Below are positions 1 to 64,000 of a stretch of DNA of 64,000 nt, piece by piece (positions within the stretch are counted from its first letter, which is position 1; each line of letters starts with the position of its first letter). The notes under the pieces are model-generated. The model ran no database searches and was not told where the DNA came from. It was given only the letters and a program-made list of their open reading frames with translations. The stretch covers positions 124,001 to 188,000 of the forward strand of contig NZ_OANS01000002.1 of assembly GCF_900205755.1 (NCBI RefSeq), in the 5' to 3' direction. A program made the translations under genes and the position numbers. This DNA comes from Polynucleobacter meluiroseus (GTDB lineage: Bacteria; Pseudomonadota; Gammaproteobacteria; Burkholderiales; Burkholderiaceae).

Positions 1-1083
1 ACCTTATCGCAGTTGGGCTATATGACCGTGGCTTTGGGTGTTTCTGCTTATCCAGTTGCCATCTTCCATTTGATGACCCATGCTTTCTTTAAGGCGCTGT
101 TGTTCCTTGCGGCTGGTAGCGTCATTTTGGGAATGCATCATGAGCAAGATATGCGCAAAATGGGCGGACTGTGGAAGTACATGCCGATTACGTGTTTGAT
201 GATGCTGCTCGGCAACTTAGCCTTAATTGGTACGCCGTTTTTCTCTGGCTTCTACTCCAAGGATTCGATTATTGAAGCGGTAGCCGCTAGTCATATCTTT
301 GGTTCTGGCTTTGCTTACTTTGCTGTCATGGTTAGTGTATTTGTCACTGCTTTATATTCATTCCGTTTGTACTTCTACGTGTTTCATGGCAAGGCGCGTT
401 GGGGTCATGCTGATGCCCACGCCCATGATCACCATGAGCATGCAGAGCAGGGCGATGACCACGCGCACCATGGTTTAGCACCTGGCCAAAAACCCCATGA
501 ATCGCCCTTAGTTGTGACATTACCTTTGATCTTGCTGGCAATCCCCTCAGTCATCATTGGTTTTTATACGATCACCCCTTTATTGTTCGGCACCTTTTTT
601 GGCGACTCCATTTTTGTCGACATCGGCAAGCATCCCGCCATGAAAGAACTCGCAGAAGAATTCCATGGTCCGATTGCTATGGCCCTGCATGCCTTTACTT
701 CACCAGTTTTACTTTTGGTGTGCTTAGGTGTTTTGACAGCAGCAATTGGTTACCTTTGGGCCCCTAAAGTTCCAGGGCAAGTGGCACAAGCCTTTGCACC
801 GCTCAAGAAAGTTTTGGATCACAAATATTATTTAGATGAATTTAATCAAACCGTTTTTGCCAAGGGCCTGCTTTGGATTGGCGGCGTCTTATGGCACCGT
901 GGTGATCAAAAAATCATTGATGGATTTTTTGTGAATGGCAGTGCGTATGCAGTAGGGCGCTTTGCCGGAGTTATTCGCCATTTTCAATCGGGTTATCTGT
1001 ATCACTATGCTTTCGCAATGATTGCGGGCTTAGCTGCATTGCTAGCTTGGGTTTTGTATGCGTATCTGCCTTTTGTTCGCTAA
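1..1083 (+). CDS. nuoL: NADH-quinone oxidoreductase subunit L (C-terminal part)
   Basis: This is the 3' part of the large proton-pumping membrane subunit of respiratory complex I; the reading frame is open from base 1, so the start lies outside the window. The visible part opens with the conserved antiporter-like stretch (HLMTHAFFKALLFLAAGS) and continues through several membrane helices to the C-terminal lateral-helix region. A loop at about bases 382-475 is strikingly rich in His and Asp. nuoM follows after 24 bases and nuoN after that, the usual nuo operon order. The family assignment is certain; the role of the His-rich loop is unknown. Confidence 0.96.
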   Translation, partial: TLSQLGYMTVALGVSAYPVAIFHLMTHAFFKALLFLAAGSVILGMHHEQDMRKMGGLWKYMPITCLMMLLGNLALIGTPFFSGFYSKDSIIEAVAASHIFGSGFAYFAVMVSVFVTALYSFRLYFYVFHGKARWGHADAHAHDHHEHAEQGDDHAHHGLAPGQKPHESPLVVTLPLILLAIPSVIIGFYTITPLLFGTFFGDSIFVDIGKHPAMKELAEEFHGPIAMALHAFTSPVLLLVCLGVLTAAIGYLWAPKVPGQVAQAFAPLKKVLDHKYYLDEFNQTVFAKGLLWIGGVLWHRGDQKIIDGFFVNGSAYAVGRFAGVIRHFQSGYLYHYAFAMIAGLAALLAWVLYAYLPFVR

Positions 1084-1107
1084 GTCTTTATTAATTAAGT
1101 AGCCACT

Positions 1108-2574
1108 ATGATTCTTTCTTTTGCCATCTGGATCCCGATTTTTTTCGGCCTCATTATTTTGTTTTATGGGTCTGAGCACTCTACATCAGGCGTGCGTTGG
1201 CTTGCCCTGGTTGGCGCAGTTTTGGGGTTCATCGCTACTTTGCCATTGATCATTCAATTTGATGTTGCTAACCCTGGCATGCAATTTGTTGAGAAGATTA
1301 GCTGGATTCCAAGATACGATATTAATTACCACCTTGGCGTAGATGGTATTTCAGTATGGTTCATCGTCTTGACGGCCTTCATCAACATTTTCGTAGTAGT
1401 TGCTTCTTGGGAATCCATTACCACTAAGGTATCGCAGTACATGGCTTCATTCATGATTCTGACGGGTCTCATGATTGGTGTATTTGCTGCCTTAGATGCA
1501 TTGTTATTCTATGTCTTCTTCGAAGCGACGTTGATTCCGATGTACATCATCATTGGTGTGTGGGGCGGACATAATCGTATTTACGCAGCCTTTAAGTTCT
1601 TCTTGTATACCTTACTTGGCTCTTTGTTGACGCTAGTGGCCATGCTGTACTTGTATAACGTGACCAATACCTTTGATATCTTGGCTTGGCAAAAAGCGCC
1701 TCTCGATATCGTTGAGCAGATCTTAGTATTTTTCGCCTTCTTTATGGCCTTCGCGGTGAAGATCCCAATGTGGCCATTGCACACCTGGTTGCCTGATGTC
1801 CACGTTGAGGCGCCTACTGGCGGATCCGTTGTACTGGCTGCCATTATGTTGAAGCTTGGCGCTTATGGTTTCTTACGTTTTTCTTTGCCGATTGCTCCCG
1901 ACGCAAGTCAATTTCTTGCCCCGTTTGTCATCTTTCTTTCTTTAGTCGCCGTGATTTATGTAGGCGCAGTTGCCTTGGTGCAAAAGGATATGAAAAAGCT
2001 CGTTGCCTACTCTTCGGTAGCGCACATGGGCTTTGTGACTCTCGGCTTTTTCCTCTTCAGCCCTTTGGGGATTGAAGGCGGTATTGTGCAAATGATTTCA
2101 CACGGTTTCGTGGCTGGTGCGATGTTCTTGTCTATCGGGGTGCTCTATGACCGTATGCATACTCGCCAGATTGCAGACTACGGTGGGGTAGTGAATCGCA
2201 TGCCGGCCTTTACTGCCTTCGCAGTACTCATGGCTATGGCCAACTGTGGTCTGCCAGCAACCTCTGGTTTCGTGGGAGAGTTCATGGTGATTTTGGCTGC
2301 AGTGGACTATGACTTTGTCATTGGTCTACTGGCTGCTACTGCTTTGATCTTGGGTGCTGCGTATTCTTTATGGATGGTCAAGCGGGTTTTCTTTGGCACC
2401 ATTAATAATGAGCATGTAGAAGCCTTGAAAGATTTGAACGCCCGTGAATATTGCATGATGGCCGTATTGACCATCTGCGTATTGGGAATGGGCGTTTATC
2501 CCAAGCCTTTTACCGACATCATTCACCCAGCCGTCATTAATCTGCTGCAGCACGTTGCTGTCAGCAAACTCTGA
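1108..2574 (+). CDS. nuoM: NADH-quinone oxidoreductase subunit M
   Basis: This 488-residue polytopic inner-membrane protein is an antiporter-like proton-channel subunit of complex I, homologous to ND4. About 14 hydrophobic segments are visible. The typical family stretches are present, including the Glu-containing FEATLIPMYIIIGVWGG segment and the LPDVHVEAPTGGSV loop, followed by the QKDMKKLVAYSSVAHMG helix. Length matches the usual 490-510 residues. It sits between nuoL and nuoN, 10 bases before nuoN, so the three are surely co-transcribed. Confidence 0.98.
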   Translation: MILSFAIWIPIFFGLIILFYGSEHSTSGVRWLALVGAVLGFIATLPLIIQFDVANPGMQFVEKISWIPRYDINYHLGVDGISVWFIVLTAFINIFVVVASWESITTKVSQYMASFMILTGLMIGVFAALDALLFYVFFEATLIPMYIIIGVWGGHNRIYAAFKFFLYTLLGSLLTLVAMLYLYNVTNTFDILAWQKAPLDIVEQILVFFAFFMAFAVKIPMWPLHTWLPDVHVEAPTGGSVVLAAIMLKLGAYGFLRFSLPIAPDASQFLAPFVIFLSLVAVIYVGAVALVQKDMKKLVAYSSVAHMGFVTLGFFLFSPLGIEGGIVQMISHGFVAGAMFLSIGVLYDRMHTRQIADYGGVVNRMPAFTAFAVLMAMANCGLPATSGFVGEFMVILAAVDYDFVIGLLAATALILGAAYSLWMVKRVFFGTINNEHVEALKDLNAREYCMMAVLTICVLGMGVYPKPFTDIIHPAVINLLQHVAVSKL

Positions 2575-2584
2575 GTAAACGCTA

Positions 2585-4090
2585 ATGCAAGCATTTGATC
2601 TATACGCCATCCTGCCTGAGCTGGTTCTATTGGTAGTCACCTGTTTTTTACTGGTGGCTAGTGTTTATGTGCCTGAGCGTCAGCCAGCCACCCCTGGTGT
2701 AGAGCAAGATATTTTCCATACGCCACGAGGCGTGGGCTTTGTCTACTTCTTCTCCATTATTTTGTTGGCCTACTTAGTCTTTGCTTTTGTGGGCCGCATC
2801 GGAGATGTCTCTGTGTTGGCGCTCAACGGCTTATTCCAATCCGATCCCTTCTCCAATTTACTCAAGGCCTGCTCTTGTGGTGCTGTGCTAGTGAGCTTGG
2901 TGTACTCCAAGCAATATCTGATGGATCGCTCGATGTTCCGTCCAGACTTTATCGTGCTCGTATTGTTAGCTCTATTGGGTCAACTGGTATTGATGTCTGG
3001 CGCTAATTTACTGACCTTGTATTTAGGTCTAGAACTTATGGCTTTGCCTACCTACGCCTTAGTTGCACTGCGTCACAGCAATGAGCGCAGCGTCGAAGCA
3101 GCAATTAAATATTTTGTGTTGGGTGCATTGGCTTCTGGCTTCCTGCTCTACGGCATGTCGATGCTTTATGGCGTAACTGGATCTCTTGATTTAGTTGAGA
3201 TCTTTAAGACGGTAGCCGACCCCCGCGTCAATCATTTGGTGATGGCCTTTGGATTGGTATTTATTGTTGCTGGCCTGTCCTTCAAGTTGGGTGTGGCACC
3301 GTTTCATATGTGGGTACCTGATGTGTATCAAGGTGCGCCGACTGCAGTGACCTTGATCATTGCTGCAGCCCCTAAGTTGGCGGCCTTTGCATTGATGTTC
3401 CGTCTATTGGTAAATACCTTGTTGCCACTTTTAGGCGACTGGCAACCCATGTTGGTCTTGCTGGCGATTCTGTCTTTACTTGTCGGTAACATCACCGCGA
3501 TTGCCCAAACCAATTTGAAGCGGATGTTGGCCTACTCAGCGATTGCACAAATGGGCTTCGTATTATTAGGTATGTTGTCGGTATTTGATGATCACGCCTT
3601 TAGCGCTTCGATGTTCTATATGGTGACTTATGTCCTCACGACTTTAGGAAGCTTTGGTTTATTACTCTTGTTATCTCGCAAAGGCCATGACTGCGAAACT
3701 TTAGATGACATCAAAGGTTTAAATAAAACTCATCCTTGGTTTGCCTTTATTGGTTTAGTGATGATGTTCTCCTTGGCAGGAATTCCGCCAACGGTCGGCT
3801 TTGCTGGCAAGCTGGGAGTGTTAGAAGCTTTGGTAGATGCTGGACATACGTTTATTGCTGTGATTGCGGTGATCGCCTCATTGATTGGCGCCTTTTATTA
3901 CCTGCGGGTTGTGAAAGTCATGTATTTTGATGAGCCCAATGCCAAGCATCCTCCACAAATTAGCGGCTCGGGATTTGCAAAAAGCCTACTCGGCCTCAAT
4001 GCCATATTAGTGTTGGCTCTGGGCGTCTTGCCATCCGGCTTGATGAGTCTGTGTTTAGATGCCATGCGCCGCACTTTATTGGGTAATTAG
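2585..4090 (+). CDS. nuoN: NADH-quinone oxidoreductase subunit N
   Basis: This is the third antiporter-like membrane subunit of complex I (ND2 homologue), 501 residues with about 14 hydrophobic helices. Family signatures include the [15 protein letters not shown] region, [20 protein letters not shown] and the [16 protein letters not shown] helix carrying the conserved Lys. It closes the nuo operon. No clear terminator follows, and the NUDIX gene begins 41 bases later, so read-through is plausible. Confidence 0.98.
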
Positions 4091-4131
4091 TTCTCGCTAG
4101 AATTGCAGCGTGATCAACTGAGGGTAAATAG

Positions 4132-4731
4132 ATGAGCGCTAAATTCTACAAAGATCTCCCGCTGGGAGATGTGCATCTGCGAGAAGAGCGTTTATCGGGC
4201 GAAGATATCTACGGCGGTATCTTCCTCAAGATGAAGCGCGACCAAGTTAGCCTGCCCGATGGCAATGAAGCCGTCCGTGAATACCTTACCCACCCGGGCG
4301 CCGTAGCCATCGTGGCCATTTTGGATGACGGTAGGGTGCTTCTAGAGCGCCAGTTTCGCTATCCAATTGCCAAGGTCTGTATTGAAATCCCAGCTGGTAA
4401 GTTAGACCTTGGTGAAGATGAGTTAGTCTGCGCCCAACGTGAGCTACTGGAAGAGACTGGTTATACGGCCAAGACTTGGCATTTTATTCGCCGTATTCAT
4501 CCAGTGATTTCTTATTCCACGGAATTTATTGATATCTATTTAGCTGAGGGCCTAGTGCCTGGTAATAGCAAATTAGATGAAGAAGAGTTTTTGGATGTAT
4601 TTGCTGCGCCCCTAGAACAACTTATCGCCTGGGTTGAAGAGGGCGAAATCACCGATGTCAAAACCACCATCGCCACCTACTGGCTGGACCGCTACCGCCG
4701 TGGCTTAGTCAAAGCGCATCCGATCACCTAG
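4132..4731 (+). CDS. NUDIX hydrolase, ADP-ribose pyrophosphatase type
   Basis: This 199-residue cytoplasmic hydrolase probably cleaves ADP-ribose or a related nucleoside diphosphate sugar to AMP and a sugar phosphate. The NUDIX box is complete: GKLDLGE, seven residues, then RELLEETGY, which fits GX5EX7REUXEEXGU. The sequence before the box (HPGAVAIVAILDDGRVLLERQFRYP) is typical of the ADP-ribose pyrophosphatase subgroup. Substrate cannot be fixed from sequence alone. It follows nuoN closely, a common placement in betaproteobacteria. Confidence 0.9.
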   Translation: MSAKFYKDLPLGDVHLREERLSGEDIYGGIFLKMKRDQVSLPDGNEAVREYLTHPGAVAIVAILDDGRVLLERQFRYPIAKVCIEIPAGKLDLGEDELVCAQRELLEETGYTAKTWHFIRRIHPVISYSTEFIDIYLAEGLVPGNSKLDEEEFLDVFAAPLEQLIAWVEEGEITDVKTTIATYWLDRYRRGLVKAHPIT

Positions 4732-4795
4732 CTTTTAGTCTGAAGCTACTAAAATAGGGCATTGATTATGTTATTTCTGCCCCAATATAGGTCTT

Positions 4796-5329
4796 ATGAA
4801 AGTTTATAACCTTGCGTGCCCGCTAGACCATCACTTTGAAGGGTGGTTTGCTTCTGAAGAAGACTGCCTTGCCCAGCAAGCGCAAGGGATTCTGGCTTGC
4901 CCTTTATGCGAGAGCACTGATATTACGCGGATGCCCTCGGCACCTCATATTGCTAAATCCAGCACCCACAAAGAGCCTGCAGCGTCGTCTGTGCATTCAT
5001 CTGCACTCACCGTTGCGCAGCCAGATAAGGCACCCTCTGCCGATCAGCAACTATCGGGCGAAGTAGTGGCCCTGACAGGCGCCGACCATTCGCAATTAGA
5101 AGCTCAGGTACAAGCAGCTTTTTTAAAGGGAATGCGCGAACTGATGGTGCGCTCCGAGGATGTTGGTAGCGACTTTGCAGATGAGGCGCGGAAGATTCAC
5201 TATAACGAGTCCCCTGAGAGAAGTATTCGGGGGCAGACTACTTTAGACGAGGCCGAAGCCTTGCGTGAAGAGGGTATTGAGATCATGGCCGTGCCGATGA
5301 TTCCAGCGTTAAAAAATACTCTGCAGTAA
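4796..5329 (+). CDS. DUF1178 family protein
   Basis: This 177-residue protein of unknown function matches the DUF1178 pattern: it opens with KVYNLACPLDHHFEGWFASEEDC, has a CPLC motif near residue 36 that could bind metal, a low-complexity Ala/Ser/Gln middle, and ends in the conserved RGQTTLDEAEALREEGIEIMAVP block. It lies 64 bases after the NUDIX gene and is followed by a strong bidirectional terminator. I cannot assign a biochemical role. Confidence 0.85.
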   Translation: MKVYNLACPLDHHFEGWFASEEDCLAQQAQGILACPLCESTDITRMPSAPHIAKSSTHKEPAASSVHSSALTVAQPDKAPSADQQLSGEVVALTGADHSQLEAQVQAAFLKGMRELMVRSEDVGSDFADEARKIHYNESPERSIRGQTTLDEAEALREEGIEIMAVPMIPALKNTLQ

Positions 5330-5353
5330 CTATCTTATTGAGCTGAGTAAGTA

Positions 5354-5388
5354 AAAAAATAGCGACCCTAGGGCCGCTATTTTTCTTT
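5354..5388. terminator. Bidirectional intrinsic terminator between DUF1178 gene and mmsA
   Basis: A ten-pair stem (5355-5364 with 5375-5384) continues, after one mismatch, into a short CC/GG extension. It is flanked by an A-run on the left and a T-run on the right, so it can end transcripts on both strands. It sits between two convergent genes, where such an element is expected. Confidence 0.85.
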
Positions 5389-5413
5389 GATCTACAACTG
5401 ATTAATCAGGCAT

Positions 5414-6934
5414 TTACTTCGAAGTTGGCATTACAAACTCTGCACCCTTAGCAATACTCTCAGGCCAGCGCTGCATGACACTCTTTTGCTTGGTGTAGAA
5501 GCGAACGCCTTCTTTGCCATAAGCATGCATATCGCCGAAGATGGATTTTTTCCAGCCACCGAAACCATGCCAAGCCATTGGCACAGGAATTGGCACGTTG
5601 ATGCCGACCATGCCCACCTCAACGCGACGGGCAAATTCACGGGCGATGTTGCCATCACTAGTGAAGCAGGCTACGCCGTTACCGAATTCGCAGGAGTTCA
5701 CTAAATTCAATGCATCGGTGAAGTTCGCGACACGTACGCAGGCAAGAACTGGCCCAAAAATTTCTTCCAAGTAGATCTTCATCTCAGGAGTCACATTGTC
5801 AAACAAGGTGCCACCAATAAAGAAGCCATCTTCATAGCCGTCTACTTTTAAGCCACGACCGTCTACTAAGAGCTTCGCTCCAGAGGCAACGCCGCTTTCG
5901 ATATAGCCAGTAATGCGATCTAACGCGACCTTGGTCACGATAGGACCCATTTCTGCATCAAGTTCCATACCGTTTTTGACCTTGAGGGTCTTAGTGCGCT
6001 CAATCAGTTTAGGCATAATTTTCTCTGCTACGTTGCCTACCAACACCGCTACAGAGATTGCCATGCAACGCTCGCCAGCAGAGCCGTAAGCAGCACCGAT
6101 TAGGGCGTCGATCGCTTTATCGATATCCGCATCAGGCATGATGACCATGTGGTTCTTGGCACCACCTAAAGCTTGGGAGCGCTTACCAAAGTGGGCGCAA
6201 CGCTCATAGAGATAGTTAGCGATTGGAGTAGAGCCCACAAAACTCACGGCCTTTACATCGGGGTTTTCAATCAAAGCGTCAACAGCTTCTTTGTCACCCT
6301 GAACAACGTTAAATACGCCATCTGGTAAACCTGCTTCTTTTAATAGCTTAGCCATCAATAAAGAGGCTGAGGGATCAGTTGGGCTAGGCTTGAGAATGAA
6401 GGTGTTACCGCAGGCAATCGCCACTGGGAACATCCACATTGGCACCATCACTGGGAAGTTAAAAGGCGTAATGCCTGCAACCACGCCTAAGGGCTGACGC
6501 ATGACCCAGTTGTCAATGCCAGTAGAAACTTGCTCGGTGTAATCGCCCTTAAGTAATTCAGGAATACCGGTAGCAAATTCCACAATCTCAATACCGCGGG
6601 TGACTTCGCCTTGAGCATCAGTAAATACCTTGCCATGTTCGGCAGTGATGATGGCCGCCAGTTCATCGCGATGGGCATTGAGTAGCTCTAAATACTTAAA
6701 CATAATGCGTGCGCGACGCAGTGGCGATGTGAGCCCCCAGGTCTGAAAAGCCGCTTGGGCTACAGCAACTACGTCATCAACTTCCTTGCGACTAGCTAAG
6801 GCTACGCGACGGGCAACAGTTCCTTTAGTGGGATTAAATACATCACCAAAGCGACCGGCTGTGGGGTTGACGAGCTTGCCGCCAACAAAGTGACCAATAT
6901 CTTCTGTGGATTCAAAGGCTTGAGTAGGATTCAT
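5414..6934 (-). CDS. mmsA: Methylmalonate-semialdehyde dehydrogenase (CoA-acylating)
   Basis: This 506-residue aldehyde dehydrogenase family enzyme oxidises methylmalonate semialdehyde (and malonate semialdehyde) with CoA and NAD+ to propionyl-CoA (or acetyl-CoA), the last step of valine and myo-inositol breakdown. The catalytic Cys lies in [11 protein letters not shown]. The [20 protein letters not shown] stretch and the [17 protein letters not shown] block are typical of the MmsA group, which lacks the usual catalytic Glu. It stands alone on the minus strand, divergent from the OYE gene. A 14-bp palindrome lies 7 bases before its start. Confidence 0.93.
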
Positions 6935-6941
6935 AGTAATT

Positions 6942-6955
6942 AACTTAATTAAGTT
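6942..6955. promoter_or_regulatory. 14-bp perfect palindrome upstream of mmsA
   Basis: AACTTAATTAAGTT is self-complementary over all 14 bases and lies just upstream of the mmsA start codon, in the 5' leader of that gene. It could be an operator for a dimeric repressor. It is AT-only apart from its two outer C/G positions, so chance is a real alternative. Confidence 0.35.
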
Positions 6956-7107
6956 GCAGGTTTGTACTAGGGTTGTTAGGCAATGCGGCAGTGCAGCGGG
7001 TAAGCGTCACCGGGGCTTTGTTTTATGTATTCTGAATTTGGTTATTCTATCGTCTTGCGCAATTCTAAACTTTTTCACCCATTGGTTCAGTTTTTAAAGG
7101 TATTTGT

Positions 7108-8229
7108 ATGAGCATGCTATTTTCTGGTTTTACCCTGAATTCATCTCGCGGCCCATTAACGCTGGCTAACCGCATTGTGGTGGCCCCTATGTGCCAATAC
7201 TCAGCAATTGAAGGGGAGGCGCAGGATTGGCACCTGATGCATTGGGCTAACCTACTCAATAGCGGTGCTGCTTTATTCATTATCGAGGCCACCGGCGTAT
7301 CCCCAGAGGGCCGCATTACGCCAGCTTGTCTGGGTTTATGGGATGACCGCACTGAGGCTGCGTTGGCGGATAAATTAACCCGCGCACGCAAACTGGCGCC
7401 AGCTACTCCCGTATTTATTCAGCTCTCGCATGCAGGCCGTAAGGGCTCAAGCGCAACCCCTTGGGGTGGTGGTCAGCTACTTTCTTTGGAGCAGGGCGGC
7501 TGGGAAACAGAGGCTCCTTCCGCAATTCCGCAGATTGAAGGAGAGCGTTTACCCCATGAGCTCTCCAAAGCGGAACTGGACAGTGTGATTGCGGCATTTG
7601 TATCCTCCGCCCAGCGGGCCGACCGAATTGGCGTCGACGGTATTGAACTGCATGGTGCCCATGGCTATCTGTTGCACGAATTCCTTTCCCCAATTGCCAA
7701 CCAACGTAGCGATGAGTACGGCGGATCCTTTGAGAACCGCATCCGCTTTCCGCTGGAGTTGTTCAAGGCGGTGCGCGCAGCTTACAAAGGCGTCTTGGGC
7801 TACCGAATCTCGGCTAGTGACTGGGTAGAAGGGGGCTGGACACCAGAAGAAACAGCTGAGTTTGCGGCGCAATTAAAGCCCTTAGGCTGTGACTACGTGC
7901 ATATTTCCTCAGGGGGTGTTTCGCCTTTGCAAAAGATTGCTGTAGGACCAAATTATCAGGTGCCGTTTGCAAAGCTAGTTAAAGAAAAATCAGGCTTACC
8001 AACAATGACTGTTGGCTTGATTACTGATCCACTCCAAGCAGAAGCCATATTAGACAGTGGTGACGCTGACCTGATTGCATTGGCCCGCGCTTTTTTATAC
8101 AAACCACGCTGGGGATGGGAGGCAGCAACCGCTCTCGGGGGTATTGTGTCTTCCAACGAGCGCTATTGGCGCTGTTTACCCCGTGAAGCGCAAGCCATCT
8201 TTGGTAACGTGAAGATTGGTCAGCGCTAA
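7108..8229 (+). CDS. NADH:flavin oxidoreductase, old yellow enzyme family (YqjM-like)
   Basis: This 373-residue FMN-dependent TIM-barrel ene-reductase probably reduces activated C=C bonds with NAD(P)H. Visible hallmarks are the start of the barrel (LANRIVVAPMCQYSA, with the Cys typical of YqjM-class enzymes), the substrate-binding HGAHGYLLHEFLSP motif, NQRSDEYGGSFENR, and the FMN-binding C-terminal part (DLIALARAFLYKPRWGWEAA). The physiological substrate is unknown. It is transcribed away from mmsA, and a SprT-like gene starts 19 bases after it. Confidence 0.92.
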   Translation: MSMLFSGFTLNSSRGPLTLANRIVVAPMCQYSAIEGEAQDWHLMHWANLLNSGAALFIIEATGVSPEGRITPACLGLWDDRTEAALADKLTRARKLAPATPVFIQLSHAGRKGSSATPWGGGQLLSLEQGGWETEAPSAIPQIEGERLPHELSKAELDSVIAAFVSSAQRADRIGVDGIELHGAHGYLLHEFLSPIANQRSDEYGGSFENRIRFPLELFKAVRAAYKGVLGYRISASDWVEGGWTPEETAEFAAQLKPLGCDYVHISSGGVSPLQKIAVGPNYQVPFAKLVKEKSGLPTMTVGLITDPLQAEAILDSGDADLIALARAFLYKPRWGWEAATALGGIVSSNERYWRCLPREAQAIFGNVKIGQR

Positions 8230-8248
8230 TGACTGGGTATATTAAGCA

Positions 8249-8908
8249 ATGAAGCAGCATTCTATTAGAGAAGCCTGGTTGGAAGATGCTGTAAAACATC
8301 TGGAACCCGTGTTTTCCAAAGCAGGTTACGCCATTCCACCAGTCCGAGTGTCTTGCGGATTTCCGGCATCAAGCAGCCCACGAACCACATTGGGTCAATG
8401 CTGGCCGCGTGAGCGTTCGGGCGGGGGTTTTAATGAGATCTTTATTTCCCCGAAATTAGATGACCCAGTCCAGCTTTTAGACACTCTAGTTCACGAACTC
8501 TGTCATGCCGTAGATGACTGCTTTAGTGGACATGGCGCAGACTTCAAGGGCATCGCACAAACTGTTGGATTAGAAGGTCCCGCCAGAATGGCCCATGCAA
8601 CCGAGGCCTTGGTGGTGAAGTTGATGATGATTAGCCAAGAATTAGGACCTTACCCCCATCAAGCCATTGTCTTTCCGCCGCCCCGTCCGAGCAATGCTAG
8701 CCGCAACAAGGCTAAGTGTGGCCAGTGTGGCTATGAAGTGACTTTATTAAAACGTTGGGCCACCTACGGCGCACCGATTTGTCCTAAAGACAATATCCGG
8801 ATGCAAGAAGCTGAGCCCGAAACCATTGAAAACGCATCCGAGCACGATAGTGAATCCGTGAAGACCATTAAATCCAAAGCCGATGAAATCCGTCGCGCTA
8901 TCAGTTAA
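8249..8908 (+). CDS. SprT-like zinc metalloprotease-fold protein
   Basis: This 219-residue protein carries an HELCHAVDD metal-binding HExxH motif near residue 85 and the following SGHGADFKGIAQTVGL helix expected in SprT-like domains. A C-terminal zinc-ribbon-like segment follows (CGQCGYEV, then ICPKDN), and the last 40 residues are acidic to basic low complexity. SprT-like domains are related to the DNA-protein crosslink protease SPRTN, but bacterial function is not established. It starts 19 bases after the oxidoreductase gene, probably in one transcript. Confidence 0.82.
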   Translation: MKQHSIREAWLEDAVKHLEPVFSKAGYAIPPVRVSCGFPASSSPRTTLGQCWPRERSGGGFNEIFISPKLDDPVQLLDTLVHELCHAVDDCFSGHGADFKGIAQTVGLEGPARMAHATEALVVKLMMISQELGPYPHQAIVFPPPRPSNASRNKAKCGQCGYEVTLLKRWATYGAPICPKDNIRMQEAEPETIENASEHDSESVKTIKSKADEIRRAIS

Positions 8909-8947
8909 GCTATCGCTTATTCCATATCCATTGAAAGTCTATTGAAG

Positions 8948-10033
8948 ATGAATGCCAAGAAAAAAGTTCTGAATCCTAAAATTGCCGTGATTGCAGGCGA
9001 TGGTATTGGCAAAGAGGTAATGCCTGAAGGTATACGCGCGCTTGAGGCGGCGAATAAAAAATTCAATATTGGCATGCAATTTGATCATTTTGACTTTGCC
9101 AGCTGTGATTATTATTTAAAGCACGGCAAGATGATGCCGGACAATTGGTTCGAAACGCTGATGCAATACGACGCTATTTTCTTCGGCGCGGTGGGGATGC
9201 CTGAAATTCTTCCAGATCATATTTCACTTTGGGGCAGCTTGATTCAGTTCCGCCGTGGTTTTGACCAGTACGTCAATTTACGTCCAGTACGTTTATTGCC
9301 TGGGGTACCTTGCCCGTTGGCCAATCGCAAACCAGGGGATATTGATTTCTTCGTTGTGCGTGAAAATACCGAAGGCGAGTACTCGAGCGTTGGCGGAAAA
9401 ATGTTCCCGGATACCGACCGAGAATTTGTGATTCAAGAATCCGTTTTCACCCGTCATGGCGTTGATCGTATTTTGAAGTACGCCTATGACTTGGCGCAAA
9501 GCCGTCCTAAAAAGCATTTAACCTCAGCGACAAAATCTAACGGGATTGCTATCACCATGCCTTACTGGGATGAGCGAGTTGAGGCAATGGCCAAGCAATA
9601 CGGGGACGTCAAATCAGATAAGTACCACATTGATATTTTGACAGCTCAGTTTGTGATGAACCCTGATCGTTTTGATGTGGTTGTGGCGAGTAATTTATTC
9701 GGCGATATTTTGTCTGACTTGGGTCCTGCTTGTACTGGCACGATTGCCGTTGCTCCCTCAGGCAGTATTAATCCCGAAGGAAAGTTTCCTTCCCTGTTTG
9801 AACCAGTGCACGGCTCGGCACCCGATATCTACGGCAAGATGATTGCCAATCCGATTGGGCAAATCTGGAGCGGTTCAATGATGCTGGATCACTTGGGTTA
9901 TCCAGAAGCGGGTTTGGCGGTATTTACTGCAATTGAAAAAGTATTGGCTGCAGGTAAAACGGCCCTCACACCCGACTTAGGCGGCACTGCCAAAACCGAT
10001 GACCTAGGAAAGGCTATCGCTGCAGCAATCTAA
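8948..10033 (+). CDS. Tartrate / D-malate dehydrogenase (decarboxylating), isocitrate dehydrogenase family
   Basis: This 361-residue enzyme belongs to the isopropylmalate/isocitrate/tartrate dehydrogenase family and probably oxidises and decarboxylates D-malate or tartrate with NAD+ and Mg2+. Motifs include IAVIAGDGIGKEVMPEG at the N terminus, ENTEGEYSSVGG, TSATKSNGI and the Mg-binding NLFGDILSDLGPACTG. The E. coli homologue is DmlA and the plasmid-borne one TtuC; substrate preference cannot be read here. I chose ATG 8948; an in-frame TTG lies two codons upstream. A perfect terminator follows inside dnaQ. Confidence 0.88.
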   Translation: MNAKKKVLNPKIAVIAGDGIGKEVMPEGIRALEAANKKFNIGMQFDHFDFASCDYYLKHGKMMPDNWFETLMQYDAIFFGAVGMPEILPDHISLWGSLIQFRRGFDQYVNLRPVRLLPGVPCPLANRKPGDIDFFVVRENTEGEYSSVGGKMFPDTDREFVIQESVFTRHGVDRILKYAYDLAQSRPKKHLTSATKSNGIAITMPYWDERVEAMAKQYGDVKSDKYHIDILTAQFVMNPDRFDVVVASNLFGDILSDLGPACTGTIAVAPSGSINPEGKFPSLFEPVHGSAPDIYGKMIANPIGQIWSGSMMLDHLGYPEAGLAVFTAIEKVLAAGKTALTPDLGGTAKTDDLGKAIAAAI

Positions 10034-10048
10034 AGTCAGATGTACTAA

Positions 10049-10759
10049 TTAGTTCAAGGTATCAGCAGGACTCCAAACGGAGTCCTTTTTACTGGCTTTG
10101 GCAATCTCGACCAGAATTGTTTCATGGAGCGCTAAGTCATCTGCACCAGCAAGCATCAACTTAAGCTTGGTGGGTAGCGGCTTCATCTGACCTGTAGCGT
10201 CTGTACCTACCGTATAGTCAATTAGATCAATCGAAAGATCTTCTTGGCCACGGGTCATCGCAACATAGACTTCTGCAAGGAGCTGGGCGTCTAAGAGCGC
10301 GCCGTGCAATGTGCGGTGTTGATTGCCGATTGAGAAGCGTTCACACAGGGCATCAAGTGAGTTGCGCTTGCCTGGAAACATTTGGCGCGCGTCTAGCAAG
10401 GTATCCGTTACCTTTGCCGCGAGCGATCTAAAGCTAGGGCGCTTGAGTAAAGTGAATTCATTATCCAAGAAGCCCAAGTCAAAGGCGGCGTTGTGAATAA
10501 TGATTTCAGCACCATCGACAAACTCAATGAGTTCCTCAACAATATTGGCAAACACCGGCTTATCGGATAGAAACTCGCGGGATAAGCCGTGTACCGCATA
10601 AGCACCTGCATCAATATCGCGCTCTGGATTAATGTAATAGTGAAAGGTACGATCCGTTTGGCGTCTGTCAACCATTTCTACACAACCAATCTCAATGATG
10701 CGATCCCCAGTAGCAGGGTTAAGACCGGTTGTTTCAGTATCGAGAATGATTTGACGCAT
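10049..10759 (-). CDS. dnaQ: DNA polymerase III epsilon subunit (proofreading exonuclease)
   Basis: This 236-residue DEDDh-type 3'-5' exonuclease is the proofreading subunit of the replicative polymerase. The three exonuclease motifs are visible: ExoI LDTETTG at residues 6-12, ExoII HNAAFDLGFLD near residue 90, and ExoIII HGALLDAQLLAEVY with the catalytic His and Asp. The C-terminal tail would contact the alpha subunit. It is the third gene of a minus-strand group (methyltransferase, rnhA, dnaQ), about 107 bases behind rnhA. Its last codons overlap the opposing gene's terminator. Confidence 0.96.
   Translation of the reverse strand: MRQIILDTETTGLNPATGDRIIEIGCVEMVDRRQTDRTFHYYINPERDIDAGAYAVHGLSREFLSDKPVFANIVEELIEFVDGAEIIIHNAAFDLGFLDNEFTLLKRPSFRSLAAKVTDTLLDARQMFPGKRNSLDALCERFSIGNQHRTLHGALLDAQLLAEVYVAMTRGQEDLSIDLIDYTVGTDATGQMKPLPTKLKLMLAGADDLALHETILVEIAKASKKDSVWSPADTLN
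10067..10090 (+). terminator. Intrinsic terminator for the dehydrogenase gene, inside dnaQ
   Basis: An eight-pair perfect stem, AGGACTCC (10067-10074) with GGAGTCCT (10079-10086) around an AAAC loop, runs straight into five Ts. It lies 33 bases after the stop of the dehydrogenase gene, but within the last codons of dnaQ on the other strand, so the same bases encode the DnaQ C terminus (Lys-Asp-Ser-Val-Trp-Ser-Pro). Confidence 0.85.
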
Positions 10760-10866
10760 CTGTATTGGATTCCTAAGCGCTTAATGTAGTTTGACTCAAA
10801 GCGGAGCCAAGTTATAAATGAATTTTCTCATAAGGTTAATCAGGGTGGCTCAGCAGACCGAATAAT

Positions 10867-11322
10867 TTATGGAAGAAATTCTTCAACGCCACGGTTGGCT
10901 AACAAGTCCGCAAGTTCGTTTCCGGGATGGCCGTTGTGTCCTCGTACCCAGTGCCAAGAAATCTGATGATCCGGCAGCAGAGCATCAAGCTCTTGCCATA
11001 AATCAGCATTTTTAACTGGGTCTTTACTAGCGGTTTTCCAGCCCCGTTTCTTCCAACCTTCCAACCACTCGGTTACCCCTTTTTGCACATATTGGGAGTC
11101 CGTCCAAAGCTCAACCGAACTCCTTTGCTTGAGGGCTCGCAAAGCATGGATTACGGCACTAATTTCCATGCGATTATTGGTAGTATGTTTTGCTCCGCCA
11201 TGAATATGTTTTTCATGTTCGCCAGAGCGCAAAACGGCGCCCCAGCCGCCAGGTCCAGGATTGCCTTTGCAGGCACCGTCGGTATAAATAATGATGTGAG
11301 GCAAATTTGAATTGTCCGGCAT
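10867..11322 (-). CDS. rnhA: Ribonuclease HI
   Basis: This 151-residue endonuclease cuts the RNA strand of RNA-DNA hybrids, clearing Okazaki primers and R-loops. The catalytic acidic residues sit in [17 protein letters not shown], the [12 protein letters not shown] helix, ELWTDSQYV, and [10 protein letters not shown]. The basic helix with Trp residues ([15 protein letters not shown]) is the substrate-binding handle of the HI type. Length matches E. coli RNase HI (155). It begins 8 bases after the methyltransferase gene and is conserved beside dnaQ in many proteobacteria. Confidence 0.97.
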
Positions 11323-11330
11323 GAACTTCT

Positions 11331-12140
11331 TTACTTTTCTTGGTGGGTTTGATGATGTTTACGACTCTCGGCCGCAGGGCTGAGTTGCGGGATACTCGGT
11401 ACGCGCAACGGTGGCATGCGGCCTACTAAGCGAATACCTTGTTGACGCTTGACGGCGGAAATCAGAAAGACTGCCCCAAAGATGGGCCACCAACGATTAC
11501 CCATTGACTCTAAAAAGTCCATTCGCCCCATACTCGTCTCACCCTGCAGGGGCAGTTTATAACAACCAAAATGACCCCGATCTAGGGAGAAATTGAGTAA
11601 CTGTAGCCAATCTTTAACTCGCAATAGGCCGATAAATTGACCGTCCCGGGGTAGATAGGGGTTGCCAATCAGCCGACTGAGATATTGGCGGGCTCCCCAA
11701 AGACTTGCGGGGTTGAACCCAGAAATAATCAGCCGACCTTCTGGCCGCAACACGCGCTCGGCCTCCCTTAAAACTTGGTGGGGATCGGCGGCAAATTCAA
11801 GGACGTGGGGTAACACCAGTAAGTCAATAGTTTCATTGGCAAAGGGGAGTTCGGTAGCGTTCCCTTCAATTCGGTGCCAATGAGTAGAATTTGCGTGGTT
11901 TTCCCTGTCATTCGCGTGCATTAGGAGGGCCTGCACGGGCATGCGATTCTCAGCGAGGGTGTTGATTTGAGGCAAACCCACCTGAACCGCATAGAAACCA
12001 AACACATCATCCACGATCTGGTTGACGCATGTTTGCTCCCAGTTCAGTACATAGCGACCGGGAGGAGATTGCAGCCACTTTTCCCATGAACTCCATGGTG
12101 GGGCGGGGATCTGTGAAGGGGTAGGTGGGATTGGTATCAT
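11331..12140 (-). CDS. Class I SAM-dependent methyltransferase
   Basis: This 269-residue protein has a Methyltransf_11 core: the acidic post-I region is modest, followed by [50 protein letters not shown], the standard motif II/III block. Residues 18-60 ([18 protein letters not shown]) are typical of the betaproteobacterial relative found beside rnhA. The substrate is unknown. Its start codon is only 6 bases from the gloB start on the other strand, so promoters of the two genes must overlap coding sequence. It heads the rnhA-dnaQ group. Confidence 0.85.
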
Positions 12141-12146
12141 GGCTAT

Positions 12147-12956
12147 ATGTTGAAGAATACTTTATTGCAAGTTTGGCCTATACCGGCCTTTGATGACAAC
12201 TACTTATGGTGTATCCACGACGGCGATTCTGCGCTCATCGTTGATCCAGGTGATGCCGATCCCGTAATTGCCTATTTGCAGCAAGAAAAGCTGACTCTCA
12301 AGGGAATCTTAATTACCCATCATCATGCTGACCATACGGGTGGCATTTTGAAGCTCCTAGAGGCCTTGGGAGAGTCCATTCCGGTATATGGCCCAGTTGG
12401 TAACAATATTCCTGGCCGCACCCAAGTGCTAATGCAGGGTGATAAGTTAGAGATAGCTAGTCCGCGCATCAAGTTCGAAGTTTCAGAGGTTCCTGGCCAT
12501 ACGCTGAGTCATATTGCCTACTTTGCCAATATGCAAGAAAACATTCAGGAGCCGATGCTATTTTGCGGTGATACCTTATTCGCCTCTGGTTGCGGTCGAC
12601 TCTTCGAAGGTACTCCAACACAAATGAGTCAATCACTCGCCAAGTTCATTGCTCTACCAAAGAACACCTTGGTTTACTGCACTCATGAGTACACCTTATC
12701 AAACATTCGTTTTGCTTTGGCAGTGGAGCCAAATAATCTCAATCTCATTACTTGGGCCGAGAAAGCTCAGGCCCTGCGAGCAAAAAATTTACCCACCTTG
12801 CCAACGACCATTGGTCAGGAGCTCCAAGTCAATCCATTTATGCGCTGCGATCAAAAAGAGGTGATTGAATCTGCCTTGCAGATTTCGGGCGAGAAGTCTT
12901 TACCTAGCCCGGCCCATGTTTTAGCCATCATCCGTGCATGGAAGGACCGGTTCTGA
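12147..12956 (+). CDS. gloB: Hydroxyacylglutathione hydrolase (glyoxalase II)
   Basis: This 269-residue metallo-beta-lactamase fold enzyme hydrolyses S-D-lactoylglutathione to D-lactate and glutathione in methylglyoxal detoxification. Metal ligands are in THHHADHTGG, the VPGHTLSHIAY segment, FCGDTLFASGCGRLFEG and the YCTHEYTLSNIRFA block. The C-terminal HAGH domain is present (NPFMRC, then ends in RAWKDRF). No clear ribosome site precedes ATG 12147; an in-frame TTG at 12165 is an alternative. Its stop overlaps the mltD start (TGATG). Confidence 0.95.
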   Translation: MLKNTLLQVWPIPAFDDNYLWCIHDGDSALIVDPGDADPVIAYLQQEKLTLKGILITHHHADHTGGILKLLEALGESIPVYGPVGNNIPGRTQVLMQGDKLEIASPRIKFEVSEVPGHTLSHIAYFANMQENIQEPMLFCGDTLFASGCGRLFEGTPTQMSQSLAKFIALPKNTLVYCTHEYTLSNIRFALAVEPNNLNLITWAEKAQALRAKNLPTLPTTIGQELQVNPFMRCDQKEVIESALQISGEKSLPSPAHVLAIIRAWKDRF

Positions 12957-14365
12957 TGTTTTGGCGTTGTGTGGCAATCGTACTGATTGCTGGTTTAACG
13001 GGTTGCGCGGGGATGAATGACTGGTCTTCTGATACTCCAGCGGCTGTAAACTCCAAGGTAGCCAAAGCCAAGCGAGTCAACTTGCAGACTCAATCGGTAA
13101 GCGATCTGTATGCGCCTTCCAGTAATCTTTGGATTCGCATTCGGGATGGTTATGCAATAGAGCCCATGAATACTCCGCTCGAACTAGACCAAGTGCGTTG
13201 GTTAAGTGCCCGTCCAGATTATGTGAACCGCTCCATGACACGTTCCTCGCGTTATTTGTTTTATATCGTACAAGAGGTCAATGCGCGCAATATGCCTACC
13301 GAGATAGCGCTACTTCCTTTTGTAGAGAGTGCGTTTAACCCTCAGGCCAAGTCGGGCGCGAAGGCGATGGGTCTTTGGCAGTTCATGCCTGCAACCGGTA
13401 AAGACTTTCGTCTGACGCAAAATGTCTTTCGTGATGAGCGCCGGGATTTATTGCAATCTACCGATGCTGCCTTGGATTATTTGCAACGACTTCACAATCA
13501 GTTTGGCAGTTGGGAATTGGCTTTAGCCGCCTATAACTGGGGCTCAGGGAACGTATCTAAAGCGCAGAAGCGCAATGAGGCTGCGGGCTTGCCTACAGAC
13601 TATCTCAGCCTCAAGTTACCCAATGAAACTCGCAATTACGTACCCAAGCTGATGGCTTATCGCCAAATTGTGCTTGATCCCAGTGCCTATGGCATTACTC
13701 TGCCCGATCTAGAAAATCACCCCTACTTTGTAGCTATCGATGTGGGTAATGATATTGATCTCCCCTTGGCCATTAAATTTGCCGAGCTACCTGCGGAGGA
13801 GTTTCATAATCTCAACCCCTCCTTTAATAAACCCGTGATTCTGAGTAATGCCAATCAGCAGATTCTGTTGCCATTCGGTCACGCTGAAGTCTTTCAAGAA
13901 AATCTGAAAAAATACAACAAGCCACTTTCTTCCTGGTCAGCAGTGCAGGTAGTCAAAACGGAGAACGTGGATCAGGTGGCGAAAAACCTTGGGGTAGATC
14001 CCAACACTCTGAGAGATGTGAATGGCATTCCAAAGGGGATGCTTATTAAGGCAGGATCGACTGTTTTAATCCCGAAAACAGCTAAGAGCTCTGGGGATAT
14101 CTCCGTTGCAATGGCAGAAAACGCCAGTCTCAGCCTTGAAAAGCCCGCTCCTCCAGCGCCCAAAAAATGCGCAAAGGGGGCTAAATGTAGCAGCCCAAAG
14201 ACTGCAAAGCATTCAGCTAAAGACACTTCTTCTGCGAGGAATTCCTCATCTCAGCGTAAATCCGCATCGACAGCAAGTACAAAATCTGCGAAAAAGGAAG
14301 TTGCAAAGTCGCCTAGTGGCTCAACACAGCTTCTAAGCAGCAAGGGAACTAGTAAGAATCAGTAG
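12956..14365 (+). CDS. mltD: Membrane-bound lytic murein transglycosylase D, lipoprotein
   Basis: This 469-residue outer-membrane lipoprotein cleaves peptidoglycan glycan strands to give 1,6-anhydromuropeptides. A lipoprotein signal with lipobox LTGC is at residues 14-17. The SLT domain shows EIALLPFVESAFNPQAKSGAKAMGLWQFMPATG, with the catalytic Glu in LPFVESAF. A LysM-like wall-binding repeat follows at about residues 325-370, then a Lys/Ser/Ala-rich basic tail. ATG 12956, overlapping the gloB stop, is preferred because it gives a proper signal peptide; a frame-extended start at 12938 would not. Confidence 0.92.
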   Translation: MFWRCVAIVLIAGLTGCAGMNDWSSDTPAAVNSKVAKAKRVNLQTQSVSDLYAPSSNLWIRIRDGYAIEPMNTPLELDQVRWLSARPDYVNRSMTRSSRYLFYIVQEVNARNMPTEIALLPFVESAFNPQAKSGAKAMGLWQFMPATGKDFRLTQNVFRDERRDLLQSTDAALDYLQRLHNQFGSWELALAAYNWGSGNVSKAQKRNEAAGLPTDYLSLKLPNETRNYVPKLMAYRQIVLDPSAYGITLPDLENHPYFVAIDVGNDIDLPLAIKFAELPAEEFHNLNPSFNKPVILSNANQQILLPFGHAEVFQENLKKYNKPLSSWSAVQVVKTENVDQVAKNLGVDPNTLRDVNGIPKGMLIKAGSTVLIPKTAKSSGDISVAMAENASLSLEKPAPPAPKKCAKGAKCSSPKTAKHSAKDTSSARNSSSQRKSASTASTKSAKKEVAKSPSGSTQLLSSKGTSKNQ

Positions 14366-14392
14366 TTTGTTTATTCCATTTTGAGGTTGAAC

Positions 14393-16276
14393 ATGTCTTA
14401 TAAATCAGAACACGAACGCTCTATAAAAAACCCAGACGATTTTTGGGGAGAGCAAGCCAAGCTGATCCACTGGGAAAAGCCTTTCACCCGTGTCCTGAAC
14501 TACTCCAACCCTCCTTTTGCAACTTGGTTCGAGGGCGGCCTCACCAACATTTGTTACAACGCGGTGGATCGCCATTTGCTTGATCGCGCTGAGCAAGCTG
14601 CCTTGATTGCAGTCTCTACGGAAACTAATCAAGAAAAAGTGTATTCCTATCAAGAGCTCTACGATGAAGTCAATTGCATGGCGGCTATCCTTAAAGCGCA
14701 TGGCATTCAAAAAGGCGATCGAGTTCTAATTTACATGCCTATGATTGCTCAGGCTTGTTTTGCTATGCTCGCTTGCGCCCGCATTGGCGCAATTCACACT
14801 GTGGTTTTTGGGGGCTTTGCTTCCCATAGCTTAGCCTCGCGGATTGATGATGCTAAACCTAAGATGATTGTGACTGCGGAAGCGGGTTCACGTGGGGGCA
14901 AAGCGATTCCTTATAAGCCCTTGCTTGACGAGGCTATTTCACTTTCGCAGTACAAGCCAGCAAAAGTCTTAATCGTGAATCGCGGTTTAGCAGCATTTAC
15001 ACCTGTCGTTGGGCGCGATTTGGATTACGCCCTTGAGCGAGCGCAGCACCTGCACGATCTCGTTCCCATTGAGTGGGTCGATGCTACTCATCCTTCCTAT
15101 ATTTTGTATACCTCGGGAACTACAGGTAAACCTAAAGGTGTGCAACGGGATACTGGCGGCTATGCGGTTGCGCTTGCATCCACCATGAACCATATTTTTT
15201 GTTGCAAACCCGGTGAGACAATGTTTTGCACATCTGATATTGGGTGGGTTGTCGGTCATAGCTACATTATTTATGCACCGTTGCTGCATGGCATGGCAAC
15301 AGTCCTCTACGAGGGAACGCCCTTGCGGCCAGATGCAGGCATATGGTGGAGCTTGGTTGAGAAGTACAAGATCTCTGTGATGTTTTCGGCACCGACCGCT
15401 ATTCGTGTGCTTAAAAAGCATGACCCCCGTTTCTTAACGCAATATGACTTATCGAGTCTGCATACTTTCTTCCTAGCAGGGGAGCCGCTAGATGAGCCAA
15501 CCGCCTCATGGATTCATGGTGCGATCAACAAGCCCATTGTGGATAACTACTGGCAGACCGAAACCGGCTGGCCTATATTGGCGATTCAACGAGGGGTTGA
15601 GGCACTCCCCTCTAAATTTGGCTCTCCCGGTGTGCCGTCATTTGGTTACAACATGAAGTTATTGGATGACGCCAGTGGGGCAGAGTTGGGCCCAAATCAA
15701 AAAGGGGTTATTGCAATTGAGGGCCCATTACCACCGGGTTGCATGCAAACCATCTGGGGTGATGACAAGCGCTTTATCAGTACTTATTGGGAGACCATTC
15801 CTGGCAGGATGATTTACTCCACCTTTGACTGGGGTATTAAAGATCAAGATGGCTACTTCTTTATTCTAGGGAGGACGGATGACGTCATTAACGTTGCCGG
15901 ACATCGCTTAGGAACTCGTGAAATTGAAGAAAGTATTTCTAGTCATCCGAATGTATCGGAAGTTGCGGTCGTGGGTATCGAAGATAAGCTTAAGGGACAG
16001 TCTGCGATTGCTTTTGTGATTCCTCGAGATGCAACTAATGTCGCCCAGTTAGAGGCAGAGTGCATGAAGACCGTCGACAATCAATTGGGCGCAATTGCGC
16101 GGCCTAGTCGTGTCTATGTGATTACCGCCTTGCCAAAGACGCGTTCGGGCAAGATTGTGCGACGCTCCTTGCAAGCGGTGGCTGAGGGGCGCGATCCAGG
16201 CGATATTAGTACGATGGAGGACCAAACTGTCTTGACTCAAATCAAGACTGTTATGGAGCAGAATTTAGTATCTTAA
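14393..16276 (+). CDS. prpE: Propionyl-CoA synthetase
   Basis: This 627-residue acyl-CoA synthetase activates propionate to propionyl-CoA via an acyl-adenylate. Motifs include the P-loop YTSGTTGKPKGVQRDTGG, the DNYWQTETGWP adenylate-binding block, GRTDDVINVAGHRLGTREIE, and the C-terminal TRSGKIVRRSLQA with the Lys that is acetylation-controlled in homologues. Length equals E. coli PrpE (628). ATG 14393 has a GAGG ribosome site 7 bases upstream. No methylcitrate cycle genes are adjacent. It pairs functionally with mmsA, which also yields propionyl-CoA. Confidence 0.93.
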   Translation: MSYKSEHERSIKNPDDFWGEQAKLIHWEKPFTRVLNYSNPPFATWFEGGLTNICYNAVDRHLLDRAEQAALIAVSTETNQEKVYSYQELYDEVNCMAAILKAHGIQKGDRVLIYMPMIAQACFAMLACARIGAIHTVVFGGFASHSLASRIDDAKPKMIVTAEAGSRGGKAIPYKPLLDEAISLSQYKPAKVLIVNRGLAAFTPVVGRDLDYALERAQHLHDLVPIEWVDATHPSYILYTSGTTGKPKGVQRDTGGYAVALASTMNHIFCCKPGETMFCTSDIGWVVGHSYIIYAPLLHGMATVLYEGTPLRPDAGIWWSLVEKYKISVMFSAPTAIRVLKKHDPRFLTQYDLSSLHTFFLAGEPLDEPTASWIHGAINKPIVDNYWQTETGWPILAIQRGVEALPSKFGSPGVPSFGYNMKLLDDASGAELGPNQKGVIAIEGPLPPGCMQTIWGDDKRFISTYWETIPGRMIYSTFDWGIKDQDGYFFILGRTDDVINVAGHRLGTREIEESISSHPNVSEVAVVGIEDKLKGQSAIAFVIPRDATNVAQLEAECMKTVDNQLGAIARPSRVYVITALPKTRSGKIVRRSLQAVAEGRDPGDISTMEDQTVLTQIKTVMEQNLVS

Positions 16277-16490
16277 TGAGCAAAGGGGTTTAAGATTGAC
16301 ATTGGTGGCGCCCTTGAAGGCAGGTGCAGTCGAGGTTTCAGGGGTTAAGCACGCAAAAATGGTATTATTCTCCCATTCGAAACTTAATTAATTACCCTAG
16401 CGCTTAAAGACACTCACCTCCCGCACAAACAGTCCTGGGTTGGTCTTTTTGGGGTGTTGAGCGTCGGATGGAGCAGGGACTGGAGATGGT

Positions 16491-17684
16491 TTGTCACCCT
16501 TGCTTCCTTCTTTTCCTCCTGCCGTACTGGCTCTCGCCGACGGCACAATCTTTAGTGGCCTCAGTATTGGCGCCGCTGGTGAAACTTCCGGTGAACTGGT
16601 ATTTAATACAGCACTGACCGGTTATCAAGAAATTCTGACTGACCCAAGTTATTCGTCCCAAATTGTGACTTTGACCTATCCCCATATTGGGAATGTTGGG
16701 GTCAATCATCAAGATACGGAATCCGCGCAAATTCACGCAGCTGGCTTAGTCATCAAAGATCTGTCTAAGCGGGTGTCCAACTTTCGCTCTGAAGAAAGCC
16801 TTGATGCTTACTTAGTCAAAGCTGGTGTTGTGGGTATTTCTGGAATTGATACCCGCAAACTCACTCGTATTCTGCGAGACGGCGGCGCTCAAGCCAGCGC
16901 AATTGTGGCGGGCAAGTTGGGAGATGACATCGAATCCCTTACTCAAAAAGCGCTTCAATTAGCGCAAACCTTTCCCGGTATGTCTGGTTTAGATTTGGCT
17001 AAAGTAGTCAGTACAAAAGCCCCTTATGAATGGCGCGAAGCCGAATGGGAATTGCATGGTCCCGATGGCACTCCAGCCTTCAAAACATTAGATCAAAGTA
17101 AGCCGGTTAAAAAAGTCGTTGCGTATGACTTTGGCGTGAAGCGAAACATTTTACGTATGCTGACAGGGCGTGGTTGCCAAATTACTGTGGTGCCAGCACA
17201 AACCAGTGCAGCGGAAGTTCTAGCCATGAATCCCGACGGCATTTTTCTCTCGAATGGTCCTGGCGATCCCCAACCTTGTGATTATGCGATTGCTGCTGTT
17301 AAAGAGTTTATTGAGCAGGGGATTCCGACATTTGGTATTTGTCTTGGGCACCAAATTATGGGCTTGGCTGCCGGTGCCAAAACAATCAAGATGAAATTTG
17401 GCCATCACGGCTCTAACCATCCCGTAAAAGATCTTGATACTGGACGAGTAGCTATCACTTCGCAAAATCATGGTTTTGCAGTAGATGCCGCTAGCTTGCC
17501 AAACCACATCCGCATCACCCATGTATCCCTCTTTGATGGATCGTTACAAGGCTTAGCTTGGAAAGATAAGCCGGCGTTTTGTTTTCAGGGTCATCCTGAA
17601 GGATCACCTGGTCCTCACGATGTAGCCTATTTATTTGATCGTTTTATGGAGCTGATGAATGCTGCCAAGAAGGAGGGCAAATAA
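16491..17684 (+). CDS. carA: Carbamoyl-phosphate synthase small (glutaminase) subunit
   Basis: This 397-residue subunit releases ammonia from glutamine and passes it to CarB, for arginine and pyrimidine synthesis. The N-terminal domain opens with [14 protein letters not shown], and the class I glutamine amidotransferase domain has the nucleophile in [14 protein letters not shown] and the His/Glu in [13 protein letters not shown]. The best start is TTG 16491, preceded at 5-8 bases by GGAG; no in-frame ATG fits. The 214-base upstream gap is the likely promoter region; I see only weak -10-like TATTAT near 16363. The stop overlaps carB (TAATG). Confidence 0.95.
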
Positions 17685-20600
17685 TGCCTAAGCGTAGCGA
17701 CATCCAGAGTATTTTAATTATTGGCGCTGGTCCGATTGTGATTGGCCAAGCATGTGAGTTCGATTATTCAGGCGCGCAAGCCTGTAAGGCTTTGCGTGAT
17801 GAGGGCTTTAAAGTCATCTTGGTTAACAGTAACCCAGCCACCATCATGACAGACCCGGAAATGGCGGATGTCACATACATTGAGCCCATTACCTGGGAAG
17901 TAGTCGAGCGCATTATTGCGATTGAAAAACCCGATGCGATCTTGCCAACGATGGGCGGCCAAACGGCCTTGAATTGTGCATTGGATTTACATCGTCATGG
18001 CGTACTCGAAAAATACGGATGTGAGCTCATCGGCGCCTCACCTGAAGCCATTGATAAAGCGGAAGATCGCCAAAAATTTAAAGAGGCCATGACCAAGATT
18101 GGTTTGGGTTCCGCCAAATCAGGTATTGCCCATTCGATGGAAGAGGCGCTGGAAGTTCAGTTGAGTATTCAGAAGTTAACTGGTAGCGCTGGTTTTCCGG
18201 TGGTCATTCGACCTTCATTCACGATGGGTGGATCTGGTGGCGGCATTGCGTATAACCGCGAAGAGTTTGAAGAGATTTGCAAGCGCGGCCTTGATCTTTC
18301 GCCTACACGTGAACTGTTGATTGAAGAATCTTTGTTGGGCTGGAAAGAGTTTGAGATGGAAGTGGTACGAGATCGTGCCGACAACTGCATCATTGTTTGC
18401 TCTATTGAGAATTTAGATCCAATGGGTGTACATACTGGCGATTCGATTACTGTTGCGCCGGCGCAAACTTTAACTGATAAAGAATATCAAATCATGCGTA
18501 ATGCATCGATTGCGGTGTTGCGCGAAATCGGTGTGGACACTGGCGGCTCCAATGTACAGTTCTCGATTAACCCTGTTGACGGACGCATGGTCGTCATCGA
18601 GATGAACCCACGGGTTTCGCGTTCATCTGCTCTAGCTTCGAAAGCGACGGGATTTCCGATTGCGAAAATTGCCGCTAAGCTGGCAGTGGGCTATACCTTA
18701 GATGAGCTCAAGAATGACATTACTGGCGGCGCAACACCCGCTTCCTTTGAGCCTTCGATCGATTACGTTGTCACTAAAATTCCGCGCTTTGCATTCGAGA
18801 AATTTCCTCAAGCGGACTCCCGCTTAACGACACAGATGAAGTCGGTTGGCGAGGTGATGGCAATTGGCCGTACTTTCCAAGAGTCTTTCCAAAAAGCTTT
18901 ACGCGGCTTAGAGGTTGGGGTCGATGGTTTGGATGAAATTTCCACCGATCTAGATGACATCATTCAAGAGATTGGTGAGCCTGGACCAGATCGTATTTGG
19001 TATCTAGCAGATGCCTTCAGAATGGGTATGGGTCTAGATGAGATTTATAAGGAGACGTCTGTTGATCCCTGGTTCTTAGAGCAAATCGAAGAACTGGTGA
19101 CGATGGAAGCCGAACTCAAGCAGCGCAAGATTGATAGCCTTTCCGCTCCTGAATTTCGTTTTATTAAGCAAAAAGGTTTTTCAGATCGCCGCCTTGGAAA
19201 ATTGCTAGGTGCAGATGCGGCATCCGTTCGTGCTGCCCGTCATCGCCTTAACGTTGTGCCGGTCTACAAGCGAGTAGATACCTGTGCGGCGGAGTTCTCA
19301 ACCAATACTGCTTATCTCTACTCAACCTATGAGGCTGAGCATGGTGAGTGCGAGTCATTGCCAAGTGCTAAAGATAAGATCATGGTTTTGGGTGGCGGCC
19401 CAAACCGAATTGGTCAAGGCATTGAATTTGATTATTGCTGCGTGCACGCTGCCTTAGCAATGCGTGAAGATGGTTACGAGACCATTATGGTGAACTGCAA
19501 CCCCGAGACAGTATCAACAGATTACGATACTTCCGATCGCCTTTATTTTGAGCCTTTAACTTTAGAAGATGTTCTTGAAATCGTTGCCAAGGAAAAACCT
19601 AAAGGCGTGATTGTTCAATACGGCGGTCAAACTCCATTGAAGTTAGCTTTAGATCTTGAGGCAAACGGCGTGCCGATTATCGGCACTTCACCTGACATGA
19701 TTGATGCTGCCGAAGATCGTGAGCGTTTTCAGAAGTTGTTGCATGAACTGAATCTGCGACAACCACCGAATCGTACGGCGCGTGCTGAAGATGAAGCTCT
19801 TAAGCTTGCTGAAGAAATCGGCTATCCATTGGTTGTGCGTCCCTCCTATGTTTTAGGTGGCCGCGCAATGGAGATCGTGCACGATGGCCGTGATCTCGAG
19901 CGCTATATGCGTGAAGCAGTTAAGGTTTCTCATGATTCACCAGTCTTACTAGATCGCTTCTTGAACGATGCGATTGAATGTGATGTGGACTGCATTAGTG
20001 ACGGTGAGAGGGTATTCATTGGCGGCGTGATGGAGCATATCGAGCAAGCGGGTGTCCACTCAGGTGACTCCGCATGTTCGTTGCCACCCTATACGCTTTC
20101 TGAATCTACTGTTGCTGAGATTAAACGTCAAACAGCGGCCATGGCGAAAGGCCTCAATGTGGTCGGCTTAATGAATGTCCAGTTTGCCATTCAAAATGTG
20201 GATGGCGAGGATGTGATTTATGTTCTAGAAGTCAATCCCCGTGCTTCACGCACAGTTCCCTTCGTTTCTAAAGCAACTGGTTTGCAACTGGCCAAGATCG
20301 CGGCACGTTGCATGGTTGGACAAACTTTGGATCAGCAGGGCATTCATCAAGAAGTGATTCCTACTTATTTCTCCGTGAAAGAAGCGGTATTTCCATTCAA
20401 TAAGTTCCCTGGGATTGACCCAATTCTTGGGCCAGAAATGCGTTCAACTGGCGAAGTCATGGGAGTAGGTAAGACCTTTGGCGAAGCACTCTTTAAGTCA
20501 CAGTTAGGCGCTGGCGTTCAGTTGCCCAAAGGTGGCACGGTATTGTTGACTGTTAAAGATGCTGATAAACCCAAGGCAGTTGAGGTGGCTAAGCTATTGC

Positions 20601-20947
20601 ATCAGCTGGGCTTTCCGATGGTCGCCACCAAGGGAACCGCCGCCGCCATTGAAGCTGCTGGTTTGCCTGTGAAAGTGGTGAATAAAGTCAAAGATGGACG
20701 TCCACATATCGTGGACTTTATTAAGAACGGCGAGATTTCATTGGTGTTCACCACAGTAGATGAAACGCGCACTGCGATTGCGGATTCACGTTCCATTCGG
20801 ACTAGCGCGCAGGCAAATAATGTGACCTACTACACAACCATCAGTGCAGCGCGCGCTGTAATGGATGGCTTGTTGGCCTCCCAAAATGGCAATAAAGAGT
20901 CTCTTGAGGTTTATTCTTTGCAAAACTTACATCGGTCCCTCAAGTAA
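17684..20947 (+). CDS. carB: Carbamoyl-phosphate synthase large subunit
   Basis: This 1087-residue enzyme makes carbamoyl phosphate from bicarbonate, ammonia and two ATP. It has two homologous halves, each with a preATP-grasp segment ([21 protein letters not shown] and [19 protein letters not shown]) and an ATP-grasp domain, a middle oligomerisation region, and a C-terminal MGS-like allosteric domain (about residues 945-1085). Length is standard. Its start codon overlaps the carA stop. A moderately strong hairpin follows the stop. Confidence 0.98.
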
Positions 20948-20962
20948 TTTAAAATCAAACTC

Positions 20963-20999
20963 CCCTAGCTCAATGAAGAGCTGGGGTGAGTCCTTTTCC
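20963..20999 (+). terminator. Probable terminator after carB
   Basis: A nine-pair stem with one G-T pair (20963-20971 with 20978-20986) encloses a six-base loop and is followed by TGAGTCCTTTTCCTT, a broken T-run. It lies between carB and greA, so it could give greA independence from carAB. Confidence 0.5.
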
Positions 21000-21012
21000 T
21001 TAGGTTAGAAGC

Positions 21013-21489
21013 ATGAGCACAATTCCAATTACAAAACATGGTGCAGAACTCTTAAAAGAGGAGTTGCATCGCTTGAAGCATGTTGAACGTCCATCTGTGA
21101 TCAACGCTATCTCTGAAGCGCGGGCGCAAGGCGATCTTTCTGAGAATGCGGAGTATGACGCAGCTAAAGAGAAGCAGGGCTTTATTGAAGGGCGCATTCA
21201 GGAGCTTGAGGGCAAGCTTTCTGCAGCTCAAATTATCGATCCCTCTACCTTGGATGTCGCCGGTCGCATTGTCTTTGGTGCCACTGTAGATCTTGAGGAT
21301 TTAGAAGATGGTACAAAGCTCACCTATCAAATTGTCGGTGACGACGAGGCTGATATTGCGGTTAGCAAGATTTCCATTAGCTCGCCTATTGCTCGTGCAC
21401 TGATCGGCAAGGAAGAGGGTGATGTTGTAGCAGTTCAGGCGCCAGCTGGCAATCGAGATGTGGAAATCTTGGCGGTGCGCTACCTCTAA
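21013..21489 (+). CDS. greA: Transcription elongation factor GreA
   Basis: This 158-residue factor enters the RNA polymerase secondary channel and stimulates cleavage of backtracked transcripts. The N-terminal coiled coil carries the tip acidic motif ([20 protein letters not shown]) and the C-terminal FKBP-like domain ends in VEILAVRYL. Length matches E. coli GreA exactly (158). It starts 65 bases after carB and its stop overlaps the start of the next gene (TAATG). Confidence 0.98.
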
Positions 21490-21953
21490 TGCGCTTTGCT
21501 AGCCAGCGTGTTTTTGACTTGATAGCTGGGATCTGGGTCGGGGGCTTCATCACTGTCGGATTTTTAGTGGTCCCAATGCTTTTCTCCGCCCTTGATGATC
21601 GACAGGTAGCGGGCATGGTAGCTGGTAGGCTCATTCATACTGAAACCTACGTGAGCATCGCCCTCAACTTAATGCTGCTCATTTTGGGTTTCCGCTTAGA
21701 CCAAGCCCAAGGAAGCATGTCACGCCGAATTCGCTGGATTCTCATAGCGATGTTGGCATGCTCCTTGGCAGCCGCCTTTATTTTCTTGCCGTGGATGAGT
21801 TCTTTAAAAGATCAGGCAACGCTAAATGGGGTTTCAGTAACAGAAACCTCGCAAGCCGTTTTGTTTGCTCGCTTACATCAAGTGTCGAGCTTGGTGTATT
21901 TCCTGCAAAGTCTACTTGGCTTATCTCTAGTTTGGTACTCTACCAAGCGTTAA
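21489..21953 (+). CDS. DUF4149 family membrane protein
   Basis: This 154-residue protein has four hydrophobic segments (about residues 8-30, 48-68, 78-98 and 128-150) and matches the DUF4149 (TMEM205-like) pattern, including the first-helix WVGGFITVGFLVVPMLF. Function is unknown. It is translationally coupled to greA through an overlapping stop and start, and it converges on the yhbY-like gene with only five bases between stops. Confidence 0.8.
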   Translation: MRFASQRVFDLIAGIWVGGFITVGFLVVPMLFSALDDRQVAGMVAGRLIHTETYVSIALNLMLLILGFRLDQAQGSMSRRIRWILIAMLACSLAAAFIFLPWMSSLKDQATLNGVSVTETSQAVLFARLHQVSSLVYFLQSLLGLSLVWYSTKR

Positions 21954-21958
21954 CTTGC

Positions 21959-22585
21959 TTAAGATCCGAGTGACTTTTTCTTCGTGCTGCTCATACGCAC
22001 TTTGCGTTTCTTAATTGGGGCCGGCGCAGCGGTAGCTTTGCGATAACCTGGCGAAGACCAGCCAATCTTAGATTCAGCAGCATCTGCGCGTAACACCCGT
22101 TTTTTGGGTACCGCACTCTTTACCGCAGCTGCGCGCTCAAACGGTGACTTGCTAGCGGACAATCGTCTATCTGAGCGATCCGAGGTACTAGTACGAACCC
22201 CTGTTTTTGCAACTACACGATTGGGTTGGCGCTTGGTGCGTGGCGCTTGTAATGATTTCTTAGTTTGTTTGCCAGATCTTGCGAGATTCAGGAGTGCAGC
22301 ATCAACCACATCCTTGGGCTTCCAAATTACGAGCAGTTTGCCAATATGCTGAACAGGAGCTGCGCCTAAGGTAGCGCATAGCTCTTCGTAAATAGCGATG
22401 CGAGCCTCACGGTCGTCGCCGAATACGCGTATTTTAATCAAGCCATGATGGGAAAGCGCTGATTTAGCCTCCTTCATCACCGCAGGGGTTAGGCCATCAC
22501 CGCCAATCATGACGACCGGGCTGAGGTCGTGGGCATCCGCTTTGAGGGATTTGCGTTGGGCTGGTGTAATTGTTAGTGCAGTCAT
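21959..22585 (-). CDS. YhbY-type CRM-domain RNA-binding protein with long basic tail
   Basis: Residues 1-95 form a YhbY/CRM domain (LTPAQRKSLKADAHDLSPVVMIGGDGLTPAVMKEA..., then IRVFGDDREARIAIYEEL). In E. coli this 97-residue domain is the whole protein and associates with pre-50S ribosomes. Here a further 110 residues, very rich in Lys, Arg, Ser and Ala, follow. The tail resembles intrinsically disordered RNA-binding extensions. The gene faces rlmE, as in E. coli, where yhbY is divergent from rlmE-ftsH. Ribosome assembly is the inferred role. Confidence 0.88.
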   Translation of the reverse strand: MTALTITPAQRKSLKADAHDLSPVVMIGGDGLTPAVMKEAKSALSHHGLIKIRVFGDDREARIAIYEELCATLGAAPVQHIGKLLVIWKPKDVVDAALLNLARSGKQTKKSLQAPRTKRQPNRVVAKTGVRTSTSDRSDRRLSASKSPFERAAAVKSAVPKKRVLRADAAESKIGWSSPGYRKATAAPAPIKKRKVRMSSTKKKSLGS

Positions 22586-22733
22586 GGGCTCAATGATAGA
22601 GCATTGAGTTGCTCAAATTCGGCATAAGAGCACTCTTTATGCTGATTAAGTGGGGTAAATCGGAAAATTGCCGTAATACCTTTTGCCTTACACGTGGGAA
22701 ACAGCGAAAATAGCAGTCGAAAGTGGGTATGTT

Positions 22734-23408
22734 GTGGCGAAGAATAAATTTAATAAAAGTTGGTTACAAGATCATTTAAATGATCCTTATGTCAAGATGG
22801 CTCAAAAAGAGGGCTATCGTGCACGCGCTGTCTACAAATTGAGCGAAATTGACGAGCAAGATCATTTAATCAAAGCGGGCATGACCATTGTCGATCTGGG
22901 AAGTACTCCGGGTAGCTGGTCTCAATACGCACGTAACCGACTTACCGAGTTAGGCAAAAATAATCCTTTGGTTGAATCTGGCAAGCCTGATGGCGTCATT
23001 ATTGCGATCGATATCTTGCCCATGGAAGATATTGCGGACGTTCACTTCATTCAGGGCGACTTCCGCGAGGACGAGGGCCTGCAGGCCTTAGAGGCCATTT
23101 TGGCCGATAAAGGCGGTCATCAAGTGGACTTAGTGCTCTCAGATATGGCGCCTAATCTTTCTGGAGTGGGGGTTGCGGATGCTGCTCGCATGGCCTTCTT
23201 AGCTGAAATTGCCTTAGATTTTTCCCTGAAGCATCTCAAACCTGAGGGCGCACTCTTGATCAAGTGTTTCAATGGCAGTGGCTATAGCCAAATTGTAGAA
23301 ACTTTTAAAAAGTCATTTAAAACCGTAGTTTCTAGAAAACCTAAGGCCTCCAGGGCTAAATCTTCAGAGATCTTTTTGCTAGGTAGAAACTTCAAATCAC
23401 CTAAATAA
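22734..23408 (+). CDS. rlmE: 23S rRNA (uridine-2'-O-)-methyltransferase RlmE (FtsJ/RrmJ)
   Basis: This 224-residue enzyme 2'-O-methylates U2552 in the 23S rRNA A loop, a late step in 50S assembly. It has the SAM motif [14 protein letters not shown], a DILPMEDI acidic loop, and the catalytic K-D-K-E set with [12 protein letters not shown] place the start at GTG 22734 because the product then begins [13 protein letters not shown], as in homologues; the frame extends upstream to a TTG at 22683. It is 126 bases before ftsH, the same order as in E. coli. Confidence 0.95.
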
Positions 23409-23507
23409 CCCACTAAGCACAAGGGTTTATTTAAATAAATCCACTCCAAGCCCTTGAAAAAGGCTGGTAGTAGAATCAAATACTATTATTGCAATCCGTT
23501 TTAACTC

Positions 23508-23521
23508 CCGGATTAATCCGG
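23508..23521 (+). promoter_or_regulatory. 14-bp palindrome in the ftsH leader, next to the ribosome site
   Basis: CCGGATTAATCCGG is perfectly self-complementary and would fold in RNA as a five-pair stem with a TTAA loop. It ends two bases before the AAAGG (23523-23527) that serves ftsH. A second AT-only 14-bp palindrome lies at 23426-23439. It could be a protein-binding site or an RNA hairpin affecting ribosome access. Confidence 0.4.
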
Positions 23522-23534
23522 CAAAGGTCTCTTT

Positions 23535-25412
23535 TTGAACAGCAATATGTTGCAAAAAATCGGCGTGTGGCTCATTGTGGGTCTAGTGCTATTCACTGTG
23601 TTTAAGCAGTTTGATAAGCCTAAAGAACAAACTCAGGTGACGTATTCACAATTTATGGACGATGCCAAAGCAGGCAAGGTCAAGCGCGTTGATGTGCAAG
23701 GTCGCACCTTGCAAGTCACTCCTAACGATGGCACAAAGTATTCCATTATTTCCCCCGGGGATATTTGGATGGTCGGCGACCTCATGAAATACGGCGTTCA
23801 AGTCACTGGTAAAGCGGACGACGAGCCTAATATGTTTGTATCAGCGCTCTATTACCTCGGACCTACTTTATTGATCATTGGTTTTTGGTTCTTCATGATG
23901 CGCCAAATGCAGGGTGGCGGTAAAGGCGGTGCGTTCTCCTTCGGTAAATCCAAGGCCCGTTTAATTGATGAGAACAGCAATACCGTAACCTTTGCTGACG
24001 TTGCTGGTTGTGATGAAGCTAAAGAAGAGGTTTTTGAGCTCGTAGACTTCCTGAAGGATCCGCAGAAGTTTCAAAAACTCGGTGGACGCATTCCGCATGG
24101 TGTCTTGCTAGTTGGCCCTCCAGGCACCGGTAAAACTTTGCTTGCCCGCGCTATCGCTGGTGAAGCGAAGGTGCCATTCTTCTCTATTTCCGGTTCTGAT
24201 TTTGTGGAAATGTTTGTTGGTGTTGGTGCGTCGCGCGTACGCGATATGTTTGACAATGCCAAGAAAAATTCTCCTTGCATCATCTTTATTGATGAGATTG
24301 ATGCCGTAGGGCGTCATCGTGGTGCTGGTATGGGCGGTGGCAACGACGAGCGCGAACAAACCCTGAATCAGATGTTGGTTGAGATGGATGGTTTTGAAAG
24401 CAATAGTGGTGTGATCGTCGTGGCTGCTACCAACCGTTCAGATGTATTAGATAAAGCCTTATTGCGTCCAGGTCGCTTTGATCGTCAGGTTCATGTTGGC
24501 TTGCCTGATATTCGTGGTCGCGAGCAAATTTTGCAAGTACACATGCGTAAGGTTCCCATTGATCCCGATGTTGATGCAGCAGTTTTGGCGCGCGGCACAC
24601 CAGGTTTCTCCGGTGCGGACCTAGCTAATCTAGTGAATGAATCTGCTCTATTCGCGGCGCGTCGTAATAAGCGCTCTGTGGACATGAAAGATTTTGAGGA
24701 TGCTAAAGATAAGATCTACATGGGTCCTGAACGTAAGTCTGCGGTGATGCGTGAAGAAGAGCGCCGTAACACTGCTTACCATGAGTCCGGCCATGCAGTT
24801 GTCGCCAAAGTATTGCCAAAGGCGGACCCAGTGCATAAAGTCACGATCATGCCGCGCGGCATGGCCTTGGGTGTCACTTGGCAGCTGCCTGAGTTTGATC
24901 GCGTTAATCTGTACAAAGATCGCATGTTGGAAGAGCTGGCCATTTTGTTTGGTGGTCGCGCAGCCGAGGAAGTATTTTTGCACTCCATGAGCACTGGCGC
25001 CTCTAATGATTTTGAGCGCGCTACCAAGATGGCGCGCGACATGGTGACACGTTACGGCATGAGTGATAGTTTAGGCACGATGGTTTATGTTGATACCGAA
25101 TCAGAAAGCATCTTCGGTAGAAATAGTACCAAGACGGTATCTGAATTGACTCAGCAAAAAGTAGATGCAGAAATCCGCGCTTTGATTGATAGCCAATATG
25201 CTTTAGCGCGTTCTATTCTTGAAGAGAACCGCGATAAGGTTGAGGCAATGGTAGCGGCTTTGCTTGAGTGGGAAACCATTGATGCTGAGCAGATCACCGA
25301 CATCATGGCTGGACGTCCACCGAAGGCGCCTAAACCACCGCCTCCTACTGTGTTTGGAAACTCTGTTGGCGCACCCGAGCCTACTGCTGGCAGTGCACCC
25401 GCAACCGCTTAG
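23535..25412 (+). CDS. ftsH: ATP-dependent zinc metalloprotease FtsH
   Basis: This 625-residue membrane-anchored AAA+ protease degrades misassembled membrane proteins and regulators such as sigma-32 and LpxC in E. coli. Two N-terminal helices flank a periplasmic domain (residues 5-22 and about 100-122), followed by Walker [14 protein letters not shown], Walker [12 protein letters not shown], the SRH region and the protease [11 protein letters not shown] Pro/Ala-rich tail closes it. The start is TTG 23535, giving the betaproteobacterial N terminus ([11 protein letters not shown]); ATG 23547 is the alternative but lacks a ribosome site. Confidence 0.97.
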
Positions 25413-25434
25413 ATCGTATTACTGAGCGCTTTCC

Positions 25435-26310
25435 ATGATCAGTAAAAACTTGCCCGCAACATGGCGTTGCGGGCGTTTTCTTTTTGACTTCGCCAAAATA
25501 GGGCGACCCTTGGTGATGGGCATCCTGAATGTCACGCCAGATTCTTTCTCCGATGGCGGAAAACTAAAGTCGCTTAGTGATGTCATGCAACACGCAGAGC
25601 TCATGATTCAAAATGGTGTTGACATCATTGATATCGGCGGTGAATCGACTCGTCCAGGGGCGGTACCGGTTTTATTACAAGAAGAGCTGGATCGCGTCCT
25701 GCCTGTGATTGAAGCGCTGAAGGATTGTGGAGTTGCTCTTTCTATTGACACCTATAAAGCCGAGACTATGCGCGAAGCCTTGCTTGCTGGTGTTGATTGC
25801 GTGAATGATATTTGGGCCTTACGTCAAGATGGCGCGCTAGAGGCGGTCCTTGATCATGTCACCGCAATAGCTGGTAATGAATGCGGCATCATCTTGATGC
25901 ATATGCAGCGTGACCCTTTGACGATGCAATTTAATCCTGAATACAGCGATGTGGTTGCTGAGGTCGGTTTGTTTCTTCAAGAAAGAGCAGCGTTACTGCG
26001 GGAGAATGGAGTGGCGCAGGATCGGGTTGCGCTGGATCCAGGATTTGGATTTGGTAAAAGCCTTGAGCATAATTTGCAGATGCTAGCCAACTTGAAGGAA
26101 TTTACGGAATTGGGCTATCCAGTGCTGGCGGGTATCTCTAGAAAGTCGATGCTGGGCAAAATTACGGGAAGAGACTCTCATGAACGGCTTGCTGCCAGTC
26201 TTGCGGCAGTCGTCATGGCCGCCGATCGCCAGGCAGCCATTATGCGCGTGCATGATGTGCCTGAAACAATGGATGCTTTGTTGCTTTGGAAAGCCGTTCA
26301 GGAGAGCTAA
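25435..26310 (+). CDS. folP: Dihydropteroate synthase
   Basis: This 291-residue TIM-barrel enzyme joins p-aminobenzoate to 6-hydroxymethyl-dihydropterin diphosphate in folate synthesis and is the sulfonamide target. Signatures are MGILNVTPDSFSDGG, IDIGGESTRPGA, the ALDPGFGFGKSLEHN loop and GISRKSMLG. Start ATG 25435 keeps the CGRF segment seen in relatives; in-frame TTG 25510 or GTG 25513 would remove it. A perfect terminator-like hairpin covers codons 6-17, so ftsH read-through into folP may be limited. It follows ftsH by 22 bases. Confidence 0.93.
   Translation: MISKNLPATWRCGRFLFDFAKIGRPLVMGILNVTPDSFSDGGKLKSLSDVMQHAELMIQNGVDIIDIGGESTRPGAVPVLLQEELDRVLPVIEALKDCGVALSIDTYKAETMREALLAGVDCVNDIWALRQDGALEAVLDHVTAIAGNECGIILMHMQRDPLTMQFNPEYSDVVAEVGLFLQERAALLRENGVAQDRVALDPGFGFGKSLEHNLQMLANLKEFTELGYPVLAGISRKSMLGKITGRDSHERLAASLAAVVMAADRQAAIMRVHDVPETMDALLLWKAVQES
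25452..25485 (+). terminator. Intrinsic terminator-like hairpin inside the folP 5' coding region
   Basis: GCCCGCAAC (25452-25460) pairs perfectly with GTTGCGGGC (25466-25474) around a five-base loop, then GTTTTCTTTTT follows. By shape this is a textbook intrinsic terminator for ftsH, but it begins 17 bases into the annotated folP frame. Confidence 0.75.
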
Positions 26311-26334
26311 TTTCCTGTTGGCGTGAACTCAATT

Positions 26335-26421
26335 TGGTGCCCAGAAGAGGACTCGAACCTCCACAACCTTTCGATCGCCAGCACCTGAAGCTGGTGCGTC
26401 TACCAATTTCGCCATCTGGGC
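26335..26421 (-). tRNA. tRNA-Leu (anticodon CAG)
   Basis: Read on the minus strand, this 87-base gene starts GCCCAGA and ends with the paired TCTGGGC, a discriminator A and an encoded CCA. The anticodon stem CCAGC/GCTGG encloses the loop TTCAGGT, giving anticodon CAG for CUG codons. The long variable arm and GGTTCGAGTCC T arm fit a class II leucine tRNA. It lies alone between folP and rnr, which are on the other strand. Confidence 0.97.
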
Positions 26422-26429
26422 ATGTGGGT

Positions 26430-26435
26430 ATTATA
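26430..26435 (-). promoter_or_regulatory. -10 element of the tRNA-Leu promoter
   Basis: The minus strand reads an exact TATAAT here, nine bases before the mature tRNA 5' end. A matching -35 is poor (AATGAA-like about 16-17 bases upstream). The start point would fall one to three bases before the tRNA, giving almost no 5' leader. Confidence 0.65.
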
Positions 26436-26573
26436 AGGGTGGAACCGAGTTTTCATTGATATTTGATCTTTTCAACGGGTACTGGCTTTTTCACCACTGA
26501 CTTGACTGTTTGATAAAGTAAGCTAGTTGATAATAAAAATAACAAATTAAGGCTTTATTGCCAAAGGAATTGA

Positions 26574-28967
26574 ATGCGTAAAGCAAAAGAAGTGGTGCCT
26601 CGCGAAGCTGATCGTTTAGGTACGGTCCAAGGACACCGAGACGGTTTTGGGTTCGTGATCCCCGACGACGGTGGCGAGGATATCTTTCTGTCAGAAAAAG
26701 AAATGTCACGCGTGATGCACGGTGATCGAGTAAATGTACGTGTTTTAGGAACGGACCGACGCGGACGGCCCGAGGGGCAAATTGTTGAAGTGGTCCTGCA
26801 TGCAAATAAGGTAGTGATTGGCCGACTCTTAAATGAAAACGGCGTGTTGATTGTTGCACCAGAAGATAAGCGTATTGGCCATGACATTTTAATTCCACCT
26901 AAAGGGCAGGGCGATGCAAAACTAGGTCAAGTAGTAAGTGTCGAGATCATTGACTATCCAGATAGCTATCGTCAGGCAGTAGGGCGGGTAGTTGAAGTAT
27001 TGGGTGAGATCGATGATCCCGGTATGGAAATTGAAATTGCCGTGCGTAAGTACGGTGTGCCCCATGAATTTTCTGTGGCAGCCAAAAAAGAAGCGGATGC
27101 GCTGCCTGATAGTGTTTTGCAAGCAGACTTAGAGGGGCGAGTGGATTTGCGCGATGTTCCGCTGGTGACCATTGACGGTGCCGATGCCCGCGATTTTGAT
27201 GATGCGGTTTACTGCGAGCCAGTGATGCATGGCAAAACCAAGGCCTGGCGTTTGATTGTTGGTATTGCTGATGTGTCACATTATGTGAAGCCTGGCCATC
27301 CTTTGGATGATGAAGGCTTATTAAGAGCAACCTCGGTGTACTTTCCAAGAAGAGTCATCCCGATGTTGCCAGAGAAGATCTCCAACGGGCTGTGTTCTCT
27401 CAATCCTGATGTAGACCGTTTATGCATGGTGTGTGATGCCGTGGTGGATAACAACGGCATTGTTTTAGCCTACCAGTTTTACCCTGCCGTAATGCATTCA
27501 GTGCAACGATTTACTTACGATACAGTTTGGGAAATTCTTTCCAATAGTAAAGGTCCAGAGGCGACCCGCTATGCAGAATATAGGCCGCTCTTAACCAATT
27601 TGTACGCGCTATATAAAATTTTGCTTGAAGCACGCCATAAACGCGGCGCTATTGAATTCGAGACAACCGAAACGCAGATTATTAGCAATGAGCTAGGTAA
27701 GATCTTGCGAATCGAGCCACGCCTACGCAATGATGCGCACCGCTTGATTGAAGAGTGCATGCTGACAGCCAACGTCTGCGCAGCAGACTTCATTGAGAAG
27801 AATAAGCATTTAAGTTTGTATCGCGTTCACGGCGAACCCTCCGAGGAAAAGCTAGTGACATTGCGACAAGTTTTGCGCACCTCAGGCTTGTCACTTGATG
27901 GCGGAGACAAGCCCAAGCCTAGAGACTTTGCCAAATTGATGCGTGAAGTGAAAGATCGACCTGACGCTAATATGTTGCAGTCCGTTGTGCTCAGAGCGAT
28001 GCAACAGGCGATGTACCAGCCGGACAATGATGGCCACTTTGGCTTAGCGTATCCAGCGTATTCTCATTTCACTAGCCCTATTCGGCGCTATCCAGATTTA
28101 TTGACTCATCGGGTCATTAAATCGATTTTGGCAAAAAAACCTTACACCCCAGTATTGCCACCCAAAGTTCCCCTGAATCTAACTTTGCCCCGTAAAGGTA
28201 AAGCTCGGGAGAATGCGGTCAATGCTAAAAAATCTCAAAGCGACGCAAAAGAAGCAACAGCGAAAGGCACGCGCTTACCTAAGGGGGCGAATGCAGCATT
28301 ACCAATTTGGGGTCAGCTAGGGGTACATTGTTCTTCCAATGAGCGCCGCGCGGATGAAGCTTCACGTGATGTAGAGGCTTGGTTAAAGTGCTATTACATG
28401 CGCGACCATCTTGGGCAAGAGTATGCGGGAGCTGTTACCTCCGTCGCCAGCTTTGGCCTGTTTATTCAACTAGAGAATCTATTTGTTGAAGGCATGGTCC
28501 ATGTTACTGAACTAGGCGGCGATTACTTTCAGTATGATGAAGCGCGGCAAGAGTTGCGCGGCGAAAGAACTGGCATTCGGTATCGTCTTGGTGACAGAGT
28601 TCATGTCTTAGTCAGTCGCGTCGATTTGGATGCGCGTAAAATCGAATTCAGTTTAGTAAAATCGATTGGCTTAGAGCCAGGAGCTTCTTCTAGTCGCCGT
28701 CAGGTTATTTTGGCTAGCGAATCTGATAATCCCAATAAGAAAGCGGCGCCTAAAAAGACTCGACCTGGCAATAAAGCTCCACAAAAACATGGCGGAGTGA
28801 ATGCGAATGCCGCTAAAACCGCAGGTAACTTGGGTGCAAGTCAGTCGAAAAGTAAGTCCACCCGTAGTACAGCGAATAGCGGTAAGCCAACCAAGCCTGG
28901 CAGGGCTGCTGGCAAACCAGCAGGTAGCAAGCCGCCTGTTCGCAGTACCAATGCAAGACGTAAGTAA
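26574..28967 (+). CDS. rnr: Ribonuclease R
   Basis: This 797-residue processive 3'-5' exoribonuclease degrades structured RNA. Order: cold-shock domains ([27 protein letters not shown], then CSD2), the RNB catalytic domain with [17 protein letters not shown], an S1 domain at about residues 640-720 ([29 protein letters not shown]), and a Lys/Ala/Ser-rich tail of about 90 residues. A basic low-complexity insert of roughly 50 residues interrupts the RNB domain before [14 protein letters not shown], longer than in E. coli RNase R. AAAGGAA precedes ATG 26574. rlmB follows after 20 bases, as in E. coli. Confidence 0.96.
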
Positions 28968-28987
28968 GACATTTAAACAGAAGATTA

Positions 28988-29758
28988 ATGAAACAAATAT
29001 TAGTTGGATTTCATGCAGTACAAGCCCGTTTACGAGTAGATGCCGCAAGTCTTAAGTCAGTGTATTTTGACCCAGGTCGCCGCGACCGCCGTATGGGTGA
29101 TTTTTTGAAACAGGCAGAAGAAATCTTGGGCGAGCGTTTGCACGCAGCAGACTCGGAGCGCTTACATCAGTTGGCTGGCCATGATCGGCACCAAGGCGTA
29201 GTGGCTTTAGCAGAAAAGATTACTGTTGCTAGAACCATTACCGAAGTCATTGAAGATGCACAGAGCAATCAAGGCAAGGCACTCTTCTTAGTTCTAGATG
29301 GTGTTACTGACCCACATAACTTTGGCGCCTGTTTGCGGGTAGCTGATGGCGCAGGGGTGAACGCAGTTGTAATCCCTAAAGATCGTTCAGCCTCGATTAA
29401 CGCCACAGTAAGTAAAGTCTCTAGTGGCGCATCTGAAGTGATTCCGGTGATTACGGTCACAAATCTCGTGCGCAGTATGCGCGAAATGCAAGAAGCCGGC
29501 GTGTGGTTGATCGGCACCGACGATGAAGCCGAAAAATCAATCTACGATCTCGACTTGACTGGATCTATCGGTATCGTGATGGGTGCGGAAGGTGAGGGGA
29601 TGCGCCGTTTGACCCGTGAAACCTGTGATGAATTAGTGCGGATCCCCATGCAAGGTATTGTGGAAAGCTTGAATGTTTCTGTTGCCAGTGGCGTTTGCTT
29701 ATATGAGGCGTTACGACAGCGGATTGCCAAGCTGCCAAAACAATCCAAGACGGATTAG
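28988..29758 (+). CDS. rlmB: 23S rRNA (guanosine-2'-O-)-methyltransferase RlmB
   Basis: This 256-residue SPOUT-class enzyme 2'-O-methylates G2251 in the peptidyl-transferase loop of 23S rRNA. The N-terminal substrate-binding domain (residues 1-80, starting [14 protein letters not shown]) is followed by the SpoU knot: [22 protein letters not shown] with the catalytic Asn/Arg, [11 protein letters not shown], and [17 protein letters not shown]. It is co-oriented with and close to rnr and converges on trxC. Confidence 0.96.
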
Positions 29759-29774
29759 TGACGATTGCTTTCCT

Positions 29775-30200
29775 CTAGGCTGCGATCAATTGGTTGACGA
29801 ATTGCTCTAACTGGGCGGGTGGTAAAGCGCCACTAATGCGCTGGAGTTCTTTGCCATACTTAAATGCAGCCAGGGTCGGAATAGAGCGAATATTAAACTG
29901 TGAGCCTAGGGCAGGCTCTGCTTCCGTGTTTACTTTGACGTAAATAATTTTCTGGGCATGTTTGATGGCGCTCGCCTGAAACGTGGGCGCAAATGATTTG
30001 CAGGGGCCACACCAAGGCGCCCAAAAATCCACGATCACAGCTAGGCTTGTTTGCGTAATGATGTCAGTAAATTGACCAGTGTTGGCGTTGATAGGTAAAG
30101 AGAGTAAATCTTGCTTGCAGGCGCCACAAATTGGCCCTTGTAGCAATTTTTCATTGGGAATGCGGTTCCCCTTTGCGCAATGCGGACACTGAATGATCAT
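29775..30200 (-). CDS. trxC: Thioredoxin 2
   Basis: This 141-residue oxidoreductase reduces protein disulfides, especially under oxidative stress. It has the N-terminal zinc-binding extension that marks TrxC (CPHC at residues 5-8 and CGAC at about 26-29) and the thioredoxin active site WAPWCGPCKSF. The rest of the fold, including the cis-Pro in RSIPTLAAFK, is intact. It is 17 bases after tal on the minus strand, so the two are probably co-transcribed. Confidence 0.95.
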   Translation of the reverse strand: MIIQCPHCAKGNRIPNEKLLQGPICGACKQDLLSLPINANTGQFTDIITQTSLAVIVDFWAPWCGPCKSFAPTFQASAIKHAQKIIYVKVNTEAEPALGSQFNIRSIPTLAAFKYGKELQRISGALPPAQLEQFVNQLIAA

Positions 30201-30217
30201 GTAAAACCCCTGACGAA

Positions 30218-31186
30218 TTACTGACCCAAAAGAATTTCGAGTTTGTCAGTATCGATGCAAAAATTGCGTATGCCTTCAGCTAACTTCTCCGTAGCCATTG
30301 GATCATTATTTAACGCTAATCTGAACTGCGATTCATCTAATTGCAATTGCCCAATTTGTTCCGCGCTGATTGCAGTCGCAGAGTCCAGTGCATTTAATCT
30401 CCTAATTACTGGAGAATCATTTGTTTGAAGCTCATTTAAAAGCTCAGGGCTGATTGTCAATAGATCACACCCAGCTAGTTCGAGTATTTGCTGAATATTT
30501 CGAAAGCTTGCGCCCATGATTTCGGTTGAGATGCCGTAATGCTTGAAGTAATGAAAAATACGCCTGACCGAAGTCACGCCGGGATCATGAGGGCCGCCAT
30601 TGCTAAGATCATTCCATGCATTGCCTAATTTGGCTTTATGCCAATCCGTGATGCGCCCAACAAAGGGGGAGATTAATTGCGCATTCACTGCGCCGCAAGC
30701 GGCCGCTTGAATGAGCGAGAAAACTAAAGTGACGTTGCAGCAAATGCCTTCAGCCTCTAAAGCTTTAACGGCTTGAATGCCTTCCCAAGTAGCGGCTATC
30801 TTAATAAGAATACGCTGGCGATCAATTCCATGTGATTCATACAGCTCAATTAAGCGTTTGGCTTTAGCGATAGTCGCTGCAGTATCAAAAGAAAGTCTAG
30901 CGTCCACTTCTGTTGAGACGCGCCCTGGAATAATTTTGAGGATTTCTAAGCCGAAAGCCACCAACACCTCGTCAACCAATTCAGCGGGCCTTAGGTGGGG
31001 GTGCGATACCTTTAACCCTTGCAATATATGCGTGTAGTTTGGCTGTTGTGCAGCCTTTAAAATTAATGAGGGATTTGTCGTGGCGTCACGCGGTAGATAG
31101 GCTTTCATGCGCTCAAAGTCGCCTGTATCAGCGACGACAATTGTCATCTTTTTAAGTTGATCTAACGCAGTAGTAGTAGTAGTCAT
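30218..31186 (-). CDS. tal: Transaldolase
   Basis: This 322-residue TIM-barrel enzyme transfers a dihydroxyacetone unit between sedoheptulose-7-phosphate and glyceraldehyde-3-phosphate in the pentose phosphate pathway. The Schiff-base Lys lies in [11 protein letters not shown], and DATTNPSLI and GRITDW are also conserved. Length fits E. coli TalB (317). ATG 31186 is chosen since the product then starts shortly before the conserved LDQLKKMT; a TTG extension adds ten residues of no merit. It is divergent from rpiA, with trxC behind it. Confidence 0.95.
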
Positions 31187-31226
31187 TGGACAATGAAGTG
31201 TTTTATATTTAAGCAATCATGTTCAA

Positions 31227-31238
31227 TATCATATGATA
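31227..31238. promoter_or_regulatory. 12-bp palindrome between tal and rpiA
   Basis: TATCATATGATA is perfectly self-complementary and lies roughly midway between the divergent tal and rpiA start codons, where a shared operator or overlapping promoters would be expected. The region is AT-rich, so chance remains possible. Confidence 0.35.
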
Positions 31239-31285
31239 GATATATTAATTACTCCAAAAGAGTCTAGATGAGGGCCTCAAAGTAG

Positions 31286-31996
31286 ATGAATCAGGATCAA
31301 CTAAAACAATTGGTGGGGGAGGCGGCTCGTGATGAGGTGCTCAAGCTGGCTGCAGGGCAAATCATTGGCGTAGGTACTGGCTCGACGGTCAATTACTTCA
31401 TTGATGCGCTGGCACCTCACGTAGATCATTTCGCTGGCACTGTCTCTAGCTCTAATGCGACTACAGAGCGCCTGCTTAAGCATGGATTTAGTGTGCTTGA
31501 TCCTAATAGTGTTTCTTCACTACCCGCTTATGTCGATGGCGCAGATGAAATCGATGCTGATGGCAATATGATTAAGGGCGGGGGCGGCGCTTTAACCCGT
31601 GAAAAAATTATTGCCTCTATGGCAAAGCAGTTTATTTGCATCTGCGATACCTCCAAACAAGTGCCCACCCTCGGAAAGTTTGCCTTACCAGTAGAAATTA
31701 TTCCTTTGGCTCAAGGCGTGGTGGCCCGTAAATTGGAAAAGCTAGGCGGGGTAGTTACTCTTCGTTTGGCTAAAAATACCCGTTTGGATCTTGAGCAAAC
31801 TCCCAGCCAACCATTTGTGACGGACAACGGGGGGTGGATTTTAGATATTGCCGGTCTTGTTATTACCGATCCATTATTGCTGGAATCGCAAATCAATCAA
31901 ATTGCTGGGGTGATTTCAGTGGGCTTGTTCGCCCAAGAAAAAGCAAGCATTTTGTTGGTTAGTGGTACTTCGGGCGTGAGTCGAATCACTTTCTAA
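31286..31996 (+). CDS. rpiA: Ribose-5-phosphate isomerase A
   Basis: This 236-residue enzyme interconverts ribose-5-phosphate and ribulose-5-phosphate. Motifs: IIGVGTGSTVNYFID (phosphate binding), YVDGADEIDADGNMIKGGGGALTREKI (catalytic acidic residues and the Lys-Gly loop), and the FALPVEIIPLA block. Length is slightly above E. coli RpiA (219). It is divergent from tal in the same pathway. Its stop codon lies immediately before the terminator of the opposing small RNA. Confidence 0.97.
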   Translation: MNQDQLKQLVGEAARDEVLKLAAGQIIGVGTGSTVNYFIDALAPHVDHFAGTVSSSNATTERLLKHGFSVLDPNSVSSLPAYVDGADEIDADGNMIKGGGGALTREKIIASMAKQFICICDTSKQVPTLGKFALPVEIIPLAQGVVARKLEKLGGVVTLRLAKNTRLDLEQTPSQPFVTDNGGWILDIAGLVITDPLLLESQINQIAGVISVGLFAQEKASILLVSGTSGVSRITF

Positions 31997-32028
31997 ATAA
32001 AAAACCCGACGGGGTATCCCATCGGGTT
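31995..32028 (-). terminator. Terminator of the small RNA
   Basis: On the minus strand AACCCGA (32022-32028) pairs with TCGGGTT (32003-32009), with an inner GGG/CCC extension after one mismatch, and then runs into TTTTTTATTT. The T-run is on the minus side; the plus side has only CGTTTG, so it is directed at the minus strand though it could weakly stop rpiA transcripts. Confidence 0.85.
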
Positions 32029-32155
32029 CGTTTGCCATGGTTTCCATGGCGAGGCAAATGGAAGAATGATGTTCCGAGTGCCCAATAAGCATATAGATAT
32101 GCTTAGCTTAAGTGGCTTGCGCCAATGTGATTGGGCACTAATGCTACCCAACCAC
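31998..32155 (-). ncRNA. Probable structured small RNA, about 158 nt, unnamed
   Basis: The stretch between rpiA and yggX holds no credible protein gene but all parts of a small RNA on the minus strand. A promoter (-35 TTGACG, 17-base spacer, -10 TAGGAT) points into it and a strong hairpin with a T-run ends it. Inside, a perfect 10-pair stem (32130-32139 with 32077-32086) encloses two hairpins: a four-pair stem capped by a GCAA tetraloop (32113-32124) and an AT-rich hairpin (32087-32104). A third hairpin, GCCATGG with CCATGGC (32034-32050), precedes the terminator. I recognise no named family; it does not look like 6S, SRP RNA or tmRNA. Confidence 0.7.
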
Positions 32156-32161
32156 AACTTC

Positions 32162-32190
32162 ATCCTATGCTTCTTCAAATCCACCGTCAA
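32162..32190 (-). promoter_or_regulatory. Sigma-70 promoter of the small RNA
   Basis: Minus strand -35 TTGACG (32185-32190) and -10 TAGGAT (32162-32167) are separated by exactly 17 bases. Both match consensus at most positions. The predicted start is near 32155, inside the yggX-rpiA gap. Confidence 0.75.
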
Positions 32191-32246
32191 GCATTTGCAC
32201 AACATATTCATTTAATTTAAGTAATGCAGTGCAGTATTTAAAAAGC

Positions 32247-32519
32247 TTACTCTGCCTCGGGCACATAACCCTGCGCCATATCGGCACCGCCCTCGAAGAA
32301 GTACTTCTCCACTTGTTTTAAAAGATACTGACGCGCTCTAGGATCGGCCATATTTAAGCGATTCTCATTAATCAACATGGTTTGATGCTTTAACCATCCA
32401 GCCCAGGCCTCTTTCGAAACTTGATTCCAAATTTTCTTGCCGAGATCCCCGGGTAAGGGAGCAAAGTCCATGCCCTCGGCTTCTTTATTGAGTTTGATAC
32501 ATTGAACCATCCGTGCCAT
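32247..32519 (-). CDS. yggX: Fe(2+)-trafficking / oxidative damage protection protein YggX
   Basis: This 90-residue protein belongs to the YggX family, linked to iron handling and protection of iron-sulfur proteins from oxidative damage. It starts [19 protein letters not shown], with the conserved Cys at residue 7, and continues with [22 protein letters not shown] and the [19 protein letters not shown] helix. Length equals the family norm (about 90). It lies 45 bases after argA on the same strand. Confidence 0.96.
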
Positions 32520-32564
32520 TGCTAATGCCTTTCTAAATGCGTTTTGTTTAATGCCAAGTAATGC

Positions 32565-33929
32565 TTATAGGTCTTTGGTTAAGACCATTGACTTACGGTC
32601 CCAGTTGTAAATTTGCTTTCTTTCTTGCGGCAAGTCATCCACAGAGGCGCGTTTAAAGCCACGCTTTAAAAACCAATGTTCTGTTCTAGTTGTTAGTACA
32701 AATAATTTCTTAATACCTTCTTGCTTTGCACGCATTTCAACCCGCTTGAGTAGGCGCTCTCCATCACCTGAACCTTGAACATCTGGATCGACTGCGAGGC
32801 AAGCCAATTCACCAATACCATTGGGAAAGGGAAAGAGGGCGGCGCAACCAAACAAGACGCGGTCGTGCTCAATCACGGAGAACCGGTGGATATCCCGCTC
32901 GATGACATCTTGGCCGCGTGCAGCCAAGATACCTTCTTCTTCCAAAGGACTGGTGAGCTGCAAAATACCACCAACGTCATCTTGATTTGCTTCACGCAAA
33001 TTCTCAATATCGGATGAAGCTAACATCATGCCAATACCATCATGCGTGAAGAGTTCCTCAAGCAGAGCGCCATCCTGATTTGCGGGCAAGAAATGTACTC
33101 GGCTAACGCCTGCACGAATCGCTCTTCCGGAGATGTTGAGTAGGTTTTTCATACCCAGGTCTAAATCGGGATGCTGTGTAATGTACTCGTTTAATTGCGG
33201 CATTGACATTTCGGTGATGAAATCACCGTCACTATCTTTTAAGCCTGGGTAAGGGCTGAGGAAAATCAATTTATCCGCCTTGACAGCGGCCGCGGTTGAC
33301 GCGGCAACATCCTCGAAGGCTAAGTTAAATGCTTGCCCAGTGGGGGAGAATCCGAGTGGGGACAGCAACACAATTTTGTTGCTATCTAAAGAGATTTTGA
33401 TGGAGGTCGAATCGACCTTACGCACTAAGCCAGTGTGAATGTAATCCACACCTTCAACTACGCCCACTGGCATCGCTGTAATAAAGTTACCTGAAATCAC
33501 CGAAATACGTGAACCTGCCATTGGGGTGTTTGGCAGCCCACGACTAAAGGCGGCCTCAATGTCTAATCTTAATTCGCCGGCCGCTTCTTTCACACACTCT
33601 AAAGCGGCGGCGTCGGTGATGCGGTAGTTGTGCATAGCGCTCTTACCAAATTGACTTTGGATATTGCGCAGTGTGAGTTGCTCTTCGATTTGTGGGCGAA
33701 TGCCGTGAACCAAGATGATGCGCATGCCCATCGCATGGAGCATGGCGATATCCTCAATCAAGTTCTCAAGGCCGATCTCTTGGGCCAGCTCTCCTGCAAA
33801 AGCGATGACAAAGGTCTTTTCGCGGAAGCTGTGGATATAGGGCGCTACGTCGCGCAACCACCCCACGAATGGAAAATTAGGACTTGTTTCTTCAGAGTTG
33901 GAAACGGAATTCGGTGCATTTGTCGGCAT
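32565..33929 (-). CDS. argA: Amino-acid N-acetyltransferase (N-acetylglutamate synthase)
   Basis: This 454-residue enzyme acetylates glutamate, the first and feedback-controlled step of arginine synthesis. An amino-acid kinase-like domain fills residues 35-300 (IILVHGIRPQIEEQL, LSPLGFSPTGQAFNLAFEDVA), and a GNAT acetyltransferase domain follows (about 310-445), with the acetyl-CoA loop in VDPDVQGSGDGERLL. The bifunctional arrangement matches E. coli ArgA. Its start codon is 17 bases from the hrpA start on the other strand, so control regions overlap. It links functionally to carAB in this window. Confidence 0.95.
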   Translation of the reverse strand: MPTNAPNSVSNSEETSPNFPFVGWLRDVAPYIHSFREKTFVIAFAGELAQEIGLENLIEDIAMLHAMGMRIILVHGIRPQIEEQLTLRNIQSQFGKSAMHNYRITDAAALECVKEAAGELRLDIEAAFSRGLPNTPMAGSRISVISGNFITAMPVGVVEGVDYIHTGLVRKVDSTSIKISLDSNKIVLLSPLGFSPTGQAFNLAFEDVAASTAAAVKADKLIFLSPYPGLKDSDGDFITEMSMPQLNEYITQHPDLDLGMKNLLNISGRAIRAGVSRVHFLPANQDGALLEELFTHDGIGMMLASSDIENLREANQDDVGGILQLTSPLEEEGILAARGQDVIERDIHRFSVIEHDRVLFGCAALFPFPNGIGELACLAVDPDVQGSGDGERLLKRVEMRAKQEGIKKLFVLTTRTEHWFLKRGFKRASVDDLPQERKQIYNWDRKSMVLTKDL

Positions 33930-33946
33930 AGTGAGAAAATTATAGG

Positions 33947-36900
33947 GTGCAAGAGCCTATAAACCAACAAAAACCCGATGAGAGCCTCATAACGGCATCC
34001 ACTTCCAATAGTCGCCGGAAGCTTGAAATCCGATTTCCCGAAGAATTACCGGTCTCGGGTCAGCGCCAGATTATCAAAGATGCCCTGCAATCTCACCAAG
34101 TGGTGATAGTTTGTGGCGAAACTGGCTCGGGCAAAACCACCCAGTTGCCCAAAATCTGCCTAGACCTCGGTAGAGGCACCCTAAACGGCGGCAAGCTTAT
34201 CGGCCATACTCAGCCCCGTCGTATTGCGGCGACAGCCACAGCCAAGCGCATAGCTCAAGAGCTAGGCACTCCTTTAGGTCAAGACGTGGGTTATCAAGTG
34301 CGCTTTGCCGATAAAACTAGCCAAGGCACTTCAATTAAGTTGATGACGGATGGCATTTTGCTGGCGGAGACTCAGCGGGACCCCCAGTTGAAGGCCTATG
34401 ACACGCTCATTATTGATGAAGCGCACGAACGTAGCTTGAATATCGATTTTCTGCTCGGCTACTTACGGCAATTGTTGCCACAACGTCCGGATCTCAAGTT
34501 AATCATTACCTCTGCAACAATCGATGCGCGGCGTTTTGCTGAGCACTTTACCCTAAATGGCACGCTAGCACCCGTAATCGAGGTGAGTGGCAGACTGTTT
34601 CCGGTTGAGCAGCGCTATGCGCCTCTCGAGCCGGATGCTCGGCCCGAAGGCAAGAAAGCCTCAAAAGAGGCTAAAGAGATCCCTGAGGCAGTCACCGAGG
34701 CAATTGGAAATGTTTGGCGCGAAGGATCTGGCGGTGCTGGCGATGTGTTGGTCTTTCTGCCTGGGGAGCGAGAAATTCGGGATTGTGCAGAGGCATTGCG
34801 TAAAGATCCGATTTTGCAGCAGCGCTTTCATCCGGAGATTCTCAGTCTATTTGCGCGTCAGTCGGTAGCTGAGCAGGAGCGTGTGTTTAATCCAGGCAAT
34901 GGTCGGCGCATCATTTTGACAACGAACGTCGCTGAAACTTCCCTCACCGTACCTAATATTCGTTATGTGATTGATAGTGGCCTAGCTCGCGTCAAGCGTT
35001 ATTCCTACCGCAATAAAGTAGAGCAGTTGCAAATTGAGCCGATCTCGCAAGCCGCTGCCAATCAACGGGCGGGACGTTGTGGTCGAGTTTCGGATGGTAT
35101 TTGTATTCGTCTTTATAGCGAACAGGATTATCAGGGTCGCCCACCATTTACCGACCCTGAAATCTTACGCAGCTCACTTGCTGCAGTGCTGCTGCGCATG
35201 ACCTATTTGCGCCTACCCAAAATTCAAGATTTTCCTTTTATTGACAAGCCATTGGGTAGGGCAATTGCTGACGGAGTGCAACTGCTCGATGAATTAGGCG
35301 CTATTGCTTATATTGAGCAGGCAGGGGTAAGTCAGCAAGACTCCAATCGCTTATTTAAACTGACGCCCACTGGAAAACAATTAGCCGATCTGCCTTTGGA
35401 CCCTCGTATAGGGCGTATGTTGCTAGCCGCAAAAGAACAAAATGCCTTGCGTGAGGTCACGATCATTGCTTCCGCGCTTGCTACGCAAGATCCACGCGAG
35501 CGCCCAATGGATCAAGCCGCTGCTGCTGATCAAGCCCATTTACAGTTCGCAGATGAGCGCTCTGAGTTTTTGAGTTTTGTAAAACTGTGGGATTGGTATC
35601 AAGACGCTCTGAAACATAAACATAGTAACCGCCAGCTTGAAGGGCTCTGCCGCAGTAAGTTTTTATCGCCTAGAAGGTTGCGTGAATGGCGTGATGTGCA
35701 CGGGCAGCTTCATACGATGCTCGGGGAAAAAGCCTGGAAAGAAAATGCCTTACCTGCTACCTATGAGCAAGTTCATCTCGCACTTCTTACGGGTTTGCTT
35801 GGTTATGTTGCCAAAAAAGAAGAGGATGAAAAATCCCAAGAGCGAGCGAGCAAAACTGGGGGCTATGTTGGCGCCAGAGGGATTCGCCCTTTTATTTGGC
35901 CTGGATCCACGATTGGTAAAAAAGCAGGGGCCTGGATTTTGGCAGGGGAGTTGCAAGAAACCCATCGTATGTTTGCCCGCACGATTGCCAAGATAGAGCC
36001 TCAATGGGTAGAGCAGGTTGCAGGACATCGATTGATTAAATCCTTGAGTGATCCTCTTTGGGATAGTCGTCAAGGTGAGGTCATGGCGTTTGAGCGAGGC
36101 ACCTTGTACGGTTTGCCGATTTATCACGGCCGAAAAGTGCGTTATGCGCCGTACGATCCCGAACTGACTCGTGAACTATTTATTCGCCAAGCGTTGGTGC
36201 AGGAGGAAATGTTTGGGCGGATGGATACGCCAGCCTTAATGCGTGAGACCGAAGCTGACGCTAGAAAAAAATATCCCAATTGTTTTGGATTCTTTTGGCA
36301 CAACCGCCGCCTCATCAAAGAAATTGAGGCACTTGAGCACCGCTCTAGACGTCCGGACGTTTTAGTTGATGATGACTTGTTGTGCGCCTTCTACGAAGCA
36401 CGTATTCCTTCACAGGTGATGAGTAGAGAGGGTATGCGAGCGTGGCTCAATGGAAAGTTGGATGAAGGTGGTTTAGAGGCAGATGCCCAACTTCGTTTAT
36501 CAAAAAATGATTTGATGCGGCATGAGGCGGCTGGCATCACAGTGGATAGGTACCCGAAAAAAATGGTGGTTGGTGGTTCCGAGCTCAGTTTGACCTATCA
36601 CTTTGAACCTGGCAGCCCCAAGGATGGCGTTACCTTAGTTGTCCCGTTAACTTTGTTAAATCAAATTGATAGTCGTCGTTGTGATTGGTTGGTGCCGGGA
36701 ATGTGCGAAGAAAAAGCGCTTTTGCTTCTCAAATCGCTTCCCCCAAAATTACGTCGCCATTGCGTCCCCTTGCCGGAATATGCAAAGTCATTCTTAGAGC
36801 GCGCGCTAGAGGGGGGTCTATTTGGTGTTGGGGATTTTTTAGAAACGCTAATCAAAGATATTCGTAAAGAGCGGGGCTTAGAAATAAAAGCCACAGACTT

Positions 36901-38008
36901 TAGGATGGAGTCCCTGCCCGCACATTTGTTTATGAATTTCCGTTTAATTGATGAGCATGGCCGTCAACTCAATTTGGAGCGGAATCTATCGCGCCTTCGA
37001 TCGGAGTATGGTGAAACTGCACGCAATGCTTTTCAGGCGATTGCGCATGAGGTAGCTCAAACAGATTTGGGGATTAAATCTTCAGCGCCTGAGTCACGCC
37101 CAGAGTTGACAACAACTACTCCACCCCAGAGATTAGTAGAGCAGGGCGGCTATCGCGCCTGGGACTTCGGAGAGCTTGCTGAGACTCTAGAACTTCAGAA
37201 AGGCAACCAAACTTTGTATGGTTACCCGGCCCTCGTAGATCGGGTTCAATCATGCGACTTAGAAGTCTTTGATGATTTAACAGTCGCTAGAAGAGCTCAC
37301 TGGCAAGGACTGCGTCGCCTCTTTGCTTTAGCAAATAAAGATACCTTGAAGTCACTGCAAAAGCAGTTACCAGGCATTCGGGAGTTGGGTTTATTGTTTA
37401 TGAATATTGGTTCAGCAGACGATCTGGTTGAGCAAATATTGCAACGAGCGCTTGAACGTGCGTTTATGCACGAAGCCCTACCAGTCAATGCCCAGCAGTT
37501 TGAGGAATGTTTACAGGCCGGCAAGCCCAGATTGGCTTTGATTGCACAAGAAATTGCAAAACACACTTTGGCCGCTTTGCAGGCTTATGCTGATTTACTT
37601 AAAAAATTGCCGCAAGCTAAGGCTATCTCCCCTAAGGCTCATAGCGATATTCAGTCACAACTTCAGGGCTTAATTACCCCAAGGTTGGTCGCTAATATCC
37701 CTTATGCACAACTCGTTCATTTGCCCAGGTATCTCAAGGCAATTGCATTGCGCATTGAAAAACTCCGAACCAATCCAGCTAGAGACGCGCAGTGTCAAAA
37801 TGATTGGGAGTCTGTAGAGCGTCCTTGGCAAAAGCGCATGCAGGGGCACAAGGGCAGTTCAGGCCACGCAGTCAACGAAGATCAAGCTTTACTCGATTTT
37901 CGCTGGCAACTAGAGGAGTTGCGAGTTGCTCTGTATGCTCAAGAGCTAAAAACGCCCAGCCCGATGTCTCTCAAACGACTTGAGAAAGTGTTGGCAAGTT
38001 TGCGCTAA
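33947..38008 (+). CDS. hrpA: ATP-dependent RNA helicase HrpA
   Basis: This 1353-residue DEAH-box helicase is the large HrpA type, which in E. coli acts on mRNA and stalled or collided ribosomes. Helicase motifs: I GETGSGKTTQ, Ia HTQPRRIAATA, II DEAH, III SAT, V TTNVAETSLTVP, VI QRAGRCGR. The HA2/OB-fold follows, then the long C-terminal DUF3418 region (about 700-1350). The start is GTG 33947; no in-frame ATG exists near it and the ribosome site is poor. It is divergent from argA. Confidence 0.94.
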   Translation: MQEPINQQKPDESLITASTSNSRRKLEIRFPEELPVSGQRQIIKDALQSHQVVIVCGETGSGKTTQLPKICLDLGRGTLNGGKLIGHTQPRRIAATATAKRIAQELGTPLGQDVGYQVRFADKTSQGTSIKLMTDGILLAETQRDPQLKAYDTLIIDEAHERSLNIDFLLGYLRQLLPQRPDLKLIITSATIDARRFAEHFTLNGTLAPVIEVSGRLFPVEQRYAPLEPDARPEGKKASKEAKEIPEAVTEAIGNVWREGSGGAGDVLVFLPGEREIRDCAEALRKDPILQQRFHPEILSLFARQSVAEQERVFNPGNGRRIILTTNVAETSLTVPNIRYVIDSGLARVKRYSYRNKVEQLQIEPISQAAANQRAGRCGRVSDGICIRLYSEQDYQGRPPFTDPEILRSSLAAVLLRMTYLRLPKIQDFPFIDKPLGRAIADGVQLLDELGAIAYIEQAGVSQQDSNRLFKLTPTGKQLADLPLDPRIGRMLLAAKEQNALREVTIIASALATQDPRERPMDQAAAADQAHLQFADERSEFLSFVKLWDWYQDALKHKHSNRQLEGLCRSKFLSPRRLREWRDVHGQLHTMLGEKAWKENALPATYEQVHLALLTGLLGYVAKKEEDEKSQERASKTGGYVGARGIRPFIWPGSTIGKKAGAWILAGELQETHRMFARTIAKIEPQWVEQVAGHRLIKSLSDPLWDSRQGEVMAFERGTLYGLPIYHGRKVRYAPYDPELTRELFIRQALVQEEMFGRMDTPALMRETEADARKKYPNCFGFFWHNRRLIKEIEALEHRSRRPDVLVDDDLLCAFYEARIPSQVMSREGMRAWLNGKLDEGGLEADAQLRLSKNDLMRHEAAGITVDRYPKKMVVGGSELSLTYHFEPGSPKDGVTLVVPLTLLNQIDSRRCDWLVPGMCEEKALLLLKSLPPKLRRHCVPLPEYAKSFLERALEGGLFGVGDFLETLIKDIRKERGLEIKATDFRMESLPAHLFMNFRLIDEHGRQLNLERNLSRLRSEYGETARNAFQAIAHEVAQTDLGIKSSAPESRPELTTTTPPQRLVEQGGYRAWDFGELAETLELQKGNQTLYGYPALVDRVQSCDLEVFDDLTVARRAHWQGLRRLFALANKDTLKSLQKQLPGIRELGLLFMNIGSADDLVEQILQRALERAFMHEALPVNAQQFEECLQAGKPRLALIAQEIAKHTLAALQAYADLLKKLPQAKAISPKAHSDIQSQLQGLITPRLVANIPYAQLVHLPRYLKAIALRIEKLRTNPARDAQCQNDWESVERPWQKRMQGHKGSSGHAVNEDQALLDFRWQLEELRVALYAQELKTPSPMSLKRLEKVLASLR

Positions 38009-38053
38009 GCCTTAAAGCTGTTGAATCTGTTGGGTTCTACCATTTTCCTACGC

Positions 38054-39106
38054 ATGTTTACAATGGGAGATATGTCCAAATACCTCAGAAACAGTCTTTC
38101 CAGTAGCCTTCCGAAGCTAGCCGTTGCGGCTTTCGGCCTATTTAGCATTGCCTTACAAGCTCAAACGCCAGCCCCCGAGGTAGTCGATTCCAAGGCTCAG
38201 CCCAAAGTGGCGATCGTGCTGAACTCGGCAGGTGCTTCAGTCAGCTTGATTGATATGGCTACACACAAAGTCATAAAGACGATACCGGTCGGTAAGCAAC
38301 CCCACCACTTAATGATGTCTCCTGATCAGAAGAGCTTATTAATTGCGAATGCAGCGGGAAATGATGTTGTTTTAATGAATCCCCTCAATGGCGAATTGAC
38401 TGGTCGAATTCCGGATGTGATTGATCCTTACCAAATTGGCTTCTCACCAAACCATAAATGGTTTGTTGCTAACGGCAACCGCTTAGATCGGGTGGATATT
38501 TATTCTGCCCAAGGCACCGCGTTAAAGTTAGTCAAATCAATTAAGTTGGGTAGAACGCCTAGTCATATTGCCTTTACCGCCGATAGCAAATTGGCTTTTG
38601 TTACCCTGCAAGATTCTGATCAGCTGGCTGCCATTGATCTAGACTCGCAAAACGTAATATGGACTATACCCACGGGTAAAGTTCCAGCGGGGTTATGGAT
38701 GACCCCGGGCGATCAATATCTTCTTATTGGTATTACTGGAGAAGACTACGTGCAAGTGATCGATTGGAAGAATCGTAAGGAAATTAAGCGCATCACTACT
38801 GGCAAAGGCGCGCACAACTTTCGACCCCTCGGCGATAAAAAGCATGTATTTGTAAGTAACCGTATTTCCTCGACCATCAGCCTGCTCAATATGCAAACAT
38901 TGGAAAAAGTGGGTGACATCACTGGTCTGCCATCGGGACCTGACGATATGGAAATCACGCCGGATGGCAAAACCTTATGGGTGACTTTTCGGTTTTCCAA
39001 AAAGGTTGGGGTGATTGACATTCCCAGCATGAAATTGCTTGATGTGATTCCCGTTGGAAAGTCTCCTCACGGCGTATTTTTCTATCCACGGGCGGCTTGG
39101 GAATAA
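38054..39106 (+). CDS. YVTN-family beta-propeller repeat protein, exported
   Basis: This 350-residue protein has an N-terminal signal peptide (a basic stretch then LAVAAFGLFSIALQAQ) and about seven propeller repeats with the recurring pattern HKVIKTIPVGKQPHHLMMSPD. Such propellers usually act in the periplasm as binding or scaffold modules; function here is unknown. Start choice is open between ATG 38054, 38063 and 38072; all give a signal peptide. It opens a tight five-gene cluster, 10 bases before the deacetylase-like gene. Confidence 0.82.
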   Translation: MFTMGDMSKYLRNSLSSSLPKLAVAAFGLFSIALQAQTPAPEVVDSKAQPKVAIVLNSAGASVSLIDMATHKVIKTIPVGKQPHHLMMSPDQKSLLIANAAGNDVVLMNPLNGELTGRIPDVIDPYQIGFSPNHKWFVANGNRLDRVDIYSAQGTALKLVKSIKLGRTPSHIAFTADSKLAFVTLQDSDQLAAIDLDSQNVIWTIPTGKVPAGLWMTPGDQYLLIGITGEDYVQVIDWKNRKEIKRITTGKGAHNFRPLGDKKHVFVSNRISSTISLLNMQTLEKVGDITGLPSGPDDMEITPDGKTLWVTFRFSKKVGVIDIPSMKLLDVIPVGKSPHGVFFYPRAAWE

Positions 39107-39115
39107 AGAGAGCAC

Positions 39116-39886
39116 ATGAAGCTTCAGCGCCGCTTTTTCTTAGCTATTGCAGCGCTACTCATGTTTGGTTGCGCAACTTCGGTGTTTGCACAAGCCGCTG
39201 CCTGTAAAAAAACAGTTTATTTAACCTTTGATACTGGCAATATGTCAGTTGCTCAGACCGTAGCCGATATTCTGCATCGACAAAACGTTAAGGCGACCTT
39301 TTTCTTGGCAAATGAGAAAACGAGTCGTGGCGATTTTGCTTTGGATGATTCTTGGAAAAGTTATTGGCAACGCCTCCTCGCTGAGGGACATCACTTTGGT
39401 AGCCATACGTATGATCATGTCTACTTTGTAAAAGATGGGCCTTTGGGCGAAGTCTACGAGAAACCGCAGTTTGGTCCCAAGGCGGGCATGACTATTTTGT
39501 ACAAAGAAGCGATGATGTGTCGTGAAATTCGTCGAGTAAATGACCGCTTTTTAGAATTAACCTACGCACCTATTCAAAAGATCTGGCGCGCCCCTGGGGG
39601 CAAAACATCCCCTCGTTTAATTCAAATGGGTGATGCTTGCGGATATGACCATATTGGTTGGAATGCTGCCGGTTTTCTGGGTGATGAGCTTAATTCCAAG
39701 TCCCATCCGAACGCTGTATTGCTGGAGAAGGCGAGCGTTCAGTTGCAGGATGGAGACATTGCCATGGCCCATTTAGGCATTTGGTCCAGAAAAGATCCTT
39801 GGGCGCCGGCTGTTTTAGAGGCATTAATTGCGAAGCTTAAGGGCCGCGGATTCTGCTTTGCTACGCTACCGAAAATGAGCAATTAA
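39116..39886 (+). CDS. Polysaccharide deacetylase-like protein (NodB fold), exported
   Basis: This 256-residue protein has a signal peptide (cleavage likely after FAQA, about residue 28) and a NodB homology domain. Motif 1 reads YLTFDTGNMS: the catalytic first Asp is kept, but the second, metal-binding Asp of the usual TFDDG is Thr. Motif 2 HTYDH, motif 3 RAPGGKTSP and a motif-5-like AMAHLGIW are present. It may deacetylate or otherwise act on an envelope glycan, or be an altered enzyme. It sits between the propeller gene and the hydroxylase gene with gaps of 10-13 bases. Confidence 0.85.
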   Translation: MKLQRRFFLAIAALLMFGCATSVFAQAAACKKTVYLTFDTGNMSVAQTVADILHRQNVKATFFLANEKTSRGDFALDDSWKSYWQRLLAEGHHFGSHTYDHVYFVKDGPLGEVYEKPQFGPKAGMTILYKEAMMCREIRRVNDRFLELTYAPIQKIWRAPGGKTSPRLIQMGDACGYDHIGWNAAGFLGDELNSKSHPNAVLLEKASVQLQDGDIAMAHLGIWSRKDPWAPAVLEALIAKLKGRGFCFATLPKMSN

Positions 39887-39899
39887 GTCATAATAGGGA

Positions 39900-40871
39900 A
39901 TGGAAAGCGGCATTTTATTCTCTTATTTATCTGACGGTTACAGTTGGGCCGAAGATTATCTTTTCGCCAATGTTGTGAGTCCGTTGTTGTATCAACTAAA
40001 CCTCACCGCTTGGACCGAAGATATCTACGATGGCCTCGACTGGTTTCTGTTGGGTTGCATTCAAATCCTCCTGATTGCCTTGGTCCTGAGAACGTGGGAG
40101 CGATTCCACTATGCCGAGGTGCAAGAGCGTTTCGCTAAAGCAAGTAAAGCAGATTTCATCTACACCTTAATTCATCGCTTAGGAATATTTCAAGGCATCA
40201 TTTTTATTGGCCTCTCGGGATTTTTCTTTGAGTTTGATTCTGTTTTGCATGATTTTCGATTTGACAGACTTAACGTGGAGTCTTGGTGGCCGCCCATTAC
40301 GGCAATTCCCGTTGTCAGCTTCCTCATTTATTTCATCATGCTTGATTTTGTTGACTATGTTTACCATCGTGCAAGTCACGCTTTTAATTGGTGGTGGCAA
40401 CTACATGCCTTACATCACAGTCAAACGGTAATGACCGCTTGGTCTGATAATCGCAATCACTTTTTAGATGACGTTCTACGAGCATTGACCTTTGCATTCT
40501 TCGCATTACTATTTGGTGTTTCTCCAAGTCAATTTATTCTGATTGTCGTCATTAGTGAATTTATTCAAAGTTGGCAACACGCCAACATCAAGGTGGACTT
40601 GGGTCTCTTAAGGTACCTTATTGTCTCTCCGCTCTATCACCGGCTGCATCACGCTGTTGGTTATGGGTATGAGGCTCCTGGAAAACCGGGTGTGCTTGGA
40701 GGTTGTAACTTTGGCGTCTTATTTCCTTGGTGGGATATGGTATTTGGTACGGCCATTTTTACCAAAACCGTGTACCCAACTGGCGTCCGTAATTTAGAGC
40801 TGTCGAATGATATTTTGAGTCAGCAATGGCAAACTCTGCGTCACGCGATTAACGAGTTGCGTGGCAAATGA
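39900..40871 (+). CDS. Sterol desaturase / fatty acid hydroxylase family membrane protein
   Basis: This 323-residue protein has about four membrane segments and the histidine clusters of the di-iron fatty acid hydroxylase superfamily: YHRASH, LHALHHSQ, the NRNHFLDD block and YHRLHHAVG. It probably hydroxylates or desaturates a lipid in the inner membrane; the substrate is unknown. It starts 13 bases after the deacetylase-like gene, with a TAGGGA ribosome site, and its end nearly abuts the EI24 gene. Confidence 0.9.
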   Translation: MESGILFSYLSDGYSWAEDYLFANVVSPLLYQLNLTAWTEDIYDGLDWFLLGCIQILLIALVLRTWERFHYAEVQERFAKASKADFIYTLIHRLGIFQGIIFIGLSGFFFEFDSVLHDFRFDRLNVESWWPPITAIPVVSFLIYFIMLDFVDYVYHRASHAFNWWWQLHALHHSQTVMTAWSDNRNHFLDDVLRALTFAFFALLFGVSPSQFILIVVISEFIQSWQHANIKVDLGLLRYLIVSPLYHRLHHAVGYGYEAPGKPGVLGGCNFGVLFPWWDMVFGTAIFTKTVYPTGVRNLELSNDILSQQWQTLRHAINELRGK

Positions 40872-40884
40872 GGCTGGCTACCCC

Positions 40885-41733
40885 ATGACGTCTGGGCTAC
40901 AGCTGGCTTTAAAGTCATTTGGAGTAGCTCTGATTGGCATGATGCATCCAAAAATGCTGTGGTTTAGCTTGCGTCCATTCTGTATTGTCTCGCTTTTTTG
41001 GGGTGGTTTAATCTGGGCTATTTGGACGCCAGCATTAGAGATCCTGAACCAATTTTTAACTACCTCGCTTTTCACAAGCTGGATTCAAAGTGGCTTGATT
41101 TGGGCCGGCCTAGAAAATGCCAGAGCATGGATTGCACCCCTTTTTTTCGTCACCCTGATTATTCCCTTGATCACCATCAGTCTGCTGGTATTTATTGCCT
41201 TTGCTACAGTCCCACAGATTGTGCGCAATGTCGCTCTGCATAAATCCTATGTGGATATTGAGCGCAAGAAAACGAGTGGCGTATTTGGAAGCATTGCTTA
41301 CACACTTTGGTCTGCTTTACTTTGTCTAGTCATCGCCATATTGACGTTGCCTGTCTGGTGGATACCGCCGCTTGTCGCCGTACTTCCACCCTTACTGTGG
41401 GGTTGGCTGACGATGCGCTTAATGTCTTTTGATGTTTTGGCACAGCACGCTAGCAGTGATGAGCGAAAAAAACTCATCGATCGGTATCGTTGGCCCCTCT
41501 TGAGCATGGGTATTATTACTGGAATGGTAGGGGCTGTGCCCACCTTTTTTTGGGCAAGCTCAGTGTTGGCTTTAGTGTTCTTTCCAGTGGTGAGTTTTTT
41601 TGCTCTTTGGATCTATTCCCTCATTTTTGTTTTTGCTGCTTTATGGTTTACTCATTTCCTGTTGAGCGCCCTAAAGGAGTTGCGCCAAGCTGAGTTGCAT
41701 TTGCCACTGCCTGTAAACACACCGATCGTATAA
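40885..41733 (+). CDS. EI24 / CysZ-like membrane protein
   Basis: This protein of about 282 residues has six hydrophobic segments and the EI24-domain pattern (RNVALHKSYVDIERKKTSG between helices, and LAQHASSDERKKLIDRYRW). CysZ, the E. coli member, is a sulfate channel, but this relative lacks a cysteine-gene context, so the role is open. The start may be ATG 40885 or GTG 40861, the latter overlapping the hydroxylase gene by 11 bases. It is part of the same cluster. Confidence 0.82.
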   Translation: MTSGLQLALKSFGVALIGMMHPKMLWFSLRPFCIVSLFWGGLIWAIWTPALEILNQFLTTSLFTSWIQSGLIWAGLENARAWIAPLFFVTLIIPLITISLLVFIAFATVPQIVRNVALHKSYVDIERKKTSGVFGSIAYTLWSALLCLVIAILTLPVWWIPPLVAVLPPLLWGWLTMRLMSFDVLAQHASSDERKKLIDRYRWPLLSMGIITGMVGAVPTFFWASSVLALVFFPVVSFFALWIYSLIFVFAALWFTHFLLSALKELRQAELHLPLPVNTPIV

Positions 41734-41749
41734 GTGGAGCTGTCTTGTC

Positions 41750-42610
41750 ATGGTTGATTTAAAAAAAATAGTAACAATCGAGGCACCCAAAACTCTGGCT
41801 AGGCGTTTTGGATTGATTGTGATTGGCGATGAAATTTTATCGGGTCGCAGACAAGATAAGCATCTTAGTAAGTGTATTGAGTTGCTCAAGGAGCGGGGCT
41901 TAAGTCTTGCTTGGGCCAAGTATGTCGCTGACGATATCGAGCAAATCACTGCAACCTTAAAAGAAAGTTTTGCTAGTGGCGATGTCGTATTTAGTACTGG
42001 CGGTATTGGCGCCACTCCCGATGATCACACGCGGGAATGCGCAGCTTTAGCTTTAGGTACTAAAACGGAACTCCATCCAAGCGCGCAAGAGCTGATTGCA
42101 GGGCGTATTCAGTCTATGGCGGAAGGGGATCCTGTTTTGGCGGATCTGAGTACTCCAGAAAATCAACATCGTTTCAAAATGGGTGAATTTCCCTTAGGTA
42201 GCGACATCATTCCCAATCCTTATAACCAAATTCCTGGCTTCAGTATTAAAGAGCATCATTTTTTACCAGGCTTTCCTGTGATGGCAGGGCCGATGATGGC
42301 ATGGTGCATGGATACTTATTATTCCGACTTATTTCATCAAACGGATCAGCAGGAGCAGAGCTTTATTGTCCCCAAAGGTATTGAGTCGAATTTGACCCCC
42401 TTAATGGAGCGTATTGAGGCGAACTTTCCAGGGGTAAAGGTATTTAGTTTGCCTTCAGTTGGTGACGCGACAAAAGGGGGTGTTTACGCCCAGCGTCATA
42501 TTGAGCTCGGCATTAAAGGGAGCGCGGCCTTGTTAAAAGATGCTTGGATTGCATTACGAACGGGCACACTGGCGCTGGGTTATGAAATTCACGACATCAC
42601 CCCCGCCTAA
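41750..42610 (+). CDS. Molybdopterin-binding (CinA N-terminal) domain protein
   Basis: This 286-residue protein has the MoaB/Mog-type domain of CinA: LIVIGDEILSGRRQDKHL at the start and VVFSTGGIGATPDDHTRECAA. It lacks the C-terminal amidohydrolase domain of full CinA (over 400 residues), so it is a stand-alone N-domain protein. In CinA-type proteins this domain is linked to ADP-ribose pyrophosphatase activity, but its role here is unproven. It is the last gene of the cluster, 16 bases after the EI24 gene. Confidence 0.85.
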   Translation: MVDLKKIVTIEAPKTLARRFGLIVIGDEILSGRRQDKHLSKCIELLKERGLSLAWAKYVADDIEQITATLKESFASGDVVFSTGGIGATPDDHTRECAALALGTKTELHPSAQELIAGRIQSMAEGDPVLADLSTPENQHRFKMGEFPLGSDIIPNPYNQIPGFSIKEHHFLPGFPVMAGPMMAWCMDTYYSDLFHQTDQQEQSFIVPKGIESNLTPLMERIEANFPGVKVFSLPSVGDATKGGVYAQRHIELGIKGSAALLKDAWIALRTGTLALGYEIHDITPA

Positions 42611-42612
42611 TT

Positions 42613-42627
42613 GCACTATTTTAGTGC
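42613..42627. promoter_or_regulatory. NtrC-type binding site 1 upstream of glnA
   Basis: GCACT-N5-AGTGC is an exact inverted repeat that fits the NtrC pattern (GCAC, seven-base centre, GTGC). It lies three bases after the stop of the preceding gene. As RNA it would form a short stem followed by GTTTT, so it could also act as a weak terminator. Confidence 0.75.
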
Positions 42628-42664
42628 GTTTTGGGCCATTTTCTGCCTAAGCAACCCTATTTCA

Positions 42665-42679
42665 GCACTTCATTAGTGC
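42665..42679. promoter_or_regulatory. NtrC-type binding site 2 upstream of glnA
   Basis: A second exact GCACT-N5-AGTGC inverted repeat. Its centre is 52 bp from the centre of site 1, five helical turns, so both sites face the same side of the DNA, as expected for cooperative NtrC binding before glnA. Confidence 0.78.
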
Positions 42680-42701
42680 AATAATCAATGTTCTAGCGGG
42701 G

Positions 42702-42730
42702 TTGCTTGAGTAAATTAGAGTTCATTAAAA
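42702..42730 (+). promoter_or_regulatory. Weak sigma-70-like promoter of glnA
   Basis: TTGCTT (42702-42707) and TTAAAA (42725-42730) are spaced by 17 bases between the second NtrC-type site and the glnA ribosome site. The match is modest. No convincing -24/-12 (GG-N10-GC) sigma-54 element was found downstream of site 2. Confidence 0.35.
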
Positions 42731-42776
42731 GCAACTTGGCTGCTTGAAACAAACAAAGTTCATAGAGGAGATTTGC

Positions 42777-44192
42777 ATGACGAAGACCGTCGCTGATGTA
42801 ATGAAGTTAGTTAAAGAAAAAGAATGTACTTTTGTTGATTTCCGCTTTGTAGATACAAAGGGTAAAGAGCAACACACCACGGTTCCTATTTCTGCATTTG
42901 ATGAAGATAAGTTCGAGAGTGGCCACGCTTTTGATGGCTCATCCATCGCTGGTTGGAAAGGGATTGAGGCGTCTGACATGCTATTGATGCCAGACCCAAC
43001 TGCTTGCTACATCGATCCATTCTATGAAGAGCCTACTTTAGTTATTACTTGTGACGTGATTGAGCCGTCCGATGGTAAGGGCTACGATCGTGATCCCCGT
43101 TCTATTGCTAAGCGCGCTGAATCCTACTTAAAAAGTACAGGTTTAGGCGATGCCGCTTACTTTGGCCCAGAGCCAGAGTTCTTTATTTTTGACGGCGTGC
43201 GTTGGGGCGCTGACATGCAAGGCTGTTTTGTGAAGATTGATTCTGAGGAAGCCCCTTGGTCATCTGGCCTCGAAATGGAAGGCGGCAATCCAGGTCATCG
43301 TCCAGGTAAAAAAGGCGGGTATTTCCCAGTTGCACCAGTGGATACTTTCCACGACATGCGTTCGGAAATGTGTCTCATTCTTGAGTCCTTGGGCATTCCA
43401 GTCGAAGTTCACCATCACGAAGTTGCTGGCCAAGGCCAAAATGAGCTAGGTACCAAGTTCAGCACTTTAGTCGAGCGCGCTGACTGGACTATTTGGCAGA
43501 AGTATGTTGTGCAAAACGTGGCCCATGCTTATGGCAAGACCGCTACCTTTATGCCAAAGCCTGTTGTAGGTGATAACGGTTCTGGTATGCATGTGCACCA
43601 GTCTGTATGGAAAAATGGCGAGAACTTATTTGCTGGCAATGGTTACGCTGGTTTATCTGAATTTGCCCTCTTTTATATCGGCGGCATCATCAAGCACGCT
43701 AGAGCATTGAATGCGATTACCAATCCAGGTACGAATTCATACAAACGCTTGGTGCCTGGTTTTGAAGCGCCAGTGAAGTTGGCTTACTCTGCGCGTAATC
43801 GCTCTGCGTCTATTCGTATTCCTCACGTCTCAAGCCCTAAGGGACGCAGGATTGAAACACGCTTCCCTGATCCATTAGCTAACCCATACTTGGCATTCTC
43901 TGCCTTGTTAATGGCTGGTTTAGATGGCGTGCAAAACAAAATTCATCCAGGTGAAGCTGCAGACAAAAACCTATATGACTTGCCACCAGAAGAAGATGCA
44001 AAGATCCCAACCGTTTGCGCAAGCTTGGAAGAGGCGTTAGCGGCTTTGGACAAAGACCGCGAGTTCTTGACGCGCGGTGGAGTCTTTACTGATTCCATGA
44101 TTGATGCTTATATCGCACTGAAGATGGAAGATGTCACACGTTTCCGTATGACTACTCATCCTATCGAATTCGATATGTATTACTCTTTGTAA
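42777..44192 (+). CDS. glnA: Glutamine synthetase, type I
   Basis: This 471-residue dodecameric enzyme makes glutamine from glutamate, ammonia and ATP. Signatures: [12 protein letters not shown] near the N terminus, the ATP-binding [16 protein letters not shown], and the adenylylation site NLYDLPPEE, marking the beta subtype controlled by GlnE. Length is typical (468-471). ATG 42777 has GAGGAGA 5-11 bases upstream; the longer frame to a TTG at 42744 has none. ntrB follows after 14 bases. Two NtrC-type boxes lie upstream. Confidence 0.98.
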
Positions 44193-44206
44193 TCGAAGGA
44201 AAGAAA

Positions 44207-45334
44207 TTGAGCGCAGGTCTATTGCGCAATTCGTTCAAAGGGGCAGCTTCGGCTGCTCCTTTTTTTCCGACATTGCTCGATCAAATGCCCAATGCTATCG
44301 TGGTTTTCGATGCTGAAAACCTCAAGCTAGCCTATGCGAATCCTGCCGCAGAATTAGCGCTTGATGCCTCCCGTAAATCGCTTGAGGGTCAATCTATACC
44401 TGACTTGTTTGGTGACAATCCACCACTCAACAACATGATTTCCGAGGTCTGTGCAGGTCATTTTTCTACCCAACGTCAAGAGCTGGTGTTGCATGCCTTG
44501 CCTGGAAGTATTCATCAAGATTCAACTCCAGCACATGTAGTAGTTGCACTGTTAGACGACCCCAGCTTAGTGATTATGGAGTGGTTTCCAATTGATCAAC
44601 AGTTGCGCAGCGAGCGTGATGAGAGGGTCACCCAACAAGTTGAAGCCAATAAACAGCTCATGCGTAATTTAGCGCATGAGATCAAAAATCCTCTCGGAGG
44701 TATTCGGGGGGCGGCGCAGTTATTGGAGTATGAGTTGCCGCATAAAGGTTTGCATGAATACACCCAAGTCATCATTAAAGAGTCCGACCGTTTACAAGCT
44801 TTAGTAGATAGACTGCTGGCGCCACATCGCAAAGCCCATGCGATGGAGTTATTTAACGTACATGAAGCGCTTGAGCGGGTGCGCAGTTTGGTGTTGGCTG
44901 AATTTCCCAAAGGCTTAAGAATTATTCGCAATTACGATACAAGCCTGCCCGATATATTGGGAGATCGTGAACAGCTTATTCAAGCTACACTAAATATCGC
45001 ACACAACGCAGCTCAAGCTTTAGGTGAAGAGATAGAGCAGGGCACCGCACAGATTGAATTAAAAACCCGTGTGGCCCGCTCAGTAACGATTTCAAAAAAA
45101 CGCTACAAACTAGCTTTGAATTTGCATGTCATCGATAACGGACCTGGTATACCGGAAGATATTCGCGAACGTATCTTTTTTCCTTTGGTGTCTGGTCGAA
45201 ATGGCGGCAGTGGTTTGGGCCTTACCTTGGCACAAACCTTCATTCAGCAGCACCAAGGGTTCGTCGCTTGTGAGAGCCGGCCCGGTCATACTGACTTTCA
45301 TATTCAAATTCCATATCGCACTCAGGAGAAATAA
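44207..45334 (+). CDS. glnL: Nitrogen regulation sensor histidine kinase NtrB
   Basis: This 375-residue cytoplasmic kinase/phosphatase controls NtrC in response to PII. It has a PAS domain (residues 25-120), the phospho-acceptor H157 in NLAHEIKNPLGGI, and an ATPase domain with the N box (HNAAQAL), DNGPGIPEDI and GGSGLGLTLAQ. No membrane segment is visible. The start is TTG 44207, with AAGGAAAG upstream. It lies between glnA and ntrC, as in enterics. Confidence 0.95.
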   Translation: MSAGLLRNSFKGAASAAPFFPTLLDQMPNAIVVFDAENLKLAYANPAAELALDASRKSLEGQSIPDLFGDNPPLNNMISEVCAGHFSTQRQELVLHALPGSIHQDSTPAHVVVALLDDPSLVIMEWFPIDQQLRSERDERVTQQVEANKQLMRNLAHEIKNPLGGIRGAAQLLEYELPHKGLHEYTQVIIKESDRLQALVDRLLAPHRKAHAMELFNVHEALERVRSLVLAEFPKGLRIIRNYDTSLPDILGDREQLIQATLNIAHNAAQALGEEIEQGTAQIELKTRVARSVTISKKRYKLALNLHVIDNGPGIPEDIRERIFFPLVSGRNGGSGLGLTLAQTFIQQHQGFVACESRPGHTDFHIQIPYRTQEK

Positions 45335-45336
45335 TC

Positions 45337-46788
45337 ATGAAACCCGTTTGGATTGTGGATGATGACCAATCAATACGTTGGGTCCTTGAAAAGGCTTTTT
45401 CAAGAGAAAACATTGCGCACCGGAGTTTTTCAAACCCAAATGATGTGATGGATGCCTTAGAAAAAGACATCCCCCAAGTGCTCATCTCTGACATTAGGAT
45501 GCCGCGTGGGAATGGTTTAGATTTATTACAAAATATTAAGGAAACCCACCCACAATTACCCGTAATCATCATGACGGCGTATTCTGATTTGGATTCTGCG
45601 GTCTCTTCGCTGCAAGGGGGCGCCTTTGAATATCTGACTAAACCATTTGATATTGATAAAGCGATTGAATTGATCCGTCGAGCAATAGTGCATGGCGAAC
45701 GCAATCAACCCGCCAATAAAGAGATCGGAGCTTGGCGGCAAGATTCTACTGAGATCATTGGTCAGGCGCCAGCGATGCAGGAGGTGTTTCGCGCTATTGG
45801 ACGCCTAGCCCAGTCCCATTCCACCACGCTCATTACCGGTGAGTCAGGTACCGGTAAGCAATTAGTTGCTCAAGCGTTGCATAAACACAGTCCTCGCGCT
45901 AAGGGGCCTTTTATTACTTTTAGCACCTCAGCGGTTCCGAAAGAATTATTAGAGTCTGAGTTATTTGGTCATGAGCGGGGCGCATTTTCTGGTGCCTTGA
46001 CTATGCGACGTGGACGCTTTGAACAGGCTGATGGTGGAACCTTATTAATTGATGAGGTAGGCGATATCCCTTTCGAATTGCAAACCCGTTTATTACGTGC
46101 TTTGACTGATGGTCACTTTTACCGCCTTGGTGGTCAAGATCCTATTAAAGCCAATGTACGCATTATTGCTTCGACCCATTACAACTTAGAATCTAAAGTT
46201 GCTTCAGGATCATTTCGAGAGGATTTATTGCATCGCCTCAATGTGATTCGCTTGCGGATGCCGCCATTGCGCGAGCGCTCTGAAGATATTCCTGTTTTAG
46301 CAAAGCATTTTATGGATGCATGCGCAAAGTCCCTTGGCGTAGTAGCAAAAAAACTTTCTGATGAAGTTTTACAGCAAATGAGCAATATGCCTTTTGCAGG
46401 CAATGTGCGTCAATTAGAAAATCTTTGTCACTGGTTAACGGTCATGACGCCCGCCAATATTGTGGGCATAAGTGACTTACCGGCTGACGTTTTAGCGGAA
46501 ACACCTCAGCAGCCCTTGCATCTGCAAGGAGAGCCTACTATCAATGCGATGTTGCCCAGCCGCCTAAATACAGCCGACTGGGAAAGCGGTCTTGGTCGCT
46601 TAGCGGTCAAAATGCTACAAGACGGTGAGAAAGACGTCTTCAGCGCTCTAAGTGCCCAGTTCGAAAAGACTGTTCTCAAGGCGGCTCTTGAAGTGACTCG
46701 CGGCAGAAGAGTGGAGGCAGCCCAGCGCCTCGGAATCGGTCGAAATACTATCACCAGAAAATTGCAAGAGTTAAAGCTAGATGACTGA
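45337..46788 (+). CDS. glnG: Nitrogen regulation response regulator NtrC (GAFSGA variant)
   Basis: This 483-residue activator has a receiver domain with phospho-acceptor D52 (LISDIRMP), an AAA+ domain with Walker A GESGTGKQ, Walker B LLIDEVGDIP, and a Fis-type HTH at the C terminus (RVEAAQRLGIGRNTITRKL). The sigma-54 contact loop reads GAFSGA (residues 215-220), not GAFTGA, and the usual Asn in the NxAA-type segment before it is Ser (TFSTSAVP). It starts two bases after ntrB and overlaps xth by 8 bases. Confidence 0.95.
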   Translation: MKPVWIVDDDQSIRWVLEKAFSRENIAHRSFSNPNDVMDALEKDIPQVLISDIRMPRGNGLDLLQNIKETHPQLPVIIMTAYSDLDSAVSSLQGGAFEYLTKPFDIDKAIELIRRAIVHGERNQPANKEIGAWRQDSTEIIGQAPAMQEVFRAIGRLAQSHSTTLITGESGTGKQLVAQALHKHSPRAKGPFITFSTSAVPKELLESELFGHERGAFSGALTMRRGRFEQADGGTLLIDEVGDIPFELQTRLLRALTDGHFYRLGGQDPIKANVRIIASTHYNLESKVASGSFREDLLHRLNVIRLRMPPLRERSEDIPVLAKHFMDACAKSLGVVAKKLSDEVLQQMSNMPFAGNVRQLENLCHWLTVMTPANIVGISDLPADVLAETPQQPLHLQGEPTINAMLPSRLNTADWESGLGRLAVKMLQDGEKDVFSALSAQFEKTVLKAALEVTRGRRVEAAQRLGIGRNTITRKLQELKLDD

Positions 46789-47626
46789 ATCAATTCGCAT
46801 AGCCGCTTGGAATGTTAATTCTTTAAAGGTCCGCCTTCCTCATGTAAAGCGTTGGTTAGAGGAGCAAGAGGCCGCTAAAAAGCCGATCGATGCCTTGTGC
46901 TTGCAAGAGCTGAAAATGACTGATGATAAGTTTCCTCATCAAGAACTTGAGGCTGCGGGCTATATAAGTTTGGCAGCAGGGCAAAAAACCTATAACGGCG
47001 TAGCTATCTTGGTGCGTCGTGCGGCCTTGGCACCAATAGCAACCGATTTGGAAACCACCTTTCTAAAGCCCCTAAGAAATATTCCTGGCTATGCAGATGA
47101 GCAGCAGCGAATCTTGGCTGCCACGATCTGTTTTAAGGGCATGCAACCAATTCGCCTTGTTTCGGCTTACTTTCCAAATGGCCAATCGCCTGATAGCGAG
47201 AAGTTTATTTATAAATTAGGCTGGCTCACAGCCCTGCATTCTTGGTTAGAAACTGAGTTAAAAGACAGCGCACGGTTCGCTTTACTCGGTGACTTCAATA
47301 TTGCACCAACCGATGCTGATGTGCATGACCCAAAGGCATGGGAGGGTCAGAATCTCGTTTCCCCACCTGAGCGTGAGGCGTTTCAAGGCTTACTCGACCT
47401 TGGGCTTTATGATTCATTTAGGCTGTTTGAACAGGCCCCAAAAACCTACAGCTGGTGGGATTACCGCATGATGGGTTTTAGGCGTAATGCTGGGATGCGG
47501 ATTGACCATATTTTGTTAAGTGATGCTCTCAAGGCTAACTGCCTCTCGAGCATCATAGACAAGGTACCGCGAACATGGGAGCAACCTTCTGATCACGCAC
47601 CCGTCATCGCAGAAATTAAAGCTTAA
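46781..47626 (+). CDS. xth: Exodeoxyribonuclease III
   Basis: This 281-residue Mg-dependent AP endonuclease/3'-5' exonuclease repairs abasic DNA. Motifs: AAWNVNSLKVRLPHV, LQELKMTDDKFP with the metal-binding Glu, LLGDFNIAPTDADVHDP, WWDYRMMGFRRNAGMRIDHILLSD and the SDHAPVIAEI end with the catalytic His. It starts inside the ntrC 3' end (8-base overlap) and its stop overlaps that of prlC on the other strand by four bases. Confidence 0.93.
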   Translation: MTESIRIAAWNVNSLKVRLPHVKRWLEEQEAAKKPIDALCLQELKMTDDKFPHQELEAAGYISLAAGQKTYNGVAILVRRAALAPIATDLETTFLKPLRNIPGYADEQQRILAATICFKGMQPIRLVSAYFPNGQSPDSEKFIYKLGWLTALHSWLETELKDSARFALLGDFNIAPTDADVHDPKAWEGQNLVSPPEREAFQGLLDLGLYDSFRLFEQAPKTYSWWDYRMMGFRRNAGMRIDHILLSDALKANCLSSIIDKVPRTWEQPSDHAPVIAEIKA

Positions 47627-49770
47627 CCCTCTAATGAAGCCTCTTTGCTAAGACCACCATGGCGTAGTAGGGCATCAATCTTAGGATCGCGCCCACGAAA
47701 CGCTTTAAAGGATTCGGCTGCCGAACGGCTGCCGCCCACTTCTAAAATTTCAGTACGGTAGCGCGCTCCAGTATCCGCATTCAACACTGAACCAGTTAAT
47801 TTTGCGGCCTCTTCAAATGCTGAATAAGCATCTGCAGAGAGCACCTCCGCCCACTTATAGCTGTAGTAACCTGCTGCATAACCACCTGAGAAAATATGGC
47901 TAAAGGTATTAAGCCAGCGAGAGATCGTAGGTTGTGGAATGACGTTGTAAGTGTCGGCAATTTTTCGGGAAAAGTCTAAAACAGCTTGCTCTTCAGTGGT
48001 TTTAGGATCAAACGTCGAGTGCAGGCGCCAGTCCACCAAGGAAAAAATGACTTGGCGTAGCGTAGTTAAACCACTTTGGAAGTTTTTAGCAGCCAACATC
48101 TTTTCATATAAGTCTCGGGGTAAGGGCTTGCCAGTTTCCGCATGGGCTGTCATCTTTTCGAGTACCTCCCATTCCCAGCAGAAGTTTTCCATAAATTGAC
48201 TGGGTAACTCTACCGCGTCCCACTCGACACCATTGATACCTGAAACCCCAAGTGCTCCCACTTGGGTTAACAAGTGGTGCAAACCGTGACCACTTTCATG
48301 AAACAGCGTTATGACGTCGTCATGTGTAATGGTAGGTTGACGCAATTTGCCATTCAACTTCACTGGAGGTGCGAAGTTGCACACCAAGTAAGCTACCGGC
48401 ACTTGAATCTCCCCATTCGCTAATTGACGTCGCCCACGGGCATCGTCCATCCAAGCGCCGCCCCGTTTACCAGGCCGAGCGTAAGGGTCTAAATAAAAAT
48501 AGGCAATTTTTTCACCAGCCTGATTGCTGATGGAGAAGGATTTCACATCTGCATGCCAAGTGGGTAAGTCAGCGCCTTCAATCTGTACGTCAAATAAACT
48601 TTGAATCACTCCAAATAGACCTTCTAAAACTTTTGGAAGTGGAAAATATTGTTTGAGTTCATTTTCTGAAAAAGAGTAGCGCTCATGTTTTAAGCGCTCT
48701 GCAGCAAATGCGATATCCCAAGGCTGCAGTTCGCCCTCAAGATGAAGTTGCGACTTGGCGAACTGGCTTAGCTCTTGCCAATCGAGCTTGGCAAATGGCT
48801 TAGCTTTTTGGGCAATGTCATTTAAAAACAAATCTACCTCAGCCACGTCCTTAGCCATTTTTGCAGCTAAACTCAAGTCCGCATAATTTGCGTAGCCCAG
48901 TAAATGCGCTTCTTCATTGCGAAGGCGTAGCTGCGCCAACATATTTTCTGAATTATTCCAAGCGTCTTCACCATTGCCAAACTGAGGGGCTAATTCAGAG
49001 CATCGAGTGACATACGCCTCATACATCGTGCGGCGTAAGGAGCGATGTTCCGCGTACTGCATCACTGGATAGTAAGAGGGAAAGTGCAAAGAAAAAGCCC
49101 ATCCTTGAACTTTCTTTTGCTCAGCCAGTTCGGCAGCGGCAGCAATAGCATCCTCTGGCAGTCCAAGTAAATCAGCTTCATCTGAAACGGTATGAATAAA
49201 TGCATCAGTTGCATCTAAAACGTGATCTGAAAAAGCCTTGGCGAGATGCGCCTGCTCATCTTGAATTTCTGCAAAACGGGGCTTATCTGCCTGCGCCAAT
49301 TCAGCGCCGCCTAAGCGAAAATCTCTTAATGAATTATTGACAACTTTTTTTTGAGCAACACTCAGTTGATTGAATTCTGGGCTTTGACTCAAGCTTTTAA
49401 ATTTGTCATACAAAGCCAAGTTTTGTCCCAAACTAGAGAAAAAAGCCGTAACTTTGGGAAGCATCGCCCCATAGGCTGAGCGCAACTCAGATGTATCGGC
49501 CACGCTATTGAGGTGAGCTATCACGCCCCAAGATCTTCCTAAAGACTCCGTTGCATCTTCAAGCGGCTCAGCTAGACTGGACCATGACGCAGGAGTATCG
49601 GCTGTAGTTGCAATCACCACGGCCTGCTCGGCTTGTTCAAGCAAGTAGTCGATTGCCGGTGCGATATGCTCGGGTTTGATACTTGCGTAACTAGCAATGT
49701 CGCGACCAAAAGACAGTAAAGGGTTATTTTTTAATGAATCGGGGAGGGTGAGCTGATTATTAGTAGTCAT
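47623..49770 (-). CDS. prlC: Oligopeptidase A, M3 family metallopeptidase
   Basis: This 715-residue cytoplasmic zinc peptidase cleaves oligopeptides, including signal-peptide fragments. The zinc site is LFHESGHGLHHLL with the third ligand in GVEWDAVELPSQFMENF. The C terminus (SYKWAEVLSADAYSAFEE, SRSAAESFKAFRGRDP) is standard for the family. E. coli PrlC is 680 residues. It is the last gene of a minus-strand run (kinase, regulator, folD, prlC), 32 bases after folD. Confidence 0.95.
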   Translation of the reverse strand: MTTNNQLTLPDSLKNNPLLSFGRDIASYASIKPEHIAPAIDYLLEQAEQAVVIATTADTPASWSSLAEPLEDATESLGRSWGVIAHLNSVADTSELRSAYGAMLPKVTAFFSSLGQNLALYDKFKSLSQSPEFNQLSVAQKKVVNNSLRDFRLGGAELAQADKPRFAEIQDEQAHLAKAFSDHVLDATDAFIHTVSDEADLLGLPEDAIAAAAELAEQKKVQGWAFSLHFPSYYPVMQYAEHRSLRRTMYEAYVTRCSELAPQFGNGEDAWNNSENMLAQLRLRNEEAHLLGYANYADLSLAAKMAKDVAEVDLFLNDIAQKAKPFAKLDWQELSQFAKSQLHLEGELQPWDIAFAAERLKHERYSFSENELKQYFPLPKVLEGLFGVIQSLFDVQIEGADLPTWHADVKSFSISNQAGEKIAYFYLDPYARPGKRGGAWMDDARGRRQLANGEIQVPVAYLVCNFAPPVKLNGKLRQPTITHDDVITLFHESGHGLHHLLTQVGALGVSGINGVEWDAVELPSQFMENFCWEWEVLEKMTAHAETGKPLPRDLYEKMLAAKNFQSGLTTLRQVIFSLVDWRLHSTFDPKTTEEQAVLDFSRKIADTYNVIPQPTISRWLNTFSHIFSGGYAAGYYSYKWAEVLSADAYSAFEEAAKLTGSVLNADTGARYRTEILEVGGSRSAAESFKAFRGRDPKIDALLRHGGLSKEASLEG

Positions 49771-49802
49771 CCCTCTAGCTTAACGGACTGGCGATGATTT
49801 AG

Positions 49803-50657
49803 CTAATGCTTGGCAGATTTTTCTGCGGCCTCTAAGGTGTTCATCAATAGCATAGTGATTGTCATCGGACCAACTCCACCTGGAACTGGGGTAATCCAGC
49901 CAGCGATGTATTTGGCGGTATCAAAATCGACATCTCCACAGAGTTTGCCATCAGGCAAGCGATTAATTCCCACATCAATGACTACTGCACCTGTTTTAAT
50001 CATATCGCCTGTAACCATTCTGGCTTTGCCAGTGGCAACGACCAGGATATCCGCATCTTTTGTATGGTGAGCCAAGTCACGTGTTTTGCTATTGCAAATA
50101 GTTACAGTAGCGCCAGCTTGCAGCAAGAGCATCGCCATTGGTTTGCCAACGATATTGGAGGCGCCGACAATCACAGCTCTTGCGCCTCGAATAGGGTAGT
50201 CAATACTTTCTAATATCTTCATGCAGCCGTACGGTGTGCACGGTTTAAATTCAGGATTTCCAACCATGAGAGCGCCAGCATTGGCGACATGGAAGCCATC
50301 CACATCTTTATGTGGAGCGATTGCTTCAAGTACGCGCTCAGCAGCAATATGTTCAGGTAGCGGGAGCTGGACTAAGATGCCATGAATCGCTGGATCGGCA
50401 TTCAGTGTTGCAATGCGCGCCAACAGAGCCTCCTCATCTAGATCAGCGGAGTAACGCTCTAATACTGAATGAAAGCCAACATCTTCACATGCCTTTACTT
50501 TGTTACGAACATACACTTGGCTGGCTGGGTTGTCGCCCAGCACAATGACGGCTAAACCGGGTCGCGTTCCTTTAGCAGTCAGAATCGCGCCGCGTGCGGC
50601 GATTTCTGCGCGCAGTTTTTTTGAGAGAAGATTTCCGTCTAGTAGCTGGGCTGGCAT
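49803..50657 (-). CDS. folD: Methylenetetrahydrofolate dehydrogenase / cyclohydrolase FolD
   Basis: This 284-residue bifunctional enzyme interconverts 5,10-methylene-, methenyl- and 10-formyl-tetrahydrofolate. Motifs: [16 protein letters not shown] with the catalytic Lys, [43 protein letters not shown] and [21 protein letters not shown] 50657 fits homologues; TTG 50663 would add two residues. It begins seven bases after the response-regulator stop, a tight coupling. Confidence 0.97.
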
Positions 50658-50664
50658 GGGCAAG

Positions 50665-51312
50665 TTAATTAGGTTGGGGGTCTGATAAGGCTAAGCGAAG
50701 TAGGTCGGCAACCGTATTGACGTTGAGCTTTTCCATAATATTGGCGCGATGGGCTTCTACAGTCTTTATAGAGATACTCAGATCGTCTGCAATTTGCTTA
50801 TTTAGGCGACCTGCAACAATCCGCTCAAGTACTTGCCGCTCGCGGCCGGTGAGTTTACTCAGCAAACTTTGAGTCACCTTACGTTGGCTAGCTTGTGAAT
50901 AATCTACCCGAGCCTTGACCAGCATGCGATCAACGAGACTGCACAGTTCATTTTCTTTAAATGGCTTTTCAATAAAATCTACCGCGCCACGTTTCATGGT
51001 TGACACTGCCATGGAGACATCACCATGCCCTGTAATGAAAGCAACGGGAATAGGCAGATTTTCAGCAAGCAAGCGTTCTTGCAACTCCAACCCAGACATG
51101 CCGGGCATTCTGACGTCGAGGATTGCGCAGGAGATAGTGGATTTATCCGTACTCTGCAGTGACTGCAAGAAGCGTTCCGCGCTCGTATGACAGCGTACAA
51201 CATAGCCATTGCTTTCTAGCAACCAAGTGAGGGAATCGCGCACCGCTTCGTCATCGTCGACAACATAAACAACTTCAGCTTGATTCGGTTTAGCTCTGAC
51301 AATGGTGTTCAT
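50665..51312 (-). CDS. FixJ/NarL-type response regulator
   Basis: This 215-residue DNA-binding regulator has a receiver domain ([15 protein letters not shown]; phospho-acceptor D66 in [24 protein letters not shown]) and a LuxR-type HTH ([43 protein letters not shown]). ATG 51312 is preferred over a TTG four codons upstream. It lies between the histidine kinase (28 bases) and folD (7 bases). Its targets are unknown; the divergent PDH operon is the obvious candidate. Confidence 0.92.
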
Positions 51313-51340
51313 GTGGACTCTCAAAAAGGTGAAACACGGA

Positions 51341-53872
51341 TTAAGCGTTGGCTATTGCTCTCTCAGAATCGGGAGAATCAATCGGCAATAGTATTGTAAA
51401 GGTGCAGCCAATCATTTTGGTATGTTCTGCATCCATGTGATTTTTGGCCCAAAGCCGACCATGGTGCGATTCTACGATGGAGCGGCAGATGTTGAGCCCC
51501 ATACCCATACCGTCATTTTTGGTACTAAAAAATGGCTCATACATTCGTTCAATGATATTTTCGGGGATGCCTGAACCGGCATCTGTTACCTGAATGCGCA
51601 AAGTAGCCGGAAAAGAGCCGGTATCTAAATCAGCGGAGATCGTCACCGGGGGTGCTGACCAGCGAGATGAGAGGGGGTACACGTCGCGCACGCTGTCTAA
51701 CGCATTCTTGAGCAGGTTTACCAATACTTGCAAGATCAGAACTGGGTCTAGCTCAACCATGGGTAAGTCTGTGGCGACGTTTGAGGTAATGCTTAAGCGT
51801 TGACGATGCGCCTCAATCTCCACTAAGCCAACTGCATCATTAATAATTAAAGCGATATCAGTCGATTGACGCTGCGGCTCACTGCGCTTTACAAAGCCAC
51901 GAATACGTTGAATGATGGTGGCTGCCCGATGAGCTTGTTCGGAGGCTTTTTCAAGCGCGGGCAGGATGTCTTTCTCAATCGCAGGATCTGAATATCCTTG
52001 CAAGCGTTTGACAACCCCCATGCAGTAGTTTGAAATTGCAGAAAGCGGTTGATTCAGTTCATGAGCAAGTGACGAGGCCATTTCACCCATCGTGGTTAAG
52101 CGACTGGTAAATTGCATGCGCTCATCTTGCTGGCGCGATATATCATCCGCGTGTTTGCGCTCAGTAATATCTGTCGCAATCAGGATTTGTGCCAAGTGAC
52201 CATCAACCCATGGAATGAAGCGTCGACGCACTTCATACCAAGTGTTGGTAACGCCGGGTAGCTCGATTTCTTCGGATTCGGCTTCTTGCAGTAAATAAGA
52301 GGGCGGAATGGTCTGGTCAAAGTCATTTAATTCCTCACCTAGTTCCCGCATTGAATTTTGCTCGGGCTCGCCTCCTGCCAGCTGGAAGTGGCCAGTTGCA
52401 CCTTCACCAAAATGTTCTCGGTAAAAACGATTCGCAAAAAGTAGCTCTCCCTTATCGATCGAGACTACTGACACTGCTGCATCAAGCCCTTCCATCACAG
52501 TAACAAAGCGGTCTTGCGATGCAACGAGCTCTTCACGAATTTTCTTGGGTTCCGAGATGTCAATTAAAGACGCAACCCAACCTGTTTGGATTCCCTTTTC
52601 ATTAATGAGGGGGGAAATAAAAGTACGCGTATGAATTTGCGCGCCATCACGTCGCACAATCATTCCCTCAATACCAATTTTATTTTCTGAGGAAAAGGAG
52701 GATAGAAAGGCCTCATTCATTTTTTCCGAGAGCTCATCTTTTCTGCTATCTGGCCAAAATTCAAATGGCGGTGCCAGACCCATTAACTCTTCACTAGACC
52801 AACCAGTCATCTCGCAGAAAGCTCTGTTCACATAGGTGATCCGCTTTTCCATATCATGCGCGCGAATGCCTACTGGAGTCGAATTCTCCATCGCATTACG
52901 AAAACTGGTTTCTTTTCTGAGATTAGCCTCGGCTTCTTGACGAACTTGCATCTGCTTTAAAACAGACCATAAGCTCCAGATTACGAAGGCGCTTAATCCA
53001 AGAGTGACCGCAATCAACATCCTAAAAGTCACGTTGGTCGGAGGAGGGTAGGAATCAATCCGTAAGGTGAGGTTGGGGCTAAATGCGCCCATGTCTAAAG
53101 TAGTCTGGTTACTTAAGGCGCGTCGGGGCGTATTTTTATCTGAGGATATCGCAATCACTTTTTCTTCATCTGCGATTAAGGTGAAGCGATACATGGCTTT
53201 AAGTTCACTGGGAATCATGCCCAGTAGACCTTGAGTCGTATATAAAACAGCGAAAATACCGTTGGAATTATCGGCCCCAGGATTGGGGATGACCTCCCAA
53301 AAAACATTGCGAACATCCTTGCTCCCAGTATTTTCACTATTTGATTCCAGGGGGATGAATTGACTGAATGCAGGGCGATTCGTTTCTAAACTGAGATTAA
53401 CGGTTCTTTGGAGCGCCTTCTCCACATCTGGCGTACTCTGGTACCGATCCAATGCTTCTTTTTTGGTATTTACTGCTGGCACTTGCCATTGGATCTGGCG
53501 ACTAGGGCTAAGCCAGATTACCTTGGCGATTTCATGATTACTTGCCACCATGTGAATCGCTTGATCAACCGCGCTCTCTTTTATTTTGACCTGATCATAG
53601 CCACTTACGTAATCTCTACTGATCGCCGATAGGGTCTCGCTATTGTTTATCATTCTTAATTGAATGCGCTGTTTTGCAAATGAGAGCTCTCTAAATATAG
53701 CGGCTTCTTGCTGGTGTTTCTCTTGAAGTTGCAATGTACCCAAGATCACGCCCATCACGGCGGTAAAAATAACAATTGCTAAAAGTGGGGTGTAAACGAG
53801 CCTAAAGCCCCGAATTTTACGAAACCACTTAATGGGGTTCTGTTGTGCGATAGATGAGACAAGTTTATTCAT
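51341..53872 (-). CDS. PAS-domain membrane sensor histidine kinase
   Basis: This 843-residue kinase has membrane helices at about residues 28-48 and 281-306, enclosing a 230-residue periplasmic sensor domain, followed by two PAS domains (about 320-445 and 450-572), a HisKA domain with H604 in SSLAHELNQPLSAI (FixL/DctB-like), and a HATPase domain (N723, DAGSGIPENI, DGMGMGLNICRSI). No heme-binding FixL signature is evident. The signal is unknown. It is divergent from aceE with a 198-base gap and heads the regulator-folD-prlC run. Confidence 0.92.
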   Translation of the reverse strand: MNKLVSSIAQQNPIKWFRKIRGFRLVYTPLLAIVIFTAVMGVILGTLQLQEKHQQEAAIFRELSFAKQRIQLRMINNSETLSAISRDYVSGYDQVKIKESAVDQAIHMVASNHEIAKVIWLSPSRQIQWQVPAVNTKKEALDRYQSTPDVEKALQRTVNLSLETNRPAFSQFIPLESNSENTGSKDVRNVFWEVIPNPGADNSNGIFAVLYTTQGLLGMIPSELKAMYRFTLIADEEKVIAISSDKNTPRRALSNQTTLDMGAFSPNLTLRIDSYPPPTNVTFRMLIAVTLGLSAFVIWSLWSVLKQMQVRQEAEANLRKETSFRNAMENSTPVGIRAHDMEKRITYVNRAFCEMTGWSSEELMGLAPPFEFWPDSRKDELSEKMNEAFLSSFSSENKIGIEGMIVRRDGAQIHTRTFISPLINEKGIQTGWVASLIDISEPKKIREELVASQDRFVTVMEGLDAAVSVVSIDKGELLFANRFYREHFGEGATGHFQLAGGEPEQNSMRELGEELNDFDQTIPPSYLLQEAESEEIELPGVTNTWYEVRRRFIPWVDGHLAQILIATDITERKHADDISRQQDERMQFTSRLTTMGEMASSLAHELNQPLSAISNYCMGVVKRLQGYSDPAIEKDILPALEKASEQAHRAATIIQRIRGFVKRSEPQRQSTDIALIINDAVGLVEIEAHRQRLSITSNVATDLPMVELDPVLILQVLVNLLKNALDSVRDVYPLSSRWSAPPVTISADLDTGSFPATLRIQVTDAGSGIPENIIERMYEPFFSTKNDGMGMGLNICRSIVESHHGRLWAKNHMDAEHTKMIGCTFTILLPIDSPDSERAIANA

Positions 53873-53958
53873 GGAATGAACTTATTTTGCCTGATCTGTT
53901 CATCTAGGCATCTAAATGTGTTGGCTGAGCTATTTCTTTGCAGTGCAATAAAATATCG

Positions 53959-53988
53959 CATTATGAGAAATACTCCCATTATGTGAAA
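53959..53988. promoter_or_regulatory. Direct repeat CATTATGNGAAA upstream of aceE
   Basis: Two copies, at 53959-53970 and 53977-53988, differ at one base and start 18 bp apart. The second ends six bases before a likely aceE -35, a position suited to an activator. The divergent FixJ-type regulator is a candidate binder. Confidence 0.5.
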
Positions 53989-53994
53989 AACTGC

Positions 53995-54023
53995 TTGTTT
54001 AGCCCTAAATACCTTTTTAGAAT
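53995..54023 (+). promoter_or_regulatory. Likely sigma-70 promoter of aceE
   Basis: TTGTTT (53995-54000), 17 bases, then TAGAAT (54018-54023). The -10 matches five of six consensus positions and the -35 only three, which fits an activator-assisted promoter. A GGAGG ribosome site follows at 54060-54064. Confidence 0.5.
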
Positions 54024-54070
54024 AATCCTATTAAGTTTTATTACCAAGCTACATCTAATGGAGGCAGTTC

Positions 54071-56767
54071 ATGGCAGCAGTTCCAGAGCAGATTTTAGGG
54101 ACCAAAAATGCGCAGGATGTCGATCCAGGCGAAACCCAAGAATGGTTACAAGCCCTAGATGGCGTAATTAAAAACGAAGGCCCTGAAAGAGCCGCCTACT
54201 TAATAGATCAGCAAATTTCTCATGCGCGCACGAATGGCGTCAACCAGCCATTTCACGCTGAAACCCCCTACATTAATACCATTCCCGTTGAGGCTCAGGC
54301 ACGCTTACCAGGGGATCAAAATGTAGAGCACCGGATTCGGTCTTATACCCGCTGGAATGCGATGGCAATGGTTCTCAGAGCGAATAAGGATACCAATGTG
54401 GGCGGCCATATTTCTTCCTTTCAGTCTGCTGCCACTCTATATGATGTGGGCTTCAATCATTTTTGGCATGCCCCATCACCAGAACACGGTGGCGATCTGA
54501 TTTTTGTTCAAGGACACTCAGCACCAGGTGTTTATGCTCGAGCGTATATGTTGGGTAGATTGGCAGAAGAGCAAATTCATAATTTCCGTCAAGAAGTTGG
54601 TGGCAAGGGAGTTTCAAGTTACCCGCACCCTTGGTTAATGCCCGATTTTTGGCAATTTCCAACTGTATCCATGGGTCTAGGACCCATCATGGCAATTTAC
54701 CAAGCGCGCTTTATGCGCTACATGGAAGATCGCGGCTTTATCAAGCCAGAGGGCCGCAAAGTTTGGGCATTTTTAGGCGATGGTGAAACGGATGAGCCTG
54801 AATCGTTGGGTGCTATCGGTATGGCTGGCCGCGAAAAGCTCGACAACCTCATTTTTGTAGTCAACTGCAATCTACAGCGTTTAGATGGACCTGTACGGGG
54901 TAATGGAAAGATTATCCAAGAGCTCGAGAGCGAGTTCCGAGGCTCTGGCTGGAATGTGATTAAGGTCGTTTGGGGCGGTCAATGGGATGCCTTATTTTCG
55001 CGCGATAAAAAAGGCATCTTGATGCAGCGCCTCGGTGAAATCGTTGATGGCGAATACCAGACAATGAAGGCTAAGAATGGCGCCTATGTACGCAAGGTAG
55101 TTTTCAATACGCCTGAACTACAAGCCTTGGTCAATGACTGGAGTGATGATGAGATTTGGCAGCTGAACCGTGGTGGCCATGATCCGCACAAAGTCTATGC
55201 TGCTTTTCATGCTGCGGTAAATCATGCTGAGCAACCTACGGTTATTTTGGCGCACACCATTAAAGGTTACGGCATGGGTGCTTCTGGTGAGGCAATGAAC
55301 ATTGCGCACCAAGCGAAGAAGATGAATGACGATGATGTCCGTCGTTTCCGTGATCGCTTTGAAATCCCCGTTAAAGACGAAGAGTTGGATGAGATGCCTT
55401 TGGTGAAATTCGTCGAAGGTAGTCCTGAGCTGGAATACATGAAGGCGCGTCGTCAAGAATTGGGTGGTTACTTGCCTCAGCGCCGCATGAAGGCGGAAAG
55501 CTTGCCAGTGCCTTCGCTTGAAGTATTTGCACCAATGCTTGAGGCCACTTCTGAAGGTCGTGAGATTTCCACAACGATGGCCTTCGTCCGAATCCTCAAT
55601 ACGATTGTGCGTGACAAAGTATTGGGCAAACGGGTAGTGCCCATCGTGCCAGATGAGTCCCGTACTTTTGGTATGGAGGGAATGTTCCGTCAACTCGGTA
55701 TTTGGAATCAGTTAGGTCAGCTCTACACGCCAGAAGACCATGACCAATTGATGTTTTACAAAGAAGATAAGCACGGCCAAATCTTGCAAGAGGGTATTAA
55801 TGAAGCGGGTGGCATGTGTGATTGGATTGCTGCTGCGACTGCTTACTCTACCCATGGCGTGCCGATGTTGCCTTTCTACATTTTTTATTCGATGTTCGGC
55901 TTTCAACGTATTGGTGATTTAGCTTGGGCCGCTGGAGATATGCGCAGTCGTGGTTTCCTTTTAGGTGGTACCGCAGGCAGAACCACCTTAAATGGCGAAG
56001 GCTTGCAGCACGAAGATGGCCATAGTCAAGTATGGAGCGCAGCGGTACCTAACTGTATGAGTTATGACCCTACATTCTCATTTGAGGTTGCGGTAATCAT
56101 TCAAGATGGTATGCGTCGCATGCTCGCAGAGCAAGAGGATGTGTACTACTACATCACTTTGATGAATGAAAACTATACCCACCCCGCAATGCCAAAGGGA
56201 GCGGAGCAAGACATCATTAAGGGTATGTATAAATTAAATTCGGTTGGCGATGCAAAAGCGTCACTTCGGGTTCAGTTATTAGGTTCAGGAACGATCTTCC
56301 GTGAAGTGATCGAGGCGGCACATTTGCTTCATCAAGATTGGGGTGTTTCTTCTGATCTGTGGGGCTGTCCTAGCTTTAACTTATTAGGGCGTAATTGGGC
56401 TGATGTACATCGCACCAATTTACTGAATCCCACTGCAGAGCCAATTCTCTCTCACGTTGAGCAGCGCCTTAAAGATACAGCCGGTCCCGTGATTGCGGCA
56501 ACAGATTACATGCGTTTATTTGCAGAGCAAATCCGCCCTGCAATTCAACATCTTGGACGTCGTTATGAGGTGTTAGGGACTGATGGTTTTGGTCGCTCGG
56601 ACACGCGAGAGAAATTACGTGATTTCTTTGAGGTAGATCGGCGCTGGATAGTGCTAACAGCCTTGCGCGCTCTAGCAGATGCCGGCCAATTTGATCGTCA
56701 GAAATTAGCTCAAGCTATTCAGAAATATGGCATTGACACTAACAAGCCTAATCCAATGACGGTTTAA
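54071..56767 (+). CDS. aceE: Pyruvate dehydrogenase E1 component (homodimeric type)
   Basis: This 898-residue thiamine-diphosphate enzyme decarboxylates pyruvate and transfers the acetyl group to lipoyl-E2. The ThDP motif runs from FLGDGETDEPES to NLIFVVNCNLQ. YTRWNAMAMV, GGHISSFQSAATLYDVGFNHFW and the C-terminal VLGTDGFGRSDTREKLRDFFEVD stretch are typical of the single-chain E1 of Gram-negatives (E. coli 887). GGAGG precedes ATG by 6 bases. aceF follows after 16 bases. Confidence 0.98.
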   Translation: MAAVPEQILGTKNAQDVDPGETQEWLQALDGVIKNEGPERAAYLIDQQISHARTNGVNQPFHAETPYINTIPVEAQARLPGDQNVEHRIRSYTRWNAMAMVLRANKDTNVGGHISSFQSAATLYDVGFNHFWHAPSPEHGGDLIFVQGHSAPGVYARAYMLGRLAEEQIHNFRQEVGGKGVSSYPHPWLMPDFWQFPTVSMGLGPIMAIYQARFMRYMEDRGFIKPEGRKVWAFLGDGETDEPESLGAIGMAGREKLDNLIFVVNCNLQRLDGPVRGNGKIIQELESEFRGSGWNVIKVVWGGQWDALFSRDKKGILMQRLGEIVDGEYQTMKAKNGAYVRKVVFNTPELQALVNDWSDDEIWQLNRGGHDPHKVYAAFHAAVNHAEQPTVILAHTIKGYGMGASGEAMNIAHQAKKMNDDDVRRFRDRFEIPVKDEELDEMPLVKFVEGSPELEYMKARRQELGGYLPQRRMKAESLPVPSLEVFAPMLEATSEGREISTTMAFVRILNTIVRDKVLGKRVVPIVPDESRTFGMEGMFRQLGIWNQLGQLYTPEDHDQLMFYKEDKHGQILQEGINEAGGMCDWIAAATAYSTHGVPMLPFYIFYSMFGFQRIGDLAWAAGDMRSRGFLLGGTAGRTTLNGEGLQHEDGHSQVWSAAVPNCMSYDPTFSFEVAVIIQDGMRRMLAEQEDVYYYITLMNENYTHPAMPKGAEQDIIKGMYKLNSVGDAKASLRVQLLGSGTIFREVIEAAHLLHQDWGVSSDLWGCPSFNLLGRNWADVHRTNLLNPTAEPILSHVEQRLKDTAGPVIAATDYMRLFAEQIRPAIQHLGRRYEVLGTDGFGRSDTREKLRDFFEVDRRWIVLTALRALADAGQFDRQKLAQAIQKYGIDTNKPNPMTV

Positions 56768-56783
56768 TTAAAAGATAAAGACC

Positions 56784-58085
56784 ATGAGCCAAATACTTGA
56801 AATTAAAGTTCCCGACATTGGGGATTACAAAGATGTACCCGTCATTGAAGTGTTAGTCAAAGTCGGCGATGTGATTGAAAAAGAGCAATCTATCGTTGTA
56901 CTAGAGTCTGATAAAGCGACGATGGATGTACCTTCTTCTCACTCTGGTTTGGTGAAAGAAGTCAAAGTAAAGGTGGGCGACTCTCTTTCTGAGGGATCGA
57001 TCGTGGTGCTATTGGAGGAGGATGGTCAAGTCGCTTCCATTGCTGCTCCAGCACCGAGCCCGGCACCAGCTCCCGGGACTCCAAAAGCAACGCCGCCAGT
57101 AGAGCCTCCCATTGCGCGTGCACCAGCGCCACCCCCATTGAGCGCTCAGCCGGCAACAGTTGAGCTTGGCGGTAGCCATGCAAGCCCATCAGTGCGTAAA
57201 TTTGCCCGCGAACTAGGCGTGACAATTGATCAGGTCAATGGCTCAGGTCCAAAGGGACGTATTACTCAGGAGGACGTGCAAGCCTTTGTTAAGGCTGCGA
57301 TGAGTGGTGGTGTCGGAGTCGCATCAACAGGATCTAATGGCAGCTTGGGTGGTTTAAGTTTACTTCCTTGGCCTGCAATCGATTTCACCAAGTTTGGTGA
57401 GGTTGAGCGCCAACCACTCAGTCGTATTAAGAAATTGAGTGCTGCTAATTTAGCGCGTAATTGGGTCATGATTCCGGCAGTTACTTATCACGAAGATGCT
57501 GACATTACTGACTTAGAAGCATTCCGTATTTTGACTAATAAAGAAAATGAAAAGCAGGGCGTCAAAATTACAATGTTGGCTTTCTTGATGAAGGCTGCGG
57601 TTGCGGCCCTCAAAAAATACCCTGAGTTCAATAGCTCACTTGACGGCGAGGACTTGGTGCTCAAGAAGTATTTCAACATTGGCTTTGCAGCCGATACACC
57701 GAATGGCTTAGTAGTGCCAGTGATTCGCAATGCAGATCAAAAGGGAATCTTTGCCTTAGCGCGTGAAACTTCCGAACTTGCTGCTTTGGCTCGAGAGGGC
57801 AAATTAAAGCCCGATCAAATGCAAGGGGCTAGTTTCACAATTTCTTCTTTAGGTGGTATTGGCGGTACGTATTTTTCCCCAATCGTCAACGCCCCTGAGG
57901 TCGCGCTTTTGGGCGTCAGTAAGGCTGCAATGAAGCCAATCTGGGACGGCAAGCAATTTGTTCCTCGTCTGATTTGCCCGCTCTCTTTATCCGCTGACCA
58001 TCGAGTGATTGATGGTGCATTAGCAACCCGCTTTGCAGTTTATATTGCCCAGCTCTTGTCCGACTTCCGTCGCGCAACTTTATAA
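56784..58085 (+). CDS. aceF: Dihydrolipoamide acetyltransferase (PDH E2), one lipoyl domain
   Basis: This 433-residue core subunit carries one lipoyl domain (residues 3-78, lipoyl Lys in ESDKATMDV), a Pro/Ala-rich linker (about 88-132), a peripheral-subunit-binding domain (ASPSVRKFARELGVTIDQV to GRITQEDV), and the acyltransferase domain ending in SADHRVIDGALATRF with the catalytic His and Asp. E. coli E2 has three lipoyl domains; here one is present, with another on lpdA. It sits between aceE and lpdA. Confidence 0.97.
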   Translation: MSQILEIKVPDIGDYKDVPVIEVLVKVGDVIEKEQSIVVLESDKATMDVPSSHSGLVKEVKVKVGDSLSEGSIVVLLEEDGQVASIAAPAPSPAPAPGTPKATPPVEPPIARAPAPPPLSAQPATVELGGSHASPSVRKFARELGVTIDQVNGSGPKGRITQEDVQAFVKAAMSGGVGVASTGSNGSLGGLSLLPWPAIDFTKFGEVERQPLSRIKKLSAANLARNWVMIPAVTYHEDADITDLEAFRILTNKENEKQGVKITMLAFLMKAAVAALKKYPEFNSSLDGEDLVLKKYFNIGFAADTPNGLVVPVIRNADQKGIFALARETSELAALAREGKLKPDQMQGASFTISSLGGIGGTYFSPIVNAPEVALLGVSKAAMKPIWDGKQFVPRLICPLSLSADHRVIDGALATRFAVYIAQLLSDFRRATL

Positions 58086-58094
58086 GGAAGTCTG

Positions 58095-59894
58095 ATGGCT
58101 AAGCAAATGATTCTTGTGCCTGATATTGGCGAATACGCTGATATTCCCGTAATCGAGGTGTTGGTAAAAGTGGGTGAGCGTATTGAGAAAGAACAAGCGC
58201 TTTTAGTGCTCGAGTCAGATAAAGCCACCATGGAAGTTCCTGCGGATGTCGCGGGTACGATTACCAGTCTAGTGATTAAGCTTGGCGATAAGGTGAGCAA
58301 GGGGAGTGTGATTGCAGAAATCGAAGTGGCAGACTCTGCGGCACCAATAGGAGTCTCTCAGCCCGCCCCCCAGCCAGCAGCGCAAGTTTCACCCGCAGTA
58401 GCAATACCATCAACCCCGCCTGTCACAGCATTAAATCAATACAGCGGTAAGGTGGATCATGAGTGTGAGGTGCTGGTATTAGGTGCTGGTCCTGGCGGTT
58501 ACAGTGCTGCATTTCGGAGTGCCGATTTGGGGATGAATACCATATTAGTCGAGCGTTTCGCTACCTTGGGTGGGGTGTGCTTGAACGTAGGTTGTATTCC
58601 TTCAAAGGCATTACTTCACACCACCGCAGTAATGGATGAAGTGAAAACCATGTCCCATCACGGGATTACTTATGGCGAGCCTGTGATTGATATGAATCAA
58701 TTGCGTGCCTATAAAGATGGAGTCATCGCTAAATTAACCGGTGGTTTAGCTGGCATGGCCAAGGCCCGTAAAGTCAAAGTTGTGCGTGGCTTAGGGCGCT
58801 TTCTTGACGCGAATCACGTTGAAGTAGAGATGACGAATGGTGAAGGTCAAGAGCCGACTGGTCAAAAAGAAGTGATCCGCTTTCAGAAGGCGATCATTGC
58901 CGTAGGCAGTCAACCTGTGAAGCTCCCATTCCTGCCAGTTGATCCCCGCATTGTAGATAGCACGGGAGCGCTACTTTTAAAGAGTATTCCCAAGCGGATG
59001 CTAGTGATTGGTGGTGGCATTATCGGGCTAGAAATGGCGACGGTATACAGCACGCTTGGTGCACGCATTGATATTGCGGAGATGTTGGACGGTCTCATGG
59101 CGGGCGCTGATCGCGATTTGGAAAAAGTATGGGAGAAGTTCAACTCAGGCCGCTTTGAAAGAGTCATGCTTAAAACTCGTGCTACCAAAGCACAAGTTAC
59201 AGATAAAGGGATTGAAGTCACTTTTGAAGGTGAAAATGCCCCAGCCGAACCGCAAACCTATGATTTGGTCTTGGTAGCAGTGGGGCGCTCGCCTAATGGT
59301 AAGAAGATCAGTGCTGCCGCCGCAGGAATTGATGTTGACGAGCGAGGTTTTATTTCTGTCGATCGACAGATGCGCACCAATGTCCCTAATATTTTTGCGA
59401 TCGGTGACTTAATCGGTCAACCCATGTTGGCCCATAAAGCAGTCCATGAGGGCCATGTAGCCGCTGAAGCAGCAGCCGGGCATAAGTCCTATTTCGATGC
59501 GAAGCAAATTCCGTCGGTAGCTTATACCGATCCTGAAGTTGCATGGGCTGGTATGACAGAGGAGCAATGTAAAGCGCAAGGCATCGCCTACGAAAAAGGT
59601 TTGTTTCCATGGGCTGCTAGTGGCAGAGCCATTGCTAACGGTCGAGATGAGGGCTTCACAAAATTGATTTTTGATGCCACGTCTAAGCGGATTATTGGTG
59701 GTGGTATTGTCGGCACGCACGCCGGAGACTTAATTGGGGAAGTCTGTTTAGCGATTGAAATGGGTGCGGATGCTGTAGATATAGGCAAAACGATTCATCC
59801 CCATCCAACCTTAGGTGAATCCGTTGGACTGGCTGCTGAAGCGGCACTTGGGCATTGCACCGATTTGCCGCCGGTAAAAAAGAAGGCGCACTAA
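58095..59894 (+). CDS. lpdA: Dihydrolipoyl dehydrogenase (PDH E3) with N-terminal lipoyl domain
   Basis: This 599-residue flavoenzyme reoxidises dihydrolipoyl groups with NAD+. Residues 1-80 form a lipoyl domain (ESDKATMEV), joined by a Pro/Ala linker to a full E3: FAD motif VLGAGPGGYSAAF, redox pair GGVCLNVGCIPSKALLH, NAD motif VIGGGIIGLEMA, ATNIFAIGD-like NIFAIGDL, and the interface HPHPTLGES with the catalytic His. Lipoyl-E3 fusions are known in betaproteobacteria such as Neisseria. It ends the PDH operon; a terminator follows. Confidence 0.97.
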   Translation: MAKQMILVPDIGEYADIPVIEVLVKVGERIEKEQALLVLESDKATMEVPADVAGTITSLVIKLGDKVSKGSVIAEIEVADSAAPIGVSQPAPQPAAQVSPAVAIPSTPPVTALNQYSGKVDHECEVLVLGAGPGGYSAAFRSADLGMNTILVERFATLGGVCLNVGCIPSKALLHTTAVMDEVKTMSHHGITYGEPVIDMNQLRAYKDGVIAKLTGGLAGMAKARKVKVVRGLGRFLDANHVEVEMTNGEGQEPTGQKEVIRFQKAIIAVGSQPVKLPFLPVDPRIVDSTGALLLKSIPKRMLVIGGGIIGLEMATVYSTLGARIDIAEMLDGLMAGADRDLEKVWEKFNSGRFERVMLKTRATKAQVTDKGIEVTFEGENAPAEPQTYDLVLVAVGRSPNGKKISAAAAGIDVDERGFISVDRQMRTNVPNIFAIGDLIGQPMLAHKAVHEGHVAAEAAAGHKSYFDAKQIPSVAYTDPEVAWAGMTEEQCKAQGIAYEKGLFPWAASGRAIANGRDEGFTKLIFDATSKRIIGGGIVGTHAGDLIGEVCLAIEMGADAVDIGKTIHPHPTLGESVGLAAEAALGHCTDLPPVKKKAH

Positions 59895-59929
59895 ATCGCT
59901 TTTGTAATGAGTTCTGCGGTTTAAAAGGA

Positions 59930-59953
59930 GCCCTGATTTATTAGGGCTTTTTT
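59930..59953 (+). terminator. Intrinsic terminator after lpdA
   Basis: GCCCT (59930-59934) pairs with AGGGC (59943-59947) around an eight-base AT loop, followed by six Ts. It closes the aceE-aceF-lpdA operon. Confidence 0.85.
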
Positions 59954-60018
59954 CATGGGCCCAAAGAAATAAGCCTAAAATCAGTCCATACAATTTCCAA
60001 GGCTACCGTTAGCAAGAT

Positions 60019-60906
60019 ATGAATGTAAAACTTGATTGGTTGATTGCTCCGTTTTTTGTCTTGATTTGGAGTACTGGCTTTGTCATTGCCCGTCTTGCGA
60101 TGCCTTATGTTGAGCCAGCTACCTTTTTGTTTTGGCGTTTTATTGGCGTGTTGATTGCGATGTCCGCACTCAGTCTGGTCTGGCGTATGCAATGGCCTAG
60201 CTTACCTCAGGTTCGGCATATTGCCGTAGCTGGCTTATTACTTCAATTTGGTTACTTGCTGGGAGTGTGGTTCGCTGTTCGTTTGGGAATGACAGCGGGT
60301 TTAGTTGCCATCATTGTTGGCTTACAGCCGATTTTAACGGCCTGGTTTGCTGCTTGGATTTCTGAAAAAGTTTCATCAAGACAGTGGTCAGGTCTAGCAT
60401 TTGGTTTTGCTGGAGTGGCTTTAGTCGTAGTTGAAAAAATCGGTTTTAATCACATTCCTTTGCTCAGTTATATTTTGGCGTTTGTGGCCTTGTTATCAAT
60501 TACATTTGGCACCTTGTATCAAAAAAAGTATTGCCCAGTATTTGATCTTCGCGCTGGTTCCTTAATTCAATTTAGCGTCTCAGCAGTTCTGTGTTTTCCT
60601 TGTATGTATTTCCTGGAGTCAGGCGTAATCGTTTGGAATACTCCCGTTATCGTGGCAATGTTGTGGGCGATCTTCCCGCTCTCAATCGGCTCTATTAGCT
60701 TGCTCTATATGATGATTCGTAAGGGCGCTGCGACTAAAGTTACTAGTTTGCTATATTTGACCCCACCATTCACCGCAGCTATGGCTTGGCTCCTTTTTAA
60801 TGAACCCTTTACTGCCATGATGGCGGTTGGTCTAGCACTAACGATGACTGGTGTGGTTTTGGTGAATGCTCGCAAATCAAATTCTGTGGCTACGATTGCA
60901 GAATAA
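60019..60906 (+). CDS. EamA/DMT-family transporter
   Basis: This 295-residue inner-membrane protein has ten hydrophobic helices in two EamA repeats (residues 5-140 and 150-285), beginning LDWLIAPFFVLIWSTGFVIARLAMPYVEPATFLFWR. Members export amino acids, metabolites or drugs; the substrate cannot be told. It stands between the PDH operon and pbpG and probably has its own promoter, since a terminator precedes it. Confidence 0.92.
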   Translation: MNVKLDWLIAPFFVLIWSTGFVIARLAMPYVEPATFLFWRFIGVLIAMSALSLVWRMQWPSLPQVRHIAVAGLLLQFGYLLGVWFAVRLGMTAGLVAIIVGLQPILTAWFAAWISEKVSSRQWSGLAFGFAGVALVVVEKIGFNHIPLLSYILAFVALLSITFGTLYQKKYCPVFDLRAGSLIQFSVSAVLCFPCMYFLESGVIVWNTPVIVAMLWAIFPLSIGSISLLYMMIRKGAATKVTSLLYLTPPFTAAMAWLLFNEPFTAMMAVGLALTMTGVVLVNARKSNSVATIAE

Positions 60907-61017
60907 ATTCGTTTTGATGGCACAGCTTTCAAGCTTGCTTTGTTTAGATAAATCTCTGCGTTGAGAGAAAGTTATTTATCATTCGGTATGTTGAAAGTTT
61001 ATGAAGGTATTTTTGGG

Positions 61018-62109
61018 ATGCGTTTGAATCGATTTTTGTCCGCGGCTGGCGTTTCCCTATGGATGGTGGGCGTAACTTGGACTGTAGCAGTAGCCTCGAC
61101 CGATCAGTCTACCCAAGCAACCAATTCAAGCAAGTCTGCCAAGTCTGCCAAGTCTGTCAGGGCGTCGAAAGATAATGTGGCAAGCGCTGCTAAACCTGCA
61201 ACTGCATCAGCTAAAACATCCCTTAAGATTGTTAAAACTTCTAAGAAGTCACAGAAATCCGTCCGCACCAGTGTGACGCGCTCGACCCAAGTTGCCGTTG
61301 CAACAGCGCCCTCACTGGCAACCGCCCTTGGATTGCGTGGCCAGAATGATCAGTTGAGCCTCAAATCTAGCGTAGTCATGGTCGTGAATCAGGATACTAA
61401 AGAAGTCTATTACGAGAAGAATTCAGCGGTAAGTTTGCCGATTGCATCGATTACGAAGTTAATGACCGCCATGGTAGTGCTGGATTCCAAATTGCCAATG
61501 GATGAAGCGGTTGAAATTAATGCCGATGATGTGCACATTTATCACACCTCACGTTTGGCTAGGGGAACCGTCCTGACTCGGGAAGAAGCACTCCTCCTTG
61601 CTCTCATGTCCTCAGAGAATCGAGCTGCCTATACTTTGGGTCGAAATTATCCTGGCGGCATTCCCGCATTCGTTGAGGCCATGAATCGCAAAGCGAAGGA
61701 AATTGGCATGAATCATTCGCACTTTGCTGATCCGACTGGATTGCTTAGTGAAAATGTAGCCTCAGCTGAAGATTTGACACGCATGCTTAATGCCGCTTAT
61801 CAATACAAAATGATTCGTGAATTTTCTACCTGGCCAACGCTCACCATGGTTATCAACCAGCGTCCCCAAATTTTTCTAAATACGAACCGCCTCGTACGAG
61901 CCGGCGATATGAATATCGGCTTACAAAAAACTGGCTTCATTAATGCTGCCGGACGGTGCTTAGTGATGCAGGCTCGCGTGAATAACACCCCTTTACTCTT
62001 GGTATTTTTGGACTCTGTTGGGACACAGTCACGCTTTGCGGATGCTGTACGCGTAAAAGACTGGTATGAACGTTCTGGGGAACTTCAGCCAATTCGGCGT
62101 TTAATGTAA
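61018..62109 (+). CDS. pbpG: D-alanyl-D-alanine endopeptidase (PBP7-type)
   Basis: This 363-residue periplasmic enzyme cleaves D-Ala-meso-DAP cross-links in peptidoglycan. It has a signal peptide (RLNRFLSAAGVSLWMVGVTWTVAVA), a Ser/Lys/Ala-rich linker (about residues 32-95) and the S11 peptidase motifs SITK (in IASITKLMTAM), SEN (LMSSENRAAY) and KTG (LQKTGFINAAG). ATG 61018 is chosen because it places the signal peptide first; the frame extends to TTG 60961. It converges on the IclR gene with 9 bases between stops. Confidence 0.92.
   Translation: MRLNRFLSAAGVSLWMVGVTWTVAVASTDQSTQATNSSKSAKSAKSVRASKDNVASAAKPATASAKTSLKIVKTSKKSQKSVRTSVTRSTQVAVATAPSLATALGLRGQNDQLSLKSSVVMVVNQDTKEVYYEKNSAVSLPIASITKLMTAMVVLDSKLPMDEAVEINADDVHIYHTSRLARGTVLTREEALLLALMSSENRAAYTLGRNYPGGIPAFVEAMNRKAKEIGMNHSHFADPTGLLSENVASAEDLTRMLNAAYQYKMIREFSTWPTLTMVINQRPQIFLNTNRLVRAGDMNIGLQKTGFINAAGRCLVMQARVNNTPLLLVFLDSVGTQSRFADAVRVKDWYERSGELQPIRRLM
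61132..61158 (+). repeat. Three 9-bp tandem repeats in pbpG
   Basis: AAGTCTGCC occurs twice and then once as AAGTCTGTC, head to tail and in frame, encoding (Lys-Ser-Ala)2 Lys-Ser-Val in the linker after the signal peptide. Copy number could change by slippage without breaking the frame. Confidence 0.8.
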
Positions 62110-62118
62110 AGAGGCTTT

Positions 62119-62940
62119 TTAATCAGCGGTCGGGTCTGTAAACTTAGGCTTATACCCCATGCCCTTTGAAATTTTCAGGGCAGTTTCTTGCAGCGAGCGC
62201 GACCAATCAGCCTGAATACGATCCGTTGGCGCGCTGAGTGAGAGACCAGCGACCAACTTACCCGAGTCGTCCAGAATTGATGCTGCATAGCAGCTTACGC
62301 CGAGTTCAAGCTCTTCATTATCTTTGGCGGTACTGAGTTGACGAACTTCTTCAAGCTCTCTATCTAGTCGTACTAAATCGGTAATACTATTTTTAGTATG
62401 CCCATTTAAACCAGTGCGAGCAGCATAAGCGCGAACTTGATTGGCATCATCACTTGCTAAGAATAATTTACCAACCGAGGTGAGGTGCAGCGGGGCACGA
62501 CCACCTATTGCTCTTACCACCTGCATTCCAGAGCGCTCGCTGTAGGCGCGATCAACATAAACAATCTCGTCTCCTTGGCGCACCGAAAGATTGATGGTTT
62601 CCCCAGTAGATTTATGCAAAGCACGCATTGGTATTTGAGCGGCTTCTCGCACAGAGAGACGAGCTTTTACTAAATTACCGAGTTCTAGCAAGCGCAAGCC
62701 CAAGCGGTAGGTACCACCATCACCACGCTCGACCATCCTGCAGGCTACCAAGTCATTCAATATGCGATGAGCGGTAGAGGGGTGCAAGGAAGTGAGGGCA
62801 GCTAGATCTTTTAAGCTGCTGGATTCCTCATGGATTGTTAAGGCATCCAATAAGTTCATCATGCGCTCCACCACCTGGATGGCGGTTTTACCAACTTCCC
62901 CAGGAATCTTCTTGGCGGCGAGGGATTTAGTTTCACTCAT
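62119..62940 (-). CDS. IclR-family transcriptional regulator
   Basis: This 273-residue regulator has an N-terminal winged helix (VERMMNLLDALTIHEESSSLKDLAALTSLHPSTAHRILNDL) and a C-terminal IclR effector domain (RQGDEIVYVDRAYSERSGMQVV, ELGVSCYAASILDDSGKLVAGLSLSAPTDRI). ATG 62940 is used; a TTG nine codons upstream extends the frame. It is divergent from the OFA-type transporter gene, which suggests it controls uptake of a small carboxylate. The effector is unknown. Confidence 0.93.
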   Translation of the reverse strand: MSETKSLAAKKIPGEVGKTAIQVVERMMNLLDALTIHEESSSLKDLAALTSLHPSTAHRILNDLVACRMVERGDGGTYRLGLRLLELGNLVKARLSVREAAQIPMRALHKSTGETINLSVRQGDEIVYVDRAYSERSGMQVVRAIGGRAPLHLTSVGKLFLASDDANQVRAYAARTGLNGHTKNSITDLVRLDRELEEVRQLSTAKDNEELELGVSCYAASILDDSGKLVAGLSLSAPTDRIQADWSRSLQETALKISKGMGYKPKFTDPTAD

Positions 62941-63056
62941 GCTGAATATTGTATCGATTTTCCCCAAAATTGCATATTATGAAATGTAATCTCATGAAGT
63001 CTTTTTAGGAGTTTTTAAAAAAGAGGTCGATTTGCGAATAAGAGGAGTTGGAAAAC

Positions 63057-63092
63057 AGTGCATTTAAATATATAGTGCATTGAAAGAATGCA
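63057..63092. promoter_or_regulatory. Repeat cluster between the IclR gene and the MFS gene
   Basis: AGTGCATT occurs at 63057-63064 and 63074-63081 (17 bp apart), and TGCATT-GAAAG-AATGCA forms an inverted repeat at 63076-63092. It lies in the 256-base divergent gap, about 105 bases before the transporter start, and is a candidate operator for the IclR regulator. The rest of the gap shows nothing else I can name. Confidence 0.5.
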
Positions 63093-63196
63093 TTACGCAC
63101 CATAAGCGGGATTTTTACGGCTTGGATGGATGGGTCTAGTTCACAATTAGTACTGTTCTAATTATTCAGCCTCACTCACACTTTAAGGATATTGCA

Positions 63197-64000
63197 ATGA
63201 GTTCATCAACCATGGGTTTGCAAAGTACAAGCAGTAACCCATTGAAATCGAAATGGATCCAACTGGCTTTGGGTGTTATTTGTATGATGGCTATCTCCAG
63301 CCCTCAGTATGTTTGGGCGCTCTTTACCAAGCCAATCATGGGTCAGCTAGGCGTTACTTTGACCGAGCTACAGATTACATTTTCCATCTTGATTGTGCTG
63401 CAAACCTTTTTCTCGCCATTTCAAGGCTATTTAGTCGACAAATTTGGCCCTCGCTTATTGCTTTCTATCGGTACGGTGTTGACCGGAGCAAGTTGGGTTT
63501 TATCGGCTAATGTAACTACGGTATCTAATCTCTATATTACTTATGGTGTGTTGGGGGGACTGGGTACCGGCATTGTTTATATCGGTGTTGTTGGTTTGAT
63601 GGTGCGCTGGTTTCCAAGCAATCGTGGTTTTGCCGTGGGCATGGTTGCAGCCGGCTATGGCATCGGCGCTTTATTAACCACTTTCCCAATTGCAACCAGT
63701 TTGGCTGAGTCAGGCCTGCAAGGAACCTTAACAGTCTTTGGCTACATTATTGGTGCCGTTGGTTTATTGGCTGCTCAGGGTATTCGTGTACCGCATGCCG
63801 ATCGTACGCAAACCGCCAGCCAAATTGAAGCAGCTGCTTCAGGAGTCTCTCCTAAAGTAATGCTGAAAACCCCCGTTTTCTGGTTAATGTTTTTAATGAT
63901 GTCGATGATGTCTACCTCAGGTCTGATGGTGATATCGCAAATGGGTGCTTTTGCAAAAGATTTTGGTATTACATCGGCAATGGTTTTTGGTATGGCTGCA
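63197..64000 (+). CDS. MFS transporter, OFA (oxalate/formate antiporter-like) family, 5' part
   Basis: The window ends inside this gene after 268 codons. The product has about seven or eight hydrophobic helices so far. The first, WIQLALGVICMMAISSPQYVWALFTKPI, and the GGLGTGIVYIGVVGLMVRWFPSNRGFAVGMVAAGYGIGALL block are typical of the OFA family, whose best-known member OxlT exchanges oxalate and formate. AAGGAT precedes ATG 63197. It is divergent from the IclR regulator; the substrate is not determined. Confidence 0.9.
   Translation, partial: MSSSTMGLQSTSSNPLKSKWIQLALGVICMMAISSPQYVWALFTKPIMGQLGVTLTELQITFSILIVLQTFFSPFQGYLVDKFGPRLLLSIGTVLTGASWVLSANVTTVSNLYITYGVLGGLGTGIVYIGVVGLMVRWFPSNRGFAVGMVAAGYGIGALLTTFPIATSLAESGLQGTLTVFGYIIGAVGLLAAQGIRVPHADRTQTASQIEAAASGVSPKVMLKTPVFWLMFLMMSMMSTSGLMVISQMGAFAKDFGITSAMVFGMAA

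Follow-up and report, generated by a model that had tools for sequence, protein, structure and literature searches.

Polynucleobacter is an abundant freshwater genus. The closest described relative of the RNA studied here is the HRC-28-1 motif, for which the available description by Brewer et al. (2021, RNA Biol, PMC8632094) gives 33 unique examples, mostly from Polynucleobacter. According to that description, the commonest upstream gene encodes an oxidative damage protection protein (PRK05408), the commonest downstream gene is rpiA in the opposite orientation, and the motif has six stems, the final one being an intrinsic terminator. It is described there as possibly a structured 3'-UTR element of the upstream gene. 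A second RNA, Polynucleobacter-1 (RF01718; Weinberg et al. 2010, PMC2864571), shares the host group by name. A literature search of limited scope retrieved nothing further on HRC-28-1 beyond PMC8632094, and nothing on small RNAs or transcriptomes of Polynucleobacter beyond that paper and PMC2864571.

We analyzed a 64,000-nt stretch of the Polynucleobacter meluiroseus genome (contig NZ_OANS01000002.1, positions 124,001 to 188,000), here called the window. Its minus strand contains an RNA locus (32155-31999, approximately 157 nt, with the start placed 7 nt past the -10 box) that lies between two genes. Upstream and co-oriented is a gene for an Fe2+ trafficking protein (32519-32247, minus strand; Pfam Iron_traffic, PF04362), which we take to be yggX. 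Downstream and convergent is rpiA (31286-31996, plus strand; Pfam PF06026). At most 3 nt separate the end of the RNA from the rpiA stop codon, and the RNA and rpiA do not overlap. It has six stems with the terminator last, P4/P5 forming one interrupted stem. It is near certain that this RNA is HRC-28-1, a judgement based on its position and orientation, its host and the number of its stems, the letters of the consensus lying outside the comparison. The RNA has thus been in print since 2021, listed as a motif to which no function was assigned. Compared with the 33 examples and the 3'-UTR idea in the available description, we found the RNA in 102 of 145 genomes, with a conserved promoter and with relocated copies.

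No Rfam 15 family reached its gathering score at the locus, and a search with E values up to 10 gave five weak matches, all far below the gathering scores. When seven loci with relocated copies were searched, only one tRNA was matched. The HRC-28-1 locus is thus matched by no Rfam 15 family, which also separates it from Polynucleobacter-1 RNA if, as we assume, RF01718 is present in this release. The initial annotation had recognized no named RNA family; this agrees with the Rfam cmscan, but the motif is in print under the name HRC-28-1. 6S RNA is a structured bacterial RNA of similar length. It (RF00013) was rejected as a candidate, since the locus gave no match over the gathering score and the genome has its own 6S copy at G000:C4:127409-127627. 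A separate 6S match was present in all 13 genus genomes searched (over the cut-off in 12), and the long closing stem of 6S RNA is absent from HRC-28-1.

A sigma70-type promoter (32190-32162, minus strand; -35 TTGACG at 32190-32185, 17-nt spacer, -10 TAGGAT at 32167-32162) and an intrinsic terminator with a run of six T (32029-31999, minus strand; pattern match at 32029-32002) had both been marked in the initial annotation. By themselves, such matches occur about as often as chance would give: the 1200 bases from 31500 to 32700 contain three promoter-like sites against 1.9 in shuffles, and two terminator-like sites against 1.4. Their support comes from conservation alone. The boxes TTGAC[A/G/T] and TAG[G/C]AT, 16-17 nt apart, were found in all 60 copies with sequence there. 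Over 59 rows (L060 and L061 left out), TTGAC does not vary, each of its columns holding 2.0 bits. Below 1 bit are 13 of the 15 columns preceding the promoter and 10 of the 17 in the spacer, and the five spacer columns adjoining the -10 box are conserved at 1.0-2.0 bits. A relaxed promoter pattern occurs a single time in the whole window, at the RNA.

The gene context is similarly regular. yggX lies 46-105 nt upstream in the same orientation (median 69, the distance running between the final aligned residue of yggX and a point 6 nt ahead of the inferred RNA start) in 59 of the 61 copies of our first set, and was not seen in the fetched stretch of the remaining two; rpiA is convergent in 60 of the 61. 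The tightest gaps between yggX and the RNA hold little beyond the promoter. In the genome G097, a second -10/start-like stretch, TAGGATGAAG, was observed approximately 50 nt upstream of the RNA, just before the promoter (locus L186); it is possibly a remnant, or due to chance.

The minus-strand RNA folds at -72.4 kcal/mol; shuffled versions average -41.6, and none of 200 folds as well (z -7.35). RNAalifold was applied to 60 MAFFT-aligned copies (L060, which is truncated at a contig end, was omitted) and gave seven helices, corresponding to six stem-loops when P4/P5 is counted once. In this alignment, 98.4% of cells pair, 25 of 47 pairs are changed on both sides and covariation scores 0.260, with shuffles at 0.146 and none of 500 reaching the observed score, values that are biased in favour of the structure, because it is the alignment's own consensus, and that include the effect of kinship, which alone can beat shuffles. 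Sliding the partners by 1-3 columns lowered pairing to 35-41%. The changes on both sides argue more strongly for the predicted fold than the shuffle comparison does. They amounted to 34 of 47 pairs in a model-fitted alignment of 53 sequences including diverged copies, which were picked from the available loci to limit near-copies (L213-L216 lay outside the analysis), and to 30 of 47 pairs in 15 diverged or relocated copies, also in a model-fitted alignment. The predicted fold, a row of hairpins with 47 pairs, is well supported.

The 5' hairpin P1 (32155-32127, minus strand like all parts of the RNA) has 10 consensus pairs, 7 of them changed on both sides, and its apex is CAG-N5-GUG in most copies. 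A 5' single strand had been put forward as a target-pairing seed; it is instead the 5' arm of this covarying hairpin. P2, a short hairpin of the consensus fold (UGGC-GCAA-GCCA, 32124-32113), is the GCAA-capped hairpin that had been described before. Its loop is GNRA (GCAA) in the window copy and GAAA in most relatives, and both-side changes were absent in the 60-copy alignment and affected 3 of 4 pairs in the 53-sequence alignment. P2 differs in copies near a PIN-domain gene (see below). The GNRA loop caps a short hairpin; L182 has the hairpin without GNRA, and P2, otherwise strongly conserved, is lost in an rpiA-site copy (L207:2600-2748, genome G347). P3 (32105-32086) has the apex CAUCUAUG and 9 consensus pairs, with both-side changes at 5 in the 60-copy and 7 in the 53-sequence alignment. 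P4/P5 (32083-32052) is a hairpin interrupted by an internal loop (GGGC.../GGAA...UUCC.../GCCU) with 8 consensus pairs; 5 of these 8 changed on both sides in the former alignment and 7 in the latter, and in diverged copies just 71% of cells pair in the P4 helix. P6 (32050-32034; GCCATGG-AAA-CCATGGC), previously described as a 7-pair hairpin, does exist, with 6 consensus pairs and 4 both-side changes. The terminator stem, helix 7, is paired in 99.8% of cells.

The initial annotation had also placed a 10-pair stem at 32077-32086/32130-32139, enclosing two hairpins as a three-way junction. This stem is absent from the minimum-energy fold, and forcing it costs approximately 8 kcal/mol. When its pairing was examined across 59 distinct relatives (columns 23-32 with 86-95), 65.2% of cells paired, a level reached by 490 of 500 shuffles. 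The three-way junction falls with its stem, and the fold that the alignments support is the row of hairpins.

A DNA-level match to the RNA was detected in 61 of 101 sampled Polynucleobacter genomes. Covariance model R1 detected it in 65 of the 101, and model R2, built from a wider sequence set, in 102 of 145 genus genomes with a completeness of at least 90%, the best match exceeding 86 bits in each of the 102. Matches of R2 below 32 bits come from the other strand, overlapping the RNA site itself. The presence in 102 of 145 genomes suggests that the RNA likely matters to the cell. When 200 genomes of the family and 300 of the order were sampled, model matches of 26-36 bits appeared in 11 genomes from other genera (six from one search and five from the other). 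In the three that were read residue by residue (L193, L194 and L195), the score came mainly from the terminator; the remaining eight are known from score alone. As far as the sampled genomes show, clear copies are confined to Polynucleobacter, the searches outside the 145-genome set being samples of each group. The best matches outside the genus, at approximately 36 bits, are L193:2488-2611 (G260) and L200 (G111), both in one other genus of the family. L193 contains the terminator and a P2-like hairpin, and was not counted as a copy because P3 and most of P4/P5 are missing. A distant relative of the RNA may be present there.

Reading the surroundings of the loci revealed 12 copies in 11 genomes that are away from rpiA and yggX, at five sites. 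Eight are at a PIN-domain gene (G069, G063, G054, G277, G307, G297, G318 and G339), one lies between azlD and a divergent lysR-type gene (G011), and one adjoins a divergent gene for a ChrR-like cupin (G097). The other two are in G341, one after a gene with HemN-type domains and one adjoining a divergent TctC-family gene. Domain names of neighbours were assigned with Pfam on examples, and neighbouring ORFs were listed from 100 aa up. Three sites (azl, G097 and the second of G341) have a divergent upstream gene, and directly upstream of the RNA they lack any co-oriented ORF of at least 100 aa. The PIN site and one G341 site do have a co-oriented ORF, approximately 120-190 nt upstream. At the G097 and first G341 sites, a co-oriented ORF begins 45-65 nt past the RNA, and a leader role is conceivable there; the remaining ten relocated copies are followed by a convergent ORF. 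All 12 keep the -35 sequence TTGAC, and the G341 copies have weaker -10 boxes (TAGAAT and TAGAGT). A tree of 61 RNA copies places the rpiA-site copies in one group and the PIN-site copies in another, which suggests a single old event for each site and not repeated jumping. The two G341 copies (L205:2674-2842 and L206:2652-2818) are related to each other and occupy two sites, by duplication or contamination; this genome is a draft with 2% estimated contamination, and both copies need confirmation.

Conversely, the RNA is missing from some genomes that have both neighbours. In the single-contig genomes G065, G079 and G082, both genes were found (82-97% identity) with stop codons 8-10 nt apart, and no covariance-model match to the RNA was obtained. 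G088, also one contig, has a longer yggX-rpiA gap with a terminator (approximately 18-20 bits), and the model did not match there at the threshold searched. Together with the relocated copies, these four genomes show that yggX can lack the RNA and that the RNA can stand apart from yggX. The linkage to yggX and rpiA says little on function, because the 12 copies examined sit elsewhere.

Comparison among relatives provides good evidence for an autonomous RNA gene. At the sequence level, a conserved putative promoter, covarying hairpins and a predicted terminator make up one unit, and this unit recurs at several unrelated sites in the genus. The proposal of Brewer et al. that the RNA is a structured element of the yggX 3'-UTR, which would act as stabilizer and terminator, fits the steady position of 59 first-set copies behind yggX and the lack of a terminator-like site between yggX and the RNA in a pattern scan of this region of the window. 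Such an element should follow yggX and have no promoter of its own; instead, all 60 copies with sequence there conserve the predicted promoter, the RNA occurs at five sites away from yggX (three of them with a divergent upstream gene), and yggX lacks it in G065, G079, G082 and G088. We consider this explanation unlikely as a full account, and the published suggestion looks incomplete. The earlier view of a self-contained RNA that is more than a 3'-UTR remnant gains from the same promoter conservation and from the -35 box kept in the relocated copies. It is very unlikely that the locus is an antisense RNA or a bidirectional terminator serving rpiA. The RNA does end next to the rpiA stop codon, and weak opposite-strand model matches recur at the same site in several genomes, but these matches (25-31 bits) overlap the terminator end of the RNA site, there is no overlap between the RNA and rpiA, a terminator needs no five extra covarying helices, and copies exist away from rpiA. 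One further weak match of this opposite-strand type, in G013, sits elsewhere. To a small-protein gene we give almost no credence. An open 72-codon frame does span 32211-31993 and had been judged uncoded in the initial annotation. It is not conserved: 56 of 61 aligned regions have at least two stops in all three frames of the RNA strand, for which reason the small protein was rejected. In addition, transcript lengths vary among copies by steps not divisible by three, and the pair covariation is strong.

How an autonomous RNA would act is a question between base pairing and shape. We give an even chance to HRC-28-1 being an autonomous small RNA gene whose product would base-pair with mRNAs in trans. 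The genome encodes Hfq (103.7 bits), and a search of it for a ProQ-type protein found none, which makes an Hfq-assisted trans-acting sRNA our first choice. Hfq-dependent trans-acting sRNAs such as MicL and Qrr have their own promoter, a row of stems and a U-tailed intrinsic terminator. HRC-28-1 resembles them in all three features, its promoter being recognized by sequence, but a conserved unpaired seed was not found in it. Sigma70 would transcribe a stable RNA of approximately 157 nt from a start near 32155, with the 5' end closed in P1 and the 3' end formed by the terminator hairpin and a U tail. With Hfq, this RNA is predicted to pair with mRNAs in trans through loops and short linkers. Beside yggX, the yggX mRNA probably reads into the same terminator, and the RNA would then also be a message tail, though this would not be its main role. 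Since no terminator-like site precedes the RNA next to yggX, some of it is probably made as yggX 3'-UTR.

The base-pairing step is weakened by the conservation pattern. Unpaired columns average 0.99 bits and paired columns 1.46 bits (70 and 94 columns, the unpaired set including six before the inferred start), so no obvious pairing seed emerges and recognition by shape is favoured. This pattern, the loss of P2 in L207 and the lack of an outstanding seed make a protein-binding RNA a serious rival, namely an autonomous RNA that acts by shape and binds, titrates or controls a protein like 6S or CsrB-type RNAs. We regard this as possible, and as clearly less probable than pairing in trans. The 5' end and most of the RNA length lie within stems, and the apices CAG-N5-GUG and CAUCUAUG are conserved in most copies, both consistent with shape recognition. 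In CsrB and RsmZ, however, GGA is repeated in loops, unlike the conserved GGA of HRC-28-1, which is in stem P5. The RNA is not 6S, whose own copy is at G000:C4, and a search for ProQ as a candidate protein partner found none. More tentatively, HRC-28-1 could be a genus-specific autonomous RNA gene that moved, and was perhaps duplicated, with its promoter, and that is a new protein-binding regulatory RNA selected for its shape; we hold this version to be doubtful.

For annotation, HRC-28-1 is better described as a separate promoter-bearing small RNA gene than as yggX 3'-UTR only. What is new beyond print is evidence bearing on the 3'-UTR guess: the promoter conservation, the five other sites and the yggX/rpiA pairs free of the RNA. 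The natural absence of the RNA in some species provides ready-made comparisons.

Two other RNA features were observed in the window. A carA motif RNA (RF04192, 171 bits) is located at 16304-16499 on the plus strand; the carA motif is listed among the riboswitch candidates in the available text of PMC8632094. A tRNA gene was detected with Rfam at 26338-26421 on the minus strand.
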